Source: Rhizobiales bacterium IMCC20636 (lineage in GTDB: Bacteria > Pseudomonadota > Alphaproteobacteria > Rhizobiales > GCA-2746425). Taken from it: a stretch of DNA of 64,000 nucleotides. The position numbers and the translations under genes were made by a program. The stretch spans positions 310,001 to 374,000 of the forward strand of contig CP018226.1 of NCBI GenBank assembly GCA_016865015.1, in the 5' to 3' direction. Shown one piece after another: positions 1 through 64,000 of the stretch; position 1 is the stretch's first letter; each line of letters begins with the position of its first letter. A model generated the notes under the pieces. The model was not told the DNA's origin. It did not search any database and saw only the letters and a program-made list of their open reading frames with translations.

Positions 1-1056
1 GTCATTGAGGAGCGATGTTCCCGGCTGAAGACCGAATGACAACAGGGCACCCAGAATGACGGCGGCATTGACATTGCCGGGGATGCCAAGCGCCATCATG
101 GGTATCAGGCTGCCGCCAACCATGGAGTTGTTGGCAACTTCTGAGGCCAGAACACCTTCGACAGCGCCCTTGCCATATTTTGAGGGATCCTTATCCCAAC
201 GGCGTGTCTCATTGTAGGAAATGGTTGACGCGATCGGTCCGCCTGCACCGGGTAGAATTCCGATGAGAATGCCGATTGCGCTGGAGCGGATCATCACATC
301 CCAGCGCTGTATCATCTTGCGCAGAACCAGTTTCAGATCCGATGTCTTGCGCTGAAATTGCTGTGCCGGTTTCGAGCGCTCACTGCCGGAGGCGGCCTCC
401 AGTATCTGTGCCAGACAAAACAGGCCGAGCAGGGCGGGAATGAGGTTCACACCGGCGATCAGATGGTTTGAGCCGAAGGTGAAGCGCGGCATGCCCCAAT
501 AGGGGTCCAGCCCGATCATGCTGATGGCCAGGCCCACCGCGCCGCCCAACAGGCCCTTGACCAGTGTTTCGGATTTCAGGCTGGCAATGGTTGTGAGGCC
601 AAGCACGGTGATCCAGAAATATTCCTGTGGCCCGAACATCAGTGAAATGCGCGCCAGTGTGGTGAAGGCGAGCATCAGGACTACAACGCCGACAATGCCG
701 CCGAAGACGGAACCGAACAGGGCTGCCAGCAATGCCTCATAGGCGCGACCCTGCTGGGTCATTGGAAAGCCGTCAAAGGTGGTTGGCAAAGACGATGCAG
801 TTCCGGGAATATTGAGCAGAATTGCGGAGTTCGCGTCGCCATACATGGCGCCCATATAGATGGAGCCGAGCAGGATCAGGCCTGTGGCCGGTTCCATGGG
901 CAGAACAACGGGGAGCAGCAATGAAATCGCCATGACCGAACTGAAGCCGGGCAATGCGCCAATGATGGCTCCAAATGTGGTTGCCAGAAGAATCAGCAGC
1001 ACTGTTGAAGGCTGCAGAGCCTCCAGAAGCCCTGTCATAGAGAGAATGCTGTCCAT
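1..1056 (-). CDS. tctA: Tripartite tricarboxylate transporter permease TctA (partial)
   Basis: This is the large membrane subunit of a TTT-family carboxylate transporter, which receives its substrate from a periplasmic binding protein. The frame is open to the left edge, so about 352 of the usual roughly 500 residues are visible. Hydrophobic helices begin near the N-terminus, and the family's glycine/proline signature is seen as GALPGFSS at about residue 34 and again as GILPGAGGP at about residue 268. The ATG at 1056 follows AAGGTGGG. tctC lies just upstream on the same strand. No tctB-type gene lies between them; it may be beyond the edge. Family assignment is firm; the substrate is unknown. 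Confidence 0.93.
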   Translation of the reverse strand, partial: MDSILSMTGLLEALQPSTVLLILLATTFGAIIGALPGFSSVMAISLLLPVVLPMEPATGLILLGSIYMGAMYGDANSAILLNIPGTASSLPTTFDGFPMTQQGRAYEALLAALFGSVFGGIVGVVVLMLAFTTLARISLMFGPQEYFWITVLGLTTIASLKSETLVKGLLGGAVGLAISMIGLDPYWGMPRFTFGSNHLIAGVNLIPALLGLFCLAQILEAASGSERSKPAQQFQRKTSDLKLVLRKMIQRWDVMIRSSAIGILIGILPGAGGPIASTISYNETRRWDKDPSKYGKGAVEGVLASEVANNSMVGGSLIPMMALGIPGNVNAAVILGALLSFGLQPGTSLLND

Positions 1057-1110
1057 GAAACCCACCTTTGAAAAATGGGTGCGGATCTTGAGATTCGCAC
1101 CCTGACTCCG

Positions 1111-1149
1111 ACCCTGTCCAGCCTGACATCAAGTCAGGCTGGACAGGGT
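1111..1149 (-). promoter_or_regulatory. 17-bp perfect hairpin between tctC and tctA
   Basis: A perfect inverted repeat with 17-bp arms (1111-1127 and 1133-1149) and a 5-base loop fills the gap between tctC and tctA. No run of T follows on either strand, so a standard intrinsic terminator is unlikely. In binding-protein operons such a hairpin often protects the upstream binding-protein message and lowers permease expression; that role is inferred here. Confidence 0.75.
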
Positions 1150-1157
1150 TGTCTGAT

Positions 1158-2111
1158 TTACTTCAGGACGCCGAATTCGATGAGAAGAGCGCGGATCTCA
1201 TCGCCCATTGCCAGAACTTCAACTTCCAGATCGGCACCGGACTGCCAAACCGGAATCTGACCGCTTTTGAGGAATTCGGCCCGAATAGCTTCATTCTGAG
1301 CGACGGCTCCAAGCTTCTCGCGCAGGAAAGTGACAGCTTCTTCCGGCATATCCTTTGGCCCGACAAAGATGCGGGAGGTGAGTGAATTGACGGCGTAGCC
1401 GGATTCAGAGAAGGACGGAACGTCAGGCATGGCCGCTGACCGCTCGCCACCGGAAATCGCCAGTGTCCGCAAGGTTTCCTGACGGGATGCAAGGCCTGCA
1501 CCGATGATGCCTGCGGAGACGTGACCGCCTGCCACACGGGCCACCGTGTTGGCACCACCCTGTGTGGGAACCAGAGTGACTTCGGTTTCAGAGCCGCGCA
1601 TGATTTCAAGCGCTGCGATATGGGCTGTACCGAGAGTGCCGGTGATTGCAAGCGTCAGAACTTTCGGGTTTTCTCTGGCTGCCGCTGTAAAGTCTTCGAG
1701 GGTCAGATACGGGCTGTCATTGGGGACAACGAGGGCAATCGGGTCAACATTGACACGGCCGAGATAGGTAAAGTCAGCCAGGGCAAAACTGGCAGCGCCG
1801 GAGATGGGCTGGATAGCCAGGTTTGGCAGGTTCACAATGCCTACTGTGTAGCCATCATTGCGGGCTCTGGAAATGGCATCGGAGCCAACGGCTCCGCCTG
1901 CGCCTGGCTTGTACTGGAAATTCCAGCCGGTGCCTGTTTCGCTGGTCCAGCCGCCATCGACGATACGGGCCACGCGGTCGCTGCCGCCGCCTGCACCAAA
2001 TGGCACAATCAGATCGATCTGCCGTTCCGGATACTCAGCCAGCGCTGTGGTGGCCGAAATCAGGGTTGCGGCCAGACCTATGGCAAGTTTTTTGGTGAAC
2101 GATAGTTTCAT
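1158..2111 (-). CDS. tctC: TTT transporter periplasmic substrate-binding protein TctC
   Basis: A 317-residue extracytoplasmic binding protein of the Bug/TctC family, which captures a carboxylate for the TctA permease. Residues 1-25 form a Sec signal peptide (basic start, hydrophobic core, cleavage near ALAEYP). The mature part opens with the family pattern YPERQIDLIVPFGAGGGSD. The start at 2111 follows a strong AGGGAGG site. tctA follows after 102 bases containing a strong hairpin. Upstream on the same strand lie sulfatase and dehydratase genes, which suggests an organic acid used by those enzymes. The ligand cannot be read from the sequence. Confidence 0.93.
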   Translation of the reverse strand: MKLSFTKKLAIGLAATLISATTALAEYPERQIDLIVPFGAGGGSDRVARIVDGGWTSETGTGWNFQYKPGAGGAVGSDAISRARNDGYTVGIVNLPNLAIQPISGAASFALADFTYLGRVNVDPIALVVPNDSPYLTLEDFTAAARENPKVLTLAITGTLGTAHIAALEIMRGSETEVTLVPTQGGANTVARVAGGHVSAGIIGAGLASRQETLRTLAISGGERSAAMPDVPSFSESGYAVNSLTSRIFVGPKDMPEEAVTFLREKLGAVAQNEAIRAEFLKSGQIPVWQSGADLEVEVLAMGDEIRALLIEFGVLK

Positions 2112-2424
2112 TTAAATTTCCTCCCTTGGATTTTTCAAATTTGAGTTTCGATAGATTTCTGTGACTCAATCGCTGTCTGGCGATTGGGTGATCCGGCAAG
2201 TACCGGCGCGGGTGAGACGCCATGGCGGTTTGCCAAATTCGACTGTCTGACTGGCTCCCCAGAGCTGATTTTCAGCCCTGTATCTGGCAGAATTCCTCGA
2301 GACAACAGTAGACAGATCGGAGCTGTGCACCCAGCTGACATCTTAGTTAAATGCTCAAAACTTTGCAACTGCGGTACCTGATCAGGGCATGTTCTGCACC
2401 CGGCAAATCCGGAAACTGGCAACA
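2112..2424 (-). promoter_or_regulatory. Leader region of tctC with small hairpin
   Basis: This 313-base gap separates the sulfatase stop from tctC. It holds no convincing gene. It contains an inverted repeat at 2167-2186 (CAATCGC, 6-base loop, GCGATTG) about 55 bases before the tctC start, and a shorter palindrome near 2267-2279 (GCTGATTTTCAGC). The gap may hold a separate tctC promoter, or it may be a processed stretch of a longer transcript; no clear -35/-10 pair was found. Confidence 0.4.
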
Positions 2425-3915
2425 TCACGAATTCAGCCAGTTGTCATTTGTTTCGATCATCCAGCGATAGGTGTCCGACGGTTTGGTTTGCTGGCCCCAT
2501 TCGGACAGGATGGTTTTTTGCCGCCGATTCTGCTCCATTTTCCGACTGATTTCATCGGGGTCCCAGCCCTGCAGGATTTTCTCCTGAAGCAAGTTGACGA
2601 GATCTGCATGCTGCGGATCTGCCACCAGATCATGCATTTCAAGCGGATCATCTTCCAGATTGAAGAGCTGTGAGGGATAGCCATGATAATAGACCAGTTT
2701 CCAGGGACCGGAGCGGATCATGCGTTGTTGTACTTTTTGCGGCATCCGTTTGTTCATGCCATCAGTGCAATATTCCGAAAAGGTCTCATTCTCCCACGGC
2801 GCAGTTCCATCGATTGCAAGCTGCAACAGGCTGGCCCCGTCAATCTCAGGCTTCTCATCATCGTCCGTCGGCTGATCACCTTGTGCCACGTCGACCAGTG
2901 TTGGCGCTATGTCCACAAGGTTGACAATCTGTGAGCGTCGTTCACCAGCGGGCATCTTGCCGGGCCAGGACATGATCATCGGTACGCGCACCGACTGCTC
3001 GTAAAAGGTCTGTTTCCACCAAAGACCGCGCTCGCCGATCTGGTCTCCGTGATCAGACACATAAATCACCAGCGTGTTTTCCAGCAGGCCCTTTTCCCGG
3101 TAACTTTCCAGAATGTCGCCGATCATGCGGTCCGTTGTTTCAACCAGTCCGTAATAGGCCGCGCGTGCCCGTCGCATATCGTCTGGAGAGATATCCGTGG
3201 TGTCGGTCAGTTCCTTCCAGTCCCGCAGATAGGGATGTTCGTCCTCGGCATCCGGCGAGTTGGTTTCGGGGTCGGGAATACGATCATGGTAATAGTCAAA
3301 CAGTTCTGCATTGCTGACATAGGGCTGGTGCGGCAGCATCAGTCCGACATGCAGGAAGAAGGGCGCTGCATCAGGTGCAGCCTGTTCGGCAGCAATGATG
3401 GTGGAAAGGTCCTGACAGGATTTAACCACGTCCCGGTCGTGGACTTCATAGGAGGACTGACCGGCACCGGATTTGTCGATGCTGACCCGGGCCGGCCCGC
3501 TGGTGCCCGTCAGGACGCCCAGAGAATGCGGTGTGCCACCCACCCAGTTTGTGCTGTGATCCCCTACGAAGCGTTCGGAAAAACCGCGTAATTGGTCAGG
3601 ACCGATCGAATGCATGCGGCCGACAAGCCGTGTCGCATATCCTGCGGCGCCAAGGGCGTGGGCAAATGTGGGTCGTCCGGAGGGTAATATGTCACTGTTT
3701 GTCCAGCAGTCCTGGTTGTGTGGGTAACAGCCTGTCAGCAACGACATGCGTGCAGGCACGCAAATGGGCGACGGCGTATACGCATTGTCAAACACCACAC
3801 CCTGCGACGCCAGACGATCCAGATTTGGCGTACGCACAATGTCATCACCGTAGCATCCGGTGATAAACGGATTGTGCTGATCGGTGAGAATATAAATGAT
3901 GTTGGGTTGCTTCAC
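2425..3915 (-). CDS. Type I sulfatase, cytoplasmic
   Basis: A 496-residue member of the formylglycine-dependent sulfatase (alkaline phosphatase superfamily) group, which hydrolyses sulfate esters. Asp12-Gln13 fit the N-terminal metal ligands. Cys52 sits in ICVPAR, the C-x-P-x-R site that is converted to formylglycine. The later SDHGDQIGE stretch supplies the second metal-binding part. There is no signal peptide, so the enzyme probably acts in the cytoplasm on an imported substrate. No sulfatase-maturing enzyme is seen in this window. The gene lies 14 bases after a two-part UxaA-type dehydratase and upstream of tctC-tctA. Choline-sulfatase-like and sugar-sulfatase groups are both possible. Confidence 0.93.
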   Translation of the reverse strand: MKQPNIIYILTDQHNPFITGCYGDDIVRTPNLDRLASQGVVFDNAYTPSPICVPARMSLLTGCYPHNQDCWTNSDILPSGRPTFAHALGAAGYATRLVGRMHSIGPDQLRGFSERFVGDHSTNWVGGTPHSLGVLTGTSGPARVSIDKSGAGQSSYEVHDRDVVKSCQDLSTIIAAEQAAPDAAPFFLHVGLMLPHQPYVSNAELFDYYHDRIPDPETNSPDAEDEHPYLRDWKELTDTTDISPDDMRRARAAYYGLVETTDRMIGDILESYREKGLLENTLVIYVSDHGDQIGERGLWWKQTFYEQSVRVPMIMSWPGKMPAGERRSQIVNLVDIAPTLVDVAQGDQPTDDDEKPEIDGASLLQLAIDGTAPWENETFSEYCTDGMNKRMPQKVQQRMIRSGPWKLVYYHGYPSQLFNLEDDPLEMHDLVADPQHADLVNLLQEKILQGWDPDEISRKMEQNRRQKTILSEWGQQTKPSDTYRWMIETNDNWLNS

Positions 3916-3929
3916 AGGACTGCCATTTT

Positions 3930-4235
3930 TCAGGATGTGCTAATCTGTGCGCGTTGCGATCTGATGTTGTGAACATGCACAAGCTCACCCTTTTTTATCG
4001 CCTGTGTTGCCAGACCAATGGGGGTGCCTCGGCGAATGATGGCGTCTCCCTGGCTGATATCGGCTGTTGCAACTTTATGAAATGACGGTACGTCACCTGC
4101 ACAGGTTAGCCTCTCGGTGGTTCCATTACAATCGATGAGTATGACCTCTCCAACCTTTGCTGCGTTCAGTATGACCGCGACGTTATCATCATGCATGCCT
4201 TTGAGTGCTTTTATTCTCGTCACCGGCTGGTTCAC
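3930..4235 (-). CDS. UxaA-family small subunit (SAF domain)
   Basis: A 101-residue protein matching the N-terminal SAF domain of altronate/galactarate-type dehydratases, which in some bacteria is a separate subunit from the catalytic part. The C-terminal segment (GTPIGLATQAIKKGELVHVHN) has the usual pattern of this domain. Its ATG overlaps the stop of the large-subunit gene by four bases (ATGA), so the two are probably translationally coupled and form one enzyme. The sulfatase gene follows 14 bases later. Confidence 0.85.
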   Translation of the reverse strand: MNQPVTRIKALKGMHDDNVAVILNAAKVGEVILIDCNGTTERLTCAGDVPSFHKVATADISQGDAIIRRGTPIGLATQAIKKGELVHVHNIRSQRAQISTS

Positions 4236-5407
4236 AGGGATTCTCCGAAGCGGCTGATCACTTCATCGCCTTCCAACAACACTTCGCCAAGGGTCAGGGC
4301 TCCGGAGGCGATGGCGATGATTTCCTCTTCCAGGCGGGTTTTGGCGTCATCAAGACTGAGATCATCGGTGAGTAGACCGGAACAGTCAAAATCGATCTGG
4401 TCGCCGAGTGTCGATGCTACAGTGGGATTTGCCGTGATCTTGATCGTCGGGCACAATGCGCTGACATAGCTGTTGCCGCAACCGGTGGTGAACAGCATGA
4501 TCTGCGCGCCTGTCGCGACAAGGCCGGTGAGCGATTCGGGAGAAAAGCTTGGACCGTCCATGGCATGGAGTCCCTTAGATGCAGGGCGTTCGGCAAATTT
4601 CAACAGCGATGTGATGGGTTGGCTGCCGGATTTTGCGATGCTGCCAATGGCCTTGTCTTCAATGGTGCTGAGGCCGGAGTCAATATTGGCCTGATTGGGG
4701 TTGTTGCCCAGAAGGTCTATTTTTGCCGCCACGGCGAGGCGTTCACGTCGGGTCACAGATTCCAGAATTTCCTCTGAGACAGGTTTTGAAATGGCGCGAT
4801 CCGCGACCGCTTGTTCACTGCCAAGCCATTCCGCTGTTTCGCTGAAGATGACGGTACCGCCAGCATCAATATGGGCATCGGACAAAACGCCGAGCAGCGG
4901 GTTTGCGGCAATTCCCGATGAGGGGTCCGACATGCCGCATTGAAGTCCGAGCGTGAGTTCTGAAAACGCACAAATCTCGCGTGGTTGGCGGCTGATCTGG
5001 ACGGCGAGTTGTGCGGCTGTCCGCACTGCGCGTTGTGTGAAGGTGATGATGTCCCGATCACAGTCCCCCAGCGACAGAAATTTGCATGGTTTGCCAAAAT
5101 CCGTTAGCAATGCCTCGAAAAGGGGTGCCTTGCGCGCGTCGGAACTGAGCACCAGAACAGCGCCGACATTCGGGTTTGCCGCAAGGTTGAGCAGGATGCG
5201 GTCGACCTGCGCATCATTGTCGCCGGTGATGGCATTGCCATGTGGCATGGACACCATCACCGTTCCGGAAAGTGCAGCCTGAATTTTTTTGGCGGCAGGC
5301 TGGGTGAGGCCGGAGACATTGAGAATAAGCAGGGTGTTGCGGATTCCGGGCTGGCCCTGCTGGCGTTTATAGCCAAGAAAAATCCGCTCGCGTATTGCCG
5401 TGTTCAT
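4232..5407 (-). CDS. UxaA-family dehydratase large subunit
   Basis: A 391-residue catalytic part of an altronate/galactarate dehydratase-like enzyme (UxaA C-terminal family), which removes water from a sugar acid. The family hallmark appears as GLQCGMSDPSSGIAANP near residue 155, and the later TTGCGNSYVSALCPTIK stretch carries a second cysteine-rich site. The start at 5407 is preferred over an upstream ATG at 5440 because GAAGGGAG precedes it and because homologues start with a similar short lead. The SAF subunit follows with a four-base overlap. A GntR regulator is divergently transcribed. The substrate is not evident; sulfated or unusual sugar acids are possible given the neighbouring sulfatase. 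Confidence 0.88.
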   Translation of the reverse strand: MNTAIRERIFLGYKRQQGQPGIRNTLLILNVSGLTQPAAKKIQAALSGTVMVSMPHGNAITGDNDAQVDRILLNLAANPNVGAVLVLSSDARKAPLFEALLTDFGKPCKFLSLGDCDRDIITFTQRAVRTAAQLAVQISRQPREICAFSELTLGLQCGMSDPSSGIAANPLLGVLSDAHIDAGGTVIFSETAEWLGSEQAVADRAISKPVSEEILESVTRRERLAVAAKIDLLGNNPNQANIDSGLSTIEDKAIGSIAKSGSQPITSLLKFAERPASKGLHAMDGPSFSPESLTGLVATGAQIMLFTTGCGNSYVSALCPTIKITANPTVASTLGDQIDFDCSGLLTDDLSLDDAKTRLEEEIIAIASGALTLGEVLLEGDEVISRFGESL

Positions 5408-5551
5408 CTCAGTTCTCCCTTCTGAAATCTTTACTGACATCTCAGTTGAAATTCAAGATTAATTTTACCTATCTGAGTGAATATCTCCTGTCACAGGGTG
5501 GCGCGGTTTGGTTCAAAAGGGTTCGCCGTCGGGATTGCAAACCGGTATTAT

Positions 5552-5567
5552 TGTGTGCATTCACACA
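5552..5567. promoter_or_regulatory. Candidate GntR operator palindrome
   Basis: TGTGTGCATTCACACA is a perfect inverted repeat (6-bp arms, 4-base centre). It lies in the 287-base gap between the divergent uxaA-type operon (start 5407) and the gntR gene (start 5695). FCD-type GntR proteins commonly bind short palindromes of this size, so control of the catabolic operon and of gntR itself is a reasonable inference. Confidence 0.55.
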
Positions 5568-5694
5568 TGGTTGTTGAGGTTGACCTGTATTGCCGCGTAG
5601 AAGTGCAAAAGCAGATGCAGTGCAATGATGGACGAGGGTCGGACCGATACCGACATGGCGCGCGAAGGCGGCAGCCGACAGTCAGGAGATGATC

Positions 5695-6372
5695 ATGAAA
5701 TCCCCGAGCAGCGGAAACAAACCCCGCCAGACGCTGCGCAATGCAGCTTATCATGCGTTCATAGACCATCTGTTTTCAGGTGACATCCGGCCCGGTTCAA
5801 TGGTGTCTCAGCGCGAGTTGTGTGAAATTCTCGACATACCGCTGAATCCGATGCGCGAAGCGCTGAAGCGACTTGAGGCAGAAAATTTTGTCAAACTGAT
5901 TCCCCAGCGTGGCATTCAGATTTTCGGCATTGAGGAAGAGTTCCTGGCAGATGCGTTTCAGCTTCGCAAGATTCTGGAAGTGCAGGGCCTGCGGATTTTC
6001 TTCCAGAAGGGCGACACCCAGTCTGTGCAGGATCTGTACGACCGCACCAAAGCGGCCAGTGACGCCGATCGGGGACGGAAGCTCTCGGACTTTCAGACAA
6101 TCACTGAATCTGCCGACCTCGATCACGAGATGCATCTGATGTTCATCGGCGCGCTGGAAAACAACATCATCGACGAGATGATGACCCGGATCCTCAGCAA
6201 GCTGCGCCTGTCGCGCCTGATTTTCCGGTTGCACAATTATCAGGATATTCGTGCGTTCCAGGAGCATGTGGCGATTCTGGAAAAGATTCTGGCCGATGAT
6301 GAAGAAGGTGCGGTGCAAGCGCTGAACGACCATCTGGACGGCTCCAGAGGCCGGATCATGGGGATTGCCTGA
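5695..6372 (+). CDS. GntR-family (FCD) transcriptional regulator
   Basis: A 225-residue regulator with a winged helix-turn-helix at about residues 15-75 (QRELCEILDIPLNPMREALKRLE, then the wing IPQRGIQIF) and a C-terminal all-helical FCD ligand domain. The ATG at 5695 is chosen because AGGAG lies six bases before it; the ATG at 5689 touches that site. It is divergent from the dehydratase/sulfatase/transporter genes and is probably their ligand-responsive repressor. FCD proteins usually sense the organic acid or sugar acid whose pathway they control. Confidence 0.9.
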   Translation: MKSPSSGNKPRQTLRNAAYHAFIDHLFSGDIRPGSMVSQRELCEILDIPLNPMREALKRLEAENFVKLIPQRGIQIFGIEEEFLADAFQLRKILEVQGLRIFFQKGDTQSVQDLYDRTKAASDADRGRKLSDFQTITESADLDHEMHLMFIGALENNIIDEMMTRILSKLRLSRLIFRLHNYQDIRAFQEHVAILEKILADDEEGAVQALNDHLDGSRGRIMGIA

Positions 6373-6469
6373 GGTCGAAGGACGAGGTTCACGGCTGAAC
6401 ATCTGCAGATGTCGCCCATGATGCTTGTGGGCGCGTGGCGTCAGTGTTGTCTGGTTGACATCCGCCCGC

Positions 6470-7714
6470 TTAATCCTCTTTCAATTTGTCCATGGCCCAG
6501 CCAACCGTGAACCCGTGCAGGACTGTCGACATCAGAATGACGAGCGCGATGAGAGACCAGAGCTGGGCCTCATTGACGAACTCCATATGGCTGCCAGCAT
6601 AGCACAGATAGTAAATCGAGCCGATGCCGCGAACCCCATAGACGGAGACCACTGCCCTATCCCGATTGCTGAGGGAGGTCTTCGACAGGGCAATCCACCC
6701 TGACAATGGGCGGATCACCAGAATCAGCAGGATGGCCACCGCCAAATGTGTCCAGGTCAGATCGACGAACAGGATCGGCATGACACTGCCCAGTGCGATG
6801 AGGAGCAGCGCGGTCAGTGCGTGCTCGATGGATTCTGAAAAATCGTGCAATTGTCGATGGAATTGATGTTCCTCCTCGATGCGGCGCAATGTCAGGCCGA
6901 GAACCGCGACGGCTATGAAGCCATAGCCCTCGATCAACTCGGTGGAACCGTAGCATAGCAGCACGCCCGCAAGGGCGATGACCCCTGACCCTGTTTCGGC
7001 CAGAACCGCCCCCTTTGGCACTGAAAAGAGGATGTATCCCAGTGCTTTGCCACCAACCCAGCCCATGCCCAGACCGAGAGCGATGCGATAGACGATGTCA
7101 TGCAGGAACCAGTCCAGCGCCCAGATGCCCGGGTTCAGTCCCTCGGCGGCCACGATCAGCCCAAGATAGACAAAGGGAAATGCCAGCCCGTCATTCAGGC
7201 CCGCCTCTGTGGTCAAGGTGAACCGTACCGGGTGTTCCAGCCCCTCATGCGGTGGACCAACCTGGACATCAGCTGCCAGCACAGGGTCGGTCGGTGCCAG
7301 CACGGCTCCGAGCAATATCGCAGCGGCCACCGTCAGCCCGGCAAGACCCACTCCCAGCAGGGCGACGGCGAGAATGGTCAATGGCATCGCGATCCCGAGC
7401 ATGCGGGAGGTGGGTATCCAGCGTTTCCAGGGACGCAGGCTGTCGATGCGCATCCCGGCACCAAACAGAGCGACAATGACGGTCAGTTCGCTGACCAGTT
7501 CCCAGGGTAGGGGCGTTTGTCGTGGGTCCGGCAGTGTCGGCAATCCCGGTATCAGCAATGCTGCCGCGGCACCGAACAGGATCATCAAGGGCGCTGCCGC
7601 CGGCTCGCGTTTGGAGATCAGTCGCGGCAGCCATCGCGCAAGGATCACAATCACGCCGATGACAGCCAGCGCGACGTGATAGGAATTCAGGGTGAAGAAT
7701 GTATCGTGCTGCAT
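6470..7714 (-). CDS. NhaP-type cation/proton antiporter
   Basis: A 414-residue integral membrane protein of the CPA1 family, which exchanges Na+ or K+ for H+ across the inner membrane. About 11-12 hydrophobic helices span the whole length. The conserved core APTDPVLAADVQVG, containing the ion-binding Asp, is near residue 140, and TEAGLNDGLAFPFVYLG near residue 168. There is no long C-terminal regulatory tail; the protein ends shortly after the last helix. It is monocistronic and convergent with gntR. Ion preference cannot be told from sequence. Confidence 0.93.
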   Translation of the reverse strand: MQHDTFFTLNSYHVALAVIGVIVILARWLPRLISKREPAAAPLMILFGAAAALLIPGLPTLPDPRQTPLPWELVSELTVIVALFGAGMRIDSLRPWKRWIPTSRMLGIAMPLTILAVALLGVGLAGLTVAAAILLGAVLAPTDPVLAADVQVGPPHEGLEHPVRFTLTTEAGLNDGLAFPFVYLGLIVAAEGLNPGIWALDWFLHDIVYRIALGLGMGWVGGKALGYILFSVPKGAVLAETGSGVIALAGVLLCYGSTELIEGYGFIAVAVLGLTLRRIEEEHQFHRQLHDFSESIEHALTALLLIALGSVMPILFVDLTWTHLAVAILLILVIRPLSGWIALSKTSLSNRDRAVVSVYGVRGIGSIYYLCYAGSHMEFVNEAQLWSLIALVILMSTVLHGFTVGWAMDKLKED

Positions 7715-8105
7715 GTTTTGAGCTTATCCCGGAGTACGGCAACAGGTTATATGAGATGAAATGCATCCGGCGGACAAATTGCATGGATGCGGCTGAGTAA
7801 ACAAATGATTGCCCGCTCGGGCAGCGCGGTAAAACCCGCCCAGTGATGCTGACAATGGCGGCCGGGTGGCACACAATCATTGTCGGCTGATCTTGAGTTT
7901 GTTTGCTTCAGACGCCTTTTTGCCAAATTGGACAGGCGATGGTCTGACGGCCAGAGCTAGCCAGTGTTCGCACAATCACTGGCCAGCTTCCGTTCGGTTT
8001 GTGTCCATTCTGACGATGTCCCCAAAATGGCAGGCAGGAGACAAGCTTTTTAGAATGGAAAAAGGTCAGGCTTGCTTTTGTTAGCTAGTCTGCCTTGCTT
8101 GAGTC
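7715..8105. other. Intergenic region, no gene seen
   Basis: This 391-base gap lies between the antiporter start and the end of the DUF992 gene. Reading frames on both strands are short and show no family likeness. It presumably holds the antiporter promoter; no clear hairpin terminator for the DUF992 gene was found. Confidence 0.5.
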
Positions 8106-8591
8106 TCAGTAAAGTTTGATCTGCGCAAAACCAACAGCCACATTGACACCGCTGGAGCCGGATACGCTGAGTGGTTGCAACGCAAAAGCATCTGACGATC
8201 CGCCGACCAGAACATTGGCACCCAAGCCAACGGCGAAAGCGGCTGATGCCGTGGCACCACTGTAAGTCCCGGTGAGTGCCTGGGGTGCATATTTTTCTTC
8301 TTCGGCAGCGACCACAGCCCATAGAATGACAGAGTCACCGGTGAAGCCGATATCGATTCCATATTTATCAATGGTACCTGAATAGGTTTCCACCTTGTAG
8401 CGGTCATTTGCAGGTGTGAAGGTGCATGTCAGGTTTTTTGAGGATCCGAAAATAAATCCTATTCCGCCTTCTACATCGCAGGATAGCTGACCAAGTTGGA
8501 TGCCCTTGTCTGCGTGAGCGGTCGAGGCAATCGGCGCTACCGCAAGAAGTGCAGCACCGGCAGAGGCCAGAATCGTTTGTTTGAATGTCAT
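8106..8591 (-). CDS. DUF992 exported protein
   Basis: A 161-residue secreted protein with a clear Sec signal peptide (residues 1-27, cleavage near AHADKG). The mature part matches DUF992, a family of unknown function common in alphaproteobacteria: it starts with LGQLSCDVEGGIGFIFGSSKNLTC, with two cysteines that may form a disulfide, and continues as a glycine- and alanine-rich beta-type domain. It is likely periplasmic or outer-membrane associated. It stands alone, with unclear stretches on both sides, and nothing nearby suggests a role. Confidence 0.85.
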   Translation of the reverse strand: MTFKQTILASAGAALLAVAPIASTAHADKGIQLGQLSCDVEGGIGFIFGSSKNLTCTFTPANDRYKVETYSGTIDKYGIDIGFTGDSVILWAVVAAEEEKYAPQALTGTYSGATASAAFAVGLGANVLVGGSSDAFALQPLSVSGSSGVNVAVGFAQIKLY

Positions 8592-9239
8592 GTTTTTTCC
8601 CTTTGTAATGATTAAAACAACGTCGGTGGATGGAAAACGTTCCGTGAAAGCCGATGTCTGCAGTAATATAGGGGTAAGCTGCGGAGGCTCATAGGGCGTT
8701 TTTCACTGAATGCACCATGCATCGTCGGAAGTTATAGAAGCGTTCGCGTGCTTCGGGTTTTCCATGGATTTGTCGCAATCTGGCGGAATGCCACGATCGG
8801 AATGCAGTGCTGGTGGTTCAAGGCTTGGTGCGCTTATTTGAACCAAAGGTCGCTTTACAACCAACGGACGTTCACGTGGAAGACATCGGATTTCGATGGG
8901 TAACCTGCACCATTGACAGCAAGCTCCCTTCTTTACTGGAAATGTATGATGGCGACATCGATTATCTTATTGCCCATGAGCTCAGCTACACGAATCGCTG
9001 CAATCCATTCAGAAAACCAATTGCGCCGTTAAAGTTTCAACGTCGCCAGATTCGAATTTGTCAAAAGTCATTGAAATAATAATGGCAGCAAATGGAGCCA
9101 TACCAGTGACCTCTCCCTTCGGAGAGAAAATATCGATATTCGAAGGCAACCCAATTTTTAAAGCTGTGGTCACCGCCACAGACGAACCGTGTGGTAGAAT
9201 AACCACACAGCGTCAAATAGCTGATCTATATTGAGAAAA
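8592..9239 (+). other. Unclear stretch with gene-like debris beside tRNA-Gly
   Basis: This 648-base gap has no confident gene. A plus-strand frame from a GTG at 8807 to 9079 (90 codons) and a second plus-strand frame open from 8980 to 9234 overlap in different phases; the latter would end with ...CGRITTQRQIADLY six bases before the tRNA. Neither has a good ribosome site or a family I recognise. Together they could be a frameshifted remnant of a transferred gene next to a tRNA 3' end. Base composition becomes AT-richer after about 9000. Confidence 0.25.
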
Positions 9240-9314
9240 TGGAGCGGGCGAGGCGATTCGAACGCCCGACCCCAACCTTGGCAAGGTTGTGCTCTACCCC
9301 TGAGCTACGCCCGC
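9240..9314 (-). tRNA. tRNA-Gly (anticodon GCC)
   Basis: The minus strand folds into a full cloverleaf: acceptor arms GCGGGCG and CGCCCGC, a D arm starting TAGCTC, anticodon arms CAACC and GGTTG around loop TTGCCAA (anticodon GCC), and the T loop TTCGAAT. The CCA end is encoded (9240-9242). It is the only tRNA in the window. Confidence 0.97.
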
Positions 9315-9606
9315 ATCCTTGGGTAATGACAGCGTATTTGGCTGCGAGGGCACATATGGCGCAAGATATTGGGAAAAGCAAGCTAAAGATTCAGGTTTTT
9401 TGCGTGTAGCCCAATTGATGTGGATTTGGGTAATTGCAGCCGGTTTTTCAGCGCTGTGCGGAAAAGTGGCGCTGCCGGTTGCAATTGGCCTGATTTGCGT
9501 AAATGAAAGGATTTTCAGGACCGGCTTTGGGCGTGGCAGAGATGGTACGTTCCGGTGTGTCGTCAGACCGCCATGTGGTGGCCGGTCAGCCAAGAGGTGT
9601 TTTCTG

Positions 9607-10116
9607 GTGATTAGCAAAGACGAATTATTTGCCCGGCTGGACGGGCTGGATATTGCGCATGCAACGGTGTCGCACAAGGCGGTTTTTACCGTTGCGGAGA
9701 GTGACAAGATCCATGATGACTTGCCGGGCGGGCATTCCAAGAACCTGTTCCTGAAGGACAAGAAGGGGCAGCTCTTCCTGGTTGTGGCTGAGCAGGCCAG
9801 CCAGATTGATCTGAAGGGGCTGCACCGCCATATTGGAGCGCAGCGGCTGAGTTTCGGCAAGCCGGATCTGTTGATGGAGGTTCTGGGCATGACGCCGGGA
9901 TCGGTCAATCCGTTTGCGCTGATGAATGATGCGGACAAGCGCTGTACGCTGTGGCTGGATGAGGCGCTGCTGCGGCATGAACTGGTCAATTTTCACCCGC
10001 TCGACAACACAATGACGACTACGCTTAAAAGTGCAGATCTTATACGGTTCATCGAGGCGATCGGGTTTGGTGCCAACCGGCTGGATTTTACAGCACTGGC
10101 CACACAGGGCGCATAA
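9607..10116 (+). CDS. YbaK/ProXp-type aminoacyl-tRNA editing protein
   Basis: A 169-residue free-standing editing domain of the YbaK/PrdX superfamily. Such proteins hydrolyse misacylated tRNA, typically Ala or Cys on tRNA-Pro. The motif VSHKAVFTVAES near the start, HSKNLFLKDKKG, and the later LGMTPGSVNPFALMND are hallmarks. The frame is open further upstream (to 9319), but that part has no family likeness; the GTG at 9607, preceded by AAGAGGTG, gives the usual length. It lies about 290 bases after tRNA-Gly and upstream of the thioredoxin gene on the same strand. Confidence 0.88.
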   Translation: MISKDELFARLDGLDIAHATVSHKAVFTVAESDKIHDDLPGGHSKNLFLKDKKGQLFLVVAEQASQIDLKGLHRHIGAQRLSFGKPDLLMEVLGMTPGSVNPFALMNDADKRCTLWLDEALLRHELVNFHPLDNTMTTTLKSADLIRFIEAIGFGANRLDFTALATQGA

Positions 10117-10299
10117 AGGATATACCAGCATCAGGACGGATACGGACAAGTTGGCAGACAATCGGTTGCAGTGTGGGAAAAAAACCCCATTTTGAGCGGT
10201 AACGAGCCAGATTCGGTCACAAGTCCTATGGTGACAGGCGGTCCTTTGGGGGCTGATTGATGATATGGCAGACAATACAGGTAGACAGGCGAACTTATA

Positions 10300-11325
10300 A
10301 TGGATGAGAAATTTCAGATGGGCGGTTCAGTCGGCGGCGCATCCTTGACTGGAAATGGTGCCGGTGTCTCGGCTTCGATGGGCTCTGCACCCGGGCGCGC
10401 TGCGCCTGCCGGTGATGGCCTGATTGGTGGTGGTGCTGCCGGTGGGGGTGACCTGATCAAGGACACGTCCATGCAGGATTTTGTCGCCGATGTGATTGAA
10501 GCCTCCAAGCAGCAGCCGGTGCTGGTGGATTTCTGGGCGCCCTGGTGTGGTCCCTGCAAGCAATTGACACCTTTGATTGAAGCTGCGGTGCTGAAAGCCG
10601 GTGGCCGGGTCAAGCTGGTGAAGATGAATATTGAAGATCATCCGGAAGTTGCCGGGCAGATGGGCATTCAGTCGATCCCTGCCGTGGTTGCTTTCAAGGA
10701 CGGGCAGCCTGCGGATGGATTTATGGGCGCGGTGCCGGAAGGCGAAATCGCGGCCTTTATCGACAAGGTGGCCGGTCCCGCCGGACCATCGCCGATCGAA
10801 GAGATGCTGGAACAGGGTCAGACTGCGCTGGATACCAAAGATTATGGCGGCGCGGCACAGATTTACGCAGCAATTCTTCAGGCTGAGCCAGGAACTGTGG
10901 CGGCGCTTGTGGGCATGATGGAGTGCTATATTGGCACTGATCAGGCAGACAAAGCGCTGGAACTGCTGGATATGGTGCGTCAGCAAATGCCTGATCTGGC
11001 AGAAGATCCGGCGCTGGCGACACTGGAAACCAAGATTGAATTGCTGAAACAGGCGGAAGCTCTGGGTGATACGGGTGATATGGAAGCCCAGTTGGCGGCG
11101 GACCCGGACAATCATCAAATTCGGTTTGATTTGGCCGTTGCGTTGAACGGACGTGGTGACAGGACTGGTGCTTCTGATCATCTGCTCCATATTATCCAAC
11201 ACGACCGCGATTGGAATGAAGACGCAGCGCGGACTCAATTGCTGCAATTCTTCGAAACCTGGGGTGCCAAGGAACCGGCCACAAAAGCAGGACGCCGCAA
11301 ATTATCGGCGCTTCTGTTCTCGTAA
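10300..11325 (+). CDS. Thioredoxin-TPR protein (CnoX/YbbN-like)
   Basis: A 341-residue protein with a thioredoxin domain (about residues 55-155, active site WCGPC with cysteines 83 and 86) followed by TPR-like helices to the end. It resembles CnoX/YbbN, a chaperone-holdase that guards proteins from oxidation and hands them to GroEL; unlike E. coli YbbN it keeps both active-site cysteines. The first 50 residues are a low-complexity Gly/Ala/Ser lead (with GGGAAGGG). It is cytoplasmic. A Lon-substrate-binding-domain gene and a Trm112-like gene follow within a few tens of bases, a typical alphaproteobacterial operon. Confidence 0.9.
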   Translation: MDEKFQMGGSVGGASLTGNGAGVSASMGSAPGRAAPAGDGLIGGGAAGGGDLIKDTSMQDFVADVIEASKQQPVLVDFWAPWCGPCKQLTPLIEAAVLKAGGRVKLVKMNIEDHPEVAGQMGIQSIPAVVAFKDGQPADGFMGAVPEGEIAAFIDKVAGPAGPSPIEEMLEQGQTALDTKDYGGAAQIYAAILQAEPGTVAALVGMMECYIGTDQADKALELLDMVRQQMPDLAEDPALATLETKIELLKQAEALGDTGDMEAQLAADPDNHQIRFDLAVALNGRGDRTGASDHLLHIIQHDRDWNEDAARTQLLQFFETWGAKEPATKAGRRKLSALLFS

Positions 11326-11351
11326 GGCGGGTTCAGGTGAAGGAGCCTGAC

Positions 11352-12026
11352 ATGTCAATGCAGATTGGCAATACAACATTTGAAAGCGCAGAGGATTTTC
11401 CGTCCTCTGTGCCCATTTTTCCATTGAGCGGTGCTTTGCTGCTGCCCAAAGGACAAATGCCGCTGAATATTTTTGAACCACGCTATCTGGCGATGGTGGA
11501 CGCAGCCATGGCCGGAAACCGCCTGATTGGCATGATCCAGCCCTCACTGGATCAGGACAGTGACAGTCCGAACGCCTTGTGCGCCAGCGGTTGTCTGGGC
11601 CGTATCGTGGCCTGGTCGGAATCTGGTGACGGGCGCTATCTCATCACGCTGATGGGGGTTGCCCGGTTTCAACTGGAACAGGAACTGACCACCATGACGC
11701 CGTATCGTCAGGCGCGTATATCGGTATTGCCGTTTATGGGCGATATTGATGGAGAGGTGGCTGAGCTGGAGGTTGACCGGGACGAGTTGCTGGCGACGTT
11801 TCGCGATTATCTGGATGCCAATGACATGGAAGCGGATTGGGACAGCATCAATGAGGCCTCCACCGAATCTCTGGTGAATGCCCTGTCGATGATGAGTCCC
11901 TACGGACCTGCCGAAAAGCAGGCACTGCTGGAAGCGCCGGATTTGAAAACCCGCGCCGAAACGCTGATTGCCATTACCGAAATGGAACTGGCACGCGGCG
12001 ATGACGGCACCAGCCCACTGCAATAG
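11352..12026 (+). CDS. Lon substrate-binding-domain protein
   Basis: A 224-residue stand-alone protein related to the N-terminal domain of Lon protease (LON_substr_bdg). It has no ATPase or protease domain. The N-terminal pattern VPIFPLSGALLLPKGQMPLNIFEPRYLAMV is diagnostic. ATG 11352 is preferred over GTG 11337 because AAGGAG sits six bases ahead of it. It is 26 bases after the thioredoxin gene and 11 bases before the Trm112-like gene, so all three are probably co-transcribed. The biochemical role of this family is not settled. Confidence 0.9.
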   Translation: MSMQIGNTTFESAEDFPSSVPIFPLSGALLLPKGQMPLNIFEPRYLAMVDAAMAGNRLIGMIQPSLDQDSDSPNALCASGCLGRIVAWSESGDGRYLITLMGVARFQLEQELTTMTPYRQARISVLPFMGDIDGEVAELEVDRDELLATFRDYLDANDMEADWDSINEASTESLVNALSMMSPYGPAEKQALLEAPDLKTRAETLIAITEMELARGDDGTSPLQ

Positions 12027-12037
12027 GAATTGATGGT

Positions 12038-12214
12038 ATGGCGCAGCCGGACAGAAAGCTTTTGGAATTGCTGGTCTGTCCGGTGTCGCGCAGCCCGCTG
12101 GTGTTGGATGAGGGCGGTGACTGGCTGCTCAGCAAGAAAGCCCGGCTGAAATTCCCGGTTCGCGATGGAATCCCCATCATGCTGGTCGATGAGTCGGAAC
12201 CCCTGATCGATTGA
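12038..12214 (+). CDS. Trm112/UPF0434-family small protein
   Basis: A 58-residue protein of the Trm112-like (YcaR/UPF0434) family. The pattern KLLELLVCPVSRSPLVLDE, then KFPVRDGIPIMLVDE, is typical. Many members have a four-cysteine zinc site; here only Cys14 is present, as in many alphaproteobacterial members. It ends the thioredoxin-Lon-domain operon. In eukaryotes and archaea Trm112 activates methyltransferases; a comparable bacterial role is not shown. Confidence 0.88.
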   Translation: MAQPDRKLLELLVCPVSRSPLVLDEGGDWLLSKKARLKFPVRDGIPIMLVDESEPLID

Positions 12215-12265
12215 GGACGTCCGCAGTCCGCGCAAAGTTTTGCCTTCCATTTCCGCGATATCCGA

Positions 12266-12289
12266 CTTAGAATCAGTTGACTGACTAAG
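12266..12289. promoter_or_regulatory. Candidate TetR operator
   Basis: A nested inverted repeat lies 47 bases before the tetR start: outer arms CTTAG/CTAAG and inner arms TCAGT/ACTGA around a TG centre. TetR-family proteins often repress their own genes through such sites, so autoregulation is inferred. A TTGACT lies inside the site and could be a -35 element. Confidence 0.5.
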
Positions 12290-12335
12290 ATTTTCGCCGC
12301 GGCCTTGGGCCAATGCCTCTATGGGAGATTCCGTC

Positions 12336-12941
12336 ATGCCGACCCAATCGGGACGCTCGAAACGGCAACGCCTGGAAGATGCTGCGGCGCAATTGTTCTG
12401 GTCCAGAGGGTTCGCCGCCACCAGCATCGCCGATCTTGCGAAGCAGGCAGAGGTGCCGGTTGGCAACGTCTATTATTATTTCAAGAGCAAACGTGATCTG
12501 GCCGATGCGGTTGCAGACATGTTCATTCAGGGGTCACAGGCGGGTCTGGACGATATCGAAACCCGGTATCCCAGCGGCACAAGCAATCCGCAAAAGCTTG
12601 CGAAAGATCGCGTCAGTGCCTTTTTCGAGATGCTGGAAAAATCTCATATGAGTCGGGCCAAAGCGGGTTGTCCGATTGCGCGCTCAGTGGCTGATTTTGC
12701 AGAATTTGCTCCCAGCGCCGCCCGCAAATCCTCCGAGGCGCTGACCATGCTGACGGCTTTTCTGGGCCGTGAACTGACACGTGCCGGGCATCCCAATGGC
12801 ATGATCGCTGCGCAGCAAAGCATTGCCTTGTGGCAAGGCGCAATTGTGCTGGCCCATGGGGCTGCAGATCCGCAAATTTTGATGCGGATGTGTGCCGAGC
12901 AGCGTGATGCCTTGTTGCGGGCGGTTCATCAGGGCGCTTAG
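12336..12941 (+). CDS. TetR-family regulator
   Basis: A 201-residue repressor with a TetR helix-turn-helix at about residues 12-58 (AAAQLFWSRGFAATSIADLAKQAEV, then VGNVYYYFKSKRDL) and a variable C-terminal ligand domain with one cysteine (AGCPIARSV) that might sense thiols or electrophiles. ATG 12336 is taken because GGGAGA lies eight bases ahead; the in-frame ATG at 12321 lacks a site. No obvious target gene is adjacent: the following 529 bases hold only a repeat element. Control of itself through the palindrome at 12266 is likely. Confidence 0.88.
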   Translation: MPTQSGRSKRQRLEDAAAQLFWSRGFAATSIADLAKQAEVPVGNVYYYFKSKRDLADAVADMFIQGSQAGLDDIETRYPSGTSNPQKLAKDRVSAFFEMLEKSHMSRAKAGCPIARSVADFAEFAPSAARKSSEALTMLTAFLGRELTRAGHPNGMIAAQQSIALWQGAIVLAHGAADPQILMRMCAEQRDALLRAVHQGA

Positions 12942-13470
12942 ATGTGGTGGCTCAATGAGTTGCCCCGGCTTAGACCGAGACGATCAACCTGTGTTTTGTG
13001 GGGTATTCTACATGCGCTCTGAGTTAATTATTGATGTGTGTTGCTGTGGCCAAATCGACGGTTGGCTGAGATGGGTTCTCGGAACAAGTCCGAGAACGAC
13101 GAAGTGTATGGCGGAGGGATGACCAAGAGCGTTGCGAAGGAATGATGAAGAGCGTCGCGGAAGGCGCTAAGCGAGTGGCGAAGGGAGACGGAGAGTGTAT
13201 GGCGGGTGTAAGGCAAAGGCTTGGTATATGATGACGGGTAAAGCGTTTTTCGGAGTGTAAATCCTTTCAAATCCACGTCCGATTGAATGACTCACAGCCA
13301 CACACCCAGCCTCACTGTCGTCGTTCTCGGACTTGTTCCGAGAACCCATTGCGAGACCACAAGGAGCCACACTTTGACATTGGCCCGGCGCATCTAAGAA
13401 GGGTCAGAATTGTCGTCAGGCAACCCGTTTGATGGTGCTGACAAGGTGTCTGTAACCGGTCACACCACTT
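12942..13470. other. Gene-free region holding repeat element copy 1
   Basis: This 529-base stretch contains no supported gene. Its middle, 13072-13348, is a repeat element bounded by 29-bp perfect inverted repeats. The flanks (12942-13071 and 13349-13470) show no family likeness on either strand. Confidence 0.6.
13072..13348. repeat. Intergenic repeat with 29-bp terminal inverted repeats, copy 1
   Basis: The ends 13072-13100 and 13320-13348 are perfect reverse complements. Each end is also a hairpin (9-bp arms GTTCTCGGA/TCCGAGAAC around a 5-base loop). The 219-base interior has no gene; its left part is G-rich with loosely repeated GAAGAGCG-like units. Three related copies occur elsewhere in the window. 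The pattern fits a small non-autonomous element or a REP-doublet (REPIN/BIME-like) unit. No target-site duplication is obvious. Confidence 0.85.
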
Positions 13471-14007
13471 TTATGGAGTGAGGCCGTTACACCAGTCATC
13501 AAGTATTGCTGCCAACCTCACCCAGTCAGTGTATTCCTTGTCCGAATGGGGATCGATGGTCTCCTTTTTGGACATGGCAATCCAGCGCATGGCCCAATGG
13601 CGGAAGAAATCATAGGTGGTGAAGCGGAACGCACCGGCGATCTGTTCCACTCGGCTGGGTGCCCAGCCTGTAGTTCTGGAAAAATCATCGACGTATTTTT
13701 TCAAGCCAGCCCAGTCGTCAGCATCATCTCCGGCGGCCGACAGGGAAACAGACAGGAATAGCGTGTCGCATTGGGTCAACTTTGGAAGATTTGTGGTGAC
13801 AAAAGCCTCAAGTGATTTCTGGTATTCTCCCAAATGTATCGAACCCGCCAGAATGGCGGCGTCAAAGCGTTCAATGTCGATATCACCACCGTCTGACACG
13901 TTCAACAATTCCACGGCATGGCCGCTGTCTGTGAGTCGATCCGCACAAAAACGAGCGATTTTCCGAGTCTGACCATCGGTGGTGCCATAGGCGATCAGGA
14001 TTTTCAT
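13471..14007 (-). CDS. Flavodoxin-domain protein, HemG-like protoporphyrinogen oxidase
   Basis: A 178-residue FMN-binding protein with a flavodoxin fold. The N-terminus MKILIAYGTTDGQTRKIA contains the phosphate-binding loop, and AGSIHLGEYQKSLEAFV is typical of HemG, the menaquinone-dependent protoporphyrinogen IX dehydrogenase. Length matches HemG. The start at 14007 is chosen because GGAG lies six bases ahead; a longer frame to 14064 is open but lacks a site. It is monocistronic. Another flavodoxin-type oxidoreductase cannot be excluded. Confidence 0.8.
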   Translation of the reverse strand: MKILIAYGTTDGQTRKIARFCADRLTDSGHAVELLNVSDGGDIDIERFDAAILAGSIHLGEYQKSLEAFVTTNLPKLTQCDTLFLSVSLSAAGDDADDWAGLKKYVDDFSRTTGWAPSRVEQIAGAFRFTTYDFFRHWAMRWIAMSKKETIDPHSDKEYTDWVRLAAILDDWCNGLTP

Positions 14008-14150
14008 GAGCCACTCCATTTGTTTGAAATAGCGTACTGAAATCAGCTGCGGTTGCTTTGACATGTATCAAAGGACATTCGTCAAACCAGAATCACGTGT
14101 TCGTATGAAACCCAAGAACGCCCGGGCGAATTCGCAACAGGTTTGGATGG

Positions 14151-15347
14151 TCAGATGTTCTGTGCAGCCGCCCAACCACTGGCCCAGGCCCATTGGAAAT
14201 TGTAGCCGCCGAGCCAGCCGGTGACATCCACCGCCTCGCCAATGGCATAGAGGCCGGGCATCTTTTTGGCTTCCATGGACTTTGAGGACAGCTCAGCAGT
14301 GCTGATGCCGCCAATGGTGACTTCTGCCTTGGCAAAGCCTTCTGTGCCGCTGGGGTGGAATGGCCAATCGGCCAGATTTTGCTCCGCCAAAGCCAGGTTC
14401 TTGTCGGACAGATTTGCCATTTCGCTGTTGAGGCCGAGAGTGGCAATGAGTTTTTCTGACAGGGTTTGTGCCAGACGGTCCGGCAGATGCGTGGAGAGGG
14501 CGCTTTGCAGGGCCGTGCGTGGCTTGGCGCGTTTGGTCTGTTGCAGCCAGCCGGACGGGCAGTCGGGCAGAAAGTTGACACCGATGCGGTCTCCATGACG
14601 CCAATAGGATGAAATCTGCAATATGGCCGGGCCGGAGAGGCCCTTATGGGTGAATAATGCTGCTTCCCGAAACCGCGCTTTGCCACAGCTTGCAACGATA
14701 TCTGTGGCGACACCGGACAATTCGCGAAACAGCGCTTCATCGGCGCCAAGCGTGAAGGGCACGAGGGCCGGGCGCGGTTCGACCACTTTCAGGCCGAAGC
14801 GCCGTGCCAGATCATAGGCAAAGCCGGTCGCGCCCAGTTTGGGAATGGAGGGTCCGCCTGTGGCGATGACCAGCGCTGGAGCCGATGCGGTTTGGGTGCC
14901 GAACTGGACTCGAAACTGACCGTCACCATGGTTGATGTCTCCCAATGATAGACCCAGACGCAGATCCACCTTGCCTTTCTCGCATTCACTGAGCAGCATT
15001 GCGACGATCTGCTTGGCTGAGTCATCACAGAACAATTGGCCCAGCGTCTTTTCATGCCAGGAAATGCGATAGCGTTCTACCAGTGCCAGAATATCGGCTG
15101 CGGTGTAGCGCCTGAGAGCCGACTTGGCGAAATGAGGATTGGACGAGATGTAACGGTCCGGGGCGGTGTGGATGTTGGTGAAATTACAACGACCACCACC
15201 GGAGATGATGATCTTGCGGCCTGGTTCCGGCGCATGATCTAGCAGCAGGACGCGCTTGCCGTGCTGCCCGGCCACGGCGGCACACATCAGGCCTGCGCCG
15301 CCTGCGCCCAGAATAATGGCATCATAGCTGGAATTATTTGATGTCAT
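14151..15347 (-). CDS. HI0933/YhiN-family FAD-dependent oxidoreductase
   Basis: A 398-residue flavoprotein of the HI0933/YhiN family. The Rossmann FAD loop GAGGAGLMCA is at residue 13, followed by the family mark GRKIIISGGGRCNFTN at about residue 43. The C-terminus has the GLYAIGEAVDVTGWLGGYNFQWAWASG pattern that closes the FAD site. The reaction is not established for most members. It lies about 115 bases downstream of the DOMON gene pair on the same strand. Confidence 0.93.
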   Translation of the reverse strand: MTSNNSSYDAIILGAGGAGLMCAAVAGQHGKRVLLLDHAPEPGRKIIISGGGRCNFTNIHTAPDRYISSNPHFAKSALRRYTAADILALVERYRISWHEKTLGQLFCDDSAKQIVAMLLSECEKGKVDLRLGLSLGDINHGDGQFRVQFGTQTASAPALVIATGGPSIPKLGATGFAYDLARRFGLKVVEPRPALVPFTLGADEALFRELSGVATDIVASCGKARFREAALFTHKGLSGPAILQISSYWRHGDRIGVNFLPDCPSGWLQQTKRAKPRTALQSALSTHLPDRLAQTLSEKLIATLGLNSEMANLSDKNLALAEQNLADWPFHPSGTEGFAKAEVTIGGISTAELSSKSMEAKKMPGLYAIGEAVDVTGWLGGYNFQWAWASGWAAAQNI

Positions 15348-15463
15348 TGTTGAAAACTGTCCGGATGGCTGATGATGAGGCTCTATACCGTTCCTTCAGT
15401 CATTCCGAAAGGTGCGATCGGAAAGTGATCACCCGGCGCATGAGTGCCGGGTGACTTCAGATG

Positions 15464-15775
15464 TCAGAATTTGGCCGCATTGCCGGGGACAATCTTGGTG
15501 ATTGTACCAACGGCTTTGCCGTCCGGGCCAAGATAGGTGAAGGTGCCAGGCTCATAGACAATCTGCCAGTCTCCGGCGGGGCCCTCCTGCCAGTCGACGA
15601 GATATCCGCTTTCGTTGATTTTGAGATCGCCCTTGAAGGTCGGGCCGTCTGGCAGTGTCATATGAGCTACGGTTTCGGACGGGTAATAGATGACGGCATC
15701 GGTGCCTTTTCCGATGTCGATGTAATGGGTGGAGCCGATCATGAGAACAGCGAGAATTTTTGCAGTGAGAACCAT
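15464..15775 (-). CDS. Small exported or membrane-anchored protein, unknown
   Basis: A 103-residue protein that I do not recognise. The first 17 residues are hydrophobic (LTAKILAVLMIGS) and could be a short signal or anchor. The rest is beta-rich, with aromatic strands such as DAVIYYPSETVAHMTL and DWQIVYEPGTFTYLGP. The start at 15775 follows AAGGAAA, whereas the longer frame to 15871 overlaps the DOMON gene. It lies 25 bases after the DOMON gene and is probably co-transcribed with it under the MarR-type operators at 16353-16405. Confidence 0.7.
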   Translation of the reverse strand: MVLTAKILAVLMIGSTHYIDIGKGTDAVIYYPSETVAHMTLPDGPTFKGDLKINESGYLVDWQEGPAGDWQIVYEPGTFTYLGPDGKAVGTITKIVPGNAAKF

Positions 15776-15800
15776 CTTGGTTTCCTTCTTTGGTTTGGAT

Positions 15801-16328
15801 TCAAAGAGTGAGTGGGAGATGTTTGCGCCACGCTGAATGGTGGTCAAACGCAGTTTCCTGCGACCAGGCAAGCATCACTTGCACCTCGGAGCCTGGCGCA
15901 AGGGACAGTGCAGGTCGGTCCGCAAACTTGTGTGACATTTGAAACTCAAGATGCGAGCGGCCATTGATGTAGCTGCCATGGGCGGTTTGCAACGCTGGTT
16001 CCAGGCCCAGTTCTGTGACGTTTTTATGATCAGGAACGCTTGCAAGGTGTTCTTCTGCCGTGATCGGCGAAATTGAAGTCATAGCGATAATGAAGCGCGT
16101 ATTCCGCAAGCCTGGAAATTCATTAAATCCAACAGCCAGCCAGCCGGAAGTCGGTGCGCTCAGGGAGCCGATCAGAGTGTTGTGGTGGTGACGCCAGGAA
16201 AATTTGACGTCGTCCCGGGTAATGGATTGGCGTTGTCTGCGGTGCGTATTTGATGCAAGTGCAGCAGGTGTTCCGACCAGAGTGCCAATGCTGATTGTTG
16301 CGAGTGAAAGAAACTGCCGCTTGTTCAT
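15801..16328 (-). CDS. DOMON-domain secreted protein
   Basis: A 175-residue secreted protein with a signal peptide (MNKRQFLSLATISIGTL..., cleavage near AALASN). The mature part fits a DOMON fold: FSWRHHHNTLIGSLSAPTSGWLAVGFN is the standard strand pattern, where some members bind heme or sugar. His and Met residues that could bind heme are present, but ligation is not certain. The gene is divergent from a MarR regulator and shares with it an intergenic region carrying two perfect palindromes. A small unknown exported protein follows. Confidence 0.8.
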   Translation of the reverse strand: MNKRQFLSLATISIGTLVGTPAALASNTHRRQRQSITRDDVKFSWRHHHNTLIGSLSAPTSGWLAVGFNEFPGLRNTRFIIAMTSISPITAEEHLASVPDHKNVTELGLEPALQTAHGSYINGRSHLEFQMSHKFADRPALSLAPGSEVQVMLAWSQETAFDHHSAWRKHLPLTL

Positions 16329-16352
16329 GGATGTGTTATCCGCTAGGTTATC

Positions 16353-16405
16353 GTCAAGTTTCTTGACTAATAAGGCGCGCGCTCCATTCTGTCAAGTAGC
16401 TTGAC
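16353..16405. promoter_or_regulatory. Twin MarR operators over a divergent promoter
   Basis: Two perfect palindromes, GTCAAGTTTCTTGAC at 16353-16367 and GTCAAGTAGCTTGAC at 16391-16405, are 38 bases apart centre to centre. On the minus strand a good promoter links them: -35 TTGACA (16390-16395) and -10 TATTAG (16367-16372) with a 17-base spacer. The right palindrome covers the -35 and the left one touches the -10. Repression of the DOMON operon, and of marR itself, by the adjacent MarR protein is the simplest reading. Confidence 0.75.
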
Positions 16406-16425
16406 TATTAAGTGAGGATTATCAG

Positions 16426-16896
16426 ATGAAAGTCGTGACTGCGTCCGAGGTGACTGCTCCCGAATTGATCGATCATATCGGTTGGGATCTATGGCGCGTG
16501 ACCGAAGGGTGGAAACGCCGTTTTACCGCAGACATGGTGGCCTTGGGATATGGCTGGTTCGGCGAAGCGCGCGGAGCCCTTGTGCAGCACATCGGCCGCC
16601 ATGGCATCGCTCAGACCGCTCTGGCTGCAAAAGCCGGGATGAGCAAACAGGCAGTGCAACAGCATCTGGATGATCTGGTGCGCGACGGGGCCGTTGAGCG
16701 GGTGCCCGATCCCGATGATGCGCGCAGAAAGATTATTCGCTTTACGCCTCTCGGGCTTGAAGCACTTACTGTCTCCAACGATGTCAAACGGAACATCGAG
16801 GATGAGTATCGGCATCTGATCGGGGATGAGGCGATGCAGCGGTTAATTGAAGCTCTGCGCGCCATCAGTGCACATCAGAATGATGAGCGAAAATAA
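16426..16896 (+). CDS. MarR-family regulator (DOMON locus)
   Basis: A 156-residue MarR-type dimeric winged-helix repressor. The recognition helix lies in AGMSKQAVQQHLDDLVRDGAVERVPDPDDARRKIIRFTPLG at about residues 70-110, including the DPDDARRK wing. It is divergent from the DOMON operon, with two matching palindromes between them. The start at 16426 has GAGG ten bases ahead. Its ligand is unknown. Confidence 0.9.
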   Translation: MKVVTASEVTAPELIDHIGWDLWRVTEGWKRRFTADMVALGYGWFGEARGALVQHIGRHGIAQTALAAKAGMSKQAVQQHLDDLVRDGAVERVPDPDDARRKIIRFTPLGLEALTVSNDVKRNIEDEYRHLIGDEAMQRLIEALRAISAHQNDERK

Positions 16897-16968
16897 CCCC
16901 ACCAATAAATGAACCAAATCTAACCCTCAACGCACCTTATCTACACAAGGAAGCCCAAGAGAGGTGTC

Positions 16969-17529
16969 ATGCGCCGCGAAAGCCGCATTCTGGAAGATTA
17001 TCTGGTTGCAAGCGCCAGGCTGGGAGACAGGCAGGCTTTTGCCCGGCTGGTGGAATTGCGTGGCCCGCGCCTTTTGAGCCATGCAACCCGGTTGCTGCGC
17101 AATCGCGAGGAAGCCAGAGACGCGGTTCAGGATAGTTGGGTAGATATTTATCGCGGGCTTGCAGGATTGCGGGACCCGATGGCCTTTCCGGCCTGGGCGA
17201 CGCGGATCGTCACCCGAAAATGCGCCCGGCTGATCAAGGGAAAGACATCCCGGCGGAAACTGGAGCAGGATCTGGTTCTGAACAGCGATGTCGTGTCCCA
17301 ACCGGTCGTGCCTGACTTTGGCTCGGCATCGGATGCGGAAAAGGTTCGTGCTGCTATCGAGGCCTTGCCGCCGACACATGGTGCCGCGATAGCCCTGTTT
17401 TATCTGGAAGATATGAGTGTTGCCGAGGTTTCGGTGGCGCTTGATGTGCCGGTGGGAACGATCAAAACCCGGCTGATGCATGCACGCGAGAAATTGAGAG
17501 TTCTTCTGAAAGGAGACAATGATGAATAA
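16969..17529 (+). CDS. ECF-type RNA polymerase sigma factor
   Basis: A 186-residue extracytoplasmic-function sigma factor. Region 2 spans about residues 20-90 (FARLVELRGPRLLSHATRLLRNREEARDAVQDSWVDIYRGL) and region 4 about residues 125-180 (IEALPPTHGAAIALFYLEDMSVAEVSVALDVPVGTIKTRLMHARE). A small membrane protein gene overlaps its 3' end and is the likely partner that restrains it. The promoter it serves is not evident here. Confidence 0.92.
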   Translation: MRRESRILEDYLVASARLGDRQAFARLVELRGPRLLSHATRLLRNREEARDAVQDSWVDIYRGLAGLRDPMAFPAWATRIVTRKCARLIKGKTSRRKLEQDLVLNSDVVSQPVVPDFGSASDAEKVRAAIEALPPTHGAAIALFYLEDMSVAEVSVALDVPVGTIKTRLMHAREKLRVLLKGDNDE

Positions 17530-17884
17530 GTTGGACAGATTGATAGAAGAAGCCTTGCAGGATCAGGATCGTGACATTCTGCATCAGACCGAGGAACTGG
17601 GATATTTTGCGCTGGGGCTCAGCCAGTTTTCCGGCAAGCTCGGCTGGGTGACTTGGGTGCTGATGATTGTGCAGACAGCAATGTTTATCGGCGCGGTCTG
17701 GTGCGGGGTCTATTTTTTTGCAGCGACAGAAACGCTGTCAGCCCTGAAATGGGGCCTGTCATCCGCCACTTTGGCGCTGATGGGAACTCAGTTGAAACTC
17801 AGCCTGATGCCACAAATGCAGGCTGATCGTATCATTCGGGAACTGAAGCGCATCGAACTGATGCTTGCGCGACAGAATTCCTGA
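17522..17884 (+). CDS. DUF6768 membrane protein, sigma-factor partner
   Basis: A 120-residue protein with two membrane helices (about residues 42-68 and 75-95), a charged N-terminal part (LDRLIEEALQDQDRDILHQTEEL) and a charged C-terminal helix. It matches DUF6768, a family often encoded directly after ECF sigma factors. Its start lies inside the sigma gene's last codons, with AAGGAGA ahead, so translation is coupled. A role as membrane-bound sigma-factor regulator is inferred from position only. Confidence 0.75.
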   Translation: MNKLDRLIEEALQDQDRDILHQTEELGYFALGLSQFSGKLGWVTWVLMIVQTAMFIGAVWCGVYFFAATETLSALKWGLSSATLALMGTQLKLSLMPQMQADRIIRELKRIELMLARQNS

Positions 17885-17896
17885 CTACAAGTCTAA

Positions 17897-17923
17897 GCAC
17901 CGTCACCAATCGGGTGGCGGTGC
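17897..17923. terminator. Hairpin between convergent genes
   Basis: An inverted repeat with 11-bp arms (one mismatch) and a 5-base loop spans the gap between DUF6768 and the convergent marR, running into the marR 3' end. No T-run follows, so it is at best a weak two-way terminator. Confidence 0.4.
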
Positions 17924-18382
17924 CTGCTGGATGTGCTTGCGGATTTTGCGCATCTGTTCGCCCAGAGAGCGGCATTCTTCTTCGCTGGACGGTTCCATCA
18001 TATGGTTCACTGCCTTGACGTGAATCCGCAGTCCGGAGCGGGCCAGGTCTTCACCGGCGCTGGTGAGAAAGAGTCGTTTCAAACGGCGATCTCCGGCGTC
18101 TTCCCGGCGTTCCAGATAGGACTTTTTCTCCATGTCAGGGAGCAGCATGGATAGATTGGAGCGGCCAACCAGCAATTTGTCTGCCAATTCCTGTTGGGTC
18201 AGACCGGGAAACCGCAAGATGGTGGCCAAGACATCATAGCGCGGCAAATCCAGATCAATGGTGGCCAGACCTTCCGACAAAAGCCTGCGGGCAATCTGAT
18301 AGGCTTTTGGCACCTCAATCCAATTGCGAAAACGGGGATGGTTCCAGACCAGTTCGGGGTCCTGCGGTTCCTGTTGCATCAT
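17903..18382 (-). CDS. MarR-family regulator (hydrolase locus)
   Basis: A 159-residue MarR-type repressor. Its helix-turn-helix and wing are seen in LTQQELADKLLVGRSNLSMLLPDMEKKSYLERREDAGDRRLKRLFLTSAG at about residues 60-110. It is divergent from an alpha/beta hydrolase gene. A perfect palindrome sits in the middle of the likely hydrolase promoter, so this protein probably represses that gene. Its ligand is unknown. Confidence 0.9.
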   Translation of the reverse strand: MMQQEPQDPELVWNHPRFRNWIEVPKAYQIARRLLSEGLATIDLDLPRYDVLATILRFPGLTQQELADKLLVGRSNLSMLLPDMEKKSYLERREDAGDRRLKRLFLTSAGEDLARSGLRIHVKAVNHMMEPSSEEECRSLGEQMRKIRKHIQQAPPPDW

Positions 18383-18457
18383 TCCTCCGACAATCTTTCC
18401 CGGTTCAGACAGTGTGCCGTGAACCTGTACCAGATCGCATGTCTCTTATGAGGTCGC

Positions 18458-18486
18458 TTGACTTTGTTCAATATTGAACATTATCT
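18458..18486 (+). promoter_or_regulatory. Hydrolase promoter with MarR operator in the spacer
   Basis: TTGACT (18458-18463) and TTATCT (18481-18486) are spaced by exactly 17 bases. The spacer holds the perfect 14-bp palindrome GTTCAATATTGAAC at 18466-18479. A MarR dimer bound there would block RNA polymerase. The promoter points to the alpha/beta hydrolase at 18522. Confidence 0.7.
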
Positions 18487-18521
18487 TTGCCTCCCGATCT
18501 GTTTAAGCAGGAATGTGACGC

Positions 18522-19487
18522 ATGGTGAAGTCCTTCAATCTGAAAGCGCTTCGGCTTGCTGTTCGGGTTGGAAATATTGTGGCACCAGGACTGGCGGCCA
18601 AAGCGACTTTCAAACTGTTTTGCACACCACCCAGACCACGCAGATTATCCCAAAAAGAAGCCGCTATGACGCAGCGCGCAGAGCAGCGTCTTGCCTCTGC
18701 ACGGGCGATGGATCTGCCCTATCGCAAGGGACCCTATTTTGATGATGTGGGGCGTGATCAAACCCGGGATGCGCCCAGGGATGAAACACTGCGTTATTAT
18801 GTGTTTGAACCTGAGATGGTCACGGCAGATACCCAAACGGTGGTTCTGTTGCATGGTTGGACTGGAAAGTCGGCCTTCATGCTGGGGTTTGTCGGTCCGC
18901 TGCTGGCAAAGAATTTTCGTGTGTTGGCCGTGGATCTTCCTGCCCATGGTGCGTCATCCGCGCGCCAGCTGCATTTGCCAAAGGCGGCCAACGCGCTGAG
19001 TGAGTTGCACCAGCAGACGGGGCCTTGGCACAGCATCATCGCGCATTCATTTGGTGGTGCCGTGGCCTGTGTGCTGGTCTCGGGGTTTATTCCTTCATTT
19101 GCAAAAGTGCCGTTGAAGCGGTTGGTCTTGATTGCCACGCCGCACTCCATGCAATGGATTTTCCATGGTTTTGGGCGGGCCGTTGGTCTCAACCAACGCA
19201 GCCAGGCCTTGTTTGACGGGTTGGTGCGTCCATTGGCAGGGCGTCCTCTGGACGAGTTTGAAAGCAAGGACATGTTACGCGCCGCAGATGTGCCGACCCT
19301 TATCATGCATGCGCCCGACGACAAGGAAGTGCCATATTCCGGCGCGGAGTTGATGGCTGACGGGCAGCGCTGTGTTACCTTGCTGCCGATGCCCGGGCTG
19401 GGTCACAGGCGCATTCTCTATGCGGCCAAGACCATTCGAGCAGCCACCGCTTTTGTGTGTGGTGCAGATCTGGAGTACAGTCCTTAA
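18522..19487 (+). CDS. Alpha/beta hydrolase
   Basis: A 321-residue alpha/beta-hydrolase-fold enzyme. The oxyanion stretch VLLHGWTGKSAFM is at about residue 109, the nucleophile elbow is AHSFGGAV (Ser near residue 175), and the catalytic Asp and His are likely in HAPDDKEVPY and GLGHRRIL near the C-terminus. A 65-residue N-terminal lead contains a hydrophobic part and may associate with the membrane. Substrate is unknown: esterase, lipase or related activity is possible. The promoter is overlapped by a MarR palindrome. Confidence 0.88.
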   Translation: MVKSFNLKALRLAVRVGNIVAPGLAAKATFKLFCTPPRPRRLSQKEAAMTQRAEQRLASARAMDLPYRKGPYFDDVGRDQTRDAPRDETLRYYVFEPEMVTADTQTVVLLHGWTGKSAFMLGFVGPLLAKNFRVLAVDLPAHGASSARQLHLPKAANALSELHQQTGPWHSIIAHSFGGAVACVLVSGFIPSFAKVPLKRLVLIATPHSMQWIFHGFGRAVGLNQRSQALFDGLVRPLAGRPLDEFESKDMLRAADVPTLIMHAPDDKEVPYSGAELMADGQRCVTLLPMPGLGHRRILYAAKTIRAATAFVCGADLEYSP

Positions 19488-19519
19488 CCGAGTAGCTATT
19501 GGGCCTCGCAAACCCTTCA

Positions 19520-20425
19520 TCAGATGGTTTGCCAGGCATATGGTTTTTTCAGATTCTCCGACAGAAAATCCATCATCAAACGCACTCGTTTATTATACCG
19601 GACATCGGCATGACAGGCGATCCACAGTTCGAGTTGTGGCAAGGGGAGATCGGTCAGCATTTGACGGAGTTCAGGCCAGTTCGATGCCAATCCCTTATGC
19701 AGGACACCAATGCCCACGCCGGTGCGCACCGCAGATATCTGGGTCAGGATATTGTCAGAGCGAAAGCTGAAACTGCCGGGAGAGAAGCGCACGCCCAGAT
19801 CGCTGGCGGCCTGGATCAGAGATGTCTCCCGATCAAACCCGATGAATGCGTGATCGTGCAGTTCTTCAAGGGAGGTCGGTTCGCCAGATGTCCTCAGATA
19901 ATCGGTGTGGGCATAAAGCCCGAGCGGCAAATCGGCGATCTTGCGTGCCACGAGATCATTTTGGGCGGGACGGAACAGGCGCACGGAAATATCGGCGTCA
20001 CGCTGCAGCAGGTTTGAGGCCTCATTGGTGACAGCCAGTTCAATGTCTATGCCGGGATGCTGTTTCATGAAGGCACTGATGAGGCCGGGCAGGAGTATGA
20101 CGCCGAACACCTCATTGGCAGAGATCCGGATTGTTCCGGAGTAATTCTCTTCAAGGCCAGCAGCCAGTCGCTCGAAGGTGTTGGCATTGTCTGCCATCTG
20201 CCGGGCAATGTTGACCAGTTCCTCGCCCCTGGCGGTCACTGTCATGCCTTCGCGTCCGCGCCGAAACAACGGCACGCTGAGCGCTTCTTCCAGCAGATCG
20301 ATATGCCGACCGATTGTCGGCTGCGCCATGCCAAGAGACCTGGCAGCGGCGGACAGACTTCCGGTCTGGGCAACGGCCTGAAAGCTGCGAATGAGATCCC
20401 ATGAGAAATGCATGAGCGTATCCAT
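19520..20425 (-). CDS. LysR-family regulator
   Basis: A 301-residue LysR-type regulator: winged helix at about residues 8-68 (FQAVAQTGSLSAAARSLGMAQPTIGRHIDLLEEAL) and a periplasmic-binding-like effector domain in the rest. The start could be the ATG at 20425 or the one at 20413. It is divergent from an SRPBCC-domain gene, which is its probable target. No clear T-N11-A box was picked out of the 123-base gap. Confidence 0.92.
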   Translation of the reverse strand: MDTLMHFSWDLIRSFQAVAQTGSLSAAARSLGMAQPTIGRHIDLLEEALSVPLFRRGREGMTVTARGEELVNIARQMADNANTFERLAAGLEENYSGTIRISANEVFGVILLPGLISAFMKQHPGIDIELAVTNEASNLLQRDADISVRLFRPAQNDLVARKIADLPLGLYAHTDYLRTSGEPTSLEELHDHAFIGFDRETSLIQAASDLGVRFSPGSFSFRSDNILTQISAVRTGVGIGVLHKGLASNWPELRQMLTDLPLPQLELWIACHADVRYNKRVRLMMDFLSENLKKPYAWQTI

Positions 20426-20548
20426 GCATTTTTCTATATCTCACGTCAATATTTAGAGAATTTATATCGAATAATGAATGAACTATCTCAATGCCATCAA
20501 CACAGATGTTTCGGCACATCTGATCCAAACACATTGAGGAACAGTTCA

Positions 20549-21061
20549 ATGAAAATCGCAATTCCAGCAGCTATCATGGCATCCGTCACCATCGCCCTAT
20601 TTGTTGGCAGCCGGCTCAGCAAAAAGTCCCTTTACACAGAGATCGAAATCGACGCGCCCAGAGATGTGGTGTGGTCACAACTCGCCGATACAGGACGCCA
20701 CCCGGATTGGAATCCGTTTATCAGGAAATTCAAGGGAGTTTTGAAAGTTGGAAACCGCATTGCGGTGACGCTTCAACCTCCGGGTGGTTCACCCATGACA
20801 TTCAAGCCAAAGATTTTAAAAGCTGATCCAAATGAAGAGTTGCGATGGTTGGGAAAACTCGGCGTCAAAGGTGTGTTTGACGGAGAGCATTATTTCATCC
20901 TGGAAGAGCGTTCTGACGGCAAGACTCTGCTGCGCCATGGCGAGGTATTCTCAGGTGTGTTGGTACCCATTCTGTTTGGTCTTCTGAGAACCAAGACCCG
21001 CATGGGCTTTGAGGCGATGAATGTTGCCCTCAAGCAAAGGGCAGAAGCGCATACGGGGTAG
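20549..21061 (+). CDS. SRPBCC-domain membrane-anchored protein
   Basis: A 170-residue protein: one N-terminal membrane helix (IAIPAAIMASVTIALFVG) followed by an SRPBCC/START-like hydrophobic-ligand domain (YTEIEIDAPRDVVWSQLADTGRHPDWNPFIRKFKG). The start at 20549 follows TGAGGA; a longer frame reaches to 20408 but overlaps the divergent lysR gene. The ligand is unknown. Its LysR neighbour probably controls it. Confidence 0.85.
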   Translation: MKIAIPAAIMASVTIALFVGSRLSKKSLYTEIEIDAPRDVVWSQLADTGRHPDWNPFIRKFKGVLKVGNRIAVTLQPPGGSPMTFKPKILKADPNEELRWLGKLGVKGVFDGEHYFILEERSDGKTLLRHGEVFSGVLVPILFGLLRTKTRMGFEAMNVALKQRAEAHTG

Positions 21062-21189
21062 CGCAGGCTGCAAGCCGCCATTTGAAATACATGTTTCCGG
21101 GATGAAGCGGCAGGGCGAGAACGCAGTGCCAGACCCCATTTGAGGGCGCTCATCTTCAAGTATTTTCAGATCTTAAGTCGGATTGTCTA

Positions 21190-21214
21190 AAAAACAGGCA
21201 CGTTGTCTGTTTTT
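21190..21214. terminator. Possible terminator or operator hairpin before glnN
   Basis: AAAAACAG and CTGTTTTT form a perfect 8-bp inverted repeat around a 9-base loop. The run of T on the plus strand would suit a weak terminator for the SRPBCC gene, 129 bases upstream. It also lies about 55 bases before the sigma-54 site of glnN and could instead be a regulatory site. Confidence 0.35.
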
Positions 21215-21268
21215 CGGGCGTGTGGGACCGCATTCTTATGGGTTTTGGAGCGATTTTGAGCATCTGAA

Positions 21269-21286
21269 TTGGCACGAAAATTGCTT
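21269..21286 (+). promoter_or_regulatory. Sigma-54 promoter of glnN
   Basis: TTGGCACGAAAATTGCTT matches the -24/-12 sigma-54 consensus (TGGCAC, five bases, TTGCW) exactly. It is 33 bases before the glutamine synthetase start. NtrC-dependent expression under nitrogen limitation is expected; a clear NtrC site was not found by eye. Confidence 0.85.
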
Positions 21287-21318
21287 CCCAGATCATATAA
21301 TTCGACCAGGAGAATAAT

Positions 21319-23499
21319 ATGAGCGGAAATTCCGTACGCCTCAATGCCATTTCGGCCATTACATCGACGCCAACTGTTGAATCCGGTTTTGACTTTGTTT
21401 CAAGCCCAACCAGCAGCGTTTGGGGCGACAATGTTTTCAGCTTGAACGAAATGAAGCAGCGCCTTCCAAAAGCGATCTTCAAATCGCTTAAAAGCACCAT
21501 CACATCCGGTGAGCCTTTGGATCCGACAACTGCGGATGCAGTTGCGGAGGCCATGAAGACATGGGCGATTTCAAAAGGCGTGACGCATTATGCGCATGTG
21601 TTTTATCCGCTCACCGGTCTGACGGCCGAGAAACATGACTCCTTCTTTGATCCGGATGGAGATGGCGGCACAATCGCCACCTTTGCCGGCAAGGCACTTG
21701 TTCAGGGTGAGCCGGATGGCTCGTCCTTTCCAAATGGCGGCATTCGTCAGACTTTCGAAGCCCGTGGCTATACGATCTGGGATGTCACGAGCCCGGCCTA
21801 TATTATTGAAAATCCCAACGGCACAACGCTTTGTATTCCAACTGCCTTTGTCTCCTGGACCGGAGAAGCGCTGGACAAGAAAACTCCGGTTCTGCGCTCT
21901 ATGCAGGCGCTCAACAAGCATGCCCAGCGGGTTTTGAAATTCTTTGGAACTGATGGTCCGTTCATTTCCTCCTCCGCTGGGGCCGAACAGGAATATTTCC
22001 TGGTCGACAATCACTTCTATTACGCGCGGCCGGATCTGCTGGCTGCCGGGCGTACCCTGTTCGGTTGTCCGCCGCCCAAAGGCCAGGAGTTTGACGATCA
22101 CTATTTCGGTGCAATTCCGGAACGGGTTCAGGCATTCATGTTTGAAGTGGAACGGGAATGTTTCAAACTCGGCATTCCGGCCAAGACACGCCATAATGAA
22201 GTGGCCCCGGGCCAGTTTGAATTGGCCCCTGTCTATGAAATGGCCAATGTGGCAACCGATCACCAGCAATTGGTGATGACCACATTGCGCAAGGTTGCCG
22301 GAAAATACGGCATGACATGCTTGCTGCATGAAAAGCCATTTGCAGGTGTCAACGGCAGTGGCAAGCACGTCAACTTTTCCATGGGATCTCCAAAAGCCGG
22401 CAATCTGTTCGACCCAGGCGATACACCGGCGGAAAATGTTCAGTTTGTTGTGTTCTGTGCAGCGATGATCTCGGCGGTTTACAAACACGCAAAATTGCTG
22501 CGTTCTGTTGTGGCCTCGGCCTCAAATGATCACCGCCTTGGGGCCAATGAAGCACCTCCTGCGATTCTGTCCGTGTTCCTTGGCACCGAGTTGAACGAAG
22601 TCATGGAATCCATCGTCAATGGAAGCCCGATCACCTCCAAGAAGGTTCCGCTGAATCTGGGTGTTGATGTGCTGCCAACCATTCCAAAGGACTCGGGCGA
22701 TCGCAACCGCACCAGCCCGATGGCGTTTACGGGTAACCGGTTCGAGTTCCGCGCTGTCGGCTCGAACCAGTCCATTGCCGGTCCCATGGTTGCGATGAAC
22801 ACCATCATGGCTGAAGCACTGGATGAGGCTGCTACATCGCTGGAAGCGGCAGATACATCCAGTGTTGAAAAACTGGGCGCTGCTGTTGCTGCCTATGTCA
22901 AACAGGTCTGGGCTGAATGTTCCAGCGTTGTCTTCAATGGCGATGGCTATGCTGATGATTGGCAGATAGAAGCCAAAAAACGCGGTCTGCCAAACCTTGT
23001 CACCACTCCGGATGCGCTGGGCGTTTTGAAGGAGCAGACCTATATCGATCTGTTCGACAAATATTCCGTGCTGTCCGAGCGGGAATTGGAATCCCGCTAT
23101 GAGGTTTATGCAGAGCAGTACATTTCGGCAGTCAATGTCGAGTCCAATCTGGTGGTCGAAATTGCCAAGACAATGGTGTTCCCTGCAGCCATTCGCTACC
23201 AGGGCGAGTTGGCCTCAACTCTGGCCAATCTGAAAGCAATTGGCGTTGAGTCGGACCACTATACAATCGACAAGCTGACGGATCTGATCAAGAAATTGCA
23301 GGATTCCCTGAGTGAACTGGAAGCTCTCAAGGCGGGAGAGCATGACGCGGAAAGCGTTGCGGCTCATTGCTTCATGATCAAGGATGATCTGCTGCCAAAA
23401 ATGCTGGAAGTTCGGGGTTACGTGGACGAGTTGGAGGGCATGGTTGCAGATGATTTGTGGCCGCTGCCAACCTATCAGGAAATGCTCTTCATCAAGTAA
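21319..23499 (+). CDS. glnN: Glutamine synthetase type III
   Basis: A 726-residue type III glutamine synthetase, which makes glutamine from glutamate, ammonia and ATP. Length and motifs match GSIII rather than the roughly 470-residue GSI or 350-residue [17 protein letters not shown] and [20 protein letters not shown] carry metal and glutamate ligands, and [24 protein letters not shown] forms part of the active site. The extra N-terminal domain of about 120 residues ([19 protein letters not shown]) is typical. It is preceded by a perfect sigma-54 promoter and ended by a strong terminator, so it is a single-gene unit. Confidence 0.96.
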
Positions 23500-23525
23500 G
23501 AGACATAACCCGACCCATGCAATTG

Positions 23526-23557
23526 AGAGCCCGTTATTTTATAGCGGGCTCTTTTTT
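23526..23557 (+). terminator. Intrinsic terminator of glnN
   Basis: AGAGCCCG and CGGGCTCT form a perfect 8-bp stem around an 11-base loop, and the stem is followed by TTTTT. It lies 27 bases after the glnN stop. Confidence 0.9.
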
Positions 23558-23612
23558 GTGTTCAGGCGCTGCACAATGTCCATAACGCCGAATAACGGTT
23601 TTGTCCCGGTGG

Positions 23613-23915
23613 CTACCTGTCCAAAATGGCATTGTATTTTTTGTTCACCGGAAAATATTCGATCAGGTCGTGATTTGCGTCTTCCAGATAGAGCCGCCCA
23701 CAGTGGTGACACTCCCAGACAAGGCGTGACGGTTCACCCTGCCGCGTTCTCATCACTGTTTCTTGCCTGGTTTTGTGCTTTGGCGGGTTTTCAATCGCGG
23801 CATCAATCTTGTCCCAGAAACTGAACCAGTCTCTGTCGCCAAAGATATGGCCCTTGTTTGGCAAGTGGTCGGTGTGATCCAGAATGGAAGCGCCGCATTC
23901 ACACGATATCTTCAT
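23613..23915 (-). CDS. Small zinc-ribbon-like protein, unknown
   Basis: A 100-residue protein that I do not assign to a named family. Two cysteine pairs, CECG at residue 5 and CHHCG near residue 70, look like the halves of a zinc ribbon. It overlaps the DUF3291 gene by four bases (ATGA), so it is translationally coupled as the last gene of the UbiH-DUF3291 group. Its role is unknown. Confidence 0.7.
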   Translation of the reverse strand: MKISCECGASILDHTDHLPNKGHIFGDRDWFSFWDKIDAAIENPPKHKTRQETVMRTRQGEPSRLVWECHHCGRLYLEDANHDLIEYFPVNKKYNAILDR

Positions 23916-24400
23916 GATATTTCCTGTCCCTGTGCATCAAAAACCTGCTTGAAACTGAAGGCCTGGGGCGTTGGCCCATGATCATGAAGGTGTTCGAATT
24001 TCGCCACGCCTTCTGCCCAATTCGGCTGGTGATCCGCTTCAACCCACCACAGCACATAGGGTGGCCAGTCTCCGCGTTCAAACCATGTCTTGCCCAGCGC
24101 GAAAGCTTCACGGTGCAAGCCCTTATAGGTGAAGTCGAACAGGGATTGCAGATCCTGCCACAATGACAGTGTGGCCGGCGACCAGCCATCACCGCGTTCG
24201 GTGTAAAAGCGCGGGAAGACCTGATGGCCCCAGCTTTCCGGGCCGGGTTCGCCATCATAGCCGGAACGGGAAATGAAGCCGGGTGCCTTTGCGACAAGCT
24301 CCATCAAAGGATCATGGCGCTGACGCCAGCCCTCATTGGCCGCATGGTCTGCCCTGTGGGTGAACACGCCGAAATTATAGGCGGCAAGGCGGTGTTGCAT
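23912..24400 (-). CDS. DUF3291 protein
   Basis: A 162-residue protein of the DUF3291 family, related in fold to dimeric alpha-beta barrel monooxygenase-like proteins. Typical patterns are LAAYNFGVFTHRADHAANEGW, AKAPGFISRSGYDGEPGPESWG and the tryptophan-rich LSLWQDLQSLFDFTYKGLHREAF. The start at 24400 is chosen from family alignment; it lies four bases after the UbiH-type gene's stop. The function is unknown. Confidence 0.85.
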   Translation of the reverse strand: MQHRLAAYNFGVFTHRADHAANEGWRQRHDPLMELVAKAPGFISRSGYDGEPGPESWGHQVFPRFYTERGDGWSPATLSLWQDLQSLFDFTYKGLHREAFALGKTWFERGDWPPYVLWWVEADHQPNWAEGVAKFEHLHDHGPTPQAFSFKQVFDAQGQEIS

Positions 24401-24404
24401 TATG

Positions 24405-25688
24405 TTAGATCGGCTCACCGCGCAGGAGTTTTGGTTGTGAGGCAAAGCCTGCGGCTTCTCCGATAAAGCGCTTCTTCAGGCCCGGCATGCGGTCCACAAG
24501 GCCCAGACCAATGGTGCGTGCCAGGCGTATCGGTGCCAGATTGTTGGAGAACAGGCGGTTGAGAATGTCGGTGGTGGCCGCCATCTGCACCGTATCGGCG
24601 CGGCGCCAGCGCTCATAGTTTTTCAAAACATCCTCGGCGCCAAAATCCAGCCCCAGTCGGGCAGCATTGATAATGGTTTCCGACAGGGCTGCAACATCAC
24701 GCAGGCCCAGATTGAGGCCCTGACCGGCAATCGGATGGATGCCATGGGCAGCATCACCCAACAGGGCGAAACGCGGCCGCACAAAATCGCGGGCAACCAT
24801 CAGCCCCAATGGAAAGCATTGGCGCGGGCTGAGGACTGACAGAGTGCCCAGTTCATGGCCGGTACGGCGCTCCAGTTCCATGCGAAAGGTGAATTCATCG
24901 CCCTCGACGAGGCGCTGCGCATCCGCATCCGTCTCGGTCCAGACTAATGACGAGCGGTGCAGATCTCCCTCGGAGGGCAAAGGCAGGATGGCAAAGGGAC
25001 CGGCGGGCAGAAAATGTTCCCATGCCCGGCCATGATGCGGCTCGGTGTGGCCGATGGTGCAGACAATGGCGCTTTGACCGTATTTCCAGCCCACCGTCTT
25101 GATACCGGACAATTCACGCAGGGCTGAGCGCACGCCATCAGCGGCAATCAGCAGGCGGGTCTCGATTGTCTGACCACTGTCGAGTGTGATCCGTTGAACG
25201 GGGCCGGCTTCGGTGTAATGGGTGACGCGATCCGGGGTGACGAAGTGCAGGCCCTGCTGTTCGCCCGCCTTGGCCAGGGCGCGCACCATGGTCTGGTTCG
25301 GCACCATATGGGCAAAAGGAGCGGATGCCTCAGCTGTATCAGTCGCCTCCGGGCCTTCGAAGGTCAGAAAAACCGGTCGGACTGCATCGCCTGTTTCGCT
25401 GTCTGTGACAATCATTTCAGTGATCGGCTGCGCGGCTGCAACCATTTCGTCCCACAGGCCAAGGGCGGTGAACAGATTGCGACCGGAGGCGGCAATGGCT
25501 GACGAGCGCTGGTCTTTCGAAGCCAGGCGCGGATCACGCGGATCAACAATTGCAACACGGAACTCCGGCACCGAGGTTTTCAGTGCAAGTGCCATGGACA
25601 GGCCCGCATAACCGGCCCCGGCAATCACCACATCAAAGGGTTTTTGTGTTTGTTCTTCTGTCAGGTCTGATGAGTTTTTCGGGGCCAT
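24405..25688 (-). CDS. UbiH/Coq6-family FAD-dependent hydroxylase
   Basis: A 427-residue flavin monooxygenase that probably hydroxylates the ring of a ubiquinone precursor. FAD motif GAGYAGLSMALAL is at about residue 23, the LLIAADGVRSALRE (DG motif) near residue 180, and GDAAHGIHPIAGQGLNLGLRDV near residue 300, the UbiH/UbiF/Coq6 signature. It leads an operon with DUF3291 and the zinc-ribbon protein. UbiH-type is likely, but the exact ring position cannot be told. Confidence 0.92.
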   Translation of the reverse strand: MAPKNSSDLTEEQTQKPFDVVIAGAGYAGLSMALALKTSVPEFRVAIVDPRDPRLASKDQRSSAIAASGRNLFTALGLWDEMVAAAQPITEMIVTDSETGDAVRPVFLTFEGPEATDTAEASAPFAHMVPNQTMVRALAKAGEQQGLHFVTPDRVTHYTEAGPVQRITLDSGQTIETRLLIAADGVRSALRELSGIKTVGWKYGQSAIVCTIGHTEPHHGRAWEHFLPAGPFAILPLPSEGDLHRSSLVWTETDADAQRLVEGDEFTFRMELERRTGHELGTLSVLSPRQCFPLGLMVARDFVRPRFALLGDAAHGIHPIAGQGLNLGLRDVAALSETIINAARLGLDFGAEDVLKNYERWRRADTVQMAATTDILNRLFSNNLAPIRLARTIGLGLVDRMPGLKKRFIGEAAGFASQPKLLRGEPI

Positions 25689-25844
25689 AGCATCGTTCCG
25701 GATTCCGTATAAGCAAGAAATGCTCTTATGAAGATGGGTGTTGTAGCACGGCTGTCAACGCAAGTGACTGATTTTCCTGCAGCGGATTGGCGTTGGGTTG
25801 CGCAGTTGATACATGTCTGTCTGAAAATCCTGATGGAGCCATAG

Positions 25845-26765
25845 ATGAACCACTCCGATTCTGACGAGCAGGCGGCTGACAGGCCGGACATACCGGGCCA
25901 GAAGAAGTCTGCGATTGACCGCATGATGTCGATCCTTGATCTGGAGCAGATTGAGGTGGACCACTATCGGGGCCAAAGCCCGCAGGATGGCTGGCAACGG
26001 GTCTATGGCGGTCAGGTCATTGGACAGGCTCTGGTGGCGGCGTCGCGCACTGTTGTGGATCGGCAAGTGCATTCGATGCATGCGTATTTTCTGCGGCCGG
26101 GTGATCCTACCTCGCCGATTTTCTACGAAGTTGAGCGGGTTCGGGACGGAACCAGCTTTTGCACACGGCGGGTTGTGGCGTTTCAGCATGGCAAGGAAAT
26201 CTTCATCATGTCTGCCTCCTTTCAGATTCTGGAAGAGGGGCTTGACCACCAGATGGATATGGATGGAGTTGCGGAACCGGAGACGCTGTTGGGGGAGGCT
26301 GAAATAAAGCTCATGATGCTGCGTCTGCCCAATGTGCCAGAGCCGGTAAAGCGCTACTGGGAGCGGGATCGACCCATCGAAATCCGGCCGATTGATCTGA
26401 CCCACTATATCAGCCGCGAAAAGCTGCCGCCCCGCCAACAAGTCTGGGTGCGCAGCAGCAGCCCGCTTCCTGATGACCCCGCGCTGCACAAATGCGCGTT
26501 GGCCTATATGTCCGACATGACTTTGCTCGATACCTCGCTGTTTGCACATGGGCTGAACGTGTTTACCGACCGGCTGCAAATGGCCAGCCTTGATCATGCC
26601 ATGTGGTTTCACCGCCCCTTTGAAGCGCATGACTGGATGCTTTATGTGCAGGACAGTCCAAGCTCTTCAAATGCAAGAGGTTTTTGCCGCGGAACCTTCT
26701 ACAATCGCAGTGGAAAACTGATTGCATCGGTCGCTCAGGAAGGCCTCATCCGTGTGTATGCCTAA
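25845..26765 (+). CDS. tesB: Acyl-CoA thioesterase II (TesB)
   Basis: A 306-residue double-hotdog thioesterase that hydrolyses medium- and long-chain acyl-CoA. Key regions are DGWQRVYGGQVIGQALVAASRTV in the first domain and SLDHAMWFHRPFEAHDWMLYVQDSPSS, carrying the catalytic Asp, in the second. Length fits TesB. It is divergent from ubiH. The first 28 residues are an acidic lead. No operon partners. Confidence 0.95.
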   Translation: MNHSDSDEQAADRPDIPGQKKSAIDRMMSILDLEQIEVDHYRGQSPQDGWQRVYGGQVIGQALVAASRTVVDRQVHSMHAYFLRPGDPTSPIFYEVERVRDGTSFCTRRVVAFQHGKEIFIMSASFQILEEGLDHQMDMDGVAEPETLLGEAEIKLMMLRLPNVPEPVKRYWERDRPIEIRPIDLTHYISREKLPPRQQVWVRSSSPLPDDPALHKCALAYMSDMTLLDTSLFAHGLNVFTDRLQMASLDHAMWFHRPFEAHDWMLYVQDSPSSSNARGFCRGTFYNRSGKLIASVAQEGLIRVYA

Positions 26766-27419
<654 letters not shown>

Positions 27420-27461
27420 AGCTGGCGCGGTTTAAAGAACAAGACCCAAGGAATGAATAAC

Positions 27462-28814
27462 ATGATGTCTTCGATTTTAAGAAAATCAGCCCTGGCTGTG
27501 GGGGTCCTTGCGCTTGGCGCAGGGGCGGCCTTTGGTCAGGAAGCAGCAGCGCCCGAAGCTGCTGAAGCGGTCGAGTACGCTCTGGCTGCAGATACAGCCT
27601 ATATCTTCAACACATTGCTGTTTTTGATTGGTGGCTTTCTGGTGATGTGGATGGCTGCCGGCTTTGCTATGCTGGAAGCCGGTCTGGTGCGCAGTAAAAA
27701 CGTATCCATGCAGTGCCTGAAAAATATTTCACTTTATGCCATTGCCGGACTGATGTTCTGGATCGTCGGTTACAACCTGATGTATTCAGGTGTTGATGGT
27801 GGTTACTTCGGGACATTCTCACCAAAATCGATCGAGCCGGTCGGCGGCGATGATCTTGGAACAGGCTATTCCGGTGCATCTGACTGGTTCTTCCAGATGG
27901 TGTTCTGCGCAACGACTGCTTCCATTGTATCGGGTACATTGGCCGAGCGCATCAAATTGTGGCCCTTCCTCATCTTCACAGCCATTCTGACCGGCATCCT
28001 ATATCCAATCACGGGTTCCTGGGAATGGGGCACTGGCTGGCTTGATGTCATGGGCTTCTCTGATTTTGCTGGTTCCACACTGGTTCACTCTGTTGGTGGT
28101 TGGGCGGCTTTGTCCGGTGCTATCCTGCTGGGTGCGCGTAATGGCAAATATGGCGCAAATGGCCAGGTCACACCGATGCCAGGTTCGTCTATTCCACTGG
28201 CCACGCTTGGTACGTTCATTCTATGGCTCGGCTGGTTCGGCTTCAATGGTGCCTCCCAGCTGGCAATGGGTACGATTGGCGACGTGACTGACATTTCACG
28301 CATCTTCGTCAACACCAATCTTGCTGCCTGTGGTGGCGTGGTGGCTGCGGTTATCCTGACACAGTTGATCTACAAGAAGGTCGATGTGACCATGGCGCTC
28401 AATGGTGCACTGGCCGGTCTGGTATCGATTACTGCTGAGCCGCTTGCGCCCAGCATGTTCCTGTCAGTCGTCATCGGCGCAGTTGGTGGTGTGATCGTTG
28501 TGTTCGCGGTGCCAATGCTCGACAAGCTGAAAATCGATGATGTTGTCGGTGCGATCCCTGTCCATCTGCTGGCCGGTATCTGGGGTACAATGATTGTGCC
28601 ACTCAGCAACAGCGATGCCAGCTTTGGTGTCCAGTTTGTTGGTGTCGCAGCCATCGGTATCTTCACCTTTGTTGCATCCGGTATCGTCTGGGCCATTCTC
28701 AAAGGCACCATGGGCCTTCGTGCCAGCGATGAAGAAGAAGCGATGGGCATGGACAAGGCTGAGATCGGTATTGAAGCCTATCCTGAATTCGGTCAGGGCA
28801 GCCAACGCATGTAA
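27462..28814 (+). CDS. amtB: Ammonium transporter AmtB
   Basis: A 450-residue ammonium channel with a cleavable signal peptide (about residues 1-25) and eleven membrane helices. Family motifs are FLIGGFLVMWMAAGFAMLEAGLVRSKN, DFAGSTLVHSVGGWAAL (with the first pore His) and PVHLLAGIWGT (second pore His). The start at 27462 is preferred because AAGGA lies nine bases ahead, whereas the ATG at 27453 overlaps that site. It is paired with glnK, which binds its cytoplasmic face. The C-terminal tail ends in FGQGSQRM. Confidence 0.97.
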   Translation: MMSSILRKSALAVGVLALGAGAAFGQEAAAPEAAEAVEYALAADTAYIFNTLLFLIGGFLVMWMAAGFAMLEAGLVRSKNVSMQCLKNISLYAIAGLMFWIVGYNLMYSGVDGGYFGTFSPKSIEPVGGDDLGTGYSGASDWFFQMVFCATTASIVSGTLAERIKLWPFLIFTAILTGILYPITGSWEWGTGWLDVMGFSDFAGSTLVHSVGGWAALSGAILLGARNGKYGANGQVTPMPGSSIPLATLGTFILWLGWFGFNGASQLAMGTIGDVTDISRIFVNTNLAACGGVVAAVILTQLIYKKVDVTMALNGALAGLVSITAEPLAPSMFLSVVIGAVGGVIVVFAVPMLDKLKIDDVVGAIPVHLLAGIWGTMIVPLSNSDASFGVQFVGVAAIGIFTFVASGIVWAILKGTMGLRASDEEEAMGMDKAEIGIEAYPEFGQGSQRM

Positions 28815-28832
28815 TCTGACCAATATCAACGT

Positions 28833-28855
28833 CCGGCGGGCCTCGCCCGCCGGAC
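28833..28855 (+). promoter_or_regulatory. GC-rich hairpin after amtB
   Basis: A perfect 10-bp stem (TCCGGCGGGC/GCCCGCCGGA) with a 3-base loop begins 18 bases after the amtB stop. It has no T-run, so it is probably a message-stabilising or processing element ahead of the true terminator at 28897. Confidence 0.6.
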
Positions 28856-28896
28856 AATACAAAATTGCGCTGCATTCCCTCCCATGACAGCGTTTG

Positions 28897-28932
28897 AAAC
28901 CCGGATTGCTTGCCAATCCGGGTTTTTCTTTT
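28897..28932 (+). terminator. Intrinsic terminator of glnK-amtB
   Basis: AAACCCGGATTG pairs with CAATCCGGGTTT (12 bp, 5-base loop), followed by TTCTTTT. It lies 83 bases after the amtB stop and separates this operon from the dapC-ftsK-lolA run. Confidence 0.92.
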
Positions 28933-28953
28933 GGTTAAAGGGCAATTAACCAA
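28931..28953. promoter_or_regulatory. CtrA-type box upstream of dapC-ftsK
   Basis: TTGGTTAA, seven bases, TTAACCAA. The TTAA-N7-TTAA core fits the binding site of the cell-cycle regulator CtrA, and the whole is an 8-bp perfect inverted repeat. It lies about 50 bases before the dapC start, in a promoter position for the dapC-ftsK-lolA run. Confidence 0.55.
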
Positions 28954-29001
28954 AACATCGTAGTGTTCAGGCTGGTATTGCGTATTTTCAGGTAGCTTTT
29001 C

Positions 29002-30339
29002 ATGCGTTCGGACCAGTCCGATAAATCTATTGATCATGGTGAAGATGGTGGTGCGGTGTCTTTGGTTTTGCCAGAGTCGCCGTTTCAGCGGCTGACTGCG
29101 CTTTTGAGCGGCCATGAACCCGGACAGTCGCGAATCGATCTTGGTGTCGGTGAACCCAAACACGCCATTCCAGACTTTGTCGGACCGGTGCTGGCCGCCA
29201 CGTTCGCCGATTTCGGCCGCTATCCTCCGATCAAGGGAACCCCGGAGTTCCGCAATGCCGTGGTTCAGTGGCTGGATCGCAGATACGGTCTGGACGGTTT
29301 CATTGGTGCGGATGATGTCTTGCCGCTGAACGGATCGCGCGAAGGTCTGTTTTACGCTTTGTTCGAGGCGAAACGGCGCAAGCCGGTGACAACTCCGTTG
29401 GTGTTCTCGCCCAACCCGTTTTACCAGACATATGCTGCAGCCGCGCAGGCTGCCGGTTGCCGGTTCCTCAGCCCGCCAGAATCAGCCTCCGCCAGTCTCG
29501 ATGGTTTGCCGGATTTTTCCGCACTCTCATCCGATGTTCTTGACGATACAATCGCGGTTTACATCGCTTCACCGGCCAATCCGCAGGGCAATTGCGCGCC
29601 TTTGAGTTACTGGCAGGATCTTATTGCTCTGGCACGGCAGCATGATTTCATCATCTTTGCCGATGAATGCTACTCGGAGATTTATCGCGACGTGCCGCCA
29701 CAAGGTATTCTTGAGGCGGCAAAGCTGACTGGTTCTGCCAGTCATGTCATCAGCTTCAACTCCTTGTCCAAACGCTCAAACCTGCCCGGGCTTCGGGTGG
29801 GCTTCATGGCAGGCGACGCGCAGTTTGTTTCGAACTTCACGAAATTTCGCAACATGGCAGCCCCACAGGTGCCGTTGCCGCTTCAGGCCGTGGCCGCCAA
29901 GGCGCTTGGAGATGAGGCTCATGTCGTGGAAAATCGCAGGCTGTATAATGACAAGTTCGCGTTGGCTCACTCGGTTCTGTCCGATGTATTGCCGCTGGAT
30001 ATTCCCGATGGCGGGTTTTTCCTCTGGGCAGATTGCAGCTCCTATATGTCTGGCGAAGACATGGCGCTGCATCTTTGGAAAATGGCCGGTCTGCGGGTTG
30101 TGCCCGGGGCCTATCTGACCGCCGAAGAACCGGCGGGCACGGGTGCACCAGCATTGGACGCGCCGGACAACAAGCCGTACAATCGCTCCAATGGCCGAAT
30201 TCGCGTGGCTTTGGTCCACGATCTGGCAACGACCGAAATTGCCATGACCCGCTTCAGGCAGTGCCTGGATCAATTGCCGAACACACCCCATTCAAAATCA
30301 CAAAATCGACCCAAGCAGACAGGTAAGTCACATGCGTAA
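29002..30339 (+). CDS. PLP-dependent aminotransferase, DapC-like
   Basis: A 445-residue fold-type I aminotransferase resembling N-succinyldiaminopimelate aminotransferase (DapC) of the lysine and peptidoglycan pathway. The PLP Lys is in [18 protein letters not shown] near residue 258; [12 protein letters not shown] holds the Asp/Tyr that contact [12 protein letters not shown] holds the substrate-carboxylate Arg. Its stop overlaps the ftsK start by eight bases, so they are probably translated together. DapC is the most common assignment in this context, but other substrates are possible. Confidence 0.85.
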
Positions 30340-33166
30340 TGCTGCTTCATTCCAAGTTCACACTGCCGGTCCACTGAATTATGTGGATTATGATGCCGAT
30401 CAGCAGATTGCCGAGCAATTGGCCTATGCCAATCAGGCTCCGGCGATTTCAGAGCGGCGCGGCTTTCGCTATTGGCTTGGACGCAATGTTTCTGCCGCCA
30501 CAGGACTGGTGCTGATTTCAGCTGCCGCCGCCGCTGCTGCCGCCCTTGCAACATGGTCGGTTCAGGACCCGAGCCTCAATTTTGCCGCCTCCGGAGAGGT
30601 CCAAAATGCATTGGGAGCGCCGGGGGCGATCACGTCTGATCTGTTCATGCAGTTCTTTGGCCTTGGTTCCATTCTTCTCGTGCTGGTTCTGGCGGTCTGG
30701 GGCTGGCGTCTGGTGTTTGGCCAAAGCCTTTACAGTTTCAAGCGGCGGCTCGGCTATGCGGCTCTGGCAATGGTGTTTGCCGCCGGTGCTGTGTCTTCGC
30801 TCCCGGTGTCGTCCAACTGGCCACTGCCGATGGGGCTTGGCGGTGTTGTTGGCGATGTCATGATCTGGCTGCCCGTGGCGGCCTTCGGAGCTCTCTTCCA
30901 GGGCATCATCGGCTATCTGACGGCATTCATTCTGGGCGTTGTCAGCCTGACCTGTTTTGGCCTGTCGGTGTGGAGCCGCTCTGCAAGGGCAGCTGTTCCG
31001 CAGCAGGCAGAACCGGATTTGCCACCAATGATGGATGCGCCACATGATGATTATGAGGAGCCTGCGTCACGCGGCTTTGGCGTTGGGTCCGCAGTGAGCT
31101 ATGGTTTTGGGGCGCTGGCCCATATGGCGCTCAGCACCAAAGCTCTGTGCGGTCGATCTGTTCGAAAGATCGCATCGTCCCGGAGCAAGCCAACACACGA
31201 AAGAGGATCGCGCGTGCGCGTCGTGCAACGCAACGAACCTGTCATGTCTGCCAATTATCACCCGGCTCCGTCGGCTCCCCAGAATTTTCAGGATGATCCA
31301 CTCGATCCGGCCTGGGAAGAGGAAGGCGAGTGGGCGGATGGTGAATGGGCGGCCTATGAAGACCAGCATGTCGAATTGGCCCAACACGGTCAGCAGGCTG
31401 ATGCCTGGCACGACGATGCGCCGGATGATGACGATGATGCAAGGGTCAACCCGCTGGCAAGGCATGTGCGGGAGGCCGAGCCGGTCCCGATGCAGCGTGC
31501 GCGCAGCGAAACTCCACCTGTTCAGCAAAGACCAGCCCAACGGGCACAGGCCGCGCCGCAAAACCGGGTGAAGGTTCCGAAGGTGAAGCCGAAGCAGGGC
31601 CGCCGGGCCACGCGTGAAGCCCAGCCTGATCTGCTTGGCGGTGACGATTATGAATTGCCGTCCTTGCACCTTCTGTCGGAGCCTGTTCAATCCAATGCCA
31701 GCGCCAATCTGAACACAGATGCACTGGAGCAGAATGCGCGGCTGCTGGAAGGTGTTCTGGAAGATTTTGGCGTGCGCGGTGAAATCATCAATGTGCGTCC
31801 GGGGCCTGTGGTGACGCTGTATGAATTGGAGCCAGCGCCAGGGATCAAATCTTCCCGCGTCATTGGACTTGCGGATGATATCGCCCGCTCGATGAGCGCG
31901 ATTGCTGCCCGTGTTGCGGTAATTCCGGGGCGCAATGCCATTGGTATCGAACTGCCAAATGCCAAGCGCGAAACCGTCTATCTGCGCGAATTGCTCGACT
32001 CCACGGATTTTGAGAAAACCAAGGCAAAGCTTGCTTTGTGTCTGGGCAAGACCATTGGCGGTGAAGCGGTGATCGCCGATCTGGCAAAAATGCCCCATTT
32101 GCTGGTGGCCGGTACAACCGGGTCCGGTAAATCCGTGGCCATCAACACCATGATCCTGTCGATCCTGTATCGGATGCGGCCGGAGCAGTGCCGTCTGATC
32201 ATGATTGATCCCAAAATGCTGGAACTGTCGGTCTATGACGGCATTCCGCATTTGCTGACACCTGTCGTGACGGATCCGAAAAAGGCAGTTGTCGCACTGA
32301 AATGGACCGTGCGGGAAATGGAAGACCGCTACAAGAAAATGTCCAAGCTCGGTGTGCGGAACATTGATGGCTTCAACAGCCGTGTGAACTCGGCCTCCAA
32401 GAAGCGTGAAGTGATTACCCGCACTGTTCAGACCGGCTTTGACCATGAGACCGGCGAGGCGATTTACGAGCAGGAAGAACTCAAGCTGGAGGCGATGCCA
32501 TATATTGTCGTCATCATCGACGAGATGGCTGATCTGATGATGGTTGCCGGCAAGGAAATCGAGGGCACGGTGCAGCGGCTGGCGCAAATGGCGCGTGCTG
32601 CGGGTATTCACGTGGTGATGGCAACACAGCGCCCATCCGTGGATGTGATTACCGGAACCATCAAGGCCAACTTCCCGACCCGGATTTCCTTCCAGGTCAC
32701 CTCGAAAATTGACAGTCGGACCATTTTGGGCGAGCAGGGCGCAGAACAGCTGCTTGGCATGGGTGACATGTTGTTCATGGCCGGTGGCGGACGCATTCAG
32801 CGTGTTCACGGTCCCTTTGTGGATGATAATGAAGTGGAAGAAGTGGTGGCGCATCTGCAAAGCCAGGGTGTGCCGGAATATCTGGAAGACATCACCAATG
32901 AGGACGAGGTTGAAACCTCTGCCGTGCTCGATGCCATGACCGGTGGCAGTGGTGATGGTGGTGAAGGTGATCTGTATGATCAGGCTGTTGCCATTGTGCT
33001 GCGGGACAAGAAGGCCTCAACCAGCTATGTGCAAAGACGCCTGTCCATCGGCTATAACCGGGCGGCATCCATTATTGAAAAAATGGAAGAAGAAGGCGTT
33101 ATCAGCGGGCCCAATCATGCCGGTAAACGTGATATCCTGGTCGGCAATGCTGAAGATACAATTTGA
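30332..33166 (+). CDS. ftsK: DNA translocase FtsK
   Basis: A 944-residue septal DNA pump that moves chromosome ends during division and activates XerCD at dif. Four N-terminal membrane helices (about residues 55-210) are followed by a long acidic, Gln/Pro-rich linker (about 225-430) and the motor: Walker [11 protein letters not shown] near residue 593, Walker [13 protein letters not shown] near 728. The C-terminal gamma winged helix ([32 protein letters not shown]) reads KOPS sites. It overlaps dapC at the 5' end and lolA follows 83 bases later. An xerC gene lies nearby on the opposite strand. Confidence 0.97.
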
Positions 33167-33249
33167 ACCGGATTGACCCAATTTTGTGGCAGCCGTGATT
33201 TTGCCACACTGGGTACCTAGCTGATTCATCAGATGCCCTACCTTGCCGA

Positions 33250-33939
33250 TTGGAAAATGACATGACACATAACTCATCGCAGACCGCTCGCGTCAAAGCT
33301 GCACCCCTCAATGTCAGGCTGGCATTTGGCCTGTTCTCCCTGTGGTTCGTGGCTTTGCTGGTGCTCACCGTCATGATCAATCCTGCACGGGCACAGACCA
33401 ATGGTCAGGTGATGCAGGAGATTGCTGCCAGTCTGAACGGCATGCGGACCATGGGTGGCGATTTCGTTCAGTTTGGACCCAATGGTGAAAAGGCGGAAGG
33501 CGTTTTTGCGCTGGACCGTCCGGGCAAAATTCATTTCCGTTATGATGCCCCGTCCAAAATCCAGATCATGTCCGATGGAAAATCAGTGGTGATCCACGAT
33601 CGCGCCCTGCAAACCTGGGATTTGTGGCCCTTGTCGAAAACACCCTTGCGGTTTCTGCTCAGCGACAAGGTGGATTTCCTCAATGATTCAAAAGTCAGTG
33701 ACATCAAGGTCGAAGCTGACATTGTGACCGTTACCATGGTCGAGGAAAGCATGTTTGGTCAGGGCAAGGTCACATTGCTTTTTGATCGCGCGACCAAGGA
33801 ATTGCGCCAGTGGACGGTGACCGATGCGCAGGGACTGGATACCACAGTTGCGGTGTATAATCTGAAGGGCGGCATGGACTGGAATAAGGATCTGTTCAAG
33901 ATTCCTTACGGTCGTATTGCGATTTCCGAACGGCAATAG
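33250..33939 (+). CDS. lolA: Outer-membrane lipoprotein carrier LolA
   Basis: A 229-residue periplasmic chaperone that carries lipoproteins from LolCDE to the outer membrane. A signal peptide with a long basic lead ends near PARAQTNG (about residue 47). The mature part shows the LolA pattern: MGGDFVQFGPNGEKAEGVFALDRPGKIHFRYDAPSKIQIMSDGKSVVIHD. It is the last gene of the dapC-ftsK-lolA run. Its last 53 codons and the following 3' sequence recur at 34199-34407, separated by a repeat element. Confidence 0.94.
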   Translation: MENDMTHNSSQTARVKAAPLNVRLAFGLFSLWFVALLVLTVMINPARAQTNGQVMQEIAASLNGMRTMGGDFVQFGPNGEKAEGVFALDRPGKIHFRYDAPSKIQIMSDGKSVVIHDRALQTWDLWPLSKTPLRFLLSDKVDFLNDSKVSDIKVEADIVTVTMVEESMFGQGKVTLLFDRATKELRQWTVTDAQGLDTTVAVYNLKGGMDWNKDLFKIPYGRIAISERQ

Positions 33940-33956
33940 TTTTTGCCCTTCATCCA

Positions 33957-34192
33957 TGGGTCCTCGGAACAAGTCCGAGAACGACGTGAGTGGGATGGGA
34001 TGCTTGAGTGAGTGACTGAAACTCTTGGGCAAATGGCATGGAATGCTGGAGCGTATGACTGAAATGCTTGATCGTGTGCAATGAAACGCTTGATTAAATG
34101 ATCTGTTTGGGCGGATGGAATGGCGCGCTTGGTCGGATGATTTGAAGCTTTGACACCTCCACCGTCGTTCTCGGACTTGTTCCGAGGACCCA
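33957..34192. repeat. Intergenic repeat with 29-bp terminal inverted repeats, copy 2
   Basis: The ends 33957-33985 and 34164-34192 are perfect reverse complements and each folds as a hairpin (core CTCGGA/TCCGAG around a 5-base loop). The 178-base interior carries loose tandem units of about 20 bases built on ATGCTTGA/GACTGAAA-like words. It begins 17 bases after the lolA stop, and its first hairpin may help end lolA transcription. Confidence 0.85.
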
Positions 34193-34198
34193 CTTTTT

Positions 34199-34360
34199 TT
34201 GTTCGACCGCGCCACCAATGAATTACGCCAGTGGACAGTGACCGATGCGCAGGGACTGGATACGACGGTCGCGGTGTATAATCTGAAAGGCGGCATGGAC
34301 TGGAACAAGGATCTGTTCAAGATTCCCTACGGCCGGATTGCGATTTCCGAACGGCAATAG
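34199..34360 (+). pseudogene. Duplicated 3' end of lolA
   Basis: These 162 bases encode the last 53 residues of LolA plus the stop in an intact frame, but have no start or 5' part. Compared with the end of the real gene (33778-33939) there are 16 base changes. Fourteen of the fifteen changed codons are synonymous; the only amino acid change is Lys to Asn (in ATKEL/ATNEL). The following 3' sequence and the left repeat end are also nearly identical. It is therefore a tail of a functional lolA allele, not a randomly decayed duplicate. Confidence 0.9.
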
Positions 34361-34377
34361 GTTTTGCCCTTCATCCA

Positions 34378-34485
34378 TGGGTCCTCGGAACAAGTCCGAG
34401 AACGACGCGGGTAGTGGTGTCGCGGGTGCCGGTGCTTTATCAGTTGTGAGCCAGCCGTCATCCTTGGACTTGTTCCGAGGATCCA
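34378..34485. repeat. Intergenic repeat with terminal inverted repeats, copy 3 (short)
   Basis: Left end 34378-34406 equals that of copy 2; right end 34457-34485 differs from its mirror at four positions. The interior is only 50 bases. It follows the duplicated lolA tail at the same 17-base distance as copy 2 follows lolA, and lies just past the xerC stop, where its hairpins could end both transcripts. Confidence 0.85.
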
Positions 34486-34501
34486 TTCTTTCAACCGTTT
34501 C

Positions 34502-35470
34502 TCATTCACCTGCGATCATGCGGGGATGTGCCTTGGTGTAGACCGACAGCAGGTGCCGTGTGTCGACCTGTGTGTAGATTTGTGTTGTCGACAGGCTGGC
34601 ATGGCCCAATAATTCCTGAATCGTGCGCAGATCACCACCGCCGGCCAGCAAATGGGTGGCGAAGGCGTGGCGCAGGGCGTGGGGGGTGGCGCTGGAAGGC
34701 AGGCCGAGGCGCATGCGCAGATCCTCGACGGATTTTTGCACGATGCGCGGGTTCAGTCGCTTGCCGCGTACGCCGAAAAACAGCGGTGCTTCTGCGCTGT
34801 CCGCATGGGCGATGACAAAAGGGCATAATTTCCGGTAGAGGGCGACGGCATCAATCACGGCAGGCAGAACGGGCACAAGACGTTGCTTGCCGCCCTTGCC
34901 GGTGACTTTCATCAAGCCTGTCTCAAGCGCGCTCACATCTTTCAGTGACAGGCCCAAGGCCTCGGAAATACGCAATCCGCAGCCATAGAGCAGGCTCAGG
35001 ACTGCGGCATCGCGGGCTCCGACCCAGGCCTCGGATTCCGCGTTTGGCTCCAGAGCTTCCTCCAACATCGCACTGGCTTCGGCCGCGCCGACCGGCCTTG
35101 GCAGACTTTTGGGTTGTTTCGGCGTGCTCAGCGCATTGGCCGCCGTGACATCGACGATCTGTTGTTTGCGCAAGAAGGCGAAGAAAGACCGGATACCGGC
35201 GAGGCTGCGGGCCAACGAGCGCGCGCCGCTGCCGCTGCTGCGCCGAAAGGCCAGAAAGCTGCGCAAATCCGTGATTTTCAAATCCTGCAAATGCTCAACG
35301 TCAGCAGGTGCGCCCAGATGTTGCGACAGGAAGCTTAGAAACTGGCGGGAATCGCGCTCATAGGCTTCGATGGTTTTGGGCGTGAGACGCTTGCCGTTTT
35401 CAAGATGGCTGAGCCAAGCCTGTCGGTGCTCTAGCAGCTTTGGATGGGCGAAAACAAGAGTTTGGGACAT
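34502..35470 (-). CDS. xerC: Tyrosine recombinase XerC
   Basis: A 322-residue tyrosine recombinase that resolves chromosome dimers at dif together with XerD. An N-terminal SAM-like domain (about residues 10-110) is followed by the catalytic domain with Arg in YGCGLRISEALGLSL, HALRHAFATHLL (His and Arg) and LGHASLSTTQIYTQ (His and the nucleophile Tyr). Length and N-terminus suit XerC rather than a phage integrase. It is convergent with lolA, and upstream lies the DUF2783 gene on the same strand, 55 bases away. Confidence 0.93.
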   Translation of the reverse strand: MSQTLVFAHPKLLEHRQAWLSHLENGKRLTPKTIEAYERDSRQFLSFLSQHLGAPADVEHLQDLKITDLRSFLAFRRSSGSGARSLARSLAGIRSFFAFLRKQQIVDVTAANALSTPKQPKSLPRPVGAAEASAMLEEALEPNAESEAWVGARDAAVLSLLYGCGLRISEALGLSLKDVSALETGLMKVTGKGGKQRLVPVLPAVIDAVALYRKLCPFVIAHADSAEAPLFFGVRGKRLNPRIVQKSVEDLRMRLGLPSSATPHALRHAFATHLLAGGGDLRTIQELLGHASLSTTQIYTQVDTRHLLSVYTKAHPRMIAGE

Positions 35471-35525
35471 GCTGTCTCCGGTGCATTGGTGTGCACCACA
35501 ATACCCGGTTTCGCTTGCACAAATG

Positions 35526-35723
35526 TTAAGGTTTTGGCTTGGCTCGCGCCTTGTCCATAAGCTGTTTCAGCCGCGTCAGATCACCAACTTCATTGGCCAG
35601 CAGAAGCACCAGTCGGGCGTTGAGTGCCTGACTGTCCGCCAGTTCCAAGCCGTCATGGGCCTGCATCAGGGCCGCGTAGAAATCATCGCTGTGAGGGCTG
35701 AGATTGTCTGGCGTGTCTGTCAT
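35526..35723 (-). CDS. DUF2783 small protein
   Basis: A 65-residue protein of the DUF2783 family: DDFYAALMQAHDGLELADSQALNARLVLLLANEVGDL is characteristic. It overlaps the flavin monooxygenase gene by four bases (ATGA) and is nearly always found beside such enzymes. It may be an accessory subunit; its function is unproven. A longer frame to 35996 only reads through the monooxygenase gene in another phase. Confidence 0.88.
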   Translation of the reverse strand: MTDTPDNLSPHSDDFYAALMQAHDGLELADSQALNARLVLLLANEVGDLTRLKQLMDKARAKPKP

Positions 35724-37324
35724 GAGGTCTGCCCGGTCATGGTCTGGGGTTTCAGGATGGTCTCCACGGCAGCCTGCAGGCCTGCGGCGAGGTCTGCCTG
35801 TGTTGCAAAGCGTGCAAGCACATGCTGGTCCGGACGCAGCAAGGTGGCAGAATGACCAAACCGGCTTTGATAGTGATGGCTCTCTGCAGCGATGCTCACA
35901 ATGGTGACATTCTGAACATCCGGGCAGGCCCAGCCCTGCGGCAGCAGGAGCTTGAAGGCATTTATTGGTGTCTGGCTGAGCCGTGTGAGCAACCAATCGG
36001 GCTTGCCATCACCCTCCATTGGCGCATCGGGGCATGCCCGGCCACTCAATGGGTCAGAGGCCTGTTTGTGCAGGCCGATCCCATTGAGGGAACAGGGGGT
36101 CGACAGACGCCCGGAATTGACCAGTTTGCGCGCAAAGGGTTCTGTGCCGGCAAGATCAAGGACTGCATCGCGGAACAGATGTTCCATGTCGGTTTTTGGC
36201 GTCATGAAATTGGTTGCGCGGGCCGAATTGCGGATGTTTTCATCGGACGCGAATGTGCGCTCCTCATTGTAGCTTTCCAGCAAGTCTGCGCCAGCGCGGT
36301 GTTGCAGAAGTGCGGCCAGTTTCCAGCCCAGATTATCGATATCCTGAATGCCGCCATTGCCGCCTCTGGCTCCGAAGGGAGATACGATATGGGCACTGTC
36401 GCCGACAAAGATCACACGGCCATGAATGAAGCGTTCCAGCCGTGCGCAGGTGAAGGTGTAGACCGACACCCAGTCCAACTCGAAGGGCAGATCACCGACC
36501 ATTTGACGAATGCGGGGTATCACGCGATCCGGCTGTTTCTCCCCTTCCGGATCAGCATCGAAGCCGAGTTGCAAATCGATCCTGTAAATATCGTCAGGCT
36601 GCTTGTGCAGCAAGGCGGATTGGCCGGGATGAAAGGGTGGCTTGAACCAGAACCAGCGTTCTGCCGGGCCATCCCCGAACGGGCTTTCGGGCATGTGCAC
36701 ATCGGCAATCAGAAACCGCTCTTCAAAGGTTTCACCGGCAAAGCGCAATCCCATGCGCTTGCGTGTTGGTGAGCGGGCACCGTCACAAGCCAGGAAATAA
36801 TCTGCCTCTGTCTGATAAGGCCCATTCGGTGTGTTGATTTGCAGGGCAACGTGGTCGCCCTTGTCGGCATGATTCACCACCTCATTTTGCCAGCGCAGAT
36901 CAATCAAATCAGGGAAATCCGCAATTCGGTCGATCAGATATTCTTCAACGTAATATTGCTGCAGATTGATGAAGGCCGGCATCTTGTGGCCAGCTTCCGG
37001 CAGCAGATCAAAATGGTAGACTTCAGTGTTGCCATGAAACAGGCGACCGATTTTCCAGGTGATGCCCTTGGCCAGCATGCGATCCCCGACGCCCAACCGG
37101 TCGAAGATTTCCAGAGTGCGTTTGGCCCAGCAAATGGCGCGCGAGCCAACTGACACACTGTTGCCTTGCGCAAAGATAACGCTTGGAACGCCGCGTTGCG
37201 CAAGGTCGATGGCCATGGCCAGGCCAATGGGGCCTGCGCCGACAATGGCCACCTTGTGGCGGGGCTCACCCTCAGCCAGCGCCTTGGTGGGCGTGTAAGG
37301 CTGGGTCTTGTAGCTGTAGACCAT
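35720..37324 (-). CDS. MhpA-like FAD-dependent aromatic monooxygenase
   Basis: A 534-residue flavin monooxygenase of the class that includes 3-(3-hydroxyphenyl)propionate hydroxylase (MhpA). The FAD loop GAGPIGLAMAIDLAQRG is near residue 28, DGARSPTRKRMGL (DG motif) near 180, and VIFVGDSAHIVSPFGARGGNGGIQDIDNLGWKLA near 300. A C-terminal thioredoxin-like domain follows, as in MhpA. The start at 37324 gives a TAATG junction with the MBL gene and is preferred to 37345. It hydroxylates an aromatic acid, but which one cannot be told. It belongs to the FAH-MBL-DUF2783 operon. Confidence 0.9.
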   Translation of the reverse strand: MVYSYKTQPYTPTKALAEGEPRHKVAIVGAGPIGLAMAIDLAQRGVPSVIFAQGNSVSVGSRAICWAKRTLEIFDRLGVGDRMLAKGITWKIGRLFHGNTEVYHFDLLPEAGHKMPAFINLQQYYVEEYLIDRIADFPDLIDLRWQNEVVNHADKGDHVALQINTPNGPYQTEADYFLACDGARSPTRKRMGLRFAGETFEERFLIADVHMPESPFGDGPAERWFWFKPPFHPGQSALLHKQPDDIYRIDLQLGFDADPEGEKQPDRVIPRIRQMVGDLPFELDWVSVYTFTCARLERFIHGRVIFVGDSAHIVSPFGARGGNGGIQDIDNLGWKLAALLQHRAGADLLESYNEERTFASDENIRNSARATNFMTPKTDMEHLFRDAVLDLAGTEPFARKLVNSGRLSTPCSLNGIGLHKQASDPLSGRACPDAPMEGDGKPDWLLTRLSQTPINAFKLLLPQGWACPDVQNVTIVSIAAESHHYQSRFGHSATLLRPDQHVLARFATQADLAAGLQAAVETILKPQTMTGQTS

Positions 37325-38274
37325 TATCCCTGAAGGCTTTCCCACATCTCCCGGTCTCTGTCGGCGGTCCAGATGCGTGGTGTGTCGATATCCCGCGCCT
37401 CGTCATAAGCGCGCGCAACGTTGAAGGGCAGGCAATGTTCGTAGATTGCATAATCGCCAAACTTGCTGTCACAGGCAGCCCGGCAGGCTTCGAACGCTTC
37501 TTTCAGTGATCCGCCAGCCAGGGCAATGCGGGCCACGCTGCGATAGGTCGAGGTGACAAAATCAGCGGTGGAATCCAACGCGGCATTGACCATTTTTGGG
37601 CCAACCAGCGCATCGCCGCGTCCCGGTGCGATGGCATCCAGATCCCAGGCGCGGATTTTCTGCAAGGTGCCCGGCCAGTCATGAAAATGACCATCCCCGC
37701 AATAACAGGCAGAGTGGTATTCAACGATGTCACCGGTGAACATCACATTCTGATCGGGCACATAGGCAACAATATCGCCAGCGGTGTGGGCGCGGCCCAT
37801 GAACATCAGATCAACGCGGCGCTTGCCCAGATAGACCGTCATGCGGTCATTGAAGGTAACCGTCGGCCAGGTCAGGCCGGGAATGCTCTCATGGCCCTGA
37901 AACAGACGCGGAAAACGGGCAAATTCTGAATCCCAATCTTCCTGACCGCGTTCCACCACCATGGAGCGGGCCTTTTCCGACATGATGATATCATTGGCAT
38001 GGTAGCCCGATGCGCCCAGAACACGGACGGCGTGATAGTGCGTCAGGACCACGTGGCTGATCGGCTTGTCGGTGACGGTGCGGATTTTTTCGATGACCTG
38101 TGCGGCCATGCGAGGTGTGGCCTGGGCATCGACAATCATGACGCTGTCATCGCCAATGATGACGCCGGTGTTGGGATCGCCCTCTGCAGTAAACGCCCAC
38201 AGGCCGTCGCCGATTTCAGAGAAGGAGATTTTCTTGTCTGCCATATCCCCGGCAGATGCGAACGCTTTTGCCAT
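37324..38274 (-). CDS. MBL-fold metallo-hydrolase with altered metal motif
   Basis: A 316-residue metallo-beta-lactamase-fold protein. The usual first metal motif HxHxDH is replaced by THYHAVRVLG (about residue 80): the first two His remain, while the Asp-His pair is missing. Later ligands look present (GRAHTAGDI, and TGDIVEYHSACYCGDGHFHDW with extra His and Cys). The enzyme may use one metal or a different site. TAATG junctions link it to the FAH gene before it and the monooxygenase after it. Role in the aromatic pathway is inferred from position. Confidence 0.85.
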   Translation of the reverse strand: MAKAFASAGDMADKKISFSEIGDGLWAFTAEGDPNTGVIIGDDSVMIVDAQATPRMAAQVIEKIRTVTDKPISHVVLTHYHAVRVLGASGYHANDIIMSEKARSMVVERGQEDWDSEFARFPRLFQGHESIPGLTWPTVTFNDRMTVYLGKRRVDLMFMGRAHTAGDIVAYVPDQNVMFTGDIVEYHSACYCGDGHFHDWPGTLQKIRAWDLDAIAPGRGDALVGPKMVNAALDSTADFVTSTYRSVARIALAGGSLKEAFEACRAACDSKFGDYAIYEHCLPFNVARAYDEARDIDTPRIWTADRDREMWESLQG

Positions 38275-39281
38275 TATGCCTTCTCCACGCTTTGTTCGAT
38301 GGCTCCAAAAATCGAGTGGCCATCCTTGTCGTTCATTTCGATGCGCACAATATCACCGAACAGCATGAACGGCGTGGCGGGCTGGCCATCCTCGATGGTT
38401 TCGATCATGCGGATTTCGGCAATGCAGGAATAGCCAACACCGCCTTCGGCAATCGGCTTGCCTGGTCCGTCATTCATCTTGTTGGAAACAGTGCCCGAAC
38501 CGATGATGCTGCCAGCGCTCAGGGGCCGCGTTTTGGCGGCATGGGCAATCAACTGGCCAAAATCAAACGTCATGTCGATACCGGCATCGGCACGGCCGAA
38601 GGCCTCGCCATTCAAATCCACATGGAGCGGCAGATGCAGTTTTCCGCCATCCCAGGCGTCTCCCAACTCATCGGGTGTGACCGCAACCGGGGAAAAGGCA
38701 CTGGATGGCTTGGATTGCAGAAAGCCAAAGCCCTTGCCCAGTTCACCGGGGATCAAAGCCCGCAACGAAACATCATTGACCAGCATGATGAGCCGTATCG
38801 CCGCGCGCGCAATGTCAACGCTGCAGCCCATGGGCACATCATCAACAATAACCGCAATCTCTCCTTCCATATCGATACCATAGGCTTCATCGGCCAATTG
38901 AATGGGGTCGCGGGGCGCGATGAAGGAATCGGAGCCGCCCTGATACATCAGCGGGTCTTCCCAGAACGACGCCGGCATCTCTGCGCCGCGTGCCTTGCGC
39001 ACCAGTTCCACATGGTTCACATAGGCTGATCCATCGGCCCACTGATAGGCGCGGGGCAGGGGCGACAGCGCATCATGCTCGCGAAAGCGTTCTGTTGGCT
39101 GGGCACCTGTTTCAACGCCATCCGCCACGCGTTGCAGGCGTGGTGCCAGCACCTTCCAGTTATCCAGAGCCTCCTGAAGTGTCTCGGCAATGTGGCTGAC
39201 CCTGGAGCATTTTGTGAGGTCCCTGGAGACCACAACCAATTGTCCATCCCGCGTATCATTTCTGAGTGAGGCCAATTTCAT
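38274..39281 (-). CDS. Fumarylacetoacetate-hydrolase-family protein
   Basis: A 335-residue FAH-family enzyme, a metal-dependent hydrolase, isomerase or decarboxylase acting on beta-dicarbonyl ring-cleavage products. The metal ligands are in YGIDMEGEIAVIVDDVPMG (two acidic residues) and in VNDVSLR; the C-terminal GSIIGSGTVSNK is also typical. It leads a tightly coupled operon with the MBL protein, an aromatic monooxygenase and DUF2783. A role late in gentisate- or homogentisate-type degradation fits, but no ring-cleaving dioxygenase is present in the window. Confidence 0.92.
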   Translation of the reverse strand: MKLASLRNDTRDGQLVVVSRDLTKCSRVSHIAETLQEALDNWKVLAPRLQRVADGVETGAQPTERFREHDALSPLPRAYQWADGSAYVNHVELVRKARGAEMPASFWEDPLMYQGGSDSFIAPRDPIQLADEAYGIDMEGEIAVIVDDVPMGCSVDIARAAIRLIMLVNDVSLRALIPGELGKGFGFLQSKPSSAFSPVAVTPDELGDAWDGGKLHLPLHVDLNGEAFGRADAGIDMTFDFGQLIAHAAKTRPLSAGSIIGSGTVSNKMNDGPGKPIAEGGVGYSCIAEIRMIETIEDGQPATPFMLFGDIVRIEMNDKDGHSIFGAIEQSVEKA

Positions 39282-39486
39282 TCGCCATGTTTCCTTCTTG
39301 ATTGCCTTGCATGATGCACAAGTGCTGTTTTGGGGGATGTTCGGGGACTTTTGTGCATTTGTCGATGATTTAGGTCAAAAACAGATTTTTGGTTGTGATT
39401 TTCAGATTACCCAGCGCACTGGTTGTGACATTTGTAACGGTCTTGAAGGTGCGGTGCGCCTCTGGCAGTGGGGATAATAAAAGCAA

Positions 39487-40056
39487 ATGCGTTTCAGTGG
39501 AATCACCATCCGGCAGGTTTTAATCGGCGTCGGGCTGATTGTCGGCACGGCCATCCTCCTGTTGCTGATGGGTCGGGAGCCGATCTGCACATGCGGCACG
39601 ATCAAATTGTGGCATGGCGATGCGTTCAGCTCCGAAAGCTCCCAGCATATTGGCGACTGGTACACGCCGTCGCACATGATCCACGGCATGATTTTCTATT
39701 TTGTTCTGTGGCTGGTGTGGAGCAATGGCTCTGTTGGCAACAAGGCGTTGATTGCGATTGCGCTGGAGGCGGCCTGGGAGATTGCCGAAAACACCAATTA
39801 TGTCATTCAGCGCTATCGCGAGGTGACAATCTCGCTGGATTATTTTGGCGACAGTGTGCTGAATTCCGTGTCCGATATCTTTGCCATGCTGCTTGGGTTT
39901 TACCTGGCCCGCAGATTGCCTGTTGCCGCGACGGTTATACTGGCACTGCTGTTCGAAGCGGTGACGATGTGGGTGATCCGTGATGGTCTGGCGCTGAATG
40001 TGCTGATGCTGTTGTGGCCGGTCGAGGCGGTAAAGACCTGGCAAATGGGTGGCTGA
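39487..40056 (+). CDS. UPF0314/DUF2585 membrane protein
   Basis: A 189-residue inner-membrane protein of the DUF2585 (UPF0314) family, common in Hyphomicrobiales. About five membrane helices are visible. Typical are GREPICTCGTIKLWHGD and SSQHIGDWYTPSHMIHGMIFY, with conserved Cys and His residues. The function is unknown. The gene stands alone, divergent from the FAH operon across 205 bases in which no clear operator was found. Confidence 0.88.
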   Translation: MRFSGITIRQVLIGVGLIVGTAILLLLMGREPICTCGTIKLWHGDAFSSESSQHIGDWYTPSHMIHGMIFYFVLWLVWSNGSVGNKALIAIALEAAWEIAENTNYVIQRYREVTISLDYFGDSVLNSVSDIFAMLLGFYLARRLPVAATVILALLFEAVTMWVIRDGLALNVLMLLWPVEAVKTWQMGG

Positions 40057-40080
40057 TAATTTGAAGCTGAGGGTACGCGG

Positions 40081-40536
40081 TCAGTATTTCAGCTTTGCCT
40101 GGGCGCGTTTCAACTGGCTGATGGTTTCCATCAGACGTCCCCGCAGACTGTCTTCCAGCCGCACCGCAATATCAGGGTATTCATTGATAAAGCGGCCAAA
40201 CAGGGAACGGCGGATCTTGATGACTTCGCTGGCGCGGGTGGCGATCGCTGTGGCTGGACGCAAGGTTTCGCTGATGAGGGCGAGTTCATTGACAACGGAC
40301 CCCTGACCGATGCGGCCCACGGACACGGAGCGCCCGTCACTGCGCTGGATAAGCTGAATTTCGCCTTCCGTCACAACAAAGCCGGACCCGGCGACATCGC
40401 CCTCCTGAAACAGGATTTCCTTGGGTGCCAGCTTGACAGTTTCCGCGCTGAAGGCGAGCAGACGCAACTGCTCACTGTTCAGCTCTGAAAACATCATTAC
40501 CTGACGCAATGCTTCAATGTCGCGCTCAATGGTCAC
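40081..40536 (-). CDS. Cyclic-nucleotide-binding-domain protein
   Basis: A 151-residue protein consisting almost only of a cNMP-binding domain (LFQEGDVAGSGFVVTEGEIQLIQRSDGR, then GSVVNELALISETLRPATAIA). There is no DNA-binding domain, so it is not a Crp-type regulator; a C-terminal helix may mediate contacts. It follows the response-regulator gene after 50 bases and may belong to its signalling path. The canonical Arg for cAMP phosphate is present in ETLRPATA. Confidence 0.88.
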   Translation of the reverse strand: MTIERDIEALRQVMMFSELNSEQLRLLAFSAETVKLAPKEILFQEGDVAGSGFVVTEGEIQLIQRSDGRSVSVGRIGQGSVVNELALISETLRPATAIATRASEVIKIRRSLFGRFINEYPDIAVRLEDSLRGRLMETISQLKRAQAKLKY

Positions 40537-40586
40537 AACATGTCTTTCCCGGTGGTTGCCTGTTGCCTATTGTGTTGCCTGAACTC

Positions 40587-41270
40587 TTACGGAACCAGCT
40601 TATAGCCACCATCCTGAGTGATCAGGATTTCCGCATTGGACGGATCATCCTCGATTTTCTGGCGGAGGCGATAAATATGGGTTTCCAGCGTATGGGTCGT
40701 CACGCCAGCATTATAGCCCCAGACCTCGTGAAGCAAGACATCGCGTGTGACAACCTTGTCTCCTGCCCGGTGCAGGAATTTCAGGATGGCGGTTTCCTTC
40801 TCGGTCAGGCGCACCTTGTCGCCGCCTTCGGTGGTCAGCAATTTTGCGCTGGGGCGGAAATTGTAAGGACCGATGGAGAAGGTCGCGTCTTCGCTGTGCT
40901 CATGCTGGCGCAACTGGGCTCTGATGCGGGCCAGCAGCACGGCAAAGCGCAGGGGCTTGGTGACATAATCATTGGCACCGGCTTCCAGACCCAGCACCGT
41001 ATCGGCATCGGTGTCGTGGCCCGTCAGCATGATGATTGGGGCTCGAAAGCCGTTCTTGCGCAGCAGTTTGACCGCTTCGCGGCCATCCATATCCGGCAGC
41101 CCCACATCCATCACCATCAAATCAACCCGGCCATCGCGGGCCGCTGCCATGCCTGTGGCCGCCGTGTCGGCATCTGTGATCTCGAACTCTTCATACAGCG
41201 CCAACTGCTCGACCAGTGCTTCGCGCAGATCTGTGTCATCATCGACGATCAGAATTTTACGTTCATTCAT
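40587..41270 (-). CDS. OmpR-type response regulator
   Basis: A 227-residue two-component regulator. The receiver domain holds acidic residues in IVDDDTDL, phospho-Asp in DLMVMDVGLPDMDGREA (near residue 52), and Lys in ANDYVTKPLR. A winged-helix OmpR/PhoB domain follows from about residue 130 (VRLTEKETAILKFLHRAGDKVVTRDVLLHEVWGYNAGVTTHTLETHIYRLRQKI). No sensor kinase is adjacent. The start at 41270 gives the normal family N-terminus; in-frame codons to 41285 add five residues. It is divergent from an L,D-transpeptidase-type gene, a possible target. Confidence 0.93.
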   Translation of the reverse strand: MNERKILIVDDDTDLREALVEQLALYEEFEITDADTAATGMAAARDGRVDLMVMDVGLPDMDGREAVKLLRKNGFRAPIIMLTGHDTDADTVLGLEAGANDYVTKPLRFAVLLARIRAQLRQHEHSEDATFSIGPYNFRPSAKLLTTEGGDKVRLTEKETAILKFLHRAGDKVVTRDVLLHEVWGYNAGVTTHTLETHIYRLRQKIEDDPSNAEILITQDGGYKLVP

Positions 41271-41475
41271 CAGGAACCTCATCACCGAAACTGACCGAAA
41301 TCTTATCAGAAAACCTGTCAGGGGGTAGTTGGAATTTAAACGTCCGATTGAGTTAAAAGCTTAACAGTCTTAGAACATTGTTTGAAATATGGCGCAAGCA
41401 AACGCGCACTGTCGGCGCAGTGACTTTTTGTCAATTCACTGTGAGGGGCGCGTGAGAAGCTGGAAAGGGTTTTCT

Positions 41476-42030
41476 ATGTCGGTTTCCGGTTCTGAGCGCA
41501 CCGCGCAGTCTGATTTCCAGGTGCGCTGTCTTCACCGGGGTGCCACCACCGGACAGCTGCAATTTGGCGGACGCAGTTTTGCCTGCGCGCTGGGGCGCAG
41601 TGGCATCACCAGCCAAAAGCGTGAAGGCGATGGCGCCAGCCCTGCCGGGGCCTATCGGTTGCTCGGCGGCTTCTACCGCGCCGACCGGATCGCCAAACCC
41701 GTCACGCAACTGCCGATGCGGCCCATGCTGGAACGCGATGGCTGGTGCGATGATCCGCGTGATGCGCGCTACAACCAGCTTGTCACCCTGCCCTTTGCGA
41801 CCAGTCACGAGACGTTGTGGCGGGCGGACCAATTATATGATGTGGTTGTGGTGCTGGACCAGAACATCTACCCGCGCATCCCTGGCGGCGGCAGCGCCAT
41901 TTTCTTCCACATCGCCGCACCGGGTTTCACCCCGACAGAAGGCTGCATCGCCGTCTCCCACGCCACCATGCACCACGCACTCAGCATTGCCACACGAGGT
42001 TCCAGAATGCGGATTGGCGGGCGGGTGTGA
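41476..42030 (+). CDS. L,D-transpeptidase (YkuD) domain protein
   Basis: A 184-residue protein of the YkuD/L,D-transpeptidase-like family with the catalytic region AIFFHIAAPGFTPTEGCIAVS: the Cys in TEGCIAVS is the nucleophile and the His in FFHIA its partner. The usual HGC is replaced by EGC, as in the YkuD-like subgroup seen in many alphaproteobacteria. There is no clear signal peptide, so a cytoplasmic or unusual export route is possible. ATG 41476 is chosen because GAAAGGG lies ahead; an open lead back to 41389 is not convincing. It is followed by repeat element copy 4. Confidence 0.85.
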   Translation: MSVSGSERTAQSDFQVRCLHRGATTGQLQFGGRSFACALGRSGITSQKREGDGASPAGAYRLLGGFYRADRIAKPVTQLPMRPMLERDGWCDDPRDARYNQLVTLPFATSHETLWRADQLYDVVVVLDQNIYPRIPGGGSAIFFHIAAPGFTPTEGCIAVSHATMHHALSIATRGSRMRIGGRV

Positions 42031-42038
42031 GGAAAGGA

Positions 42039-42279
42039 TGGGTCCTCGGAACAAGTCCGAGAACGACGGTGGAGTGGGGTGTGATGTGGGTGATAGCTGT
42101 TGGCATGTGGTGCCGGTGCATGCCGTGGCGGGTGGTATTTACACGGGAAGCGGTGACAGGTGCTTGCATGAGATGCTGGTATTATGCGCAGCGTAACGCG
42201 TTAGCGTGCTGTGCCAACTTAGCACCCTTCATTCCCAACACCCGCTAACCGTCACCCTCGGACTTGTTCCGAGGGTCCA
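42039..42279. repeat. Intergenic repeat with terminal inverted repeats, copy 4
   Basis: Left end 42039-42067 matches copies 2 and 3; right end 42251-42279 is its mirror with a few changes. Both ends fold as hairpins. The 183-base interior is GT-rich at left and CA-rich at right and encodes nothing. It starts nine bases after the L,D-transpeptidase stop and ends 48 bases before the end of the convergent suhB, so it may end both transcripts. Confidence 0.85.
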
Positions 42280-42326
42280 CTAACACCAACACTCAAACCA
42301 GCGCGCTCAACCGAATACGTAGCGCC

Positions 42327-43118
42327 CTAGCGCCACTCGATGATGTTCTTGCGGATTGAGTCGCGGATGGTTTCATTGCCGGCAATGATGCCGCCGGTTT
42401 CGATCATGCGGTCACCGCCGGAAATGTCGCAGATGAAGCCGCCTGCTTCGCGGATCAGCACGATGCCGGCTGCCATGTCCCATGGTTTCAAATTGTGTTC
42501 CCAATAGCCATCCAGACGGCCCGCGGCCACATAGGCCAGGCTCATGGCGGCAGAGCCGAAACCGCGCACGGCGGAGGCGTTGGCGCTGGCGATCTTGGCT
42601 TCTTCCAGATAGCGGCCAAGGGTCTTGCTGCCCATATGGGGAATGGCGGTACACAGTGCTGCATCGGCCAGTTTGCGACGGGCGGCAACGCGCAGGCGCC
42701 GGTCGTTCATGAACGCGCCATTGCCTTTTTCGGCGGTGAACAATTCCTCGGTGATGGGGTTATACACCACACCGGCCACCATCTGCCCCTGCCGTTCCAG
42801 GCCAATGGAAACTGCAAAGAAGGGCAGTGAATGGAGGAAATTGGTGGTGCCGTCCAGCGGATCGACAATCCAGCGATGCATCGGATCGGTGCCCTTGACC
42901 TCGCCGCCTTCTTCCAGAAGAAAGCCCCAATCGGGACGGGATTTCTGCAGAGATTCGACGATAATCTCTTCTGCCTTCAGATCAGCTGCGGAGACGAAAT
43001 CGCCCGGTCCCTTGACGGAGACCTGAAGATTTTCGATTTCACCAAAATCGCGGGTGAGGCTGCGGCCTGCCTTGGTGGCGGCTGTAACCATGACGTTGAG
43101 AAGCGCACTGCGTGCCAT
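42327..43118 (-). CDS. suhB: Inositol monophosphatase family protein (SuhB-like)
   Basis: A 263-residue Mg2+-dependent, Li+-sensitive phosphatase of the inositol monophosphatase family. Motif 1 is WIVDPLDGTTNFLHSLPFFAVSIG (near residue 82), with metal-binding acidic residues, and the second is KPWDMAAGIVLIREAGGFICDISGG. SuhB also takes part in rRNA transcription in E. coli, which is not assumed here. It follows efp by 11 bases and is probably co-transcribed with it. Confidence 0.93.
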   Translation of the reverse strand: MARSALLNVMVTAATKAGRSLTRDFGEIENLQVSVKGPGDFVSAADLKAEEIIVESLQKSRPDWGFLLEEGGEVKGTDPMHRWIVDPLDGTTNFLHSLPFFAVSIGLERQGQMVAGVVYNPITEELFTAEKGNGAFMNDRRLRVAARRKLADAALCTAIPHMGSKTLGRYLEEAKIASANASAVRGFGSAAMSLAYVAAGRLDGYWEHNLKPWDMAAGIVLIREAGGFICDISGGDRMIETGGIIAGNETIRDSIRKNIIEWR

Positions 43119-43129
43119 GATGTAAAACC

Positions 43130-43693
43130 CTATTCGCCGCGTCGCAGATAAATCAGCTCATTGGTGTCGACCACAATGCGCTCGTCCACAGTGATGAACG
43201 GCGGCACCATAACGCGTGCGCCATTCTCCATGATGGCTGGCTTGTAGGACGATGAGATGGTCTGACCCTTGAGCGCAGGCTCGGTTTCGGACACTGCCAG
43301 TGTGACCTGATCGGGCAGCGCCACGCCAATGGGACGCTCTTCATACATTTCCACGGTGACCTGCATGCCGTCCTGCAGGAACACGGCGCGGTCGCCAACA
43401 AATTCGGCCTGCAATTCAAGCTGTTCGTAAGTGGTAGTGTCCATGAACACCAGCATGTCGCCTTCGGCATAGAGGAACTGAAAGTCTTTTTGCTCGAGGC
43501 GAATACGTTCGACTGTTTCCGCCGAGCGGAACCGCTCATTCAGCTTGCGGCCATCCAGCAGGTTTTTCAGCTCGACCTGCGCAAAGGCACCGCCCTTGCC
43601 GGGTTTGACATGCTGAACCTTGACCGCAGCCCAGATGCTTTTCTGATGCTCGATGACGTTGCCGGGACGAATTTCATTACCGTTGATTTTCAT
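43130..43693 (-). CDS. efp: Elongation factor P
   Basis: A 187-residue translation factor that relieves ribosome stalling at polyproline stretches. It has the N-terminal KOW-like domain with modifiable Lys33 in [10 protein letters not shown], then two OB domains ([45 protein letters not shown]). The start at 43693 gives the normal N-terminus [11 protein letters not shown]; a longer frame to 43744 is not supported. suhB follows; genes for Lys modification (epmA/epmB) are not seen in this window. Confidence 0.97.
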
Positions 43694-43848
43694 GGTTTTT
43701 TGTCTTTTGTGGCGTTTTGGGATTATTGCAAGCGTCTGCACCACATTTGGCGGGTTTATGCAAGGGGTGTGGGTGTTCGGGGGTGGTTTGGAGTATTCTA
43801 TTTATTCTCGGTTTTTAAGGCATCCACGTTTAGCTTTCGATCAAGCCT

Positions 43849-44463
43849 TCACCGCACCTCATAAGCCCGCAGAAACGTTTGCACTGCTTTTTCCGCGCTT
43901 TGTTCTATTTCCTGTGCGGTAAAATCGTTGCGGATGCCGAACAAAGCCAGGTCGAAGAAGTCGGCTTTGACGAGGCTCTGAAACTGGCGGGCGGCGAGGG
44001 TGACATCGTCTATATCCAGCTCGCCGGTATCAATGTGTTTTTTCAGGATTGTGGCGATCAGTCGGGTTCCGCTCTTGGGGCCGGTGTCGTAAAAGGCGCG
44101 GCCGATTTCGGGGAAACGGGCGGTTTCGGCAATGGTCAGGCGGAACAGATTGGCCAGCAACGGGGATGTAAATGTCTGGCCTATGATTGTGGCAATGATG
44201 CGCAGATTGTCTTCCAGCGGGCCATCAACATCACTCAGCGTGACCATGCGTTCGCTGTAGACTTCACACTGGCGCTCAATACAGGCTGAAAACAGATCCT
44301 GCTTGTTGGCGAAATATTTATAAAGCGTGGCCTTGGACACGTCTGCTGTCTCGGCAATCACATCCACGCTGGCGCCCTCAAAGCCCTGTGCATCGAAAAC
44401 ACAGGTGGCTCCATCCAGTATCTGGCGGCTCTTTTTCTGGGCTCTGGGTGTACAGAATTTCAC
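43849..44463 (-). CDS. TetR/AcrR-family regulator
   Basis: A 204-residue TetR-type repressor with its helix-turn-helix at about residues 25-60 (GFEGASVDVIAETADVSKATLYKYFANKQDLF). It is divergent from a small membrane-protein gene, with two similar near-palindromes between them, so it probably represses that gene and itself. The C-terminal ligand domain gives no clue to the ligand. Confidence 0.92.
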   Translation of the reverse strand: MKFCTPRAQKKSRQILDGATCVFDAQGFEGASVDVIAETADVSKATLYKYFANKQDLFSACIERQCEVYSERMVTLSDVDGPLEDNLRIIATIIGQTFTSPLLANLFRLTIAETARFPEIGRAFYDTGPKSGTRLIATILKKHIDTGELDIDDVTLAARQFQSLVKADFFDLALFGIRNDFTAQEIEQSAEKAVQTFLRAYEVR

Positions 44464-44484
44464 GCGTGTCAGGCTCCTTCATGA

Positions 44485-44563
44485 ACTGAACCGTTTAGTA
44501 CATTTTTGTGTTGACAGCAAGTGCGGTGAGTTTTACACCAAAAAATGAACTAAACGGTTCAGT
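44485..44563. promoter_or_regulatory. Paired TetR operators
   Basis: ACTGAACCGTTTAGT (44485-44499) and ACTAAACGGTTCAGT (44549-44563) are exact reverse complements of each other, and each is also a near-perfect palindrome (7-bp arms, one mismatch). They lie 64 bases apart centre to centre between divergent genes. TTGACA at 44511-44516 would be a -35 element for the rightward gene. Two TetR dimers could close both promoters. Confidence 0.7.
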
Positions 44564-44583
44564 TTGTTAATGGGGATCATGTG

Positions 44584-45015
44584 ATGTCACTCACGCGAAA
44601 AATCAATGTTCTGAACACAGATTTTCAGATGCCGGAATTGTTGTTGGCCACAGGGTTCGCCGGACGGGGCGGGACGGCTGGCTCATCCCTTGGGTCCAGT
44701 TCGCTGGGGCTGGCCAGCATCGGATGGGCGCGGGAACGGTGCCGGCAGGCCAGCGTTTCAGAGCAGCCTTGCCGGGAAAACAATGAGTTTGATGATGCCG
44801 CAGCGACAGTACCCTTTGAAGGGCAGGAAGCCTGGCTCAGTCTGGTAACGCTGATGGGCACGGTCTTTGGTGCCGTGTTTGCCTATCTGATGTGGGTCAG
44901 TGGCCCCGGCTTTCTGGCGGCTTTTGCCCTGCTGCTGTTCGCCAGCGCGCCGATTTATCTCAAGGGCCTTGAGGCTTTGGCCGGAATTCACCGCAACGAG
45001 GAGAACCAGATATGA
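44584..45015 (+). CDS. Small membrane protein, unknown, TetR-controlled
   Basis: A 143-residue protein that I do not recognise. The first half is Ser/Gly/Arg-rich and low in structure (GRGGTAGSSLGSSSLGLAS); the second half has two membrane helices (about residues 85-105 and 108-128). It is divergent from the TetR gene and governed by the paired operators between them. A 55-codon frame overlaps its stop by four bases. Confidence 0.65.
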   Translation: MSLTRKINVLNTDFQMPELLLATGFAGRGGTAGSSLGSSSLGLASIGWARERCRQASVSEQPCRENNEFDDAAATVPFEGQEAWLSLVTLMGTVFGAVFAYLMWVSGPGFLAAFALLLFASAPIYLKGLEALAGIHRNEENQI

Positions 45016-45179
45016 GCTCAATGCATATGTGCTTTGAAACCAAAAGCGACCATCTTTCCAAATCGGTGGCAGCAGGTGGTAATCGTTTGAAAAATTACAT
45101 GATCGGTATCAGTCGGCGACAATTGTCGGGATTGAATTTCGAACGTCTGTCGACAAGCAAGACTGCACTGGACCTGTAG
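45012..45179 (+). CDS. Short coupled frame, unknown
   Basis: A 55-residue frame begins inside the stop of the preceding membrane-protein gene (ATGA overlap), which would allow coupled translation. It is polar, with a basic stretch (YMIGISRRQL), and resembles no family I know. It may be a real small gene of the TetR-controlled unit or chance. Confidence 0.35.
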   Translation: MSSMHMCFETKSDHLSKSVAAGGNRLKNYMIGISRRQLSGLNFERLSTSKTALDL

Positions 45180-45186
45180 GACAGGA

Positions 45187-45310
45187 TCAGCTTGACGAGG
45201 CTGGTGCCAGCTTTTTCGTCGAATCGTTGTTCGGCGCGGTCTGGTGTCTGAAGACCAGCAGCAGGATCATGCTGGCGATCAGCATGGCTGTGCCGCCATC
45301 AAAGGTGATG
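45187..45310 (-). pseudogene. Fragment of a membrane-protein C-terminus
   Basis: On the minus strand a frame of about 41 codons reads like the end of an integral membrane protein (GGTAMLIASMILLLVFRHQ, then a polar tail and stop). It has no start or upstream part: to the right it runs directly into a GAF-like fragment coded on the other strand. The junction near 45300 looks like a deletion scar. Confidence 0.35.
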
Positions 45311-45460
45311 CTGATGTTGGCCGGACAGCGCCTGATCGGGGCATTCACCGTCTATCGCCAGACGGTGCGCCCGTTTGACGACAAGGCGCTTGAAACGGCT
45401 CAGATGTTTGCCGACCAAAGTGTCATTGCCATTGAAAACGCGCGGCTGATCAACCGCTGA
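45287..45460 (+). pseudogene. GAF-domain fragment
   Basis: The frame ending at 45460 contains RLIGAFTVYRQTVRPFDDKALE followed by FADQSVIAIENARL, which is the standard C-terminal half of a GAF sensor domain as found in histidine kinases and adenylate cyclases. There is no first half, no plausible start in the domain, and a stop directly after it, where kinase or cyclase domains would normally follow. It is therefore a remnant. Confidence 0.75.
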
Positions 45461-45464
45461 TGGT

Positions 45465-46499
45465 CTATTGCCAACTTTGTGACAGATCGAATGCGGCTGA
45501 CTTTTCGGCATCGGTCAGGTCCTTGAACCAGTCGGCCAGCCAAGTGTCTTCCAGACCGGCGCGGCGGGCAATGAGATACCACTTGCCCGCTTCAACCTGA
45601 TTTCTTTCAATGCCGGTTCCGGTGGCCAGCAATCGGGCTATGCGAGATTGCGCGACCGGGTTGCCGGCCAATGCAGCGCGCAGGAACCAGCTGGCCGCGG
45701 CTTCGTGGTCGGCATCGATCCCGCGTCCTTCATAGAGCATGGTGGCCAGATCAATCTGGGCATCGGCAAGGCCCTGCTCTGCGGCCTTTTGATACCACTC
45801 TGCGGCCACACTTTCATCGCGCGCAACGCCTGCGCCCTGGTCATAGGCTCCCCCCAGCGCATATTGCGCTTCGGCGTGTCCGGCCAGCGCTGCACGCCGC
45901 AAATAGGCTCCGGCAACGCCGACATTGCGCTCCACGCCTTCGCCTTCCAGATAGAGGAGGGCCAGATTATACAGCGCGTCTGCATGGCCAGTGCTGCCAG
46001 CTGCCTTGAACATTTGTGCAGCGATCGCCTTGTCTGGCAGAACGCCATGACCGCGCAGATGCATCATGCCAAGCGCAAATTTTGCCTGTGGATCGCCGGA
46101 TTTCGCGGCAAGACGAAACCAGTCTGCTGCCTGACGATAGTTTTTCGCCATGCCTTCGCCCTGATAGAGGATTTGGCCCACAAGGGTTTGTGACGGGGCA
46201 TCACCTTCCTTGGCTTTTTCCAACGCCAGACCAAAGGCTTCCAGATAATAGCCACGCTGATAGGCGCCAAAGGCCGGGTCCAGAATCGGGGGCGGCAATT
46301 TGGTTGTAGCGGCGCCAGAACCGGTGGATTCGTCGTTGGCAGTTTTCGGCGTTGCATCGGGATCAATCGCGTCCGTCTCCTGAGCTTGTGCAGAAGCCAA
46401 GGCCAACCCGAAGAAAACAAACACTGTCAAAAGCGCGTGGTGCAAGGTGATCAAAATCCCGATGATGTTGCCAGATGGGAGGTGCCACAGATGTGACAC
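45465..46499 (-). CDS. Sel1-like repeat exported protein
   Basis: A 344-residue protein with an N-terminal hydrophobic export segment (about residues 12-40, ending near ASAQAQE), a Pro/Thr-rich spacer and about six Sel1/TPR-type repeats of 36 residues (for example AADWFRLAAKSGDPQAKFALGMMHLRGHGV and AYLRRAALAGHAEAQYALGGAYDQGAGV). Such proteins are scaffolds for protein contacts in the periplasm. It ends the glycolysis run; the 15-base gap to the ThiE-like gene suggests co-transcription. Confidence 0.9.
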   Translation of the reverse strand: MSHLWHLPSGNIIGILITLHHALLTVFVFFGLALASAQAQETDAIDPDATPKTANDESTGSGAATTKLPPPILDPAFGAYQRGYYLEAFGLALEKAKEGDAPSQTLVGQILYQGEGMAKNYRQAADWFRLAAKSGDPQAKFALGMMHLRGHGVLPDKAIAAQMFKAAGSTGHADALYNLALLYLEGEGVERNVGVAGAYLRRAALAGHAEAQYALGGAYDQGAGVARDESVAAEWYQKAAEQGLADAQIDLATMLYEGRGIDADHEAAASWFLRAALAGNPVAQSRIARLLATGTGIERNQVEAGKWYLIARRAGLEDTWLADWFKDLTDAEKSAAFDLSQSWQ

Positions 46500-46514
46500 A
46501 AGAGGTTTGAGCCT

Positions 46515-47156
46515 CTAACCATCCTGTAGCAGAGCATGAACCTGCTTTATGGCAGCTTCTGGGCCATCGGGGTGCTGCCAGATAAAGCTGCTCAGACCGA
46601 TAAAATCTGAGCCGGTTGCCAGAACGTCTTCGACATTGGCCAAGGTTTTTCCGGCCATGGCAACGCAGGGGATTTCAAACAGATCCGCCCACCATGTGGC
46701 CAGTTCAAGCGTCGTCTCCAATGAACTTTCACCGGTTTCAAAAACATCACCGAACAGCAGATAATCGGGCAGGGCCTCGCCTTTTTCCATGGCGTCGTGG
46801 CGGTCCTTGATGGCTCCGGCTCCGACAATCTTCTTTGGCTGGAAGCGGCTGATGACCTCTTTGAGTTCTTTCAGATTGCCTGTCAGATGGATGCCGTCCG
46901 CATTGGCGCGTCCATTGATCTGGGTGTCATTCATGGTCAGCGCTGCCGCGCCATGAGCCTGCGCGACAGGCGCTAACAGCTTGCAATCATTCTGATAAGC
47001 ATCGGACACATTGTCCGGGCCTCTGGGGGCAATCAGCACGGCTGCCACATCGGCTGCCTTCAGCACAGTGTCCAACAGGGTTGCAAATGCATCCCTGTCG
47101 TCAAACTGTGGCGTGATCAGGAACAGCTGTGTTTTTGGGCTGTGGTTTTTAGCCAT
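46515..47156 (-). CDS. ThiE-like thiamine-phosphate-synthase-family protein
   Basis: A 213-residue TIM-barrel protein of the ThiE family. Recognisable parts are ADGIHLTGN (family ADGVHLGQ) and DYLLFGDVFET (family DYIGVGPVF). These key loops differ from true ThiE, so it may not make thiamine phosphate. The start at 47156 forms a TAATG junction with fba, implying coupled translation. Association with class I aldolase is common in Hyphomicrobiales, though its meaning is unknown. Confidence 0.8.
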   Translation of the reverse strand: MAKNHSPKTQLFLITPQFDDRDAFATLLDTVLKAADVAAVLIAPRGPDNVSDAYQNDCKLLAPVAQAHGAAALTMNDTQINGRANADGIHLTGNLKELKEVISRFQPKKIVGAGAIKDRHDAMEKGEALPDYLLFGDVFETGESSLETTLELATWWADLFEIPCVAMAGKTLANVEDVLATGSDFIGLSSFIWQHPDGPEAAIKQVHALLQDG

Positions 47157-48172
47157 TACGTTTCCAGACTTTCCGACCATTTACCGCACGCCGCCAATCC
47201 GTTCATCCGGGCCCGGTGATCAAAGGCATTCTGCGCTGCTATGATGTTTTCACTGCGGCCGCTCCAGGCTTTCAGAGCTGCCGCCTGAAGGGCGCGCCCG
47301 TAGGAGAATGTCAGTGCCCATGGCAGATCATGGGCGGCGTTCATGGCGTTGAGGTGGGCGGTTGCCTCTATGTCGGACTGGCCACCGGAGAGAAAGGCAA
47401 TGCCGGGAACAGCAGCGGGAACTTCGGCTTTGAAACAGGCAATCGTCTTCTCGGCAACTTCCTCGACGCTGGCGTGCTTTGTGCTGTTCTGGCCGGGGAG
47501 CACCATATTGGGTTTCAGAATCATGCCTTCAAGATCGACCCTGGCATCAAACAATTCGTTGAAGACCGTGTTCAGAACCCAGCGGGTCACATCTGCACAT
47601 TGATCGATGTCGTGTCTGGCGTCCGGCCCGTCCATGACGACTTCCGGTTCGACAATCGGGACAATTCCGGCTTCCTGGCAAAGCGCGGCATAGCGGGCGA
47701 GGCCGTGGGCATTGGCCTTGACCGCATTCCAGCTGGGGCGGCCCTCATCAATGGAAATAGCCGAGCGCCATTTTGCAAAGCGCGCTCCCTTGTCGTGATA
47801 GGTGGCCAGCCGCTCGCGCAGGCCATCAAGGCCCTCGGTTACGGTTTCGCCGGGATGTCCGGCCAGGGGTTTTGCGCCCTTGTCGACCTTGATACCGGGA
47901 ATGGCACCTGTGGCCGTGATCAGGTCAACCAGCCGGGTGCCGTCCGATCCGATCTGATCCAGTGTTTCCTCAAACAGGATGACGCCCGAAACCGCATCCT
48001 TCATCGCCTGGCTGCGAAACAGCATTTCGCGGTAATTGCAGCGGTTGGCGGCCGTGCAGTCAACATTGATACTGTCGAAGCGTTTCTTGATGGTTCCGGT
48101 GCTCTCGTCAGCGGCCAGAAGGCCCTGTCCCCGTGTCACCATTGCTGAAGCGATGTCGTGAAGCGTGTTCAT
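47156..48172 (-). CDS. Fructose-bisphosphate aldolase class I
   Basis: A 338-residue class I aldolase, which splits fructose 1,6-bisphosphate through a Schiff base. LLAADESTGTIKKRF near residue 20, PIVEPEVVMDG near 180 and the Lys in LEGMILKPNMVLPGQ (near 225) are hallmarks. The start at 48172 is used rather than the open frame to 48250, which overlaps pgk. It lies between pgk and the ThiE-like gene in a single minus-strand run. Confidence 0.95.
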   Translation of the reverse strand: MNTLHDIASAMVTRGQGLLAADESTGTIKKRFDSINVDCTAANRCNYREMLFRSQAMKDAVSGVILFEETLDQIGSDGTRLVDLITATGAIPGIKVDKGAKPLAGHPGETVTEGLDGLRERLATYHDKGARFAKWRSAISIDEGRPSWNAVKANAHGLARYAALCQEAGIVPIVEPEVVMDGPDARHDIDQCADVTRWVLNTVFNELFDARVDLEGMILKPNMVLPGQNSTKHASVEEVAEKTIACFKAEVPAAVPGIAFLSGGQSDIEATAHLNAMNAAHDLPWALTFSYGRALQAAALKAWSGRSENIIAAQNAFDHRARMNGLAACGKWSESLET

Positions 48173-48198
48173 ATAAGGTCCGTCCTGAGTATTGATGC

Positions 48199-49395
48199 TT
48201 ATGCTGCTTTGAGTGCGTCGACGCCTGGAAGAGGTTTGCCTTCCATCCATTCAAGAAATGCGCCGCCAGCGGTTGAAATGTAGCTTAACTTGTCGCCGAC
48301 GCCGGCATGGTTCATGGCAGAAACCGTGTCGCCACCGCCCGCCACGGACACCAGCTTTCCAGCCTCTGTCAGCTTGCCTGCATGTTGTGCAGTTGCGACG
48401 GTGGCCCGGTCAAACGGTTCCATTTCAAACGCACCCAGCGGGCCATTCCAGACCAGGGTTTTGGTCTGATCCATTCTGGCGGTAATCAGCGCAACCGTAT
48501 CCGGTCCGACATCCAGCATCATGGCATCTGCCGGGATATCATCCACCGAGACAATCTGGTTTTCGGCATGGGCCTTGAACTCGCGGGCGACAACGGCATC
48601 GACGGGCAGAATGATTTCACATTTGTTGTCTGCCGCCGTCTCCATGATGTGACGCGCGGTGCCCGCCAGATCATGTTCGCACAGGGATTTTCCGACATCC
48701 TTGCCCTTGGCGGCCAGGAAAGTGTTGGCCATGCCGCCGCCAATCACCAGCATATCAACCTTGCTCATCAGATTTTGCAGGAGATCCAGCTTGCTGGAGA
48801 CTTTGGCACCGCCGACAATGGCCATCACTGGCGCAACAGGATTGCCAAGACCCGCGGACAGGGCTTCCAGCTCCGCCTGCATGGTGCGGCCTGCATAGGC
48901 CGGGAGCAGATGGGCCAGCGCTTCTGTGGAGACATGGGCACGGTGTGCGGCCGAGAAAGCATCATTGACGTAGATATCGCCAAGTTTGGCCATATTGCGG
49001 GCAAGCTCTGAATCATTGGTCTCTTCTCCGGGATGAAACCGGGTGTTTTCCAGAAGAATGATGTCGCCCTGCATCAGACCGGCAATCGCCTGCTCAGCAA
49101 TCGGGCCAACGCAATCTGCGGCGAAGGCAACGGGTTTTCCAAGTGCATGGGTGAGGGCCGGCACAACCTGCTTCAAGGACATGTCCCGGACGATTTGTCC
49201 CTTGGGACGCCCGAAATGCGCCAGCAGCACAACTTTTGCACCCTTGTCGGACAATTCCCGGATGGTCGGCAAGATGCGGTCGATGCGCGTGGTGTCGGTC
49301 ACCTTGCCATTGGCCATTGGCACGTTCAGATCGACCCGTACAAGACAGGTTTTTCCGGACGGATCCAGATCATCAAACGTTTTGAATTCAGACAT
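48199..49395 (-). CDS. pgk: Phosphoglycerate kinase
   Basis: A 398-residue two-domain kinase that makes ATP and 3-phosphoglycerate from 1,3-bisphosphoglycerate. The N-terminus [14 protein letters not shown] and [12 protein letters not shown] bind the substrate; [23 protein letters not shown] and the C-terminal [17 protein letters not shown] bind nucleotide. The start at 49395 ([11 protein letters not shown]) fits the family; a longer frame to 49533 reads into DUF924. fba follows 26 bases later. Confidence 0.97.
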
Positions 49396-49405
49396 TTGGG
49401 AGTCC

Positions 49406-49945
49406 TTAAAACATGGAGTCGCCGCTATCGGCAATGTAGTCGCGTTCTTGTTGGGTCGGTGCGCGGCCAAGCGCTTCATTGCGCTTGGGAAAACGACCAA
49501 AGCGTTGAATGACGGCACGGTGGCCTTCGGCAAATTTCAACAAATCCTCACTCAACCCGGCAAAAAGCCGCAGGGATTCATCTTGGATGATCAGACTTTC
49601 AGAATGCATGTAGGGCATATAGAGAAATTGTCGCTGATCCGGTGTCAGCTTCAGATCATCACCGCTTGCAACGGCCTCCTGCCCCAGTGCCAAAGCCAGA
49701 TTGTCGCTGGCAAAGGCTCTGGCTTCGCCGCGAAACAACTGGCGGGTGAACTGATCGAGCATGAGGATTTCAGCCAGGCGGCCTTGTGGTGATCTGCGCC
49801 AGTCGAACAACTCACAGGCTTCCGCCTGAGGCACCAAATCGCCGAAGCGGGCTCTGACCTTGTCATCAAACGCGGCCTGACCCCCATACCAGTCATCTTT
49901 GGTGTGTTCGTCAAACCAGAATGTCAAAACATGTTCGGGCGACAT
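49406..49945 (-). CDS. DUF924 family protein
   Basis: A 179-residue protein of the DUF924 family, an all-helical protein with TPR-like features and unknown function. Typical are [34 protein letters not shown] and [17 protein letters not shown]. It lies between gap and pgk, 10 bases before pgk and after the gap terminator, so it probably heads the transcript with pgk and fba. Confidence 0.92.
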
Positions 49946-49974
49946 GACTGCTCCCCGTCAAAAATTCGGACTGT

Positions 49975-50003
49975 AAAAAAGGGCTGCCGAAGCAACCCTT
50001 TTT
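49975..50003 (-). terminator. Intrinsic terminator of gap
   Basis: On the minus strand a run of A, a 7-bp stem (GGGTTGC/GCAGCCC, one G-T pair) with a TTCG tetraloop, and a run of T form a strong terminator two bases after the gap stop. The A-run and T-run also make it work from the other side. Some read-through to DUF924-pgk may still occur. Confidence 0.9.
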
Positions 50004-50005
50004 AA

Positions 50006-51007
50006 TCAGTTCAGCGTGCCCATGGCAACGGCTGTATCATTCATGCGATTGGAGAAACCCCACTCATTGTCGTACCAGGTCAAAATCCGGCACATCGTGC
50101 CATCCATGACTTTGGTCTGGTCCATATGGAACACGGATGAATGGCTGTCATGGTTGAAGTCGGAAGAGACCAGCGGTTCGTCCGTGTAACCCAGAATACC
50201 TTTCAACTCGCCGTCGGCGGCGGTCCGGATGGCGTTCTGGATTTCTTCAACACTGGTTGCGCGGGAGGCAATGAAGGTCAGATCAACAACCGAGACATTC
50301 GGCGTTGGGACCCGAATGGCAACACCATCCAGTTTGCCATTCAGTTCCGGCAAGACCAGACCGACCGCTTTGGCAGCACCGGTTGATGTCGGGATCATCG
50401 ACAGCGCCGCAGCACGGCCGCGATACAGATCCTTGTGCATGGTGTCCAAAGTCGGCTGGTCGCCGGTATAGGAGTGGATGGTGGTCATGAAGCCTTTTTC
50501 GATGCCGATGGCATTGTTCAGGACATAGGCCACAGGTGCCAGGCAATTGGTGGTGCATGAAGCGTTGGAGACGATCCGGTCGTCTGCGGTGAGGCTTTCG
50601 TGATTGACACCATAGACGATGGTTTTCACATCAGTGCCGCCGGGTGCGGAAATCAGCACTTTCTTGGAGCCGTTTTCCAGATGAAAGCCAGCCTTTTCAC
50701 GATTGGTGAAAATCCCGGTGCATTCCAGAGCAACATCGACATCGCCCCAGGGCAGTTCTTTGGGATCGCGTATCGCGGTGACCTTGATGGGGCCCTGGCC
50801 AACATCAATGGTGTCACCATCAACCGTGACGGTTCCGGGAAACCTGCCATGCACAGAATCATAGCGCATCAGATGTGCATTGGTTTCAACCGGGCCCAAA
50901 TCGTTGATGCCGATCACCTGAATGTCGGTCCGGCCAGATTCAATGATGGCGCGCAGAACATTGCGGCCGATACGGCCAAAACCATTAATGGCAACTTTTA
51001 CAGTCAT
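50006..51007 (-). CDS. gap: Glyceraldehyde-3-phosphate dehydrogenase type I
   Basis: A 333-residue GAPDH, which oxidises glyceraldehyde 3-phosphate to 1,3-bisphosphoglycerate. The NAD loop [11 protein letters not shown] is at residue 8, the catalytic Cys is in [12 protein letters not shown] (near residue 153), and [19 protein letters not shown] is typical. The acidic residue in GINDLGP favours NAD over NADP. It lies 64 bases after tkt and ends at a strong terminator. Confidence 0.97.
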
Positions 51008-51071
51008 GTCTCGTTTTCCTTTCCCGGAAGGGCGATCTATCAGTTCTTCGATTCTGTTTCAGGCGTCCTGC

Positions 51072-53063
51072 CTATTTGGACAGCTTTGCAGTTGCGAGTT
51101 TGGCAACAGCTTCGGCTGTGATCCCAAAATGTTCGTATAATTCCTTGTACGGTCCGGAAGCTCCAAAACCTGTCATGCCGACAAATTCCCCATCGTCCCC
51201 GATGAAGCGGCACCAACCCATTTTTATGGCAGCCTCGATTGCGATCTTAACCTTGGAGTTGCCGATGGTAGCCGCTTTGTACTCGGCGCTTTGTGCTTCG
51301 AACAGTTCGAAACAGGGAACCGAGACAACGCGTGTGGTGTGACCGGCCTGATTGAGCATCTGGCTTGCCTCGATGGCAATTTCAACTTCAGATCCTGATG
51401 CGAACAGGGTGACGTCGGCGGTTTCACCTTCTGAAATGACCACCTCATATGCGCCACGGGCAGACAGGTTTTCAGTGTCAAATTCAAGACGGGCCGGCTT
51501 CAGGTTCTGGCGGGTCAGCGCAATTGCGCTTGGCGTGGTTTCGCTTTCCAGAGCCAGTTGCCAGCACTCGGCTGCTTCAACCGCATCACAGGGACGGAAC
51601 ACATTGAGATTTGGAATGGCACGCAATGCGGCCAGATGCTCAACAGGCTGATGGGTCGGACCATCTTCGCCAAGACCGATGGAATCGTGGGTCAAAACGT
51701 GAATAACGCGAATGCCCATCAACGCTGCCAGACGGATGGATGGTCGGCAGTAATCGGAGAAAATCAGAAATCCGCCGGAATAGGGAATAAGTCCGCCATG
51801 AAGGGCCATGCCGTTCATGGCGGCAGCCATGCCGTGCTCGCGAATGCCGTAATGAACAAAGCGACCGGAAAAATCATCTGCAGTCCAGGCCACCATGCCT
51901 TTGGTGCGGGTGTTGTTGGACCCTGTCAGATCGGCAGAGCCACCAATAGTTTCCGGAACAGCGGCGTTGACCACTTCCAGCGCGGCCTCGGAAGATTTCC
52001 GAGTGGCCATTGTTGGTGGATCCTGAGCGAGTTTCTTCTTGTAGTCCAGCATGGTCTGAGCAAAACCTGCTGGCAGTGTGCCATTCATCCGGCGCTCGAA
52101 TTCGGAGCGTATATCTGAACTCAGTGTGGCGAATTGCTTGTTCCATTCCTTGTGCGCCTGAGATGAGCGCAGGCCGGCAATGCGCCATGCGTCCAGAACG
52201 TCGCTTGGAATTTCAAAGGGCTCATAGTTCCAATCAAGAGACTTGCGGGCGCCCGCAATTTCTTCCGGGCCGAGTGGGGACCCATGGGCGGCAGATTTGC
52301 CGGCCTTGTTGGGTGCACCAAAACCGATGATGGTCTTGCAGGCGATCAGCGTTGGCTTATCGCTGTTGCGCGCGGTTTCAATGGCTTCGGCAATTGCATT
52401 CTCGTCATGGCCGTCGACTGAAATCGTATTCCAGTTCGCCGCTTCAAAGCGTTTGATCTGATCGCCGGATTCCGACAGGGTCAACGGGCCGTCAATTGAA
52501 ATGCCATTGTTATCAAACAGAACAATCAGCTTGTTGAGGCCAAGGTGACCGGCCAGCGAAATTGCTTCGTGGCTGATACCCTCCATCAGATCACCGTCAG
52601 AGGCAACGACATAGGTGTAGTGATCGACGATACCAGAGCCGAATTCATCGGCCAGTTTCTTTTCCGCCATGGCCATGCCAACAGCTGTGGCAATGCCCTG
52701 ACCCAGCGGGCCGGTAGTGGTTTCAATGCCTGTGGCATGTCCGTATTCCGGATGACCTGCGGTCTTTGATCCCATCTGACGGAAGTTCTTGATCTCTTCC
52801 AGGGTCATGTCTTCATACCCCAGCAAATACAGCAGAGAATAGAGCAGCATGGAGCCGTGGCCAGCAGACAGGACGAACCGGTCACGGTCGGCCCATTTGG
52901 AATCAACTGGATCAAATTTCATGAATTTGGTGAACAGCACTGTTGCGATATCGGCAACGCCCATAGGCAGACCAGGATGGCCCGAATTGGCCGCCTGTAC
53001 TGCGTCCATTGAAAGGGCGCGGATAGCGTTGGCCATGCGGTTATGTTTTTCACTGTTTGTCAT
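51072..53063 (-). CDS. tkt: Transketolase
   Basis: A 663-residue thiamine-diphosphate enzyme of the pentose phosphate and Calvin-type carbon rearrangement. Motifs are [20 protein letters not shown], the ThDP/Mg site [39 protein letters not shown], and the pyrimidine domain [21 protein letters not shown]-type stretch seen as [15 protein letters not shown]. It heads the tkt-gap run, with a 64-base gap to gap. Confidence 0.97.
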
Positions 53064-53586
53064 TGAAAGTTTCTCTTTAATCCCGGGTGGCTGATGTGTT
53101 GGTCAGGGCTGGTATGCGCGCTGTATTCCGCGCAGCCTGACGGTTTGATCCTCTGGAGCTTTTCGCAGACACATAGCATCTGGCACCGGTGAGTCAATCG
53201 GTCAGGTGCCGGTGTGACAGAGCGGTGGGCGGCGCAGCTTGGCACAAGATCAGAAAATCGTTCGGTACGGCTTACAGCGCTATATAATGAAATTAGACCA
53301 AGCCATTGTCATAAAAGGACTTGTGCGAATCCGCTCAACGGGGCAAACTTTGCAAAACAGGCTTATGGTCGGGATCAGGATGGCGACGAAGTGCTTTGGC
53401 AGGGATTGCTGAAGGTTGCTTCGCCGCATAATTGCCTGCTTCTGTGTATGAGTATGTGTGAAATTGCACCGAGTTGAGTCTTCAAGTCTGCGAAACAGAA
53501 GGCTTGATTTGAAAAATTGGTGAAAACCAGCCAATGCCGCGTGAGCAATCTTCGTTCGGTTTTTTGGCGCAACGATCTGGCATCCG
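53064..53586. other. Gene-free region between tkt and DUF4164
   Basis: This 523-base gap separates the divergent tkt and DUF4164-zapA units and holds their promoters. Frames on both strands are short or without family likeness. A small imperfect hairpin (GGCACC/GGTGCC, 53182-53210) lies about 120 bases upstream of tkt. No RNA gene was recognised. Confidence 0.5.
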
Positions 53587-53988
53587 ATGGCCCATAGACC
53601 CTTTTCAGGAACTTTTGCGAGAAATCCCAAACCTGCAGAGCCGCCTGTGGCTGGGGATAATTCTGCCGGGCAACAAGCAGCGGCTGCTGAAAGCGGCCCC
53701 GTTAAAAGCGCTGTGTCAGCGGATATCAATGCGTCACTGGAACGGCTTGGCACATCCGTGCAGCATTTGCGCGAGGCCGTGGATTATCGGTTGAAACTGG
53801 ATGAAAATCAGGGTGAATTGCGCTCTGAATTCAACCGGATGAATGATGAACGCAAACGCCTTGCTGCGCGTCTTGATCAGGCTGAAGGCCGTGGCCAGGC
53901 CATGCAGCAGGTCAATCAGGATGTTTCGCGACGGCTGGCAACTGCCATGGATACAATCCGAACCGTTCTGGAAAACCAGGCGAAATAG
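53587..53988 (+). CDS. DUF4164 coiled-coil protein
   Basis: A 133-residue protein of the DUF4164 family, found directly upstream of zapA in Hyphomicrobiales. The first 45 residues are unstructured; the rest is one long coiled coil (LERLGTSVQHLREAVDYRLKLDENQ to the end). The true start is uncertain: no strong ribosome site precedes the ATG at 53587, and a later start near 53650-53730 is possible. It probably acts with ZapA in division. Confidence 0.8.
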   Translation: MAHRPFSGTFARNPKPAEPPVAGDNSAGQQAAAAESGPVKSAVSADINASLERLGTSVQHLREAVDYRLKLDENQGELRSEFNRMNDERKRLAARLDQAEGRGQAMQQVNQDVSRRLATAMDTIRTVLENQAK

Positions 53989-54014
53989 GCTGCAGGAGGA
54001 AGAGCGGGCAGGTT

Positions 54015-54374
54015 ATGGCTCAAATCACAGTCAACATTAACGGCCGCAGCTACCGAATGGCCTGCGAAGATGGCCAGGAAGCGCATCTGCAGCTTCTGGC
54101 AGAACAATTTGACGCCATGGTGAAACAATTGCGCACATCCTTCGGCGAAATCGGGGACCAGCGTCTGACCGTTATGGCTGGCGTGATGGGCCAGGACGAA
54201 GTGTTTGAACTGCGCAACAAGGTGTCTGTGCTGGAGAAAGAACTGGAAGGCCTGCGGTCAACGCGTGATCAGGTCATGGACCGGGTCAAACAAAGTGAAG
54301 CGCAGCTTGTGCTTCAAATCGATGAAACCTCGCGATTGATCAATGAAATGGCAGAGCGCCTTGGTGGTCTGTAG
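54015..54374 (+). CDS. zapA: Cell division protein ZapA
   Basis: A 119-residue ZapA homologue, which bundles FtsZ filaments. The N-terminal strand region AQITVNINGRSYRMACEDGQEAHLQLLAEQFDAMV is typical, followed by a coiled coil (VFELRNKVSVLEKELEGL onward). It lies 26 bases after the DUF4164 gene. The 6S RNA gene that often follows zapA is not present in the 39-base gap to the next gene. Confidence 0.92.
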   Translation: MAQITVNINGRSYRMACEDGQEAHLQLLAEQFDAMVKQLRTSFGEIGDQRLTVMAGVMGQDEVFELRNKVSVLEKELEGLRSTRDQVMDRVKQSEAQLVLQIDETSRLINEMAERLGGL

Positions 54375-54413
54375 GGTGCATGACGCCCGGCTCAGAGCCC
54401 GTTGACAGAACCC

Positions 54414-55328
54414 ATGTCCAATGTCCCCGCCCTTTTCAATCATGCATGGCTGGCTGCGCGACGCGTGCGTGCGCTGGCGCAGCCAGACTCATTTGCCGAT
54501 GCCGGATTCCTGCGACAGGCGGCGCGTCTTGATCTGACAGAGCGGCTTGATGCCGTCAGCCGTAATTTTGAGCATGCACTGGATGTCGATGCGCCTGATC
54601 GTGCCCTGGCTGACGCCCTGTTTGCCACCGGCAAGGTGCAGACGGTTTCGGTGGGGACCGGCTTTGCCGATGCGGATATCGATCGGCCACGTGATGAAGC
54701 CGGTCAGCGGCTAGGCGAGAGAACAGAAGAGGGCAGCCTGTACGATCTCATCACGTCGGTTCTATCTCTGCAATTTGCCAATGACCTGCCCGGTGTCCTG
54801 ATCCAGTTGCGGCGTGCCTTGAAACCGGACGGTCTGTTTTTGGGGGCCTTGCTTGGCGGTGATACGCTGTTTGAGCTGCGTGAGGTTTTGCTGGAGGCTG
54901 AAAGCGAGATTTTGGGCGGGGCCGCGCCACGGGTGCTTCCGTTTGGCGAAGTGCGTGATATGGGCGCGCTGTTGCAGAGGGCTGGGTTTGCGCTTCCGGT
55001 TGCCGATATCGACACGCTGGTGGTTCGCTATGGCAATCCGTTGCGTCTGTTGTCGGATCTGCGGGCCATGGGTGCAACCAATGTGTTGAAATCAGCTGCA
55101 TCGCGACCCATGCGCCGTGATGTTCTGCTGCGTGCCATGGCGCTTTACAAAGACAGATTTGCGGAAGCTGACGGAAAAGTGCCCGCGACGTTTCAGATTG
55201 TCTCCCTGTCCGGGTGGGCACCTCATGAAAGCCAGCAAAAACCATTGCAGCCAGGATCGGCAAAATCACGGCTGGCCGATGCATTGGGTGTTGCGGAAAA
55301 ATCAGCTGGCGAGAAAACGGGGCAGTAA
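54414..55328 (+). CDS. SAM-dependent methyltransferase, NDUFAF5/BioC-like
   Basis: A 304-residue class I methyltransferase-fold protein resembling the NDUFAF5/BioC group. LYDLITSVLSLQFANDLPGVLIQLRRALKPDGLFLGALLGGDTLFELREVL is the recognisable stretch. The usual SAM loop (E/DxGxGxG) is poorly conserved: SVGTGFADADI stands in its place. The start ATG at 54414 is used; a TTG at 54402 is also possible. In mitochondria NDUFAF5 hydroxylates an Arg of complex I; a similar role is possible. It may be co-transcribed with zapA, 39 bases upstream. Confidence 0.85.
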   Translation: MSNVPALFNHAWLAARRVRALAQPDSFADAGFLRQAARLDLTERLDAVSRNFEHALDVDAPDRALADALFATGKVQTVSVGTGFADADIDRPRDEAGQRLGERTEEGSLYDLITSVLSLQFANDLPGVLIQLRRALKPDGLFLGALLGGDTLFELREVLLEAESEILGGAAPRVLPFGEVRDMGALLQRAGFALPVADIDTLVVRYGNPLRLLSDLRAMGATNVLKSAASRPMRRDVLLRAMALYKDRFAEADGKVPATFQIVSLSGWAPHESQQKPLQPGSAKSRLADALGVAEKSAGEKTGQ

Positions 55329-55342
55329 AGTGTGTTCTGTTG

Positions 55343-55768
55343 TCAGCCGAGTAAATCTACCAGATGCGGAATAAGCGGGATGTCGGCTTCCGGCATGTCA
55401 TAGTTCTTCAAATCGCGCGCGCGCACCCATTTCAAGGCCTGATTTTCCCGTCCGTTGCCGGAGCCAAGCGCAGGCGGCGCTTCATAACGGCGGCAAATAT
55501 AGAGCGGCATCAGAAGATGGAAGTTCTCATAGCTGTGGCTGGCGAAGGTCAATGGAGCCAGACAAGGTACGGTTGCAACCACCCCAAGCTCTTCGTGCAA
55601 TTCGCGGATCAGGCTGATTTCCGGTGTTTCTCCCGGCTCGACCTTGCCGCCTGGAAACTCCCACAGGCCTGCCATGGCTTTGCCTTCCGGGCGCTGTGCC
55701 AGCAAAATGCGGTTGTCTGAATCCAGCAAGGCACAGGCGGCAACCAGCAGAATCTTTTTGTCTGTCAT
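55343..55768 (-). CDS. mutT: Nudix hydrolase, MutT-like
   Basis: A 141-residue Nudix enzyme that cleaves oxidised or non-canonical nucleoside triphosphates such as 8-oxo-dGTP. The Nudix box is complete: GGKVEPGETPEISLIRELHEELGV at about residue 36. The N-terminus ILLVAACALLDSDNRILLAQRPEG is typical of MutT. The start at 55768 is chosen from family length. It is convergent with the methyltransferase gene and follows the GNAT gene by four bases. Confidence 0.92.
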   Translation of the reverse strand: MTDKKILLVAACALLDSDNRILLAQRPEGKAMAGLWEFPGGKVEPGETPEISLIRELHEELGVVATVPCLAPLTFASHSYENFHLLMPLYICRRYEAPPALGSGNGRENQALKWVRARDLKNYDMPEADIPLIPHLVDLLG

Positions 55769-55772
55769 GAAA

Positions 55773-56537
55773 CTACCGTCCAATGAAACTGCGATAGGCA
55801 TAGCGGTAGCGTTCGGTAAACCCAAGCGCTTGATAGAGCTGTTTTGCCGGTCTGTTGTCGTCTTCTACCTGAAGCCAGGCCGTGCTTGCCCCGTGATCTG
55901 CACCCCAGGCAAGGGCCGCATGGCTGAGCGAGCGTCCAAGACCGGTGCGGCGGGCAGCTGTCGCGACTGCCAGTCCGAACAGCCCGACCAGCTTGTCCTG
56001 CACCACAGCAACCGCAACGCCAAGGCACTGATCCGGCGAGGCAATCTGGAAAAAACAGACCGGTTTTTCTATGGCATTCAGCGTGTCGGTGATGGCGCTT
56101 CCATCAATATCACTGTTCATGGTGAGCGCTTTGTAGTTCGCGATCCACTCTGGTGCAGGTTCCTCAAACATGTCGAAACCACCGGAGTTGAAATGAGATT
56201 GAAGCGGCGCTGTCATCACCAGGCTTTCAGAATAGGGGCTGGACCAATCGCTTGTGCTGCAGGCCTTGATCAGTTCGGGCGGTGTCAGCGGTGTGGAACG
56301 CAGGGTTGGCTTCACGCCTGCCATATCGAACTGCGCTATGGCAGAAGCCAGACGCTGTTCCACATTTGCGCCATCGGCAAGATCCAGACAATTGATCGAA
56401 TTGGTGCGCTTGTAGGGCAGCGCGGATGAGAGGCGAATCTGCCACGTACCATCATCAACCACCTTAGCAGCTGGCCAGGAGGCAAAGCCCGCCTGTTCAA
56501 GCGTCTTTATGGAGGGGTCAGCTTCTGTAATCGCCAT
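55773..56537 (-). CDS. GNAT-family N-acetyltransferase
   Basis: A 254-residue acetyltransferase with a C-terminal GNAT domain ([71 protein letters not shown]), where the acetyl-CoA loop is RRTGLG. The N-terminal half is more variable. The start at 56537 overlaps argJ by 20 bases and is preferred over the open frame to 56627. Position after argJ suggests a link with arginine metabolism, but its substrate is unknown. Confidence 0.88.
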
Positions 56538-57747
56538 TGATCGCAACATATTCTTTGGTGAGATCGCAGGTCCACACGGTGGCACTGCCCGTGCCGATCC
56601 CCAGATCAATCCGGATGGGAATTTCATCGCGTTTCATGACAGCGCTGGCGGCGGCTTCGGAATATCCAATCGAACGCATGCCGTCTTCGGCGACTCTCAC
56701 ATCACCAAAATAAATTGACAGCAGATCACGGTCTGCCGGTTCGCCTGCCTTGCCAACGGCCATGACGATGCGGCCCCAATTGGCGTCTTCGCCAGCGATG
56801 GCCGTCTTGACCAAAGGCGAATTGGCAACGGAAAAGGCAATTTTCCGGGCGGAGGCTTCGCTTTCTGCGCCGGTGACACTTATTTCAACCAGCTTGTGTG
56901 CGCCTTCACCATCGCGCACCACCTGCAGGGCCAGATCTTTCATCAGCGCTGCAAGCGCGGTCTCAAAGCTGGATGTATCGGCAGGCTCCAGCAATGCTCG
57001 GCTGCCAGGCAGAGAGACCAGAAGAACGGTATCGCTGGTGGAGGTGTCACTGTCCACGGTGATGGAGTTGAAGGTGCGATCAATGGTGCCGGACAGTGCC
57101 GATTGCAGCACCGAAGCTGGCAAGGGCGCATCGGTAAAGAGGAATGACAGCATGGTTGCCATGTCAGGCTGAATCATCCCCGAGCCCTTGGCGATGCCAT
57201 TGATGGTGTAGCTTGCGCCATCCAGTTCAAAGGTCTGACTCGCCAGTTTGGGAAATGTATCGGTTGTCATGATCGTGCGGGCGGCGGCTTCCCAGGCTTT
57301 TGCGGTTGCAGCTCCACTGGATGCCAGATGATCCATGATCGCGGCATATTTTTGCGCGGGCAGTGGCTCACCAATGACACCGGTCGATGCCAGAAACACT
57401 TCTTCCGGGGTGCAGCCGACAGCATCGGCTGTCAGTTTTGCCGAGGTTTCAACCGATTCGCGGCCTTCGCGACCGGTAAACGCATTGGCGTTGCCCGAAT
57501 TGACCAGCAGCGCACGCGCAACCCCATTGCCAAGATGGGTTTTGCACCACTCCACAGGGGCCGATGCACAGCGCGATCGGGTGAAAACGCCGGCAATCTG
57601 TGCAACGTCTTCAAACTGAACCAACAGGACATCATCGCGTCCGCGGTATTTGATGCCGGCTTCTGCGGTGGAGAATGTCAGCCCGGCAATGACCGGCAAT
57701 TGCGGCGTGGTTGCTGGGGCCAGCGGTGATAGGGCGATAGTCGACAT
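56518..57747 (-). CDS. argJ: Bifunctional ornithine acetyltransferase ArgJ
   Basis: A 409-residue enzyme that moves the acetyl group from N-acetylornithine to glutamate in the arginine cyclic pathway. It self-cleaves at the Thr in [20 protein letters not shown] (near residue 190), giving alpha and beta chains. [12 protein letters not shown] and the C-terminal [37 protein letters not shown] are typical. A GNAT gene and mutT follow on the same strand. Confidence 0.96.
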
Positions 57748-57824
57748 GGGATTGGCTTTTTGCTGAGTGGAAAAATGGAAAGAATTGGCACTTAATGTAG
57801 AGGTCTGCAGGCGACGGGGGAACC

Positions 57825-59342
57825 CTAATCCACCACAATTTTGACCAGGCTTCCCTGTCGCAATTGGGCGCCTTCCTGAATGCCGTTCAAAATCAGGAAC
57901 AGACTGCGCTCGCGATCCACTCCTTCCATCTGGGCCGACATGGAAGACACTGTGTCGCCGTTGCGCACTTTGACGATCTTCAGTGATAGCGGGCTCAGTT
58001 TGGCCCGCTCTACACGGCCAAGACGGCGAAAGCTTGCAAGGGTTGCGTCGGCATCTGCCTTCAGATCGGTGATCTCATCGGCATTTGCAAACAGGAAGCG
58101 ATAGGTGGCTCCGCGCAGGCGTATGACAATGATGCGGAAACGCCAACCCTTGGCGCGCGCGTCTGCCGTTGCAGCTTCAAGGCCATTGATGGTTTTTCCT
58201 TCGATGGAGGAGGGAATAAGTCCGCCAATCCAGCCCGATCCCATATAGTCCACCAGGGATTGCTGGGCCGGGATTTCCACGCCATCAAAGCGCATGGCTG
58301 TGCCATTCTTGTCTGCGGCCAGAACGGCCTCGGAGGTGTTTTCCAGTGTGTAACCAACGGGCAGTTCAAATGAGAAGCCGAATTTTGGATGCAGATAGGC
58401 GCGGCCCCGGACGTAGCCTTCAGAGGGATCATCGCCAAAGGTCAGCCCGTCAATCGCATCAAGATAATGGGCACGTTCCTTTACCTGGTTGCTTTGTGCC
58501 GGGAAGGCTCGGGCGGTGTCGATAACTTGAGAGATGCGCGCAGGTGTTGCCGGATGCGATGCCAGGAAGTTGGGGCTGTTTGCGTTGCTGGACAGGCTGT
58601 CGGCCCGGAACCGGCTGAAACGTCCCATGCTGGTCAGAAAGCGCGCTGCGGCATAGGGATCAAGACCCGCCTTTGCCATCATTTCCACGCCAATGCGATC
58701 AGCCGCCAATTCTTGTCCCCGGGAGAAGCTGGCCAGTGAAACCTGACTGGAGGTGAGTGCGATCTGACCTTCCTGCTCGTCAGCAATGACGTCGGTCACA
58801 ACCTTGTTGACCAGTTTGGCCTGCTGTGCCCGCTGCTGGCGCTGGAAGGCATGGTTCTCGGTGACATGGGCCATTTCATGGGCCAGGACTGCGGCCACTT
58901 CGGATGTGTCATTGGCAAGGGCCAGCAATCCGCGCGTGACATAAAGATATCCACCCGGCAGGGCAAAGGCATTCACCACAGGTGAATTGAGCACGGTGAG
59001 GCGGTAATTCTGTCCTGGCGTTGAGGAAACAGCGACGAGTCGCTTGGTCACATCGCCCAGAAGTGCTTCGACTTTCTTGTTGCGATACCGCCCGCCATAG
59101 GCTGCCACGACGCGTGGATGCTCGCGCTGACCAATCGAAGCGCCAGCGCCCGGTGCAAGACCTGACAGGCTGGGCGCACCACCAAATGAGACACAGGCAG
59201 ACAGGACAGGCGCGGCAAGGCACAGGATAAGAACAGGACGAAGGAAGCGCAGCAGCGCTCTGCCTCGCGAATCAACATAATTCGCAAGGTTGAATGTCTG
59301 CTGGCGGGATTTCAGCCCCTTTTGAACAACCGGACCTGTCAT
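57825..59342 (-). CDS. M48-family metalloprotease lipoprotein
   Basis: A 505-residue zinc protease of the BepA/LoiP type, acting on outer-membrane assembly in the periplasm. A lipobox LSAC (Cys near residue 50) marks it as a lipoprotein. HEMAH (HExxH) near residue 155 binds zinc, with the third ligand in [22 protein letters not shown]. The C-terminal [17 protein letters not shown] resembles a short substrate- or peptidoglycan-binding part. The long N-terminal lead (about 30 residues before the hydrophobic part) makes the start uncertain. Confidence 0.9.
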
Positions 59343-59356
59343 AGTGGCAAGTCTGC

Positions 59357-60211
59357 TTACTCCATGATCACAATTTGTGCAGCGTCAAACACGTCAATCA
59401 GAGGGCCATTGTTTGACTGAACGACTCCCCGTACTTCAATAGTCCTGTTTTTCAGTTCTTTTAAGGTGAAACCGTGTTCACTCAAATGTTTTTCGACATT
59501 CGAGGTCAGTCTTACCGTAAAGTCCTCCGAGTAGTTGCCTCCAAAGTTCAGATAGTGCCAGCGCCCTGCATTGCCTGTGCTTAGCACAAGCCCCCTAATG
59601 ATTCCGTAATGGCCGACCGCCTTTTCTGTGGCAAAATGTCCGACTTTCCCCAAAAAGACGGGCTGCGAATCCTGCGGCAGCGATACTGATGTTGGACGTA
59701 TCAGATCCAGCTTCCAAATGCCGATGCCTGATTGCCTTGCTGCCTCTTCAAATGGACGCAGTGCGCGCGCGCAACTGATTTGATCGGGATAGATATAGAT
59801 ATGGGCATGCCCCTGTTGCAACAGGGTCTTTTGAAGCCAATTGCGAGACTGGGTATCTGCCCGGTCTGCCAGCACAATATGTGCCGGTGTGAAGCCGGTC
59901 CGGTCAGGCCGTTTTGCAGCGGGATATGGAATAATGGTCTGGCCCACCAATTTGCGCAGCGGATTTGGTGATGCTGCAACCCTGACGCCTGAGAGTTTCA
60001 GCTTTCGCCCATCCTGCAAGGAAAGTCTGCCTGTGGCATTGGCTTCCATAATTATGCCGGGTTGTGTTGGTTTGAGATTGCATTGCCGGGGACCGGCCTG
60101 CGAGGTGTTCGCAAAGGCCTGAACCGTCATGGCACATAGAAAAAGCGTTGTCAGACACAGCCGGACAGACAGGAGGGACTGACAAAAAGTACTGAAAACA
60201 GGCTGTTTCAT
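59357..60211 (-). CDS. Thermonuclease-like (SNase-fold) exported protein
   Basis: A 284-residue protein with a signal peptide (about residues 1-35, cleavage near AFANTS) and a staphylococcal-nuclease-like fold: ATGRLSLQDGRKLKLSGVRVAA and the ARALRPFEEAARQSGIGIWKLD stretch are family marks. The acidic and arginine residues of the nuclease active site are not all recognisable, so activity is doubtful. A C-terminal domain (KVGHFATEKAVGHYGIIRGLVLSTGNAGRWHYLNFGGNYSEDFTVRL) is of the DNA- or ligand-binding OB type. It is followed 15 bases later by the M48 protease gene. Confidence 0.8.
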   Translation of the reverse strand: MKQPVFSTFCQSLLSVRLCLTTLFLCAMTVQAFANTSQAGPRQCNLKPTQPGIIMEANATGRLSLQDGRKLKLSGVRVAASPNPLRKLVGQTIIPYPAAKRPDRTGFTPAHIVLADRADTQSRNWLQKTLLQQGHAHIYIYPDQISCARALRPFEEAARQSGIGIWKLDLIRPTSVSLPQDSQPVFLGKVGHFATEKAVGHYGIIRGLVLSTGNAGRWHYLNFGGNYSEDFTVRLTSNVEKHLSEHGFTLKELKNRTIEVRGVVQSNNGPLIDVFDAAQIVIME

Positions 60212-60427
60212 GGCTGTTCCCGATATGACGGTGCTGCGTCATATTCAATGGATTTGTGTCGGATTAACCTAAATAACTTCGAGAGTCACGTATGCGATTG
60301 CCCAATATTCCCCACAATTCCGTGATTTGCGCTAACCCTATATCAACCCTATTCTGCGAAAGTTGATCAACAGCATTCTTTGGTGGTTTTTCGTTTGACC
60401 CTGTTTCGATCCGTTTCTTTTTTGAAA

Positions 60428-61411
60428 ATGCGTCCGCTGCGTATCGCGGCGGGGCTTTCTGTTGGTCTTTTTCTGGCCGCGTGCAATCCAAATTTCGATT
60501 TTGACGACCGGCATAGCAAGCCGCTGTCAAATGCCACCAAGACACGGTTGGAAAATCTGAAGATGGATGCCAAGGCGCCAATGGTGGTACGGATCTACAA
60601 GGAAGAGGCCGAACTGGAAGTCTGGAAATGGCGCAAGATTGACCGTAAATATGCGCTGTACAAGAAATACGATATTTGCGCCTATTCCGGCGAACTGGGC
60701 CCGAAAATCAAGGAGGGAGACCGACAGGCTCCTGAAGGGTTCTATACAATTGTACCCGGTTTGATGAATCCGAAATCAAATTACTATCTGGCGTTCAATC
60801 TGGGCTATCCCAATGAATTTGATCGGGCGCACAAGCGCACCGGAAGCCATTTGATGGTGCATGGATCATGCTCATCGCGCGGTTGCTATGCCATGGAAGA
60901 TGATCAGATTGAGGAAATCTATCAGCTTGGGCGGGAAAGTTTTTCTGCCGGTCAGAGATCGTTTCAGGTTCAGGCCTTTCCGTTCCGCATGACCAATGCC
61001 AATCTTGCACGCCACAGTGACAGCCCACATGCGGATTTCTGGCGCATGCTGAAAGATGGGGCCGATCATTTTGAAGCAACCAAACAGCCGCCAACGGTGA
61101 ATGTTTGTGAAAAGCGCTATGTCTTCAATGCGGTTGCAGCAGAAGGTGAAAAATTTGTCGCCGACGAGGCTTGTCCTGCCTATACGGTGCCGGAATCGAT
61201 TGGCCGGGCCGTCGCCAAATATCGCGGCAAAGCCTATGCGCCGCAAACCCCGATCATGGCTGCACCGGTGGCGCAATCGGCCATCGCCGTGCCGATTGTT
61301 CCTGTTGCAGAGTCTCAGGAAGCTTTTTCTGTTGCGGAAACACCGGCACCTCAGCCGTTTGAAGCTGAAGCTGAGCCAAAAGGGCTGTTTACAAAACTGT
61401 TCCGCCGCTAG
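60428..61411 (+). CDS. YafK/ErfK-type L,D-transpeptidase lipoprotein
   Basis: A 327-residue periplasmic L,D-transpeptidase-fold lipoprotein. The lipobox LAAC (near residue 19) follows a short hydrophobic signal. The catalytic region SHLMVHGSCSSRGCYAMED carries His and the nucleophile Cys, in the YafK subgroup that acts on lipoprotein-peptidoglycan links. The C-terminus is Pro/Ala-rich. The start at 60428 gives a normal lipoprotein signal; an open lead to 60380 is not used. The last 23 bases overlap the convergent VTT-protein gene. Confidence 0.9.
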   Translation: MRPLRIAAGLSVGLFLAACNPNFDFDDRHSKPLSNATKTRLENLKMDAKAPMVVRIYKEEAELEVWKWRKIDRKYALYKKYDICAYSGELGPKIKEGDRQAPEGFYTIVPGLMNPKSNYYLAFNLGYPNEFDRAHKRTGSHLMVHGSCSSRGCYAMEDDQIEEIYQLGRESFSAGQRSFQVQAFPFRMTNANLARHSDSPHADFWRMLKDGADHFEATKQPPTVNVCEKRYVFNAVAAEGEKFVADEACPAYTVPESIGRAVAKYRGKAYAPQTPIMAAPVAQSAIAVPIVPVAESQEAFSVAETPAPQPFEAEAEPKGLFTKLFRR

Positions 61412-62015
61412 AGCCGGTTTTTGCCTTGAATGCCAGCCATTTGCGGTAGAGCAGAAATGCGCTTGCGCTGAAGAAAACCAAAGAAATTCCAAGGCCACGA
61501 AACTGCCTGGCAGCATCGGTCAATGTAGACAGCTGGCCAGCCAAGAGATAGCCCAGCATTGTGTAGGAAACAGTCCAGATTGCGGTGCCAATAAGCGCCG
61601 TGATGGAGAATTTGAGCCATCCCATTTTACTGGCACCACAGATATAAGTCACATAGGGGCCGACGGGACTGAGTATCGTATGGCTGAGCAATATGGCGGT
61701 TGTCCCATTGCGCTCCAGCAGATGCTCGCCGCGGTCGACGAGGCCGTGAAATCGGTTGCTGGAATGAAGCCGGGCGAGCAGAGACGGGCCGACAATGCGC
61801 GCGGCGTTCAGAGCCAGTTGATCGCCAAGAGCGAATGCGGTGAATGACGCGAAGAGAACGTGAAAGACATCCAGATCACCGGCGGCGGCAAACCCTCCGG
61901 ACGTCAGGACTAGAACCGAAGAGGGCACCGGAATGCCCAGACTGGCGATGGCAACGCAGATAAAGACGATCCACAGACCATAGTCGGGAATCAGAGCCAG
62001 GAAGTAATCAGTCAT
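61389..62015 (-). CDS. VTT-domain (DedA-like) membrane protein
   Basis: A 208-residue polytopic membrane protein of the DedA/VTT superfamily, members of which move lipids between membrane leaflets or support envelope homeostasis. FICVAIASLGIPVPSSVLVLTSGGFAAAG is the re-entrant loop region, and RNGTTAILLSHTILSPVGPYVTYICGASKMGWLKF the second. About five hydrophobic segments. It overlaps the small membrane protein gene by eight bases, so it is translationally linked to the five-heme cytochrome operon, an unusual neighbour for this family. Confidence 0.88.
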   Translation of the reverse strand: MTDYFLALIPDYGLWIVFICVAIASLGIPVPSSVLVLTSGGFAAAGDLDVFHVLFASFTAFALGDQLALNAARIVGPSLLARLHSSNRFHGLVDRGEHLLERNGTTAILLSHTILSPVGPYVTYICGASKMGWLKFSITALIGTAIWTVSYTMLGYLLAGQLSTLTDAARQFRGLGISLVFFSASAFLLYRKWLAFKAKTGSSGGTVL

Positions 62016-62421
62016 GCGCCTGGCCGTGATGGGCTTGTGCGGCAGTTCGTACTTTTTCTGTCAGTTCTTCCAGCGAGAGATCCAGTCTTTCAGCCACAAA
62101 GCTCATTCGCTTTGAACCTTCGACCCCATCCTTAAATTCAAAGATTTCCTTTATCGTATCACGCGGCAAATCGTATGACAGTGCCACATAATAGGGCGTC
62201 ATCCAGGGTTGCAAGGCTTCGTTCTGATGGCGTGGATCATTGAAGTAGATCAGTTCTGCAATAAAACTGCCGGTAAAATAGACGAGGGCAAAAAAAGACG
62301 CCGCAGCAATGCCGACAGTCAGTTTGTTTTGCCCAATGAAGGCGCGCAGCCTTGGAGTCAGCACAATGTCATACCCGTCTTGCAGGGACACTTGCCCAGC
62401 CTGATGGGCTGAGCTGTCCAT
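62008..62421 (-). CDS. Single-pass membrane protein, unknown
   Basis: A 137-residue protein with a cytoplasmic lead of about 30 residues, one membrane helix (about residues 33-58) and a soluble C-terminal part rich in acidic and basic residues (KDGVEGSKRMSFVAERLDLSLEELTEKVRTAA) that looks helical. I do not recognise the family. It lies 47 bases after the cytochrome gene and overlaps the VTT gene, so it probably links or serves the cytochrome complex. Confidence 0.75.
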   Translation of the reverse strand: MDSSAHQAGQVSLQDGYDIVLTPRLRAFIGQNKLTVGIAAASFFALVYFTGSFIAELIYFNDPRHQNEALQPWMTPYYVALSYDLPRDTIKEIFEFKDGVEGSKRMSFVAERLDLSLEELTEKVRTAAQAHHGQAHD

Positions 62422-62468
62422 TTCAGCTGTTCATTATTGTCCACTGCATCAGGTCTGGATCAGCCCTG

Positions 62469-63602
62469 TCAGGGTCGGGCCAGACCTGACATATCCACGT
62501 CGGCCTTTTCTGACAGGTTTTCCAGGCTGTCATACAGCAGTTGCAGAGCATAATGTGGATTATGCGTGTAAATGCCCTTGTCCTTGGCCACAAGCTGATA
62601 GTTGTAGGCGGCTTTCAGAAGACGTGGGGTCCATGATTGATAGCGATTTGGAAATTTGGCTTCATCGGCAGATGCCGCACCATCCCCGTCACTGTCGTTG
62701 AAAAAATATGGGTATGCGCCTGAATGATAGACAATGGCTCCTCCCGCAACCTGCGACGCATATGTGCGAATGGCTGCGTCGAGCTGTTCGTGCATGGTTT
62801 GGATCGGATTTGCGATGCCTTCCTTGGTGTCGCCATCTCCATCAAAATCCATTGGTGACATTCTGATATCAGTGAACTCAGTGATGTTCTGGTGGCAGGT
62901 CGTGCAGCTCGTCTGTGCGACTTCCAGTGTGTGCGGATTGTGGCAGTCGGTACAGGTGGCAAGGTTCGGTACATGTGCGAACTTACCCTTGTAGGATTTG
63001 CCTTCATACTGATAGCCGCCCTCGGCTTCGCCGCCCATCAGGCTGGCAGCAGCAGCTGCGTAGTGGATATTGATGAAAGCCAGATCAGCCGAGACTGTAT
63101 CTTCGTCCATGTCGAGCGTCGCAGCATCAACAGATTTTCCGGATTCCCGGCCCTGATGACAGACTGCACAGACTGCACCGCTGCCAAGCGTGTCGATGGC
63201 GACTCCTGATGGGAACGGAACAGATGCCAGTGTCTTGCCACCACCTTCGTGACAGACAGCGCATTCTACGGTGCTGCCCAATGCCACGGCATGATCGATC
63301 ACGCCCGGCGTGCTCATGGGTCCGTTCATGTAGTCCTGTGCACCTATCCCGGAATGGCATGTGGCGCATGTGCCGGGGATTTCTCCCTCATCATTCCAGT
63401 GGGTGAAGGCCTCGGATGAGGCATTGGCGTGGGGTGATGCCCGCCAGGCTTCAATAATATCCGCAATCGGAGAGCTGTTTTTGGCAGCATCCTGTGCGTA
63501 AGCGACGGACAGGACCAGAACTGAGATCACAGACACAATGAGTGCCATCAGAAAAATCGACACTGTTTCCAGTTGGATGGACTTCAACGATCTTATCATC
63601 AC
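62469..63602 (-). CDS. Five-heme cytochrome c
   Basis: A 377-residue exported or membrane-anchored multiheme cytochrome. An N-terminal hydrophobic segment (about residues 15-36) is a signal or anchor. Five CxxCH heme motifs lie at about residues 79, 114, 145, 217 and 233 (CATCH, CAVCH, CAVCH, CTDCH, CTTCH). Two DxDxDG loops (DFDGDGDT, DSDGDGAA) near 255 and 308 could bind calcium. GGAG lies 12 bases before the start. It heads an operon with a small membrane protein and a VTT protein and is divergent from an NqrA-like gene. Its redox partner is unknown. Confidence 0.9.
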   Translation of the reverse strand: MMIRSLKSIQLETVSIFLMALIVSVISVLVLSVAYAQDAAKNSSPIADIIEAWRASPHANASSEAFTHWNDEGEIPGTCATCHSGIGAQDYMNGPMSTPGVIDHAVALGSTVECAVCHEGGGKTLASVPFPSGVAIDTLGSGAVCAVCHQGRESGKSVDAATLDMDEDTVSADLAFINIHYAAAAASLMGGEAEGGYQYEGKSYKGKFAHVPNLATCTDCHNPHTLEVAQTSCTTCHQNITEFTDIRMSPMDFDGDGDTKEGIANPIQTMHEQLDAAIRTYASQVAGGAIVYHSGAYPYFFNDSDGDGAASADEAKFPNRYQSWTPRLLKAAYNYQLVAKDKGIYTHNPHYALQLLYDSLENLSEKADVDMSGLARP

Positions 63603-63664
63603 TACCGCTCCATTGGTTTTTGTCGTTTAGATTTAACAAGGTATCATAGCTGAAAGTGCACTCA

Positions 63665-63678
63665 TTGACAGAGATCAA
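63665..63678. promoter_or_regulatory. FNR/FixK-type box
   Basis: TTGACAGAGATCAA matches the FNR/FixK/Dnr consensus (TTGAT-N4-ATCAA) apart from one base. It sits inside a longer 9-bp inverted repeat (ACTCATTGA/TCAATGAGT, 63662-63681-type arms). It lies between the divergent cytochrome gene and the NqrA-like gene, so oxygen- or redox-dependent control of one or both is likely. Confidence 0.7.
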
Positions 63679-63761
63679 TGAGTTGCAAGTCTTCCTGATT
63701 GATGATCACAGTTCAAAGAGCACTTTGAACCAGTTCGTCATACACCTGTGAAGGATCGCTG

Positions 63762-64000
63762 ATGTTGGGTCACACCAAAATCAAAAAGGGCTTGCCAGCC
63801 TCTAAAGAAGATGCGCTGGCGCAGGATGTTGTACATGACCGCCGCGATGCTGGTTCAGCAGCGTTTTTGAGTGCTGATTATCGCGGCTTGCGGCCATCCC
63901 TCAGCGTTTCTCCGGGCGACAGGGTCCGGGTTGGTGATATTGTTTTCACAGATCGCAAGCACCCGGAGGTAGCGTTTGCCGCTTCTCTGGCCGGGCGCGT
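63762..64000 (+). CDS. NqrA-like subunit (partial)
   Basis: The first 79 residues of a protein like NqrA, the ubiquinone-reacting subunit of the sodium-pumping NADH:quinone reductase; related to RnfC in this part. KIKKGLPASKEDALAQDV, FLSADYRGLRPSLSVSPGDRVRVGDIVFTDRKHPEVAFAASLAG is the barrel-sandwich start, where NqrA reads DYVGMKP...VGQPLFEDKK. The rest is beyond the window edge, so NqrA and a related hybrid protein cannot be told apart. AAGGA lies eight bases before the start. Confidence 0.85.
   Translation, partial: MLGHTKIKKGLPASKEDALAQDVVHDRRDAGSAAFLSADYRGLRPSLSVSPGDRVRVGDIVFTDRKHPEVAFAASLAGR

Follow-up and report, generated by a model that had tools for sequence, protein, structure and literature searches.

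A gene for a secreted five-heme c-type cytochrome and, divergent to it, a complete nqrABCDEF-apbE-nqrM-CBS operon whose NqrB is heavily trimmed form the core unit of the locus considered here, and from their sequences it is probable that the products act as a low-oxygen NADH:periplasmic-cytochrome oxidoreductase, an Nqr-derived complex that would keep only its outward leg and so be the Nqr counterpart of the archaeal Rnf-MmcA system. Loss of the parts that deliver electrons to quinone, together with the pairing with the cytochrome, suggests that, at low oxygen supply, NADH electrons are exported through the inner membrane. An earlier note had raised the idea that a sodium- or quinone-linked reductase supplies a periplasmic multiheme protein; with a reductase of Nqr type as the supplier, this is the best reading.

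Each of the elements named in that note is present in the window, the whole stretch of 64,000 nucleotides analysed. On the minus strand are genes for a VTT/DedA-family membrane protein of 208 aa (61389..62015; PF09335 E=2e-13), for a single-pass membrane protein of 137 aa with no family above cut-off (62008..62421, an 8 bp overlap with the former) and for the cytochrome, 377 aa with five CXXCH motifs and a GTG start (62469..63602; AlphaFold pLDDT 91). The NqrA-like ORF is nqrA (63762 to 65036, plus strand; NqrA N-domain, PF05896 E=3e-13), which extends beyond the window end at 64000. To the right of the window follow nqrB (65033-65848), nqrC (about 65841-66641), nqrD (66643-67296), nqrE (67293-67892), nqrF (67889-69109), apbE (69113-70075), nqrM (70086-70259) and a gene for a CBS-pair protein (70256-70654), giving all six nqrA-F genes in canonical order with the maturation factor NqrM and ApbE. 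The single-pass and VTT genes are a separate, independent module. They constitute a gene pair that elsewhere adjoins a heavy-metal P-type ATPase (CcoI/FixI-like) and is found downstream of the cytochrome in the source genus only, and candidacy as core parts was rejected for both on their absence from cytochrome loci outside that genus and their pairing elsewhere. Of the membrane redox module proposed at the outset, the union of cytochrome and Nqr-type reductase stands and the inclusion of the single-pass and VTT proteins falls.

The FNR/FixK-type box reported between the two units, TTGACAGAGATCAA (63665-63678, assigned to neither strand), forms the central part of a perfect 9-bp dyad, ACTCATTGA-N6-TCAATGAGT, at 63660-63683, and its center is some 70 bp away from the start of the cytochrome gene and some 90 bp from that of nqrA. 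Even when as many as 3 mismatches are tolerated, 0.02 such full dyads are expected in a window; the 14-mer pattern by itself, with 3 occurrences in the window against 1.6 expected, is weak evidence. The strength of the case comes instead from conservation across related regions, TTGA-N6-TCAA being present in 47 of 57 cytochrome-nqrA regions where 1.09 would be expected. A box of this type suggests electron disposal at low oxygen.

Linkage of cytochrome and nqr, a pairing seen in many alphaproteobacteria, was found at 59 loci and is conserved across families. Dozens of the genomes with both the cytochrome and the variant nqr set belong to named members of Rhodobacteraceae, Hoeflea and Devosia. 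At the level of the order, the five-heme cytochrome accompanies 11 of 12 genomes with short NqrB and none with canonical NqrB (Fisher p about 2e-7), a weak order-level match to the cytochrome (G288/L031) having been discarded as spurious. The earlier note had named as telling against its proposal a standard nqr operon with the cytochrome linked to it in no relative; what emerges departs from that twice, the operon being complete but non-standard in its drastically modified NqrB and the linkage being widespread. The cytochrome can also change partners. One of its clades (support 99) adjoins instead an unrelated NOX-like Ferric_reduct+FAD+NAD transmembrane NAD(P)H reductase with conserved histidines in its membrane part, and these loci have the same divergent layout, with FNR boxes in 13 of 21 against 0.05 expected. 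A PepSY-reductase, present at 3 loci and in one case at a distance of 5.5 kb, is a hint of another partner and was not accepted as a firm third. Pertinent in the opposite sense, and counting against the export reading, are a genome (G243) whose short-NqrB operon is without a detectable cytochrome of the five-heme family, and about ten cytochrome loci with no reductase nearby.

NqrB here has 271 aa where about 400 is usual, and its losses recur among 55 complete NqrBs from cytochrome-linked loci. In every one a 54-residue segment is reduced to 11, so that the FMN-attachment loop is kept in none, and the covalent FMN site ([ST]GAT loop, T236), present in the canonical NqrBs compared, is absent from 55/55. 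The loop between TMH1 and TMH2 is 0-1 residues long, as against 40-43 in canonical forms, and the N-terminus has a median of about 20 residues as against at least 56, the quinone-site helices being gone; E157, which together with the NqrB N-terminus defines the quinone and inhibitor site of Na+-NQR (PMC9325719, PMC12174285), is kept in 0/55. Also deleted throughout is the A263 segment, part of the reported NqrB Na+ site. The nqr set with short NqrB is a single clade (support 100, in a quick tree), and a literature search, confined to papers within reach without subscription, found no description of a trimmed NqrB together with a cytochrome.

The outward half is, by its residues, intact. The cysteines C26/C109 of NqrD, C23/C121 of NqrE and C68/74/77/109 of NqrF, those of NqrD and NqrE being for the [2Fe-2S] center, are at least 97% invariant, the NqrC flavinylation motif is strict in 54 of 55 with DGIAGAT in the remaining one, and NqrM and ApbE are retained. 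Electrons from NADH would pass to FAD and [2Fe-2S] in NqrF, then to the [2Fe-2S] between NqrD and NqrE and on to FMN on periplasmic NqrC, from where, with the way back, from the covalently bound FMN of NqrB via riboflavin to ubiquinone, cut by the trimming, they would be handed through contact with NqrC to the five-heme cytochrome. The latter may pass them on to a periplasmic acceptor or reduce an acceptor itself. Ion pumping at the NqrD/E step may persist, and both units would be induced at low oxygen via an FNR/FixK-type regulator.

The cytochrome has, by inspection, an N-terminal signal sequence, and exactly five CXXCH motifs are present in 93 of 93 homologues. The two calcium-type, EF-hand-like DxDxDG loops pointed out earlier are largely conserved (D252 in 92/93, D303 in 91/93, E314 in 89/93). 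Its model suggests an NrfA-superfamily-like fold (VIA Z 12.0 over 248 residues to E. coli NrfA), the best Foldseek match being to OcwA (E 0.0067) and hhalign of the profile with a single NrfA giving an unconvincing register. With the NrfA superfamily (NrfA, OcwA, octaheme reductases) it shares five hemes, calcium-type loops, a C-terminal H-x-P histidine and, probably, similarity of fold (VIA Z 11-12); it differs in that all five sites are CXXCH and identity is about 15-19%. Identification as an NrfA nitrite reductase was rejected, the CXXCK catalytic heme site being found in 0 of 93 homologues, and no NrfH or NrfB partner was seen adjoining the cytochrome gene. A more specific version of the proposal, in which a Na+- or H+-pumping NADH:cytochrome c oxidoreductase serves an NrfA-like five-heme enzyme as terminal reductase of a periplasmic substrate, with quinone fully bypassed at low oxygen, is put forward only tentatively.

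The alternative that survives best, though an unlikely one, is that the complex has remained an NADH:quinone oxidoreductase, with electrons moving from NqrC FMN via a non-covalent flavin in the trimmed NqrB to quinone at a different site, and with the cytochrome a separate reductase that has just the FNR box in common. NqrA, neighbor of the normal quinone site, is retained, which counts against export, and the modelled NqrB of a genus relative preserves the NqrB scaffold, starting at residue 45 (Z 26.6 to 8a1x_B). Of the riboflavin-site residues T162 is kept in 44/55 and D346 in 54/55, with both N200 and N203 kept as well in 6/55, so a non-covalent flavin could remain in NqrB and pass electrons inward. 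However, N200 is lost in 48/55 and N203 in 37/55, neither the covalent FMN loop nor the quinone-site N-terminus and E157 is present, and the cytochrome is both strictly linked to nqr and used again beside a NOX-like exporter. Less probable again is inward flow, with a periplasmic donor reducing the cytochrome and an ion gradient driving reverse electron transfer to NAD+. The related Rnf complex is able to reverse when powered by an ion gradient (PMC12174285), but the NOX-like and PepSY-reductase partners are of types expected to move NAD(P)H electrons outward, and the box, as noted, suggests disposal. Decay of the operon beside an accidentally placed cytochrome gene, to which the extent of the NqrB losses and the missing nqrA in one relative's operon (G411) could point, is very improbable given that 55 loci across families conserve NqrB, trimmed in the same way, as an uninterrupted gene, with cofactor residues intact in the other subunits, single-clade descent and the linkage statistics above.

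Among known systems, the archaeal Rnf-MmcA of Methanosarcina acetivorans is a parallel that speaks for the preferred export reading. In it, too, a multiheme cytochrome is linked to a redox pump from the Rnf/Nqr family, and for this cytochrome the periplasmic FMN subunit, RnfG, is the proposed electron donor (PMC4023990, PMC11024163), but it is ferredoxin-driven, has RnfB/RnfC and uses a heptaheme OTR-related cytochrome, whereas the present locus specifies an NADH-driven Nqr (NqrA and NqrF, no RnfB/RnfC) and a different, five-heme family. The unidirectional flavinylated NQR/RNF-like systems also have one half of the semicircle, believed to carry electrons outward only; they occur chiefly in Actinobacteria and the candidate phyla radiation and consist of a fused NqrB/RnfD-NqrF with an FMN-binding protein (PMC8238504, PMC11334425), in contrast to the full NqrDE outward path and linked multiheme cytochrome here. 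With Vibrio cholerae Na+-NQR (NqrABCDEF) there are in common the six subunits in order, ApbE, NqrM, the NqrD/E cysteines, the NqrC flavinylation motif, NqrF and the modelled NqrB scaffold; the differences are the missing NqrB parts (the loop for covalent FMN, the quinone-site helices at the N-terminus and some of the reported Na+ site) and the divergent cytochrome gene with its common FNR-type box.

In Nqr, electron transfer is coupled to ion pumping in a closed loop through NqrB, and the pumping step is debated; a natural Nqr lacking the NqrB redox leg offers a way to test directly whether NqrD/E can pump on their own. If the proposal is correct, the locus would represent a second case, independent of the archaeal one, of an Nqr/Rnf pump joined to a multiheme cytochrome, and a quinone-free route of NADH respiration that is common in Rhodobacteraceae. 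The label of ordinary Na+-NQR, which genome annotation may give to such loci, would then misstate the energetics of many of the bacteria that have them.

The window covers positions 310001-374000 of a single-contig, 4.79-Mb genome, and the description in the earlier note holds for every element: three genes on the minus strand, the start of NqrA (63762, plus strand) and the FNR-type box. The genes are those for a secreted five-heme cytochrome (62469-63602), a single-pass protein (62008-62421) and a VTT protein (61389-62015). The box, TTGACAGAGATCAA at 63665-63678, sits in the middle of a dyad with perfect 9-bp arms that spans 63660-63683 and has an expectation of 0.02 per window; the 14-mer pattern TTGA-N6-TCAA taken alone is unremarkable there. 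Two more matches are at 14058-14071 and 18458-18471, a count not above chance. Right of 64000, where the note advised looking for the remainder of an nqr or rnf set, the contig region 370001-390000 (locus L002, whose positions are window positions minus 60000) carries nqrA, nqrB, nqrC, nqrD, nqrE, nqrF, apbE, nqrM and a CBS-pair protein gene, all in the same direction. NqrC-F match curated families across nearly full length, and the NqrB model matches the 271-residue NqrB in two pieces only, far under its cut-off. With one NqrA locus the genome also has one complex I NuoH, so Nqr is probably not its sole NADH dehydrogenase.

What the short NqrB has lost is apparent from alignment of 55 complete short forms with canonical alphaproteobacterial NqrBs. 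In all 55 the periplasmic loop bearing the FMN threonine is missing, a 54-residue segment having shrunk to 11, and so is the loop joining helices 1 and 2, where about 40 residues have become 0-1. Most of the N-terminus, to which structural literature assigns ubiquinone and inhibitors (PMC9325719, PMC12174285), is likewise absent. The same sources place riboflavin at T162, N200, N203 and D346. E157 is kept in none of the short forms; N200 is lost in 48 and N203 in 37, though because T162 (44/55) and D346 (54/55) are mostly kept, a non-covalent flavin may be present. From residue 45 onward an AlphaFold model of a genus relative's NqrB (L032; pLDDT 90.4) fits the structure of V. cholerae NqrB with Z 26.6, and on this modelling the scaffold is kept with most redox fittings lost. 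Judged by its motifs, the outward half of Nqr is intact: the NqrC flavinylation motif is strict in 54/55, and DGIAGAT in the remaining one, invariance is 97% or higher for the four cysteines of NqrD/E as well as for those of the NqrF ferredoxin domain, and NqrM (Pfam name, Nqr maturation protein) is retained. In a quick tree of concatenated NqrC-F every short-NqrB operon falls in one clade (100), the NqrA-less form of genome G411 branching basally within it and the full-length form of G227 lying outside, though branches are long and details unsure. The G411 operon (L164:5864-11912) is preceded by an alanine dehydrogenase-like gene, and a four-heme protein is encoded some 1.3 kb away.

Credible cytochrome homologues occur in 13 of the order's 297 genomes and NqrA in 31. 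Short NqrB is found in 12 of these 31, 11 of which also have the cytochrome; the exception, G243 (L165), has a short-NqrB operon, yet no cytochrome of the same family was detected in its genome. The cytochrome is absent from all 18 genomes counted as canonical (FMN motif seen directly in 17 NqrBs, with G120 counted as one more), giving a Fisher p of ~2e-7 for short NqrB versus cytochrome presence at order level with G120 so counted. G104 and G161 have the cytochrome but no NqrA. G227 is intermediate, with an AGAT-bearing full-length NqrB and no cytochrome of the same family; there a 501-aa single-CXXCH ethylbenzene-dehydrogenase-like heme protein (PF09459) overlaps nqrA (L166:9234-13245).

Comparison of neighbourhoods across genomes bears out the linkage, 59 of the cytochrome loci examined carrying nqr (a few places having been fetched twice); the named-genome scan kept the best 80 of 478 relatives, a sample biased to similar sequences. 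A NOX-like reductase is within reach in 22 cytochrome loci, with the same divergent layout in 21; a PepSY-TM/flavodoxin/reductase protein is in three, two also with a distant weak NOX match, and about ten examined have nothing recognisable beside the cytochrome. Domains of the NOX-like protein are Ferric_reduct, FAD and NAD, and histidines are conserved within its membrane region. The NOX-linked cytochromes group as a single clade (99), nested among nqr-linked ones, when 91 cytochromes are placed in a tree. Replacement of nqr, beside the same cytochrome family, by an NAD(P)H reductase of very different build is the main argument for outward electron flow. At L103:8366-9850 and 20 similar loci the reductase stands in nqr's place, divergent to the cytochrome, with FNR-type boxes too. 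A PepSY-TM/flavodoxin/reductase fusion and ApbE adjoining a cytochrome homologue (L083:11295-14370) are possibly a third electron exporter. In 47/57 loci the stretch separating the cytochrome gene from nqrA contains TTGA-N6-TCAA, versus 1.09 expected on the basis of the remaining locus sequence; for the stretch separating the cytochrome and NOX genes the count is 13/21 versus 0.05 expected. In relative L163 a Crp/FixK-like regulator gene is about 0.7 kb past apbE.

All 93 cytochrome homologues have exactly five CXXCH motifs, and none has CXXCK. The five additional invariant histidines (H58, H180, H210, H224, H347) would suffice for bis-histidine ligation of every heme, or of four hemes if one histidine serves in the active site instead. 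Best structural matches of the model (pLDDT 91) are to the NrfA superfamily (E. coli NrfA, Z 12.0; OcwA, 11.7; octaheme nitrite reductase, 11.0), a likeness weakly supported by Foldseek. Both proposed calcium-type loops are EF-hand-like and largely conserved among homologues. In two genus relatives a further gene, missing from the window, separates the cytochrome and single-pass genes (L019:15942-16484); it encodes a secreted beta-trefoil protein that is ricin-B-lectin-like.

Membership of the single-pass and VTT genes in a module with the cytochrome, as had been envisaged, does not hold: they are a separate conserved pair, joined to the cytochrome gene in this genus. Single-pass homologues occur in 18/297 genomes, the VTT gene adjoins in 7/7 loci examined (L180-L186), and a heavy-metal P-type ATPase gene is close by in five (L181-L184, L186), CcoI/FixI-like by appearance with the family tested in L181 only. 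CcoI/FixI belongs to the cbb3 oxidase assembly cluster, and a CcoS-like ORF is seen in L182.

No description of the short-NqrB nqr and cytochrome variant was found in the literature searched. Electrons would pass from NADH via NqrF, the NqrD/E cluster and NqrC FMN to the five-heme cytochrome and on to a periplasmic acceptor. Such a chain would differ from fused NQR/RNF-like systems (PMC8238504, PMC11334425), and its putative NqrC FMN to cytochrome step resembles the reduction of a multiheme cytochrome proposed for RnfG of Methanosarcina Rnf (PMC4023990, PMC11024163).
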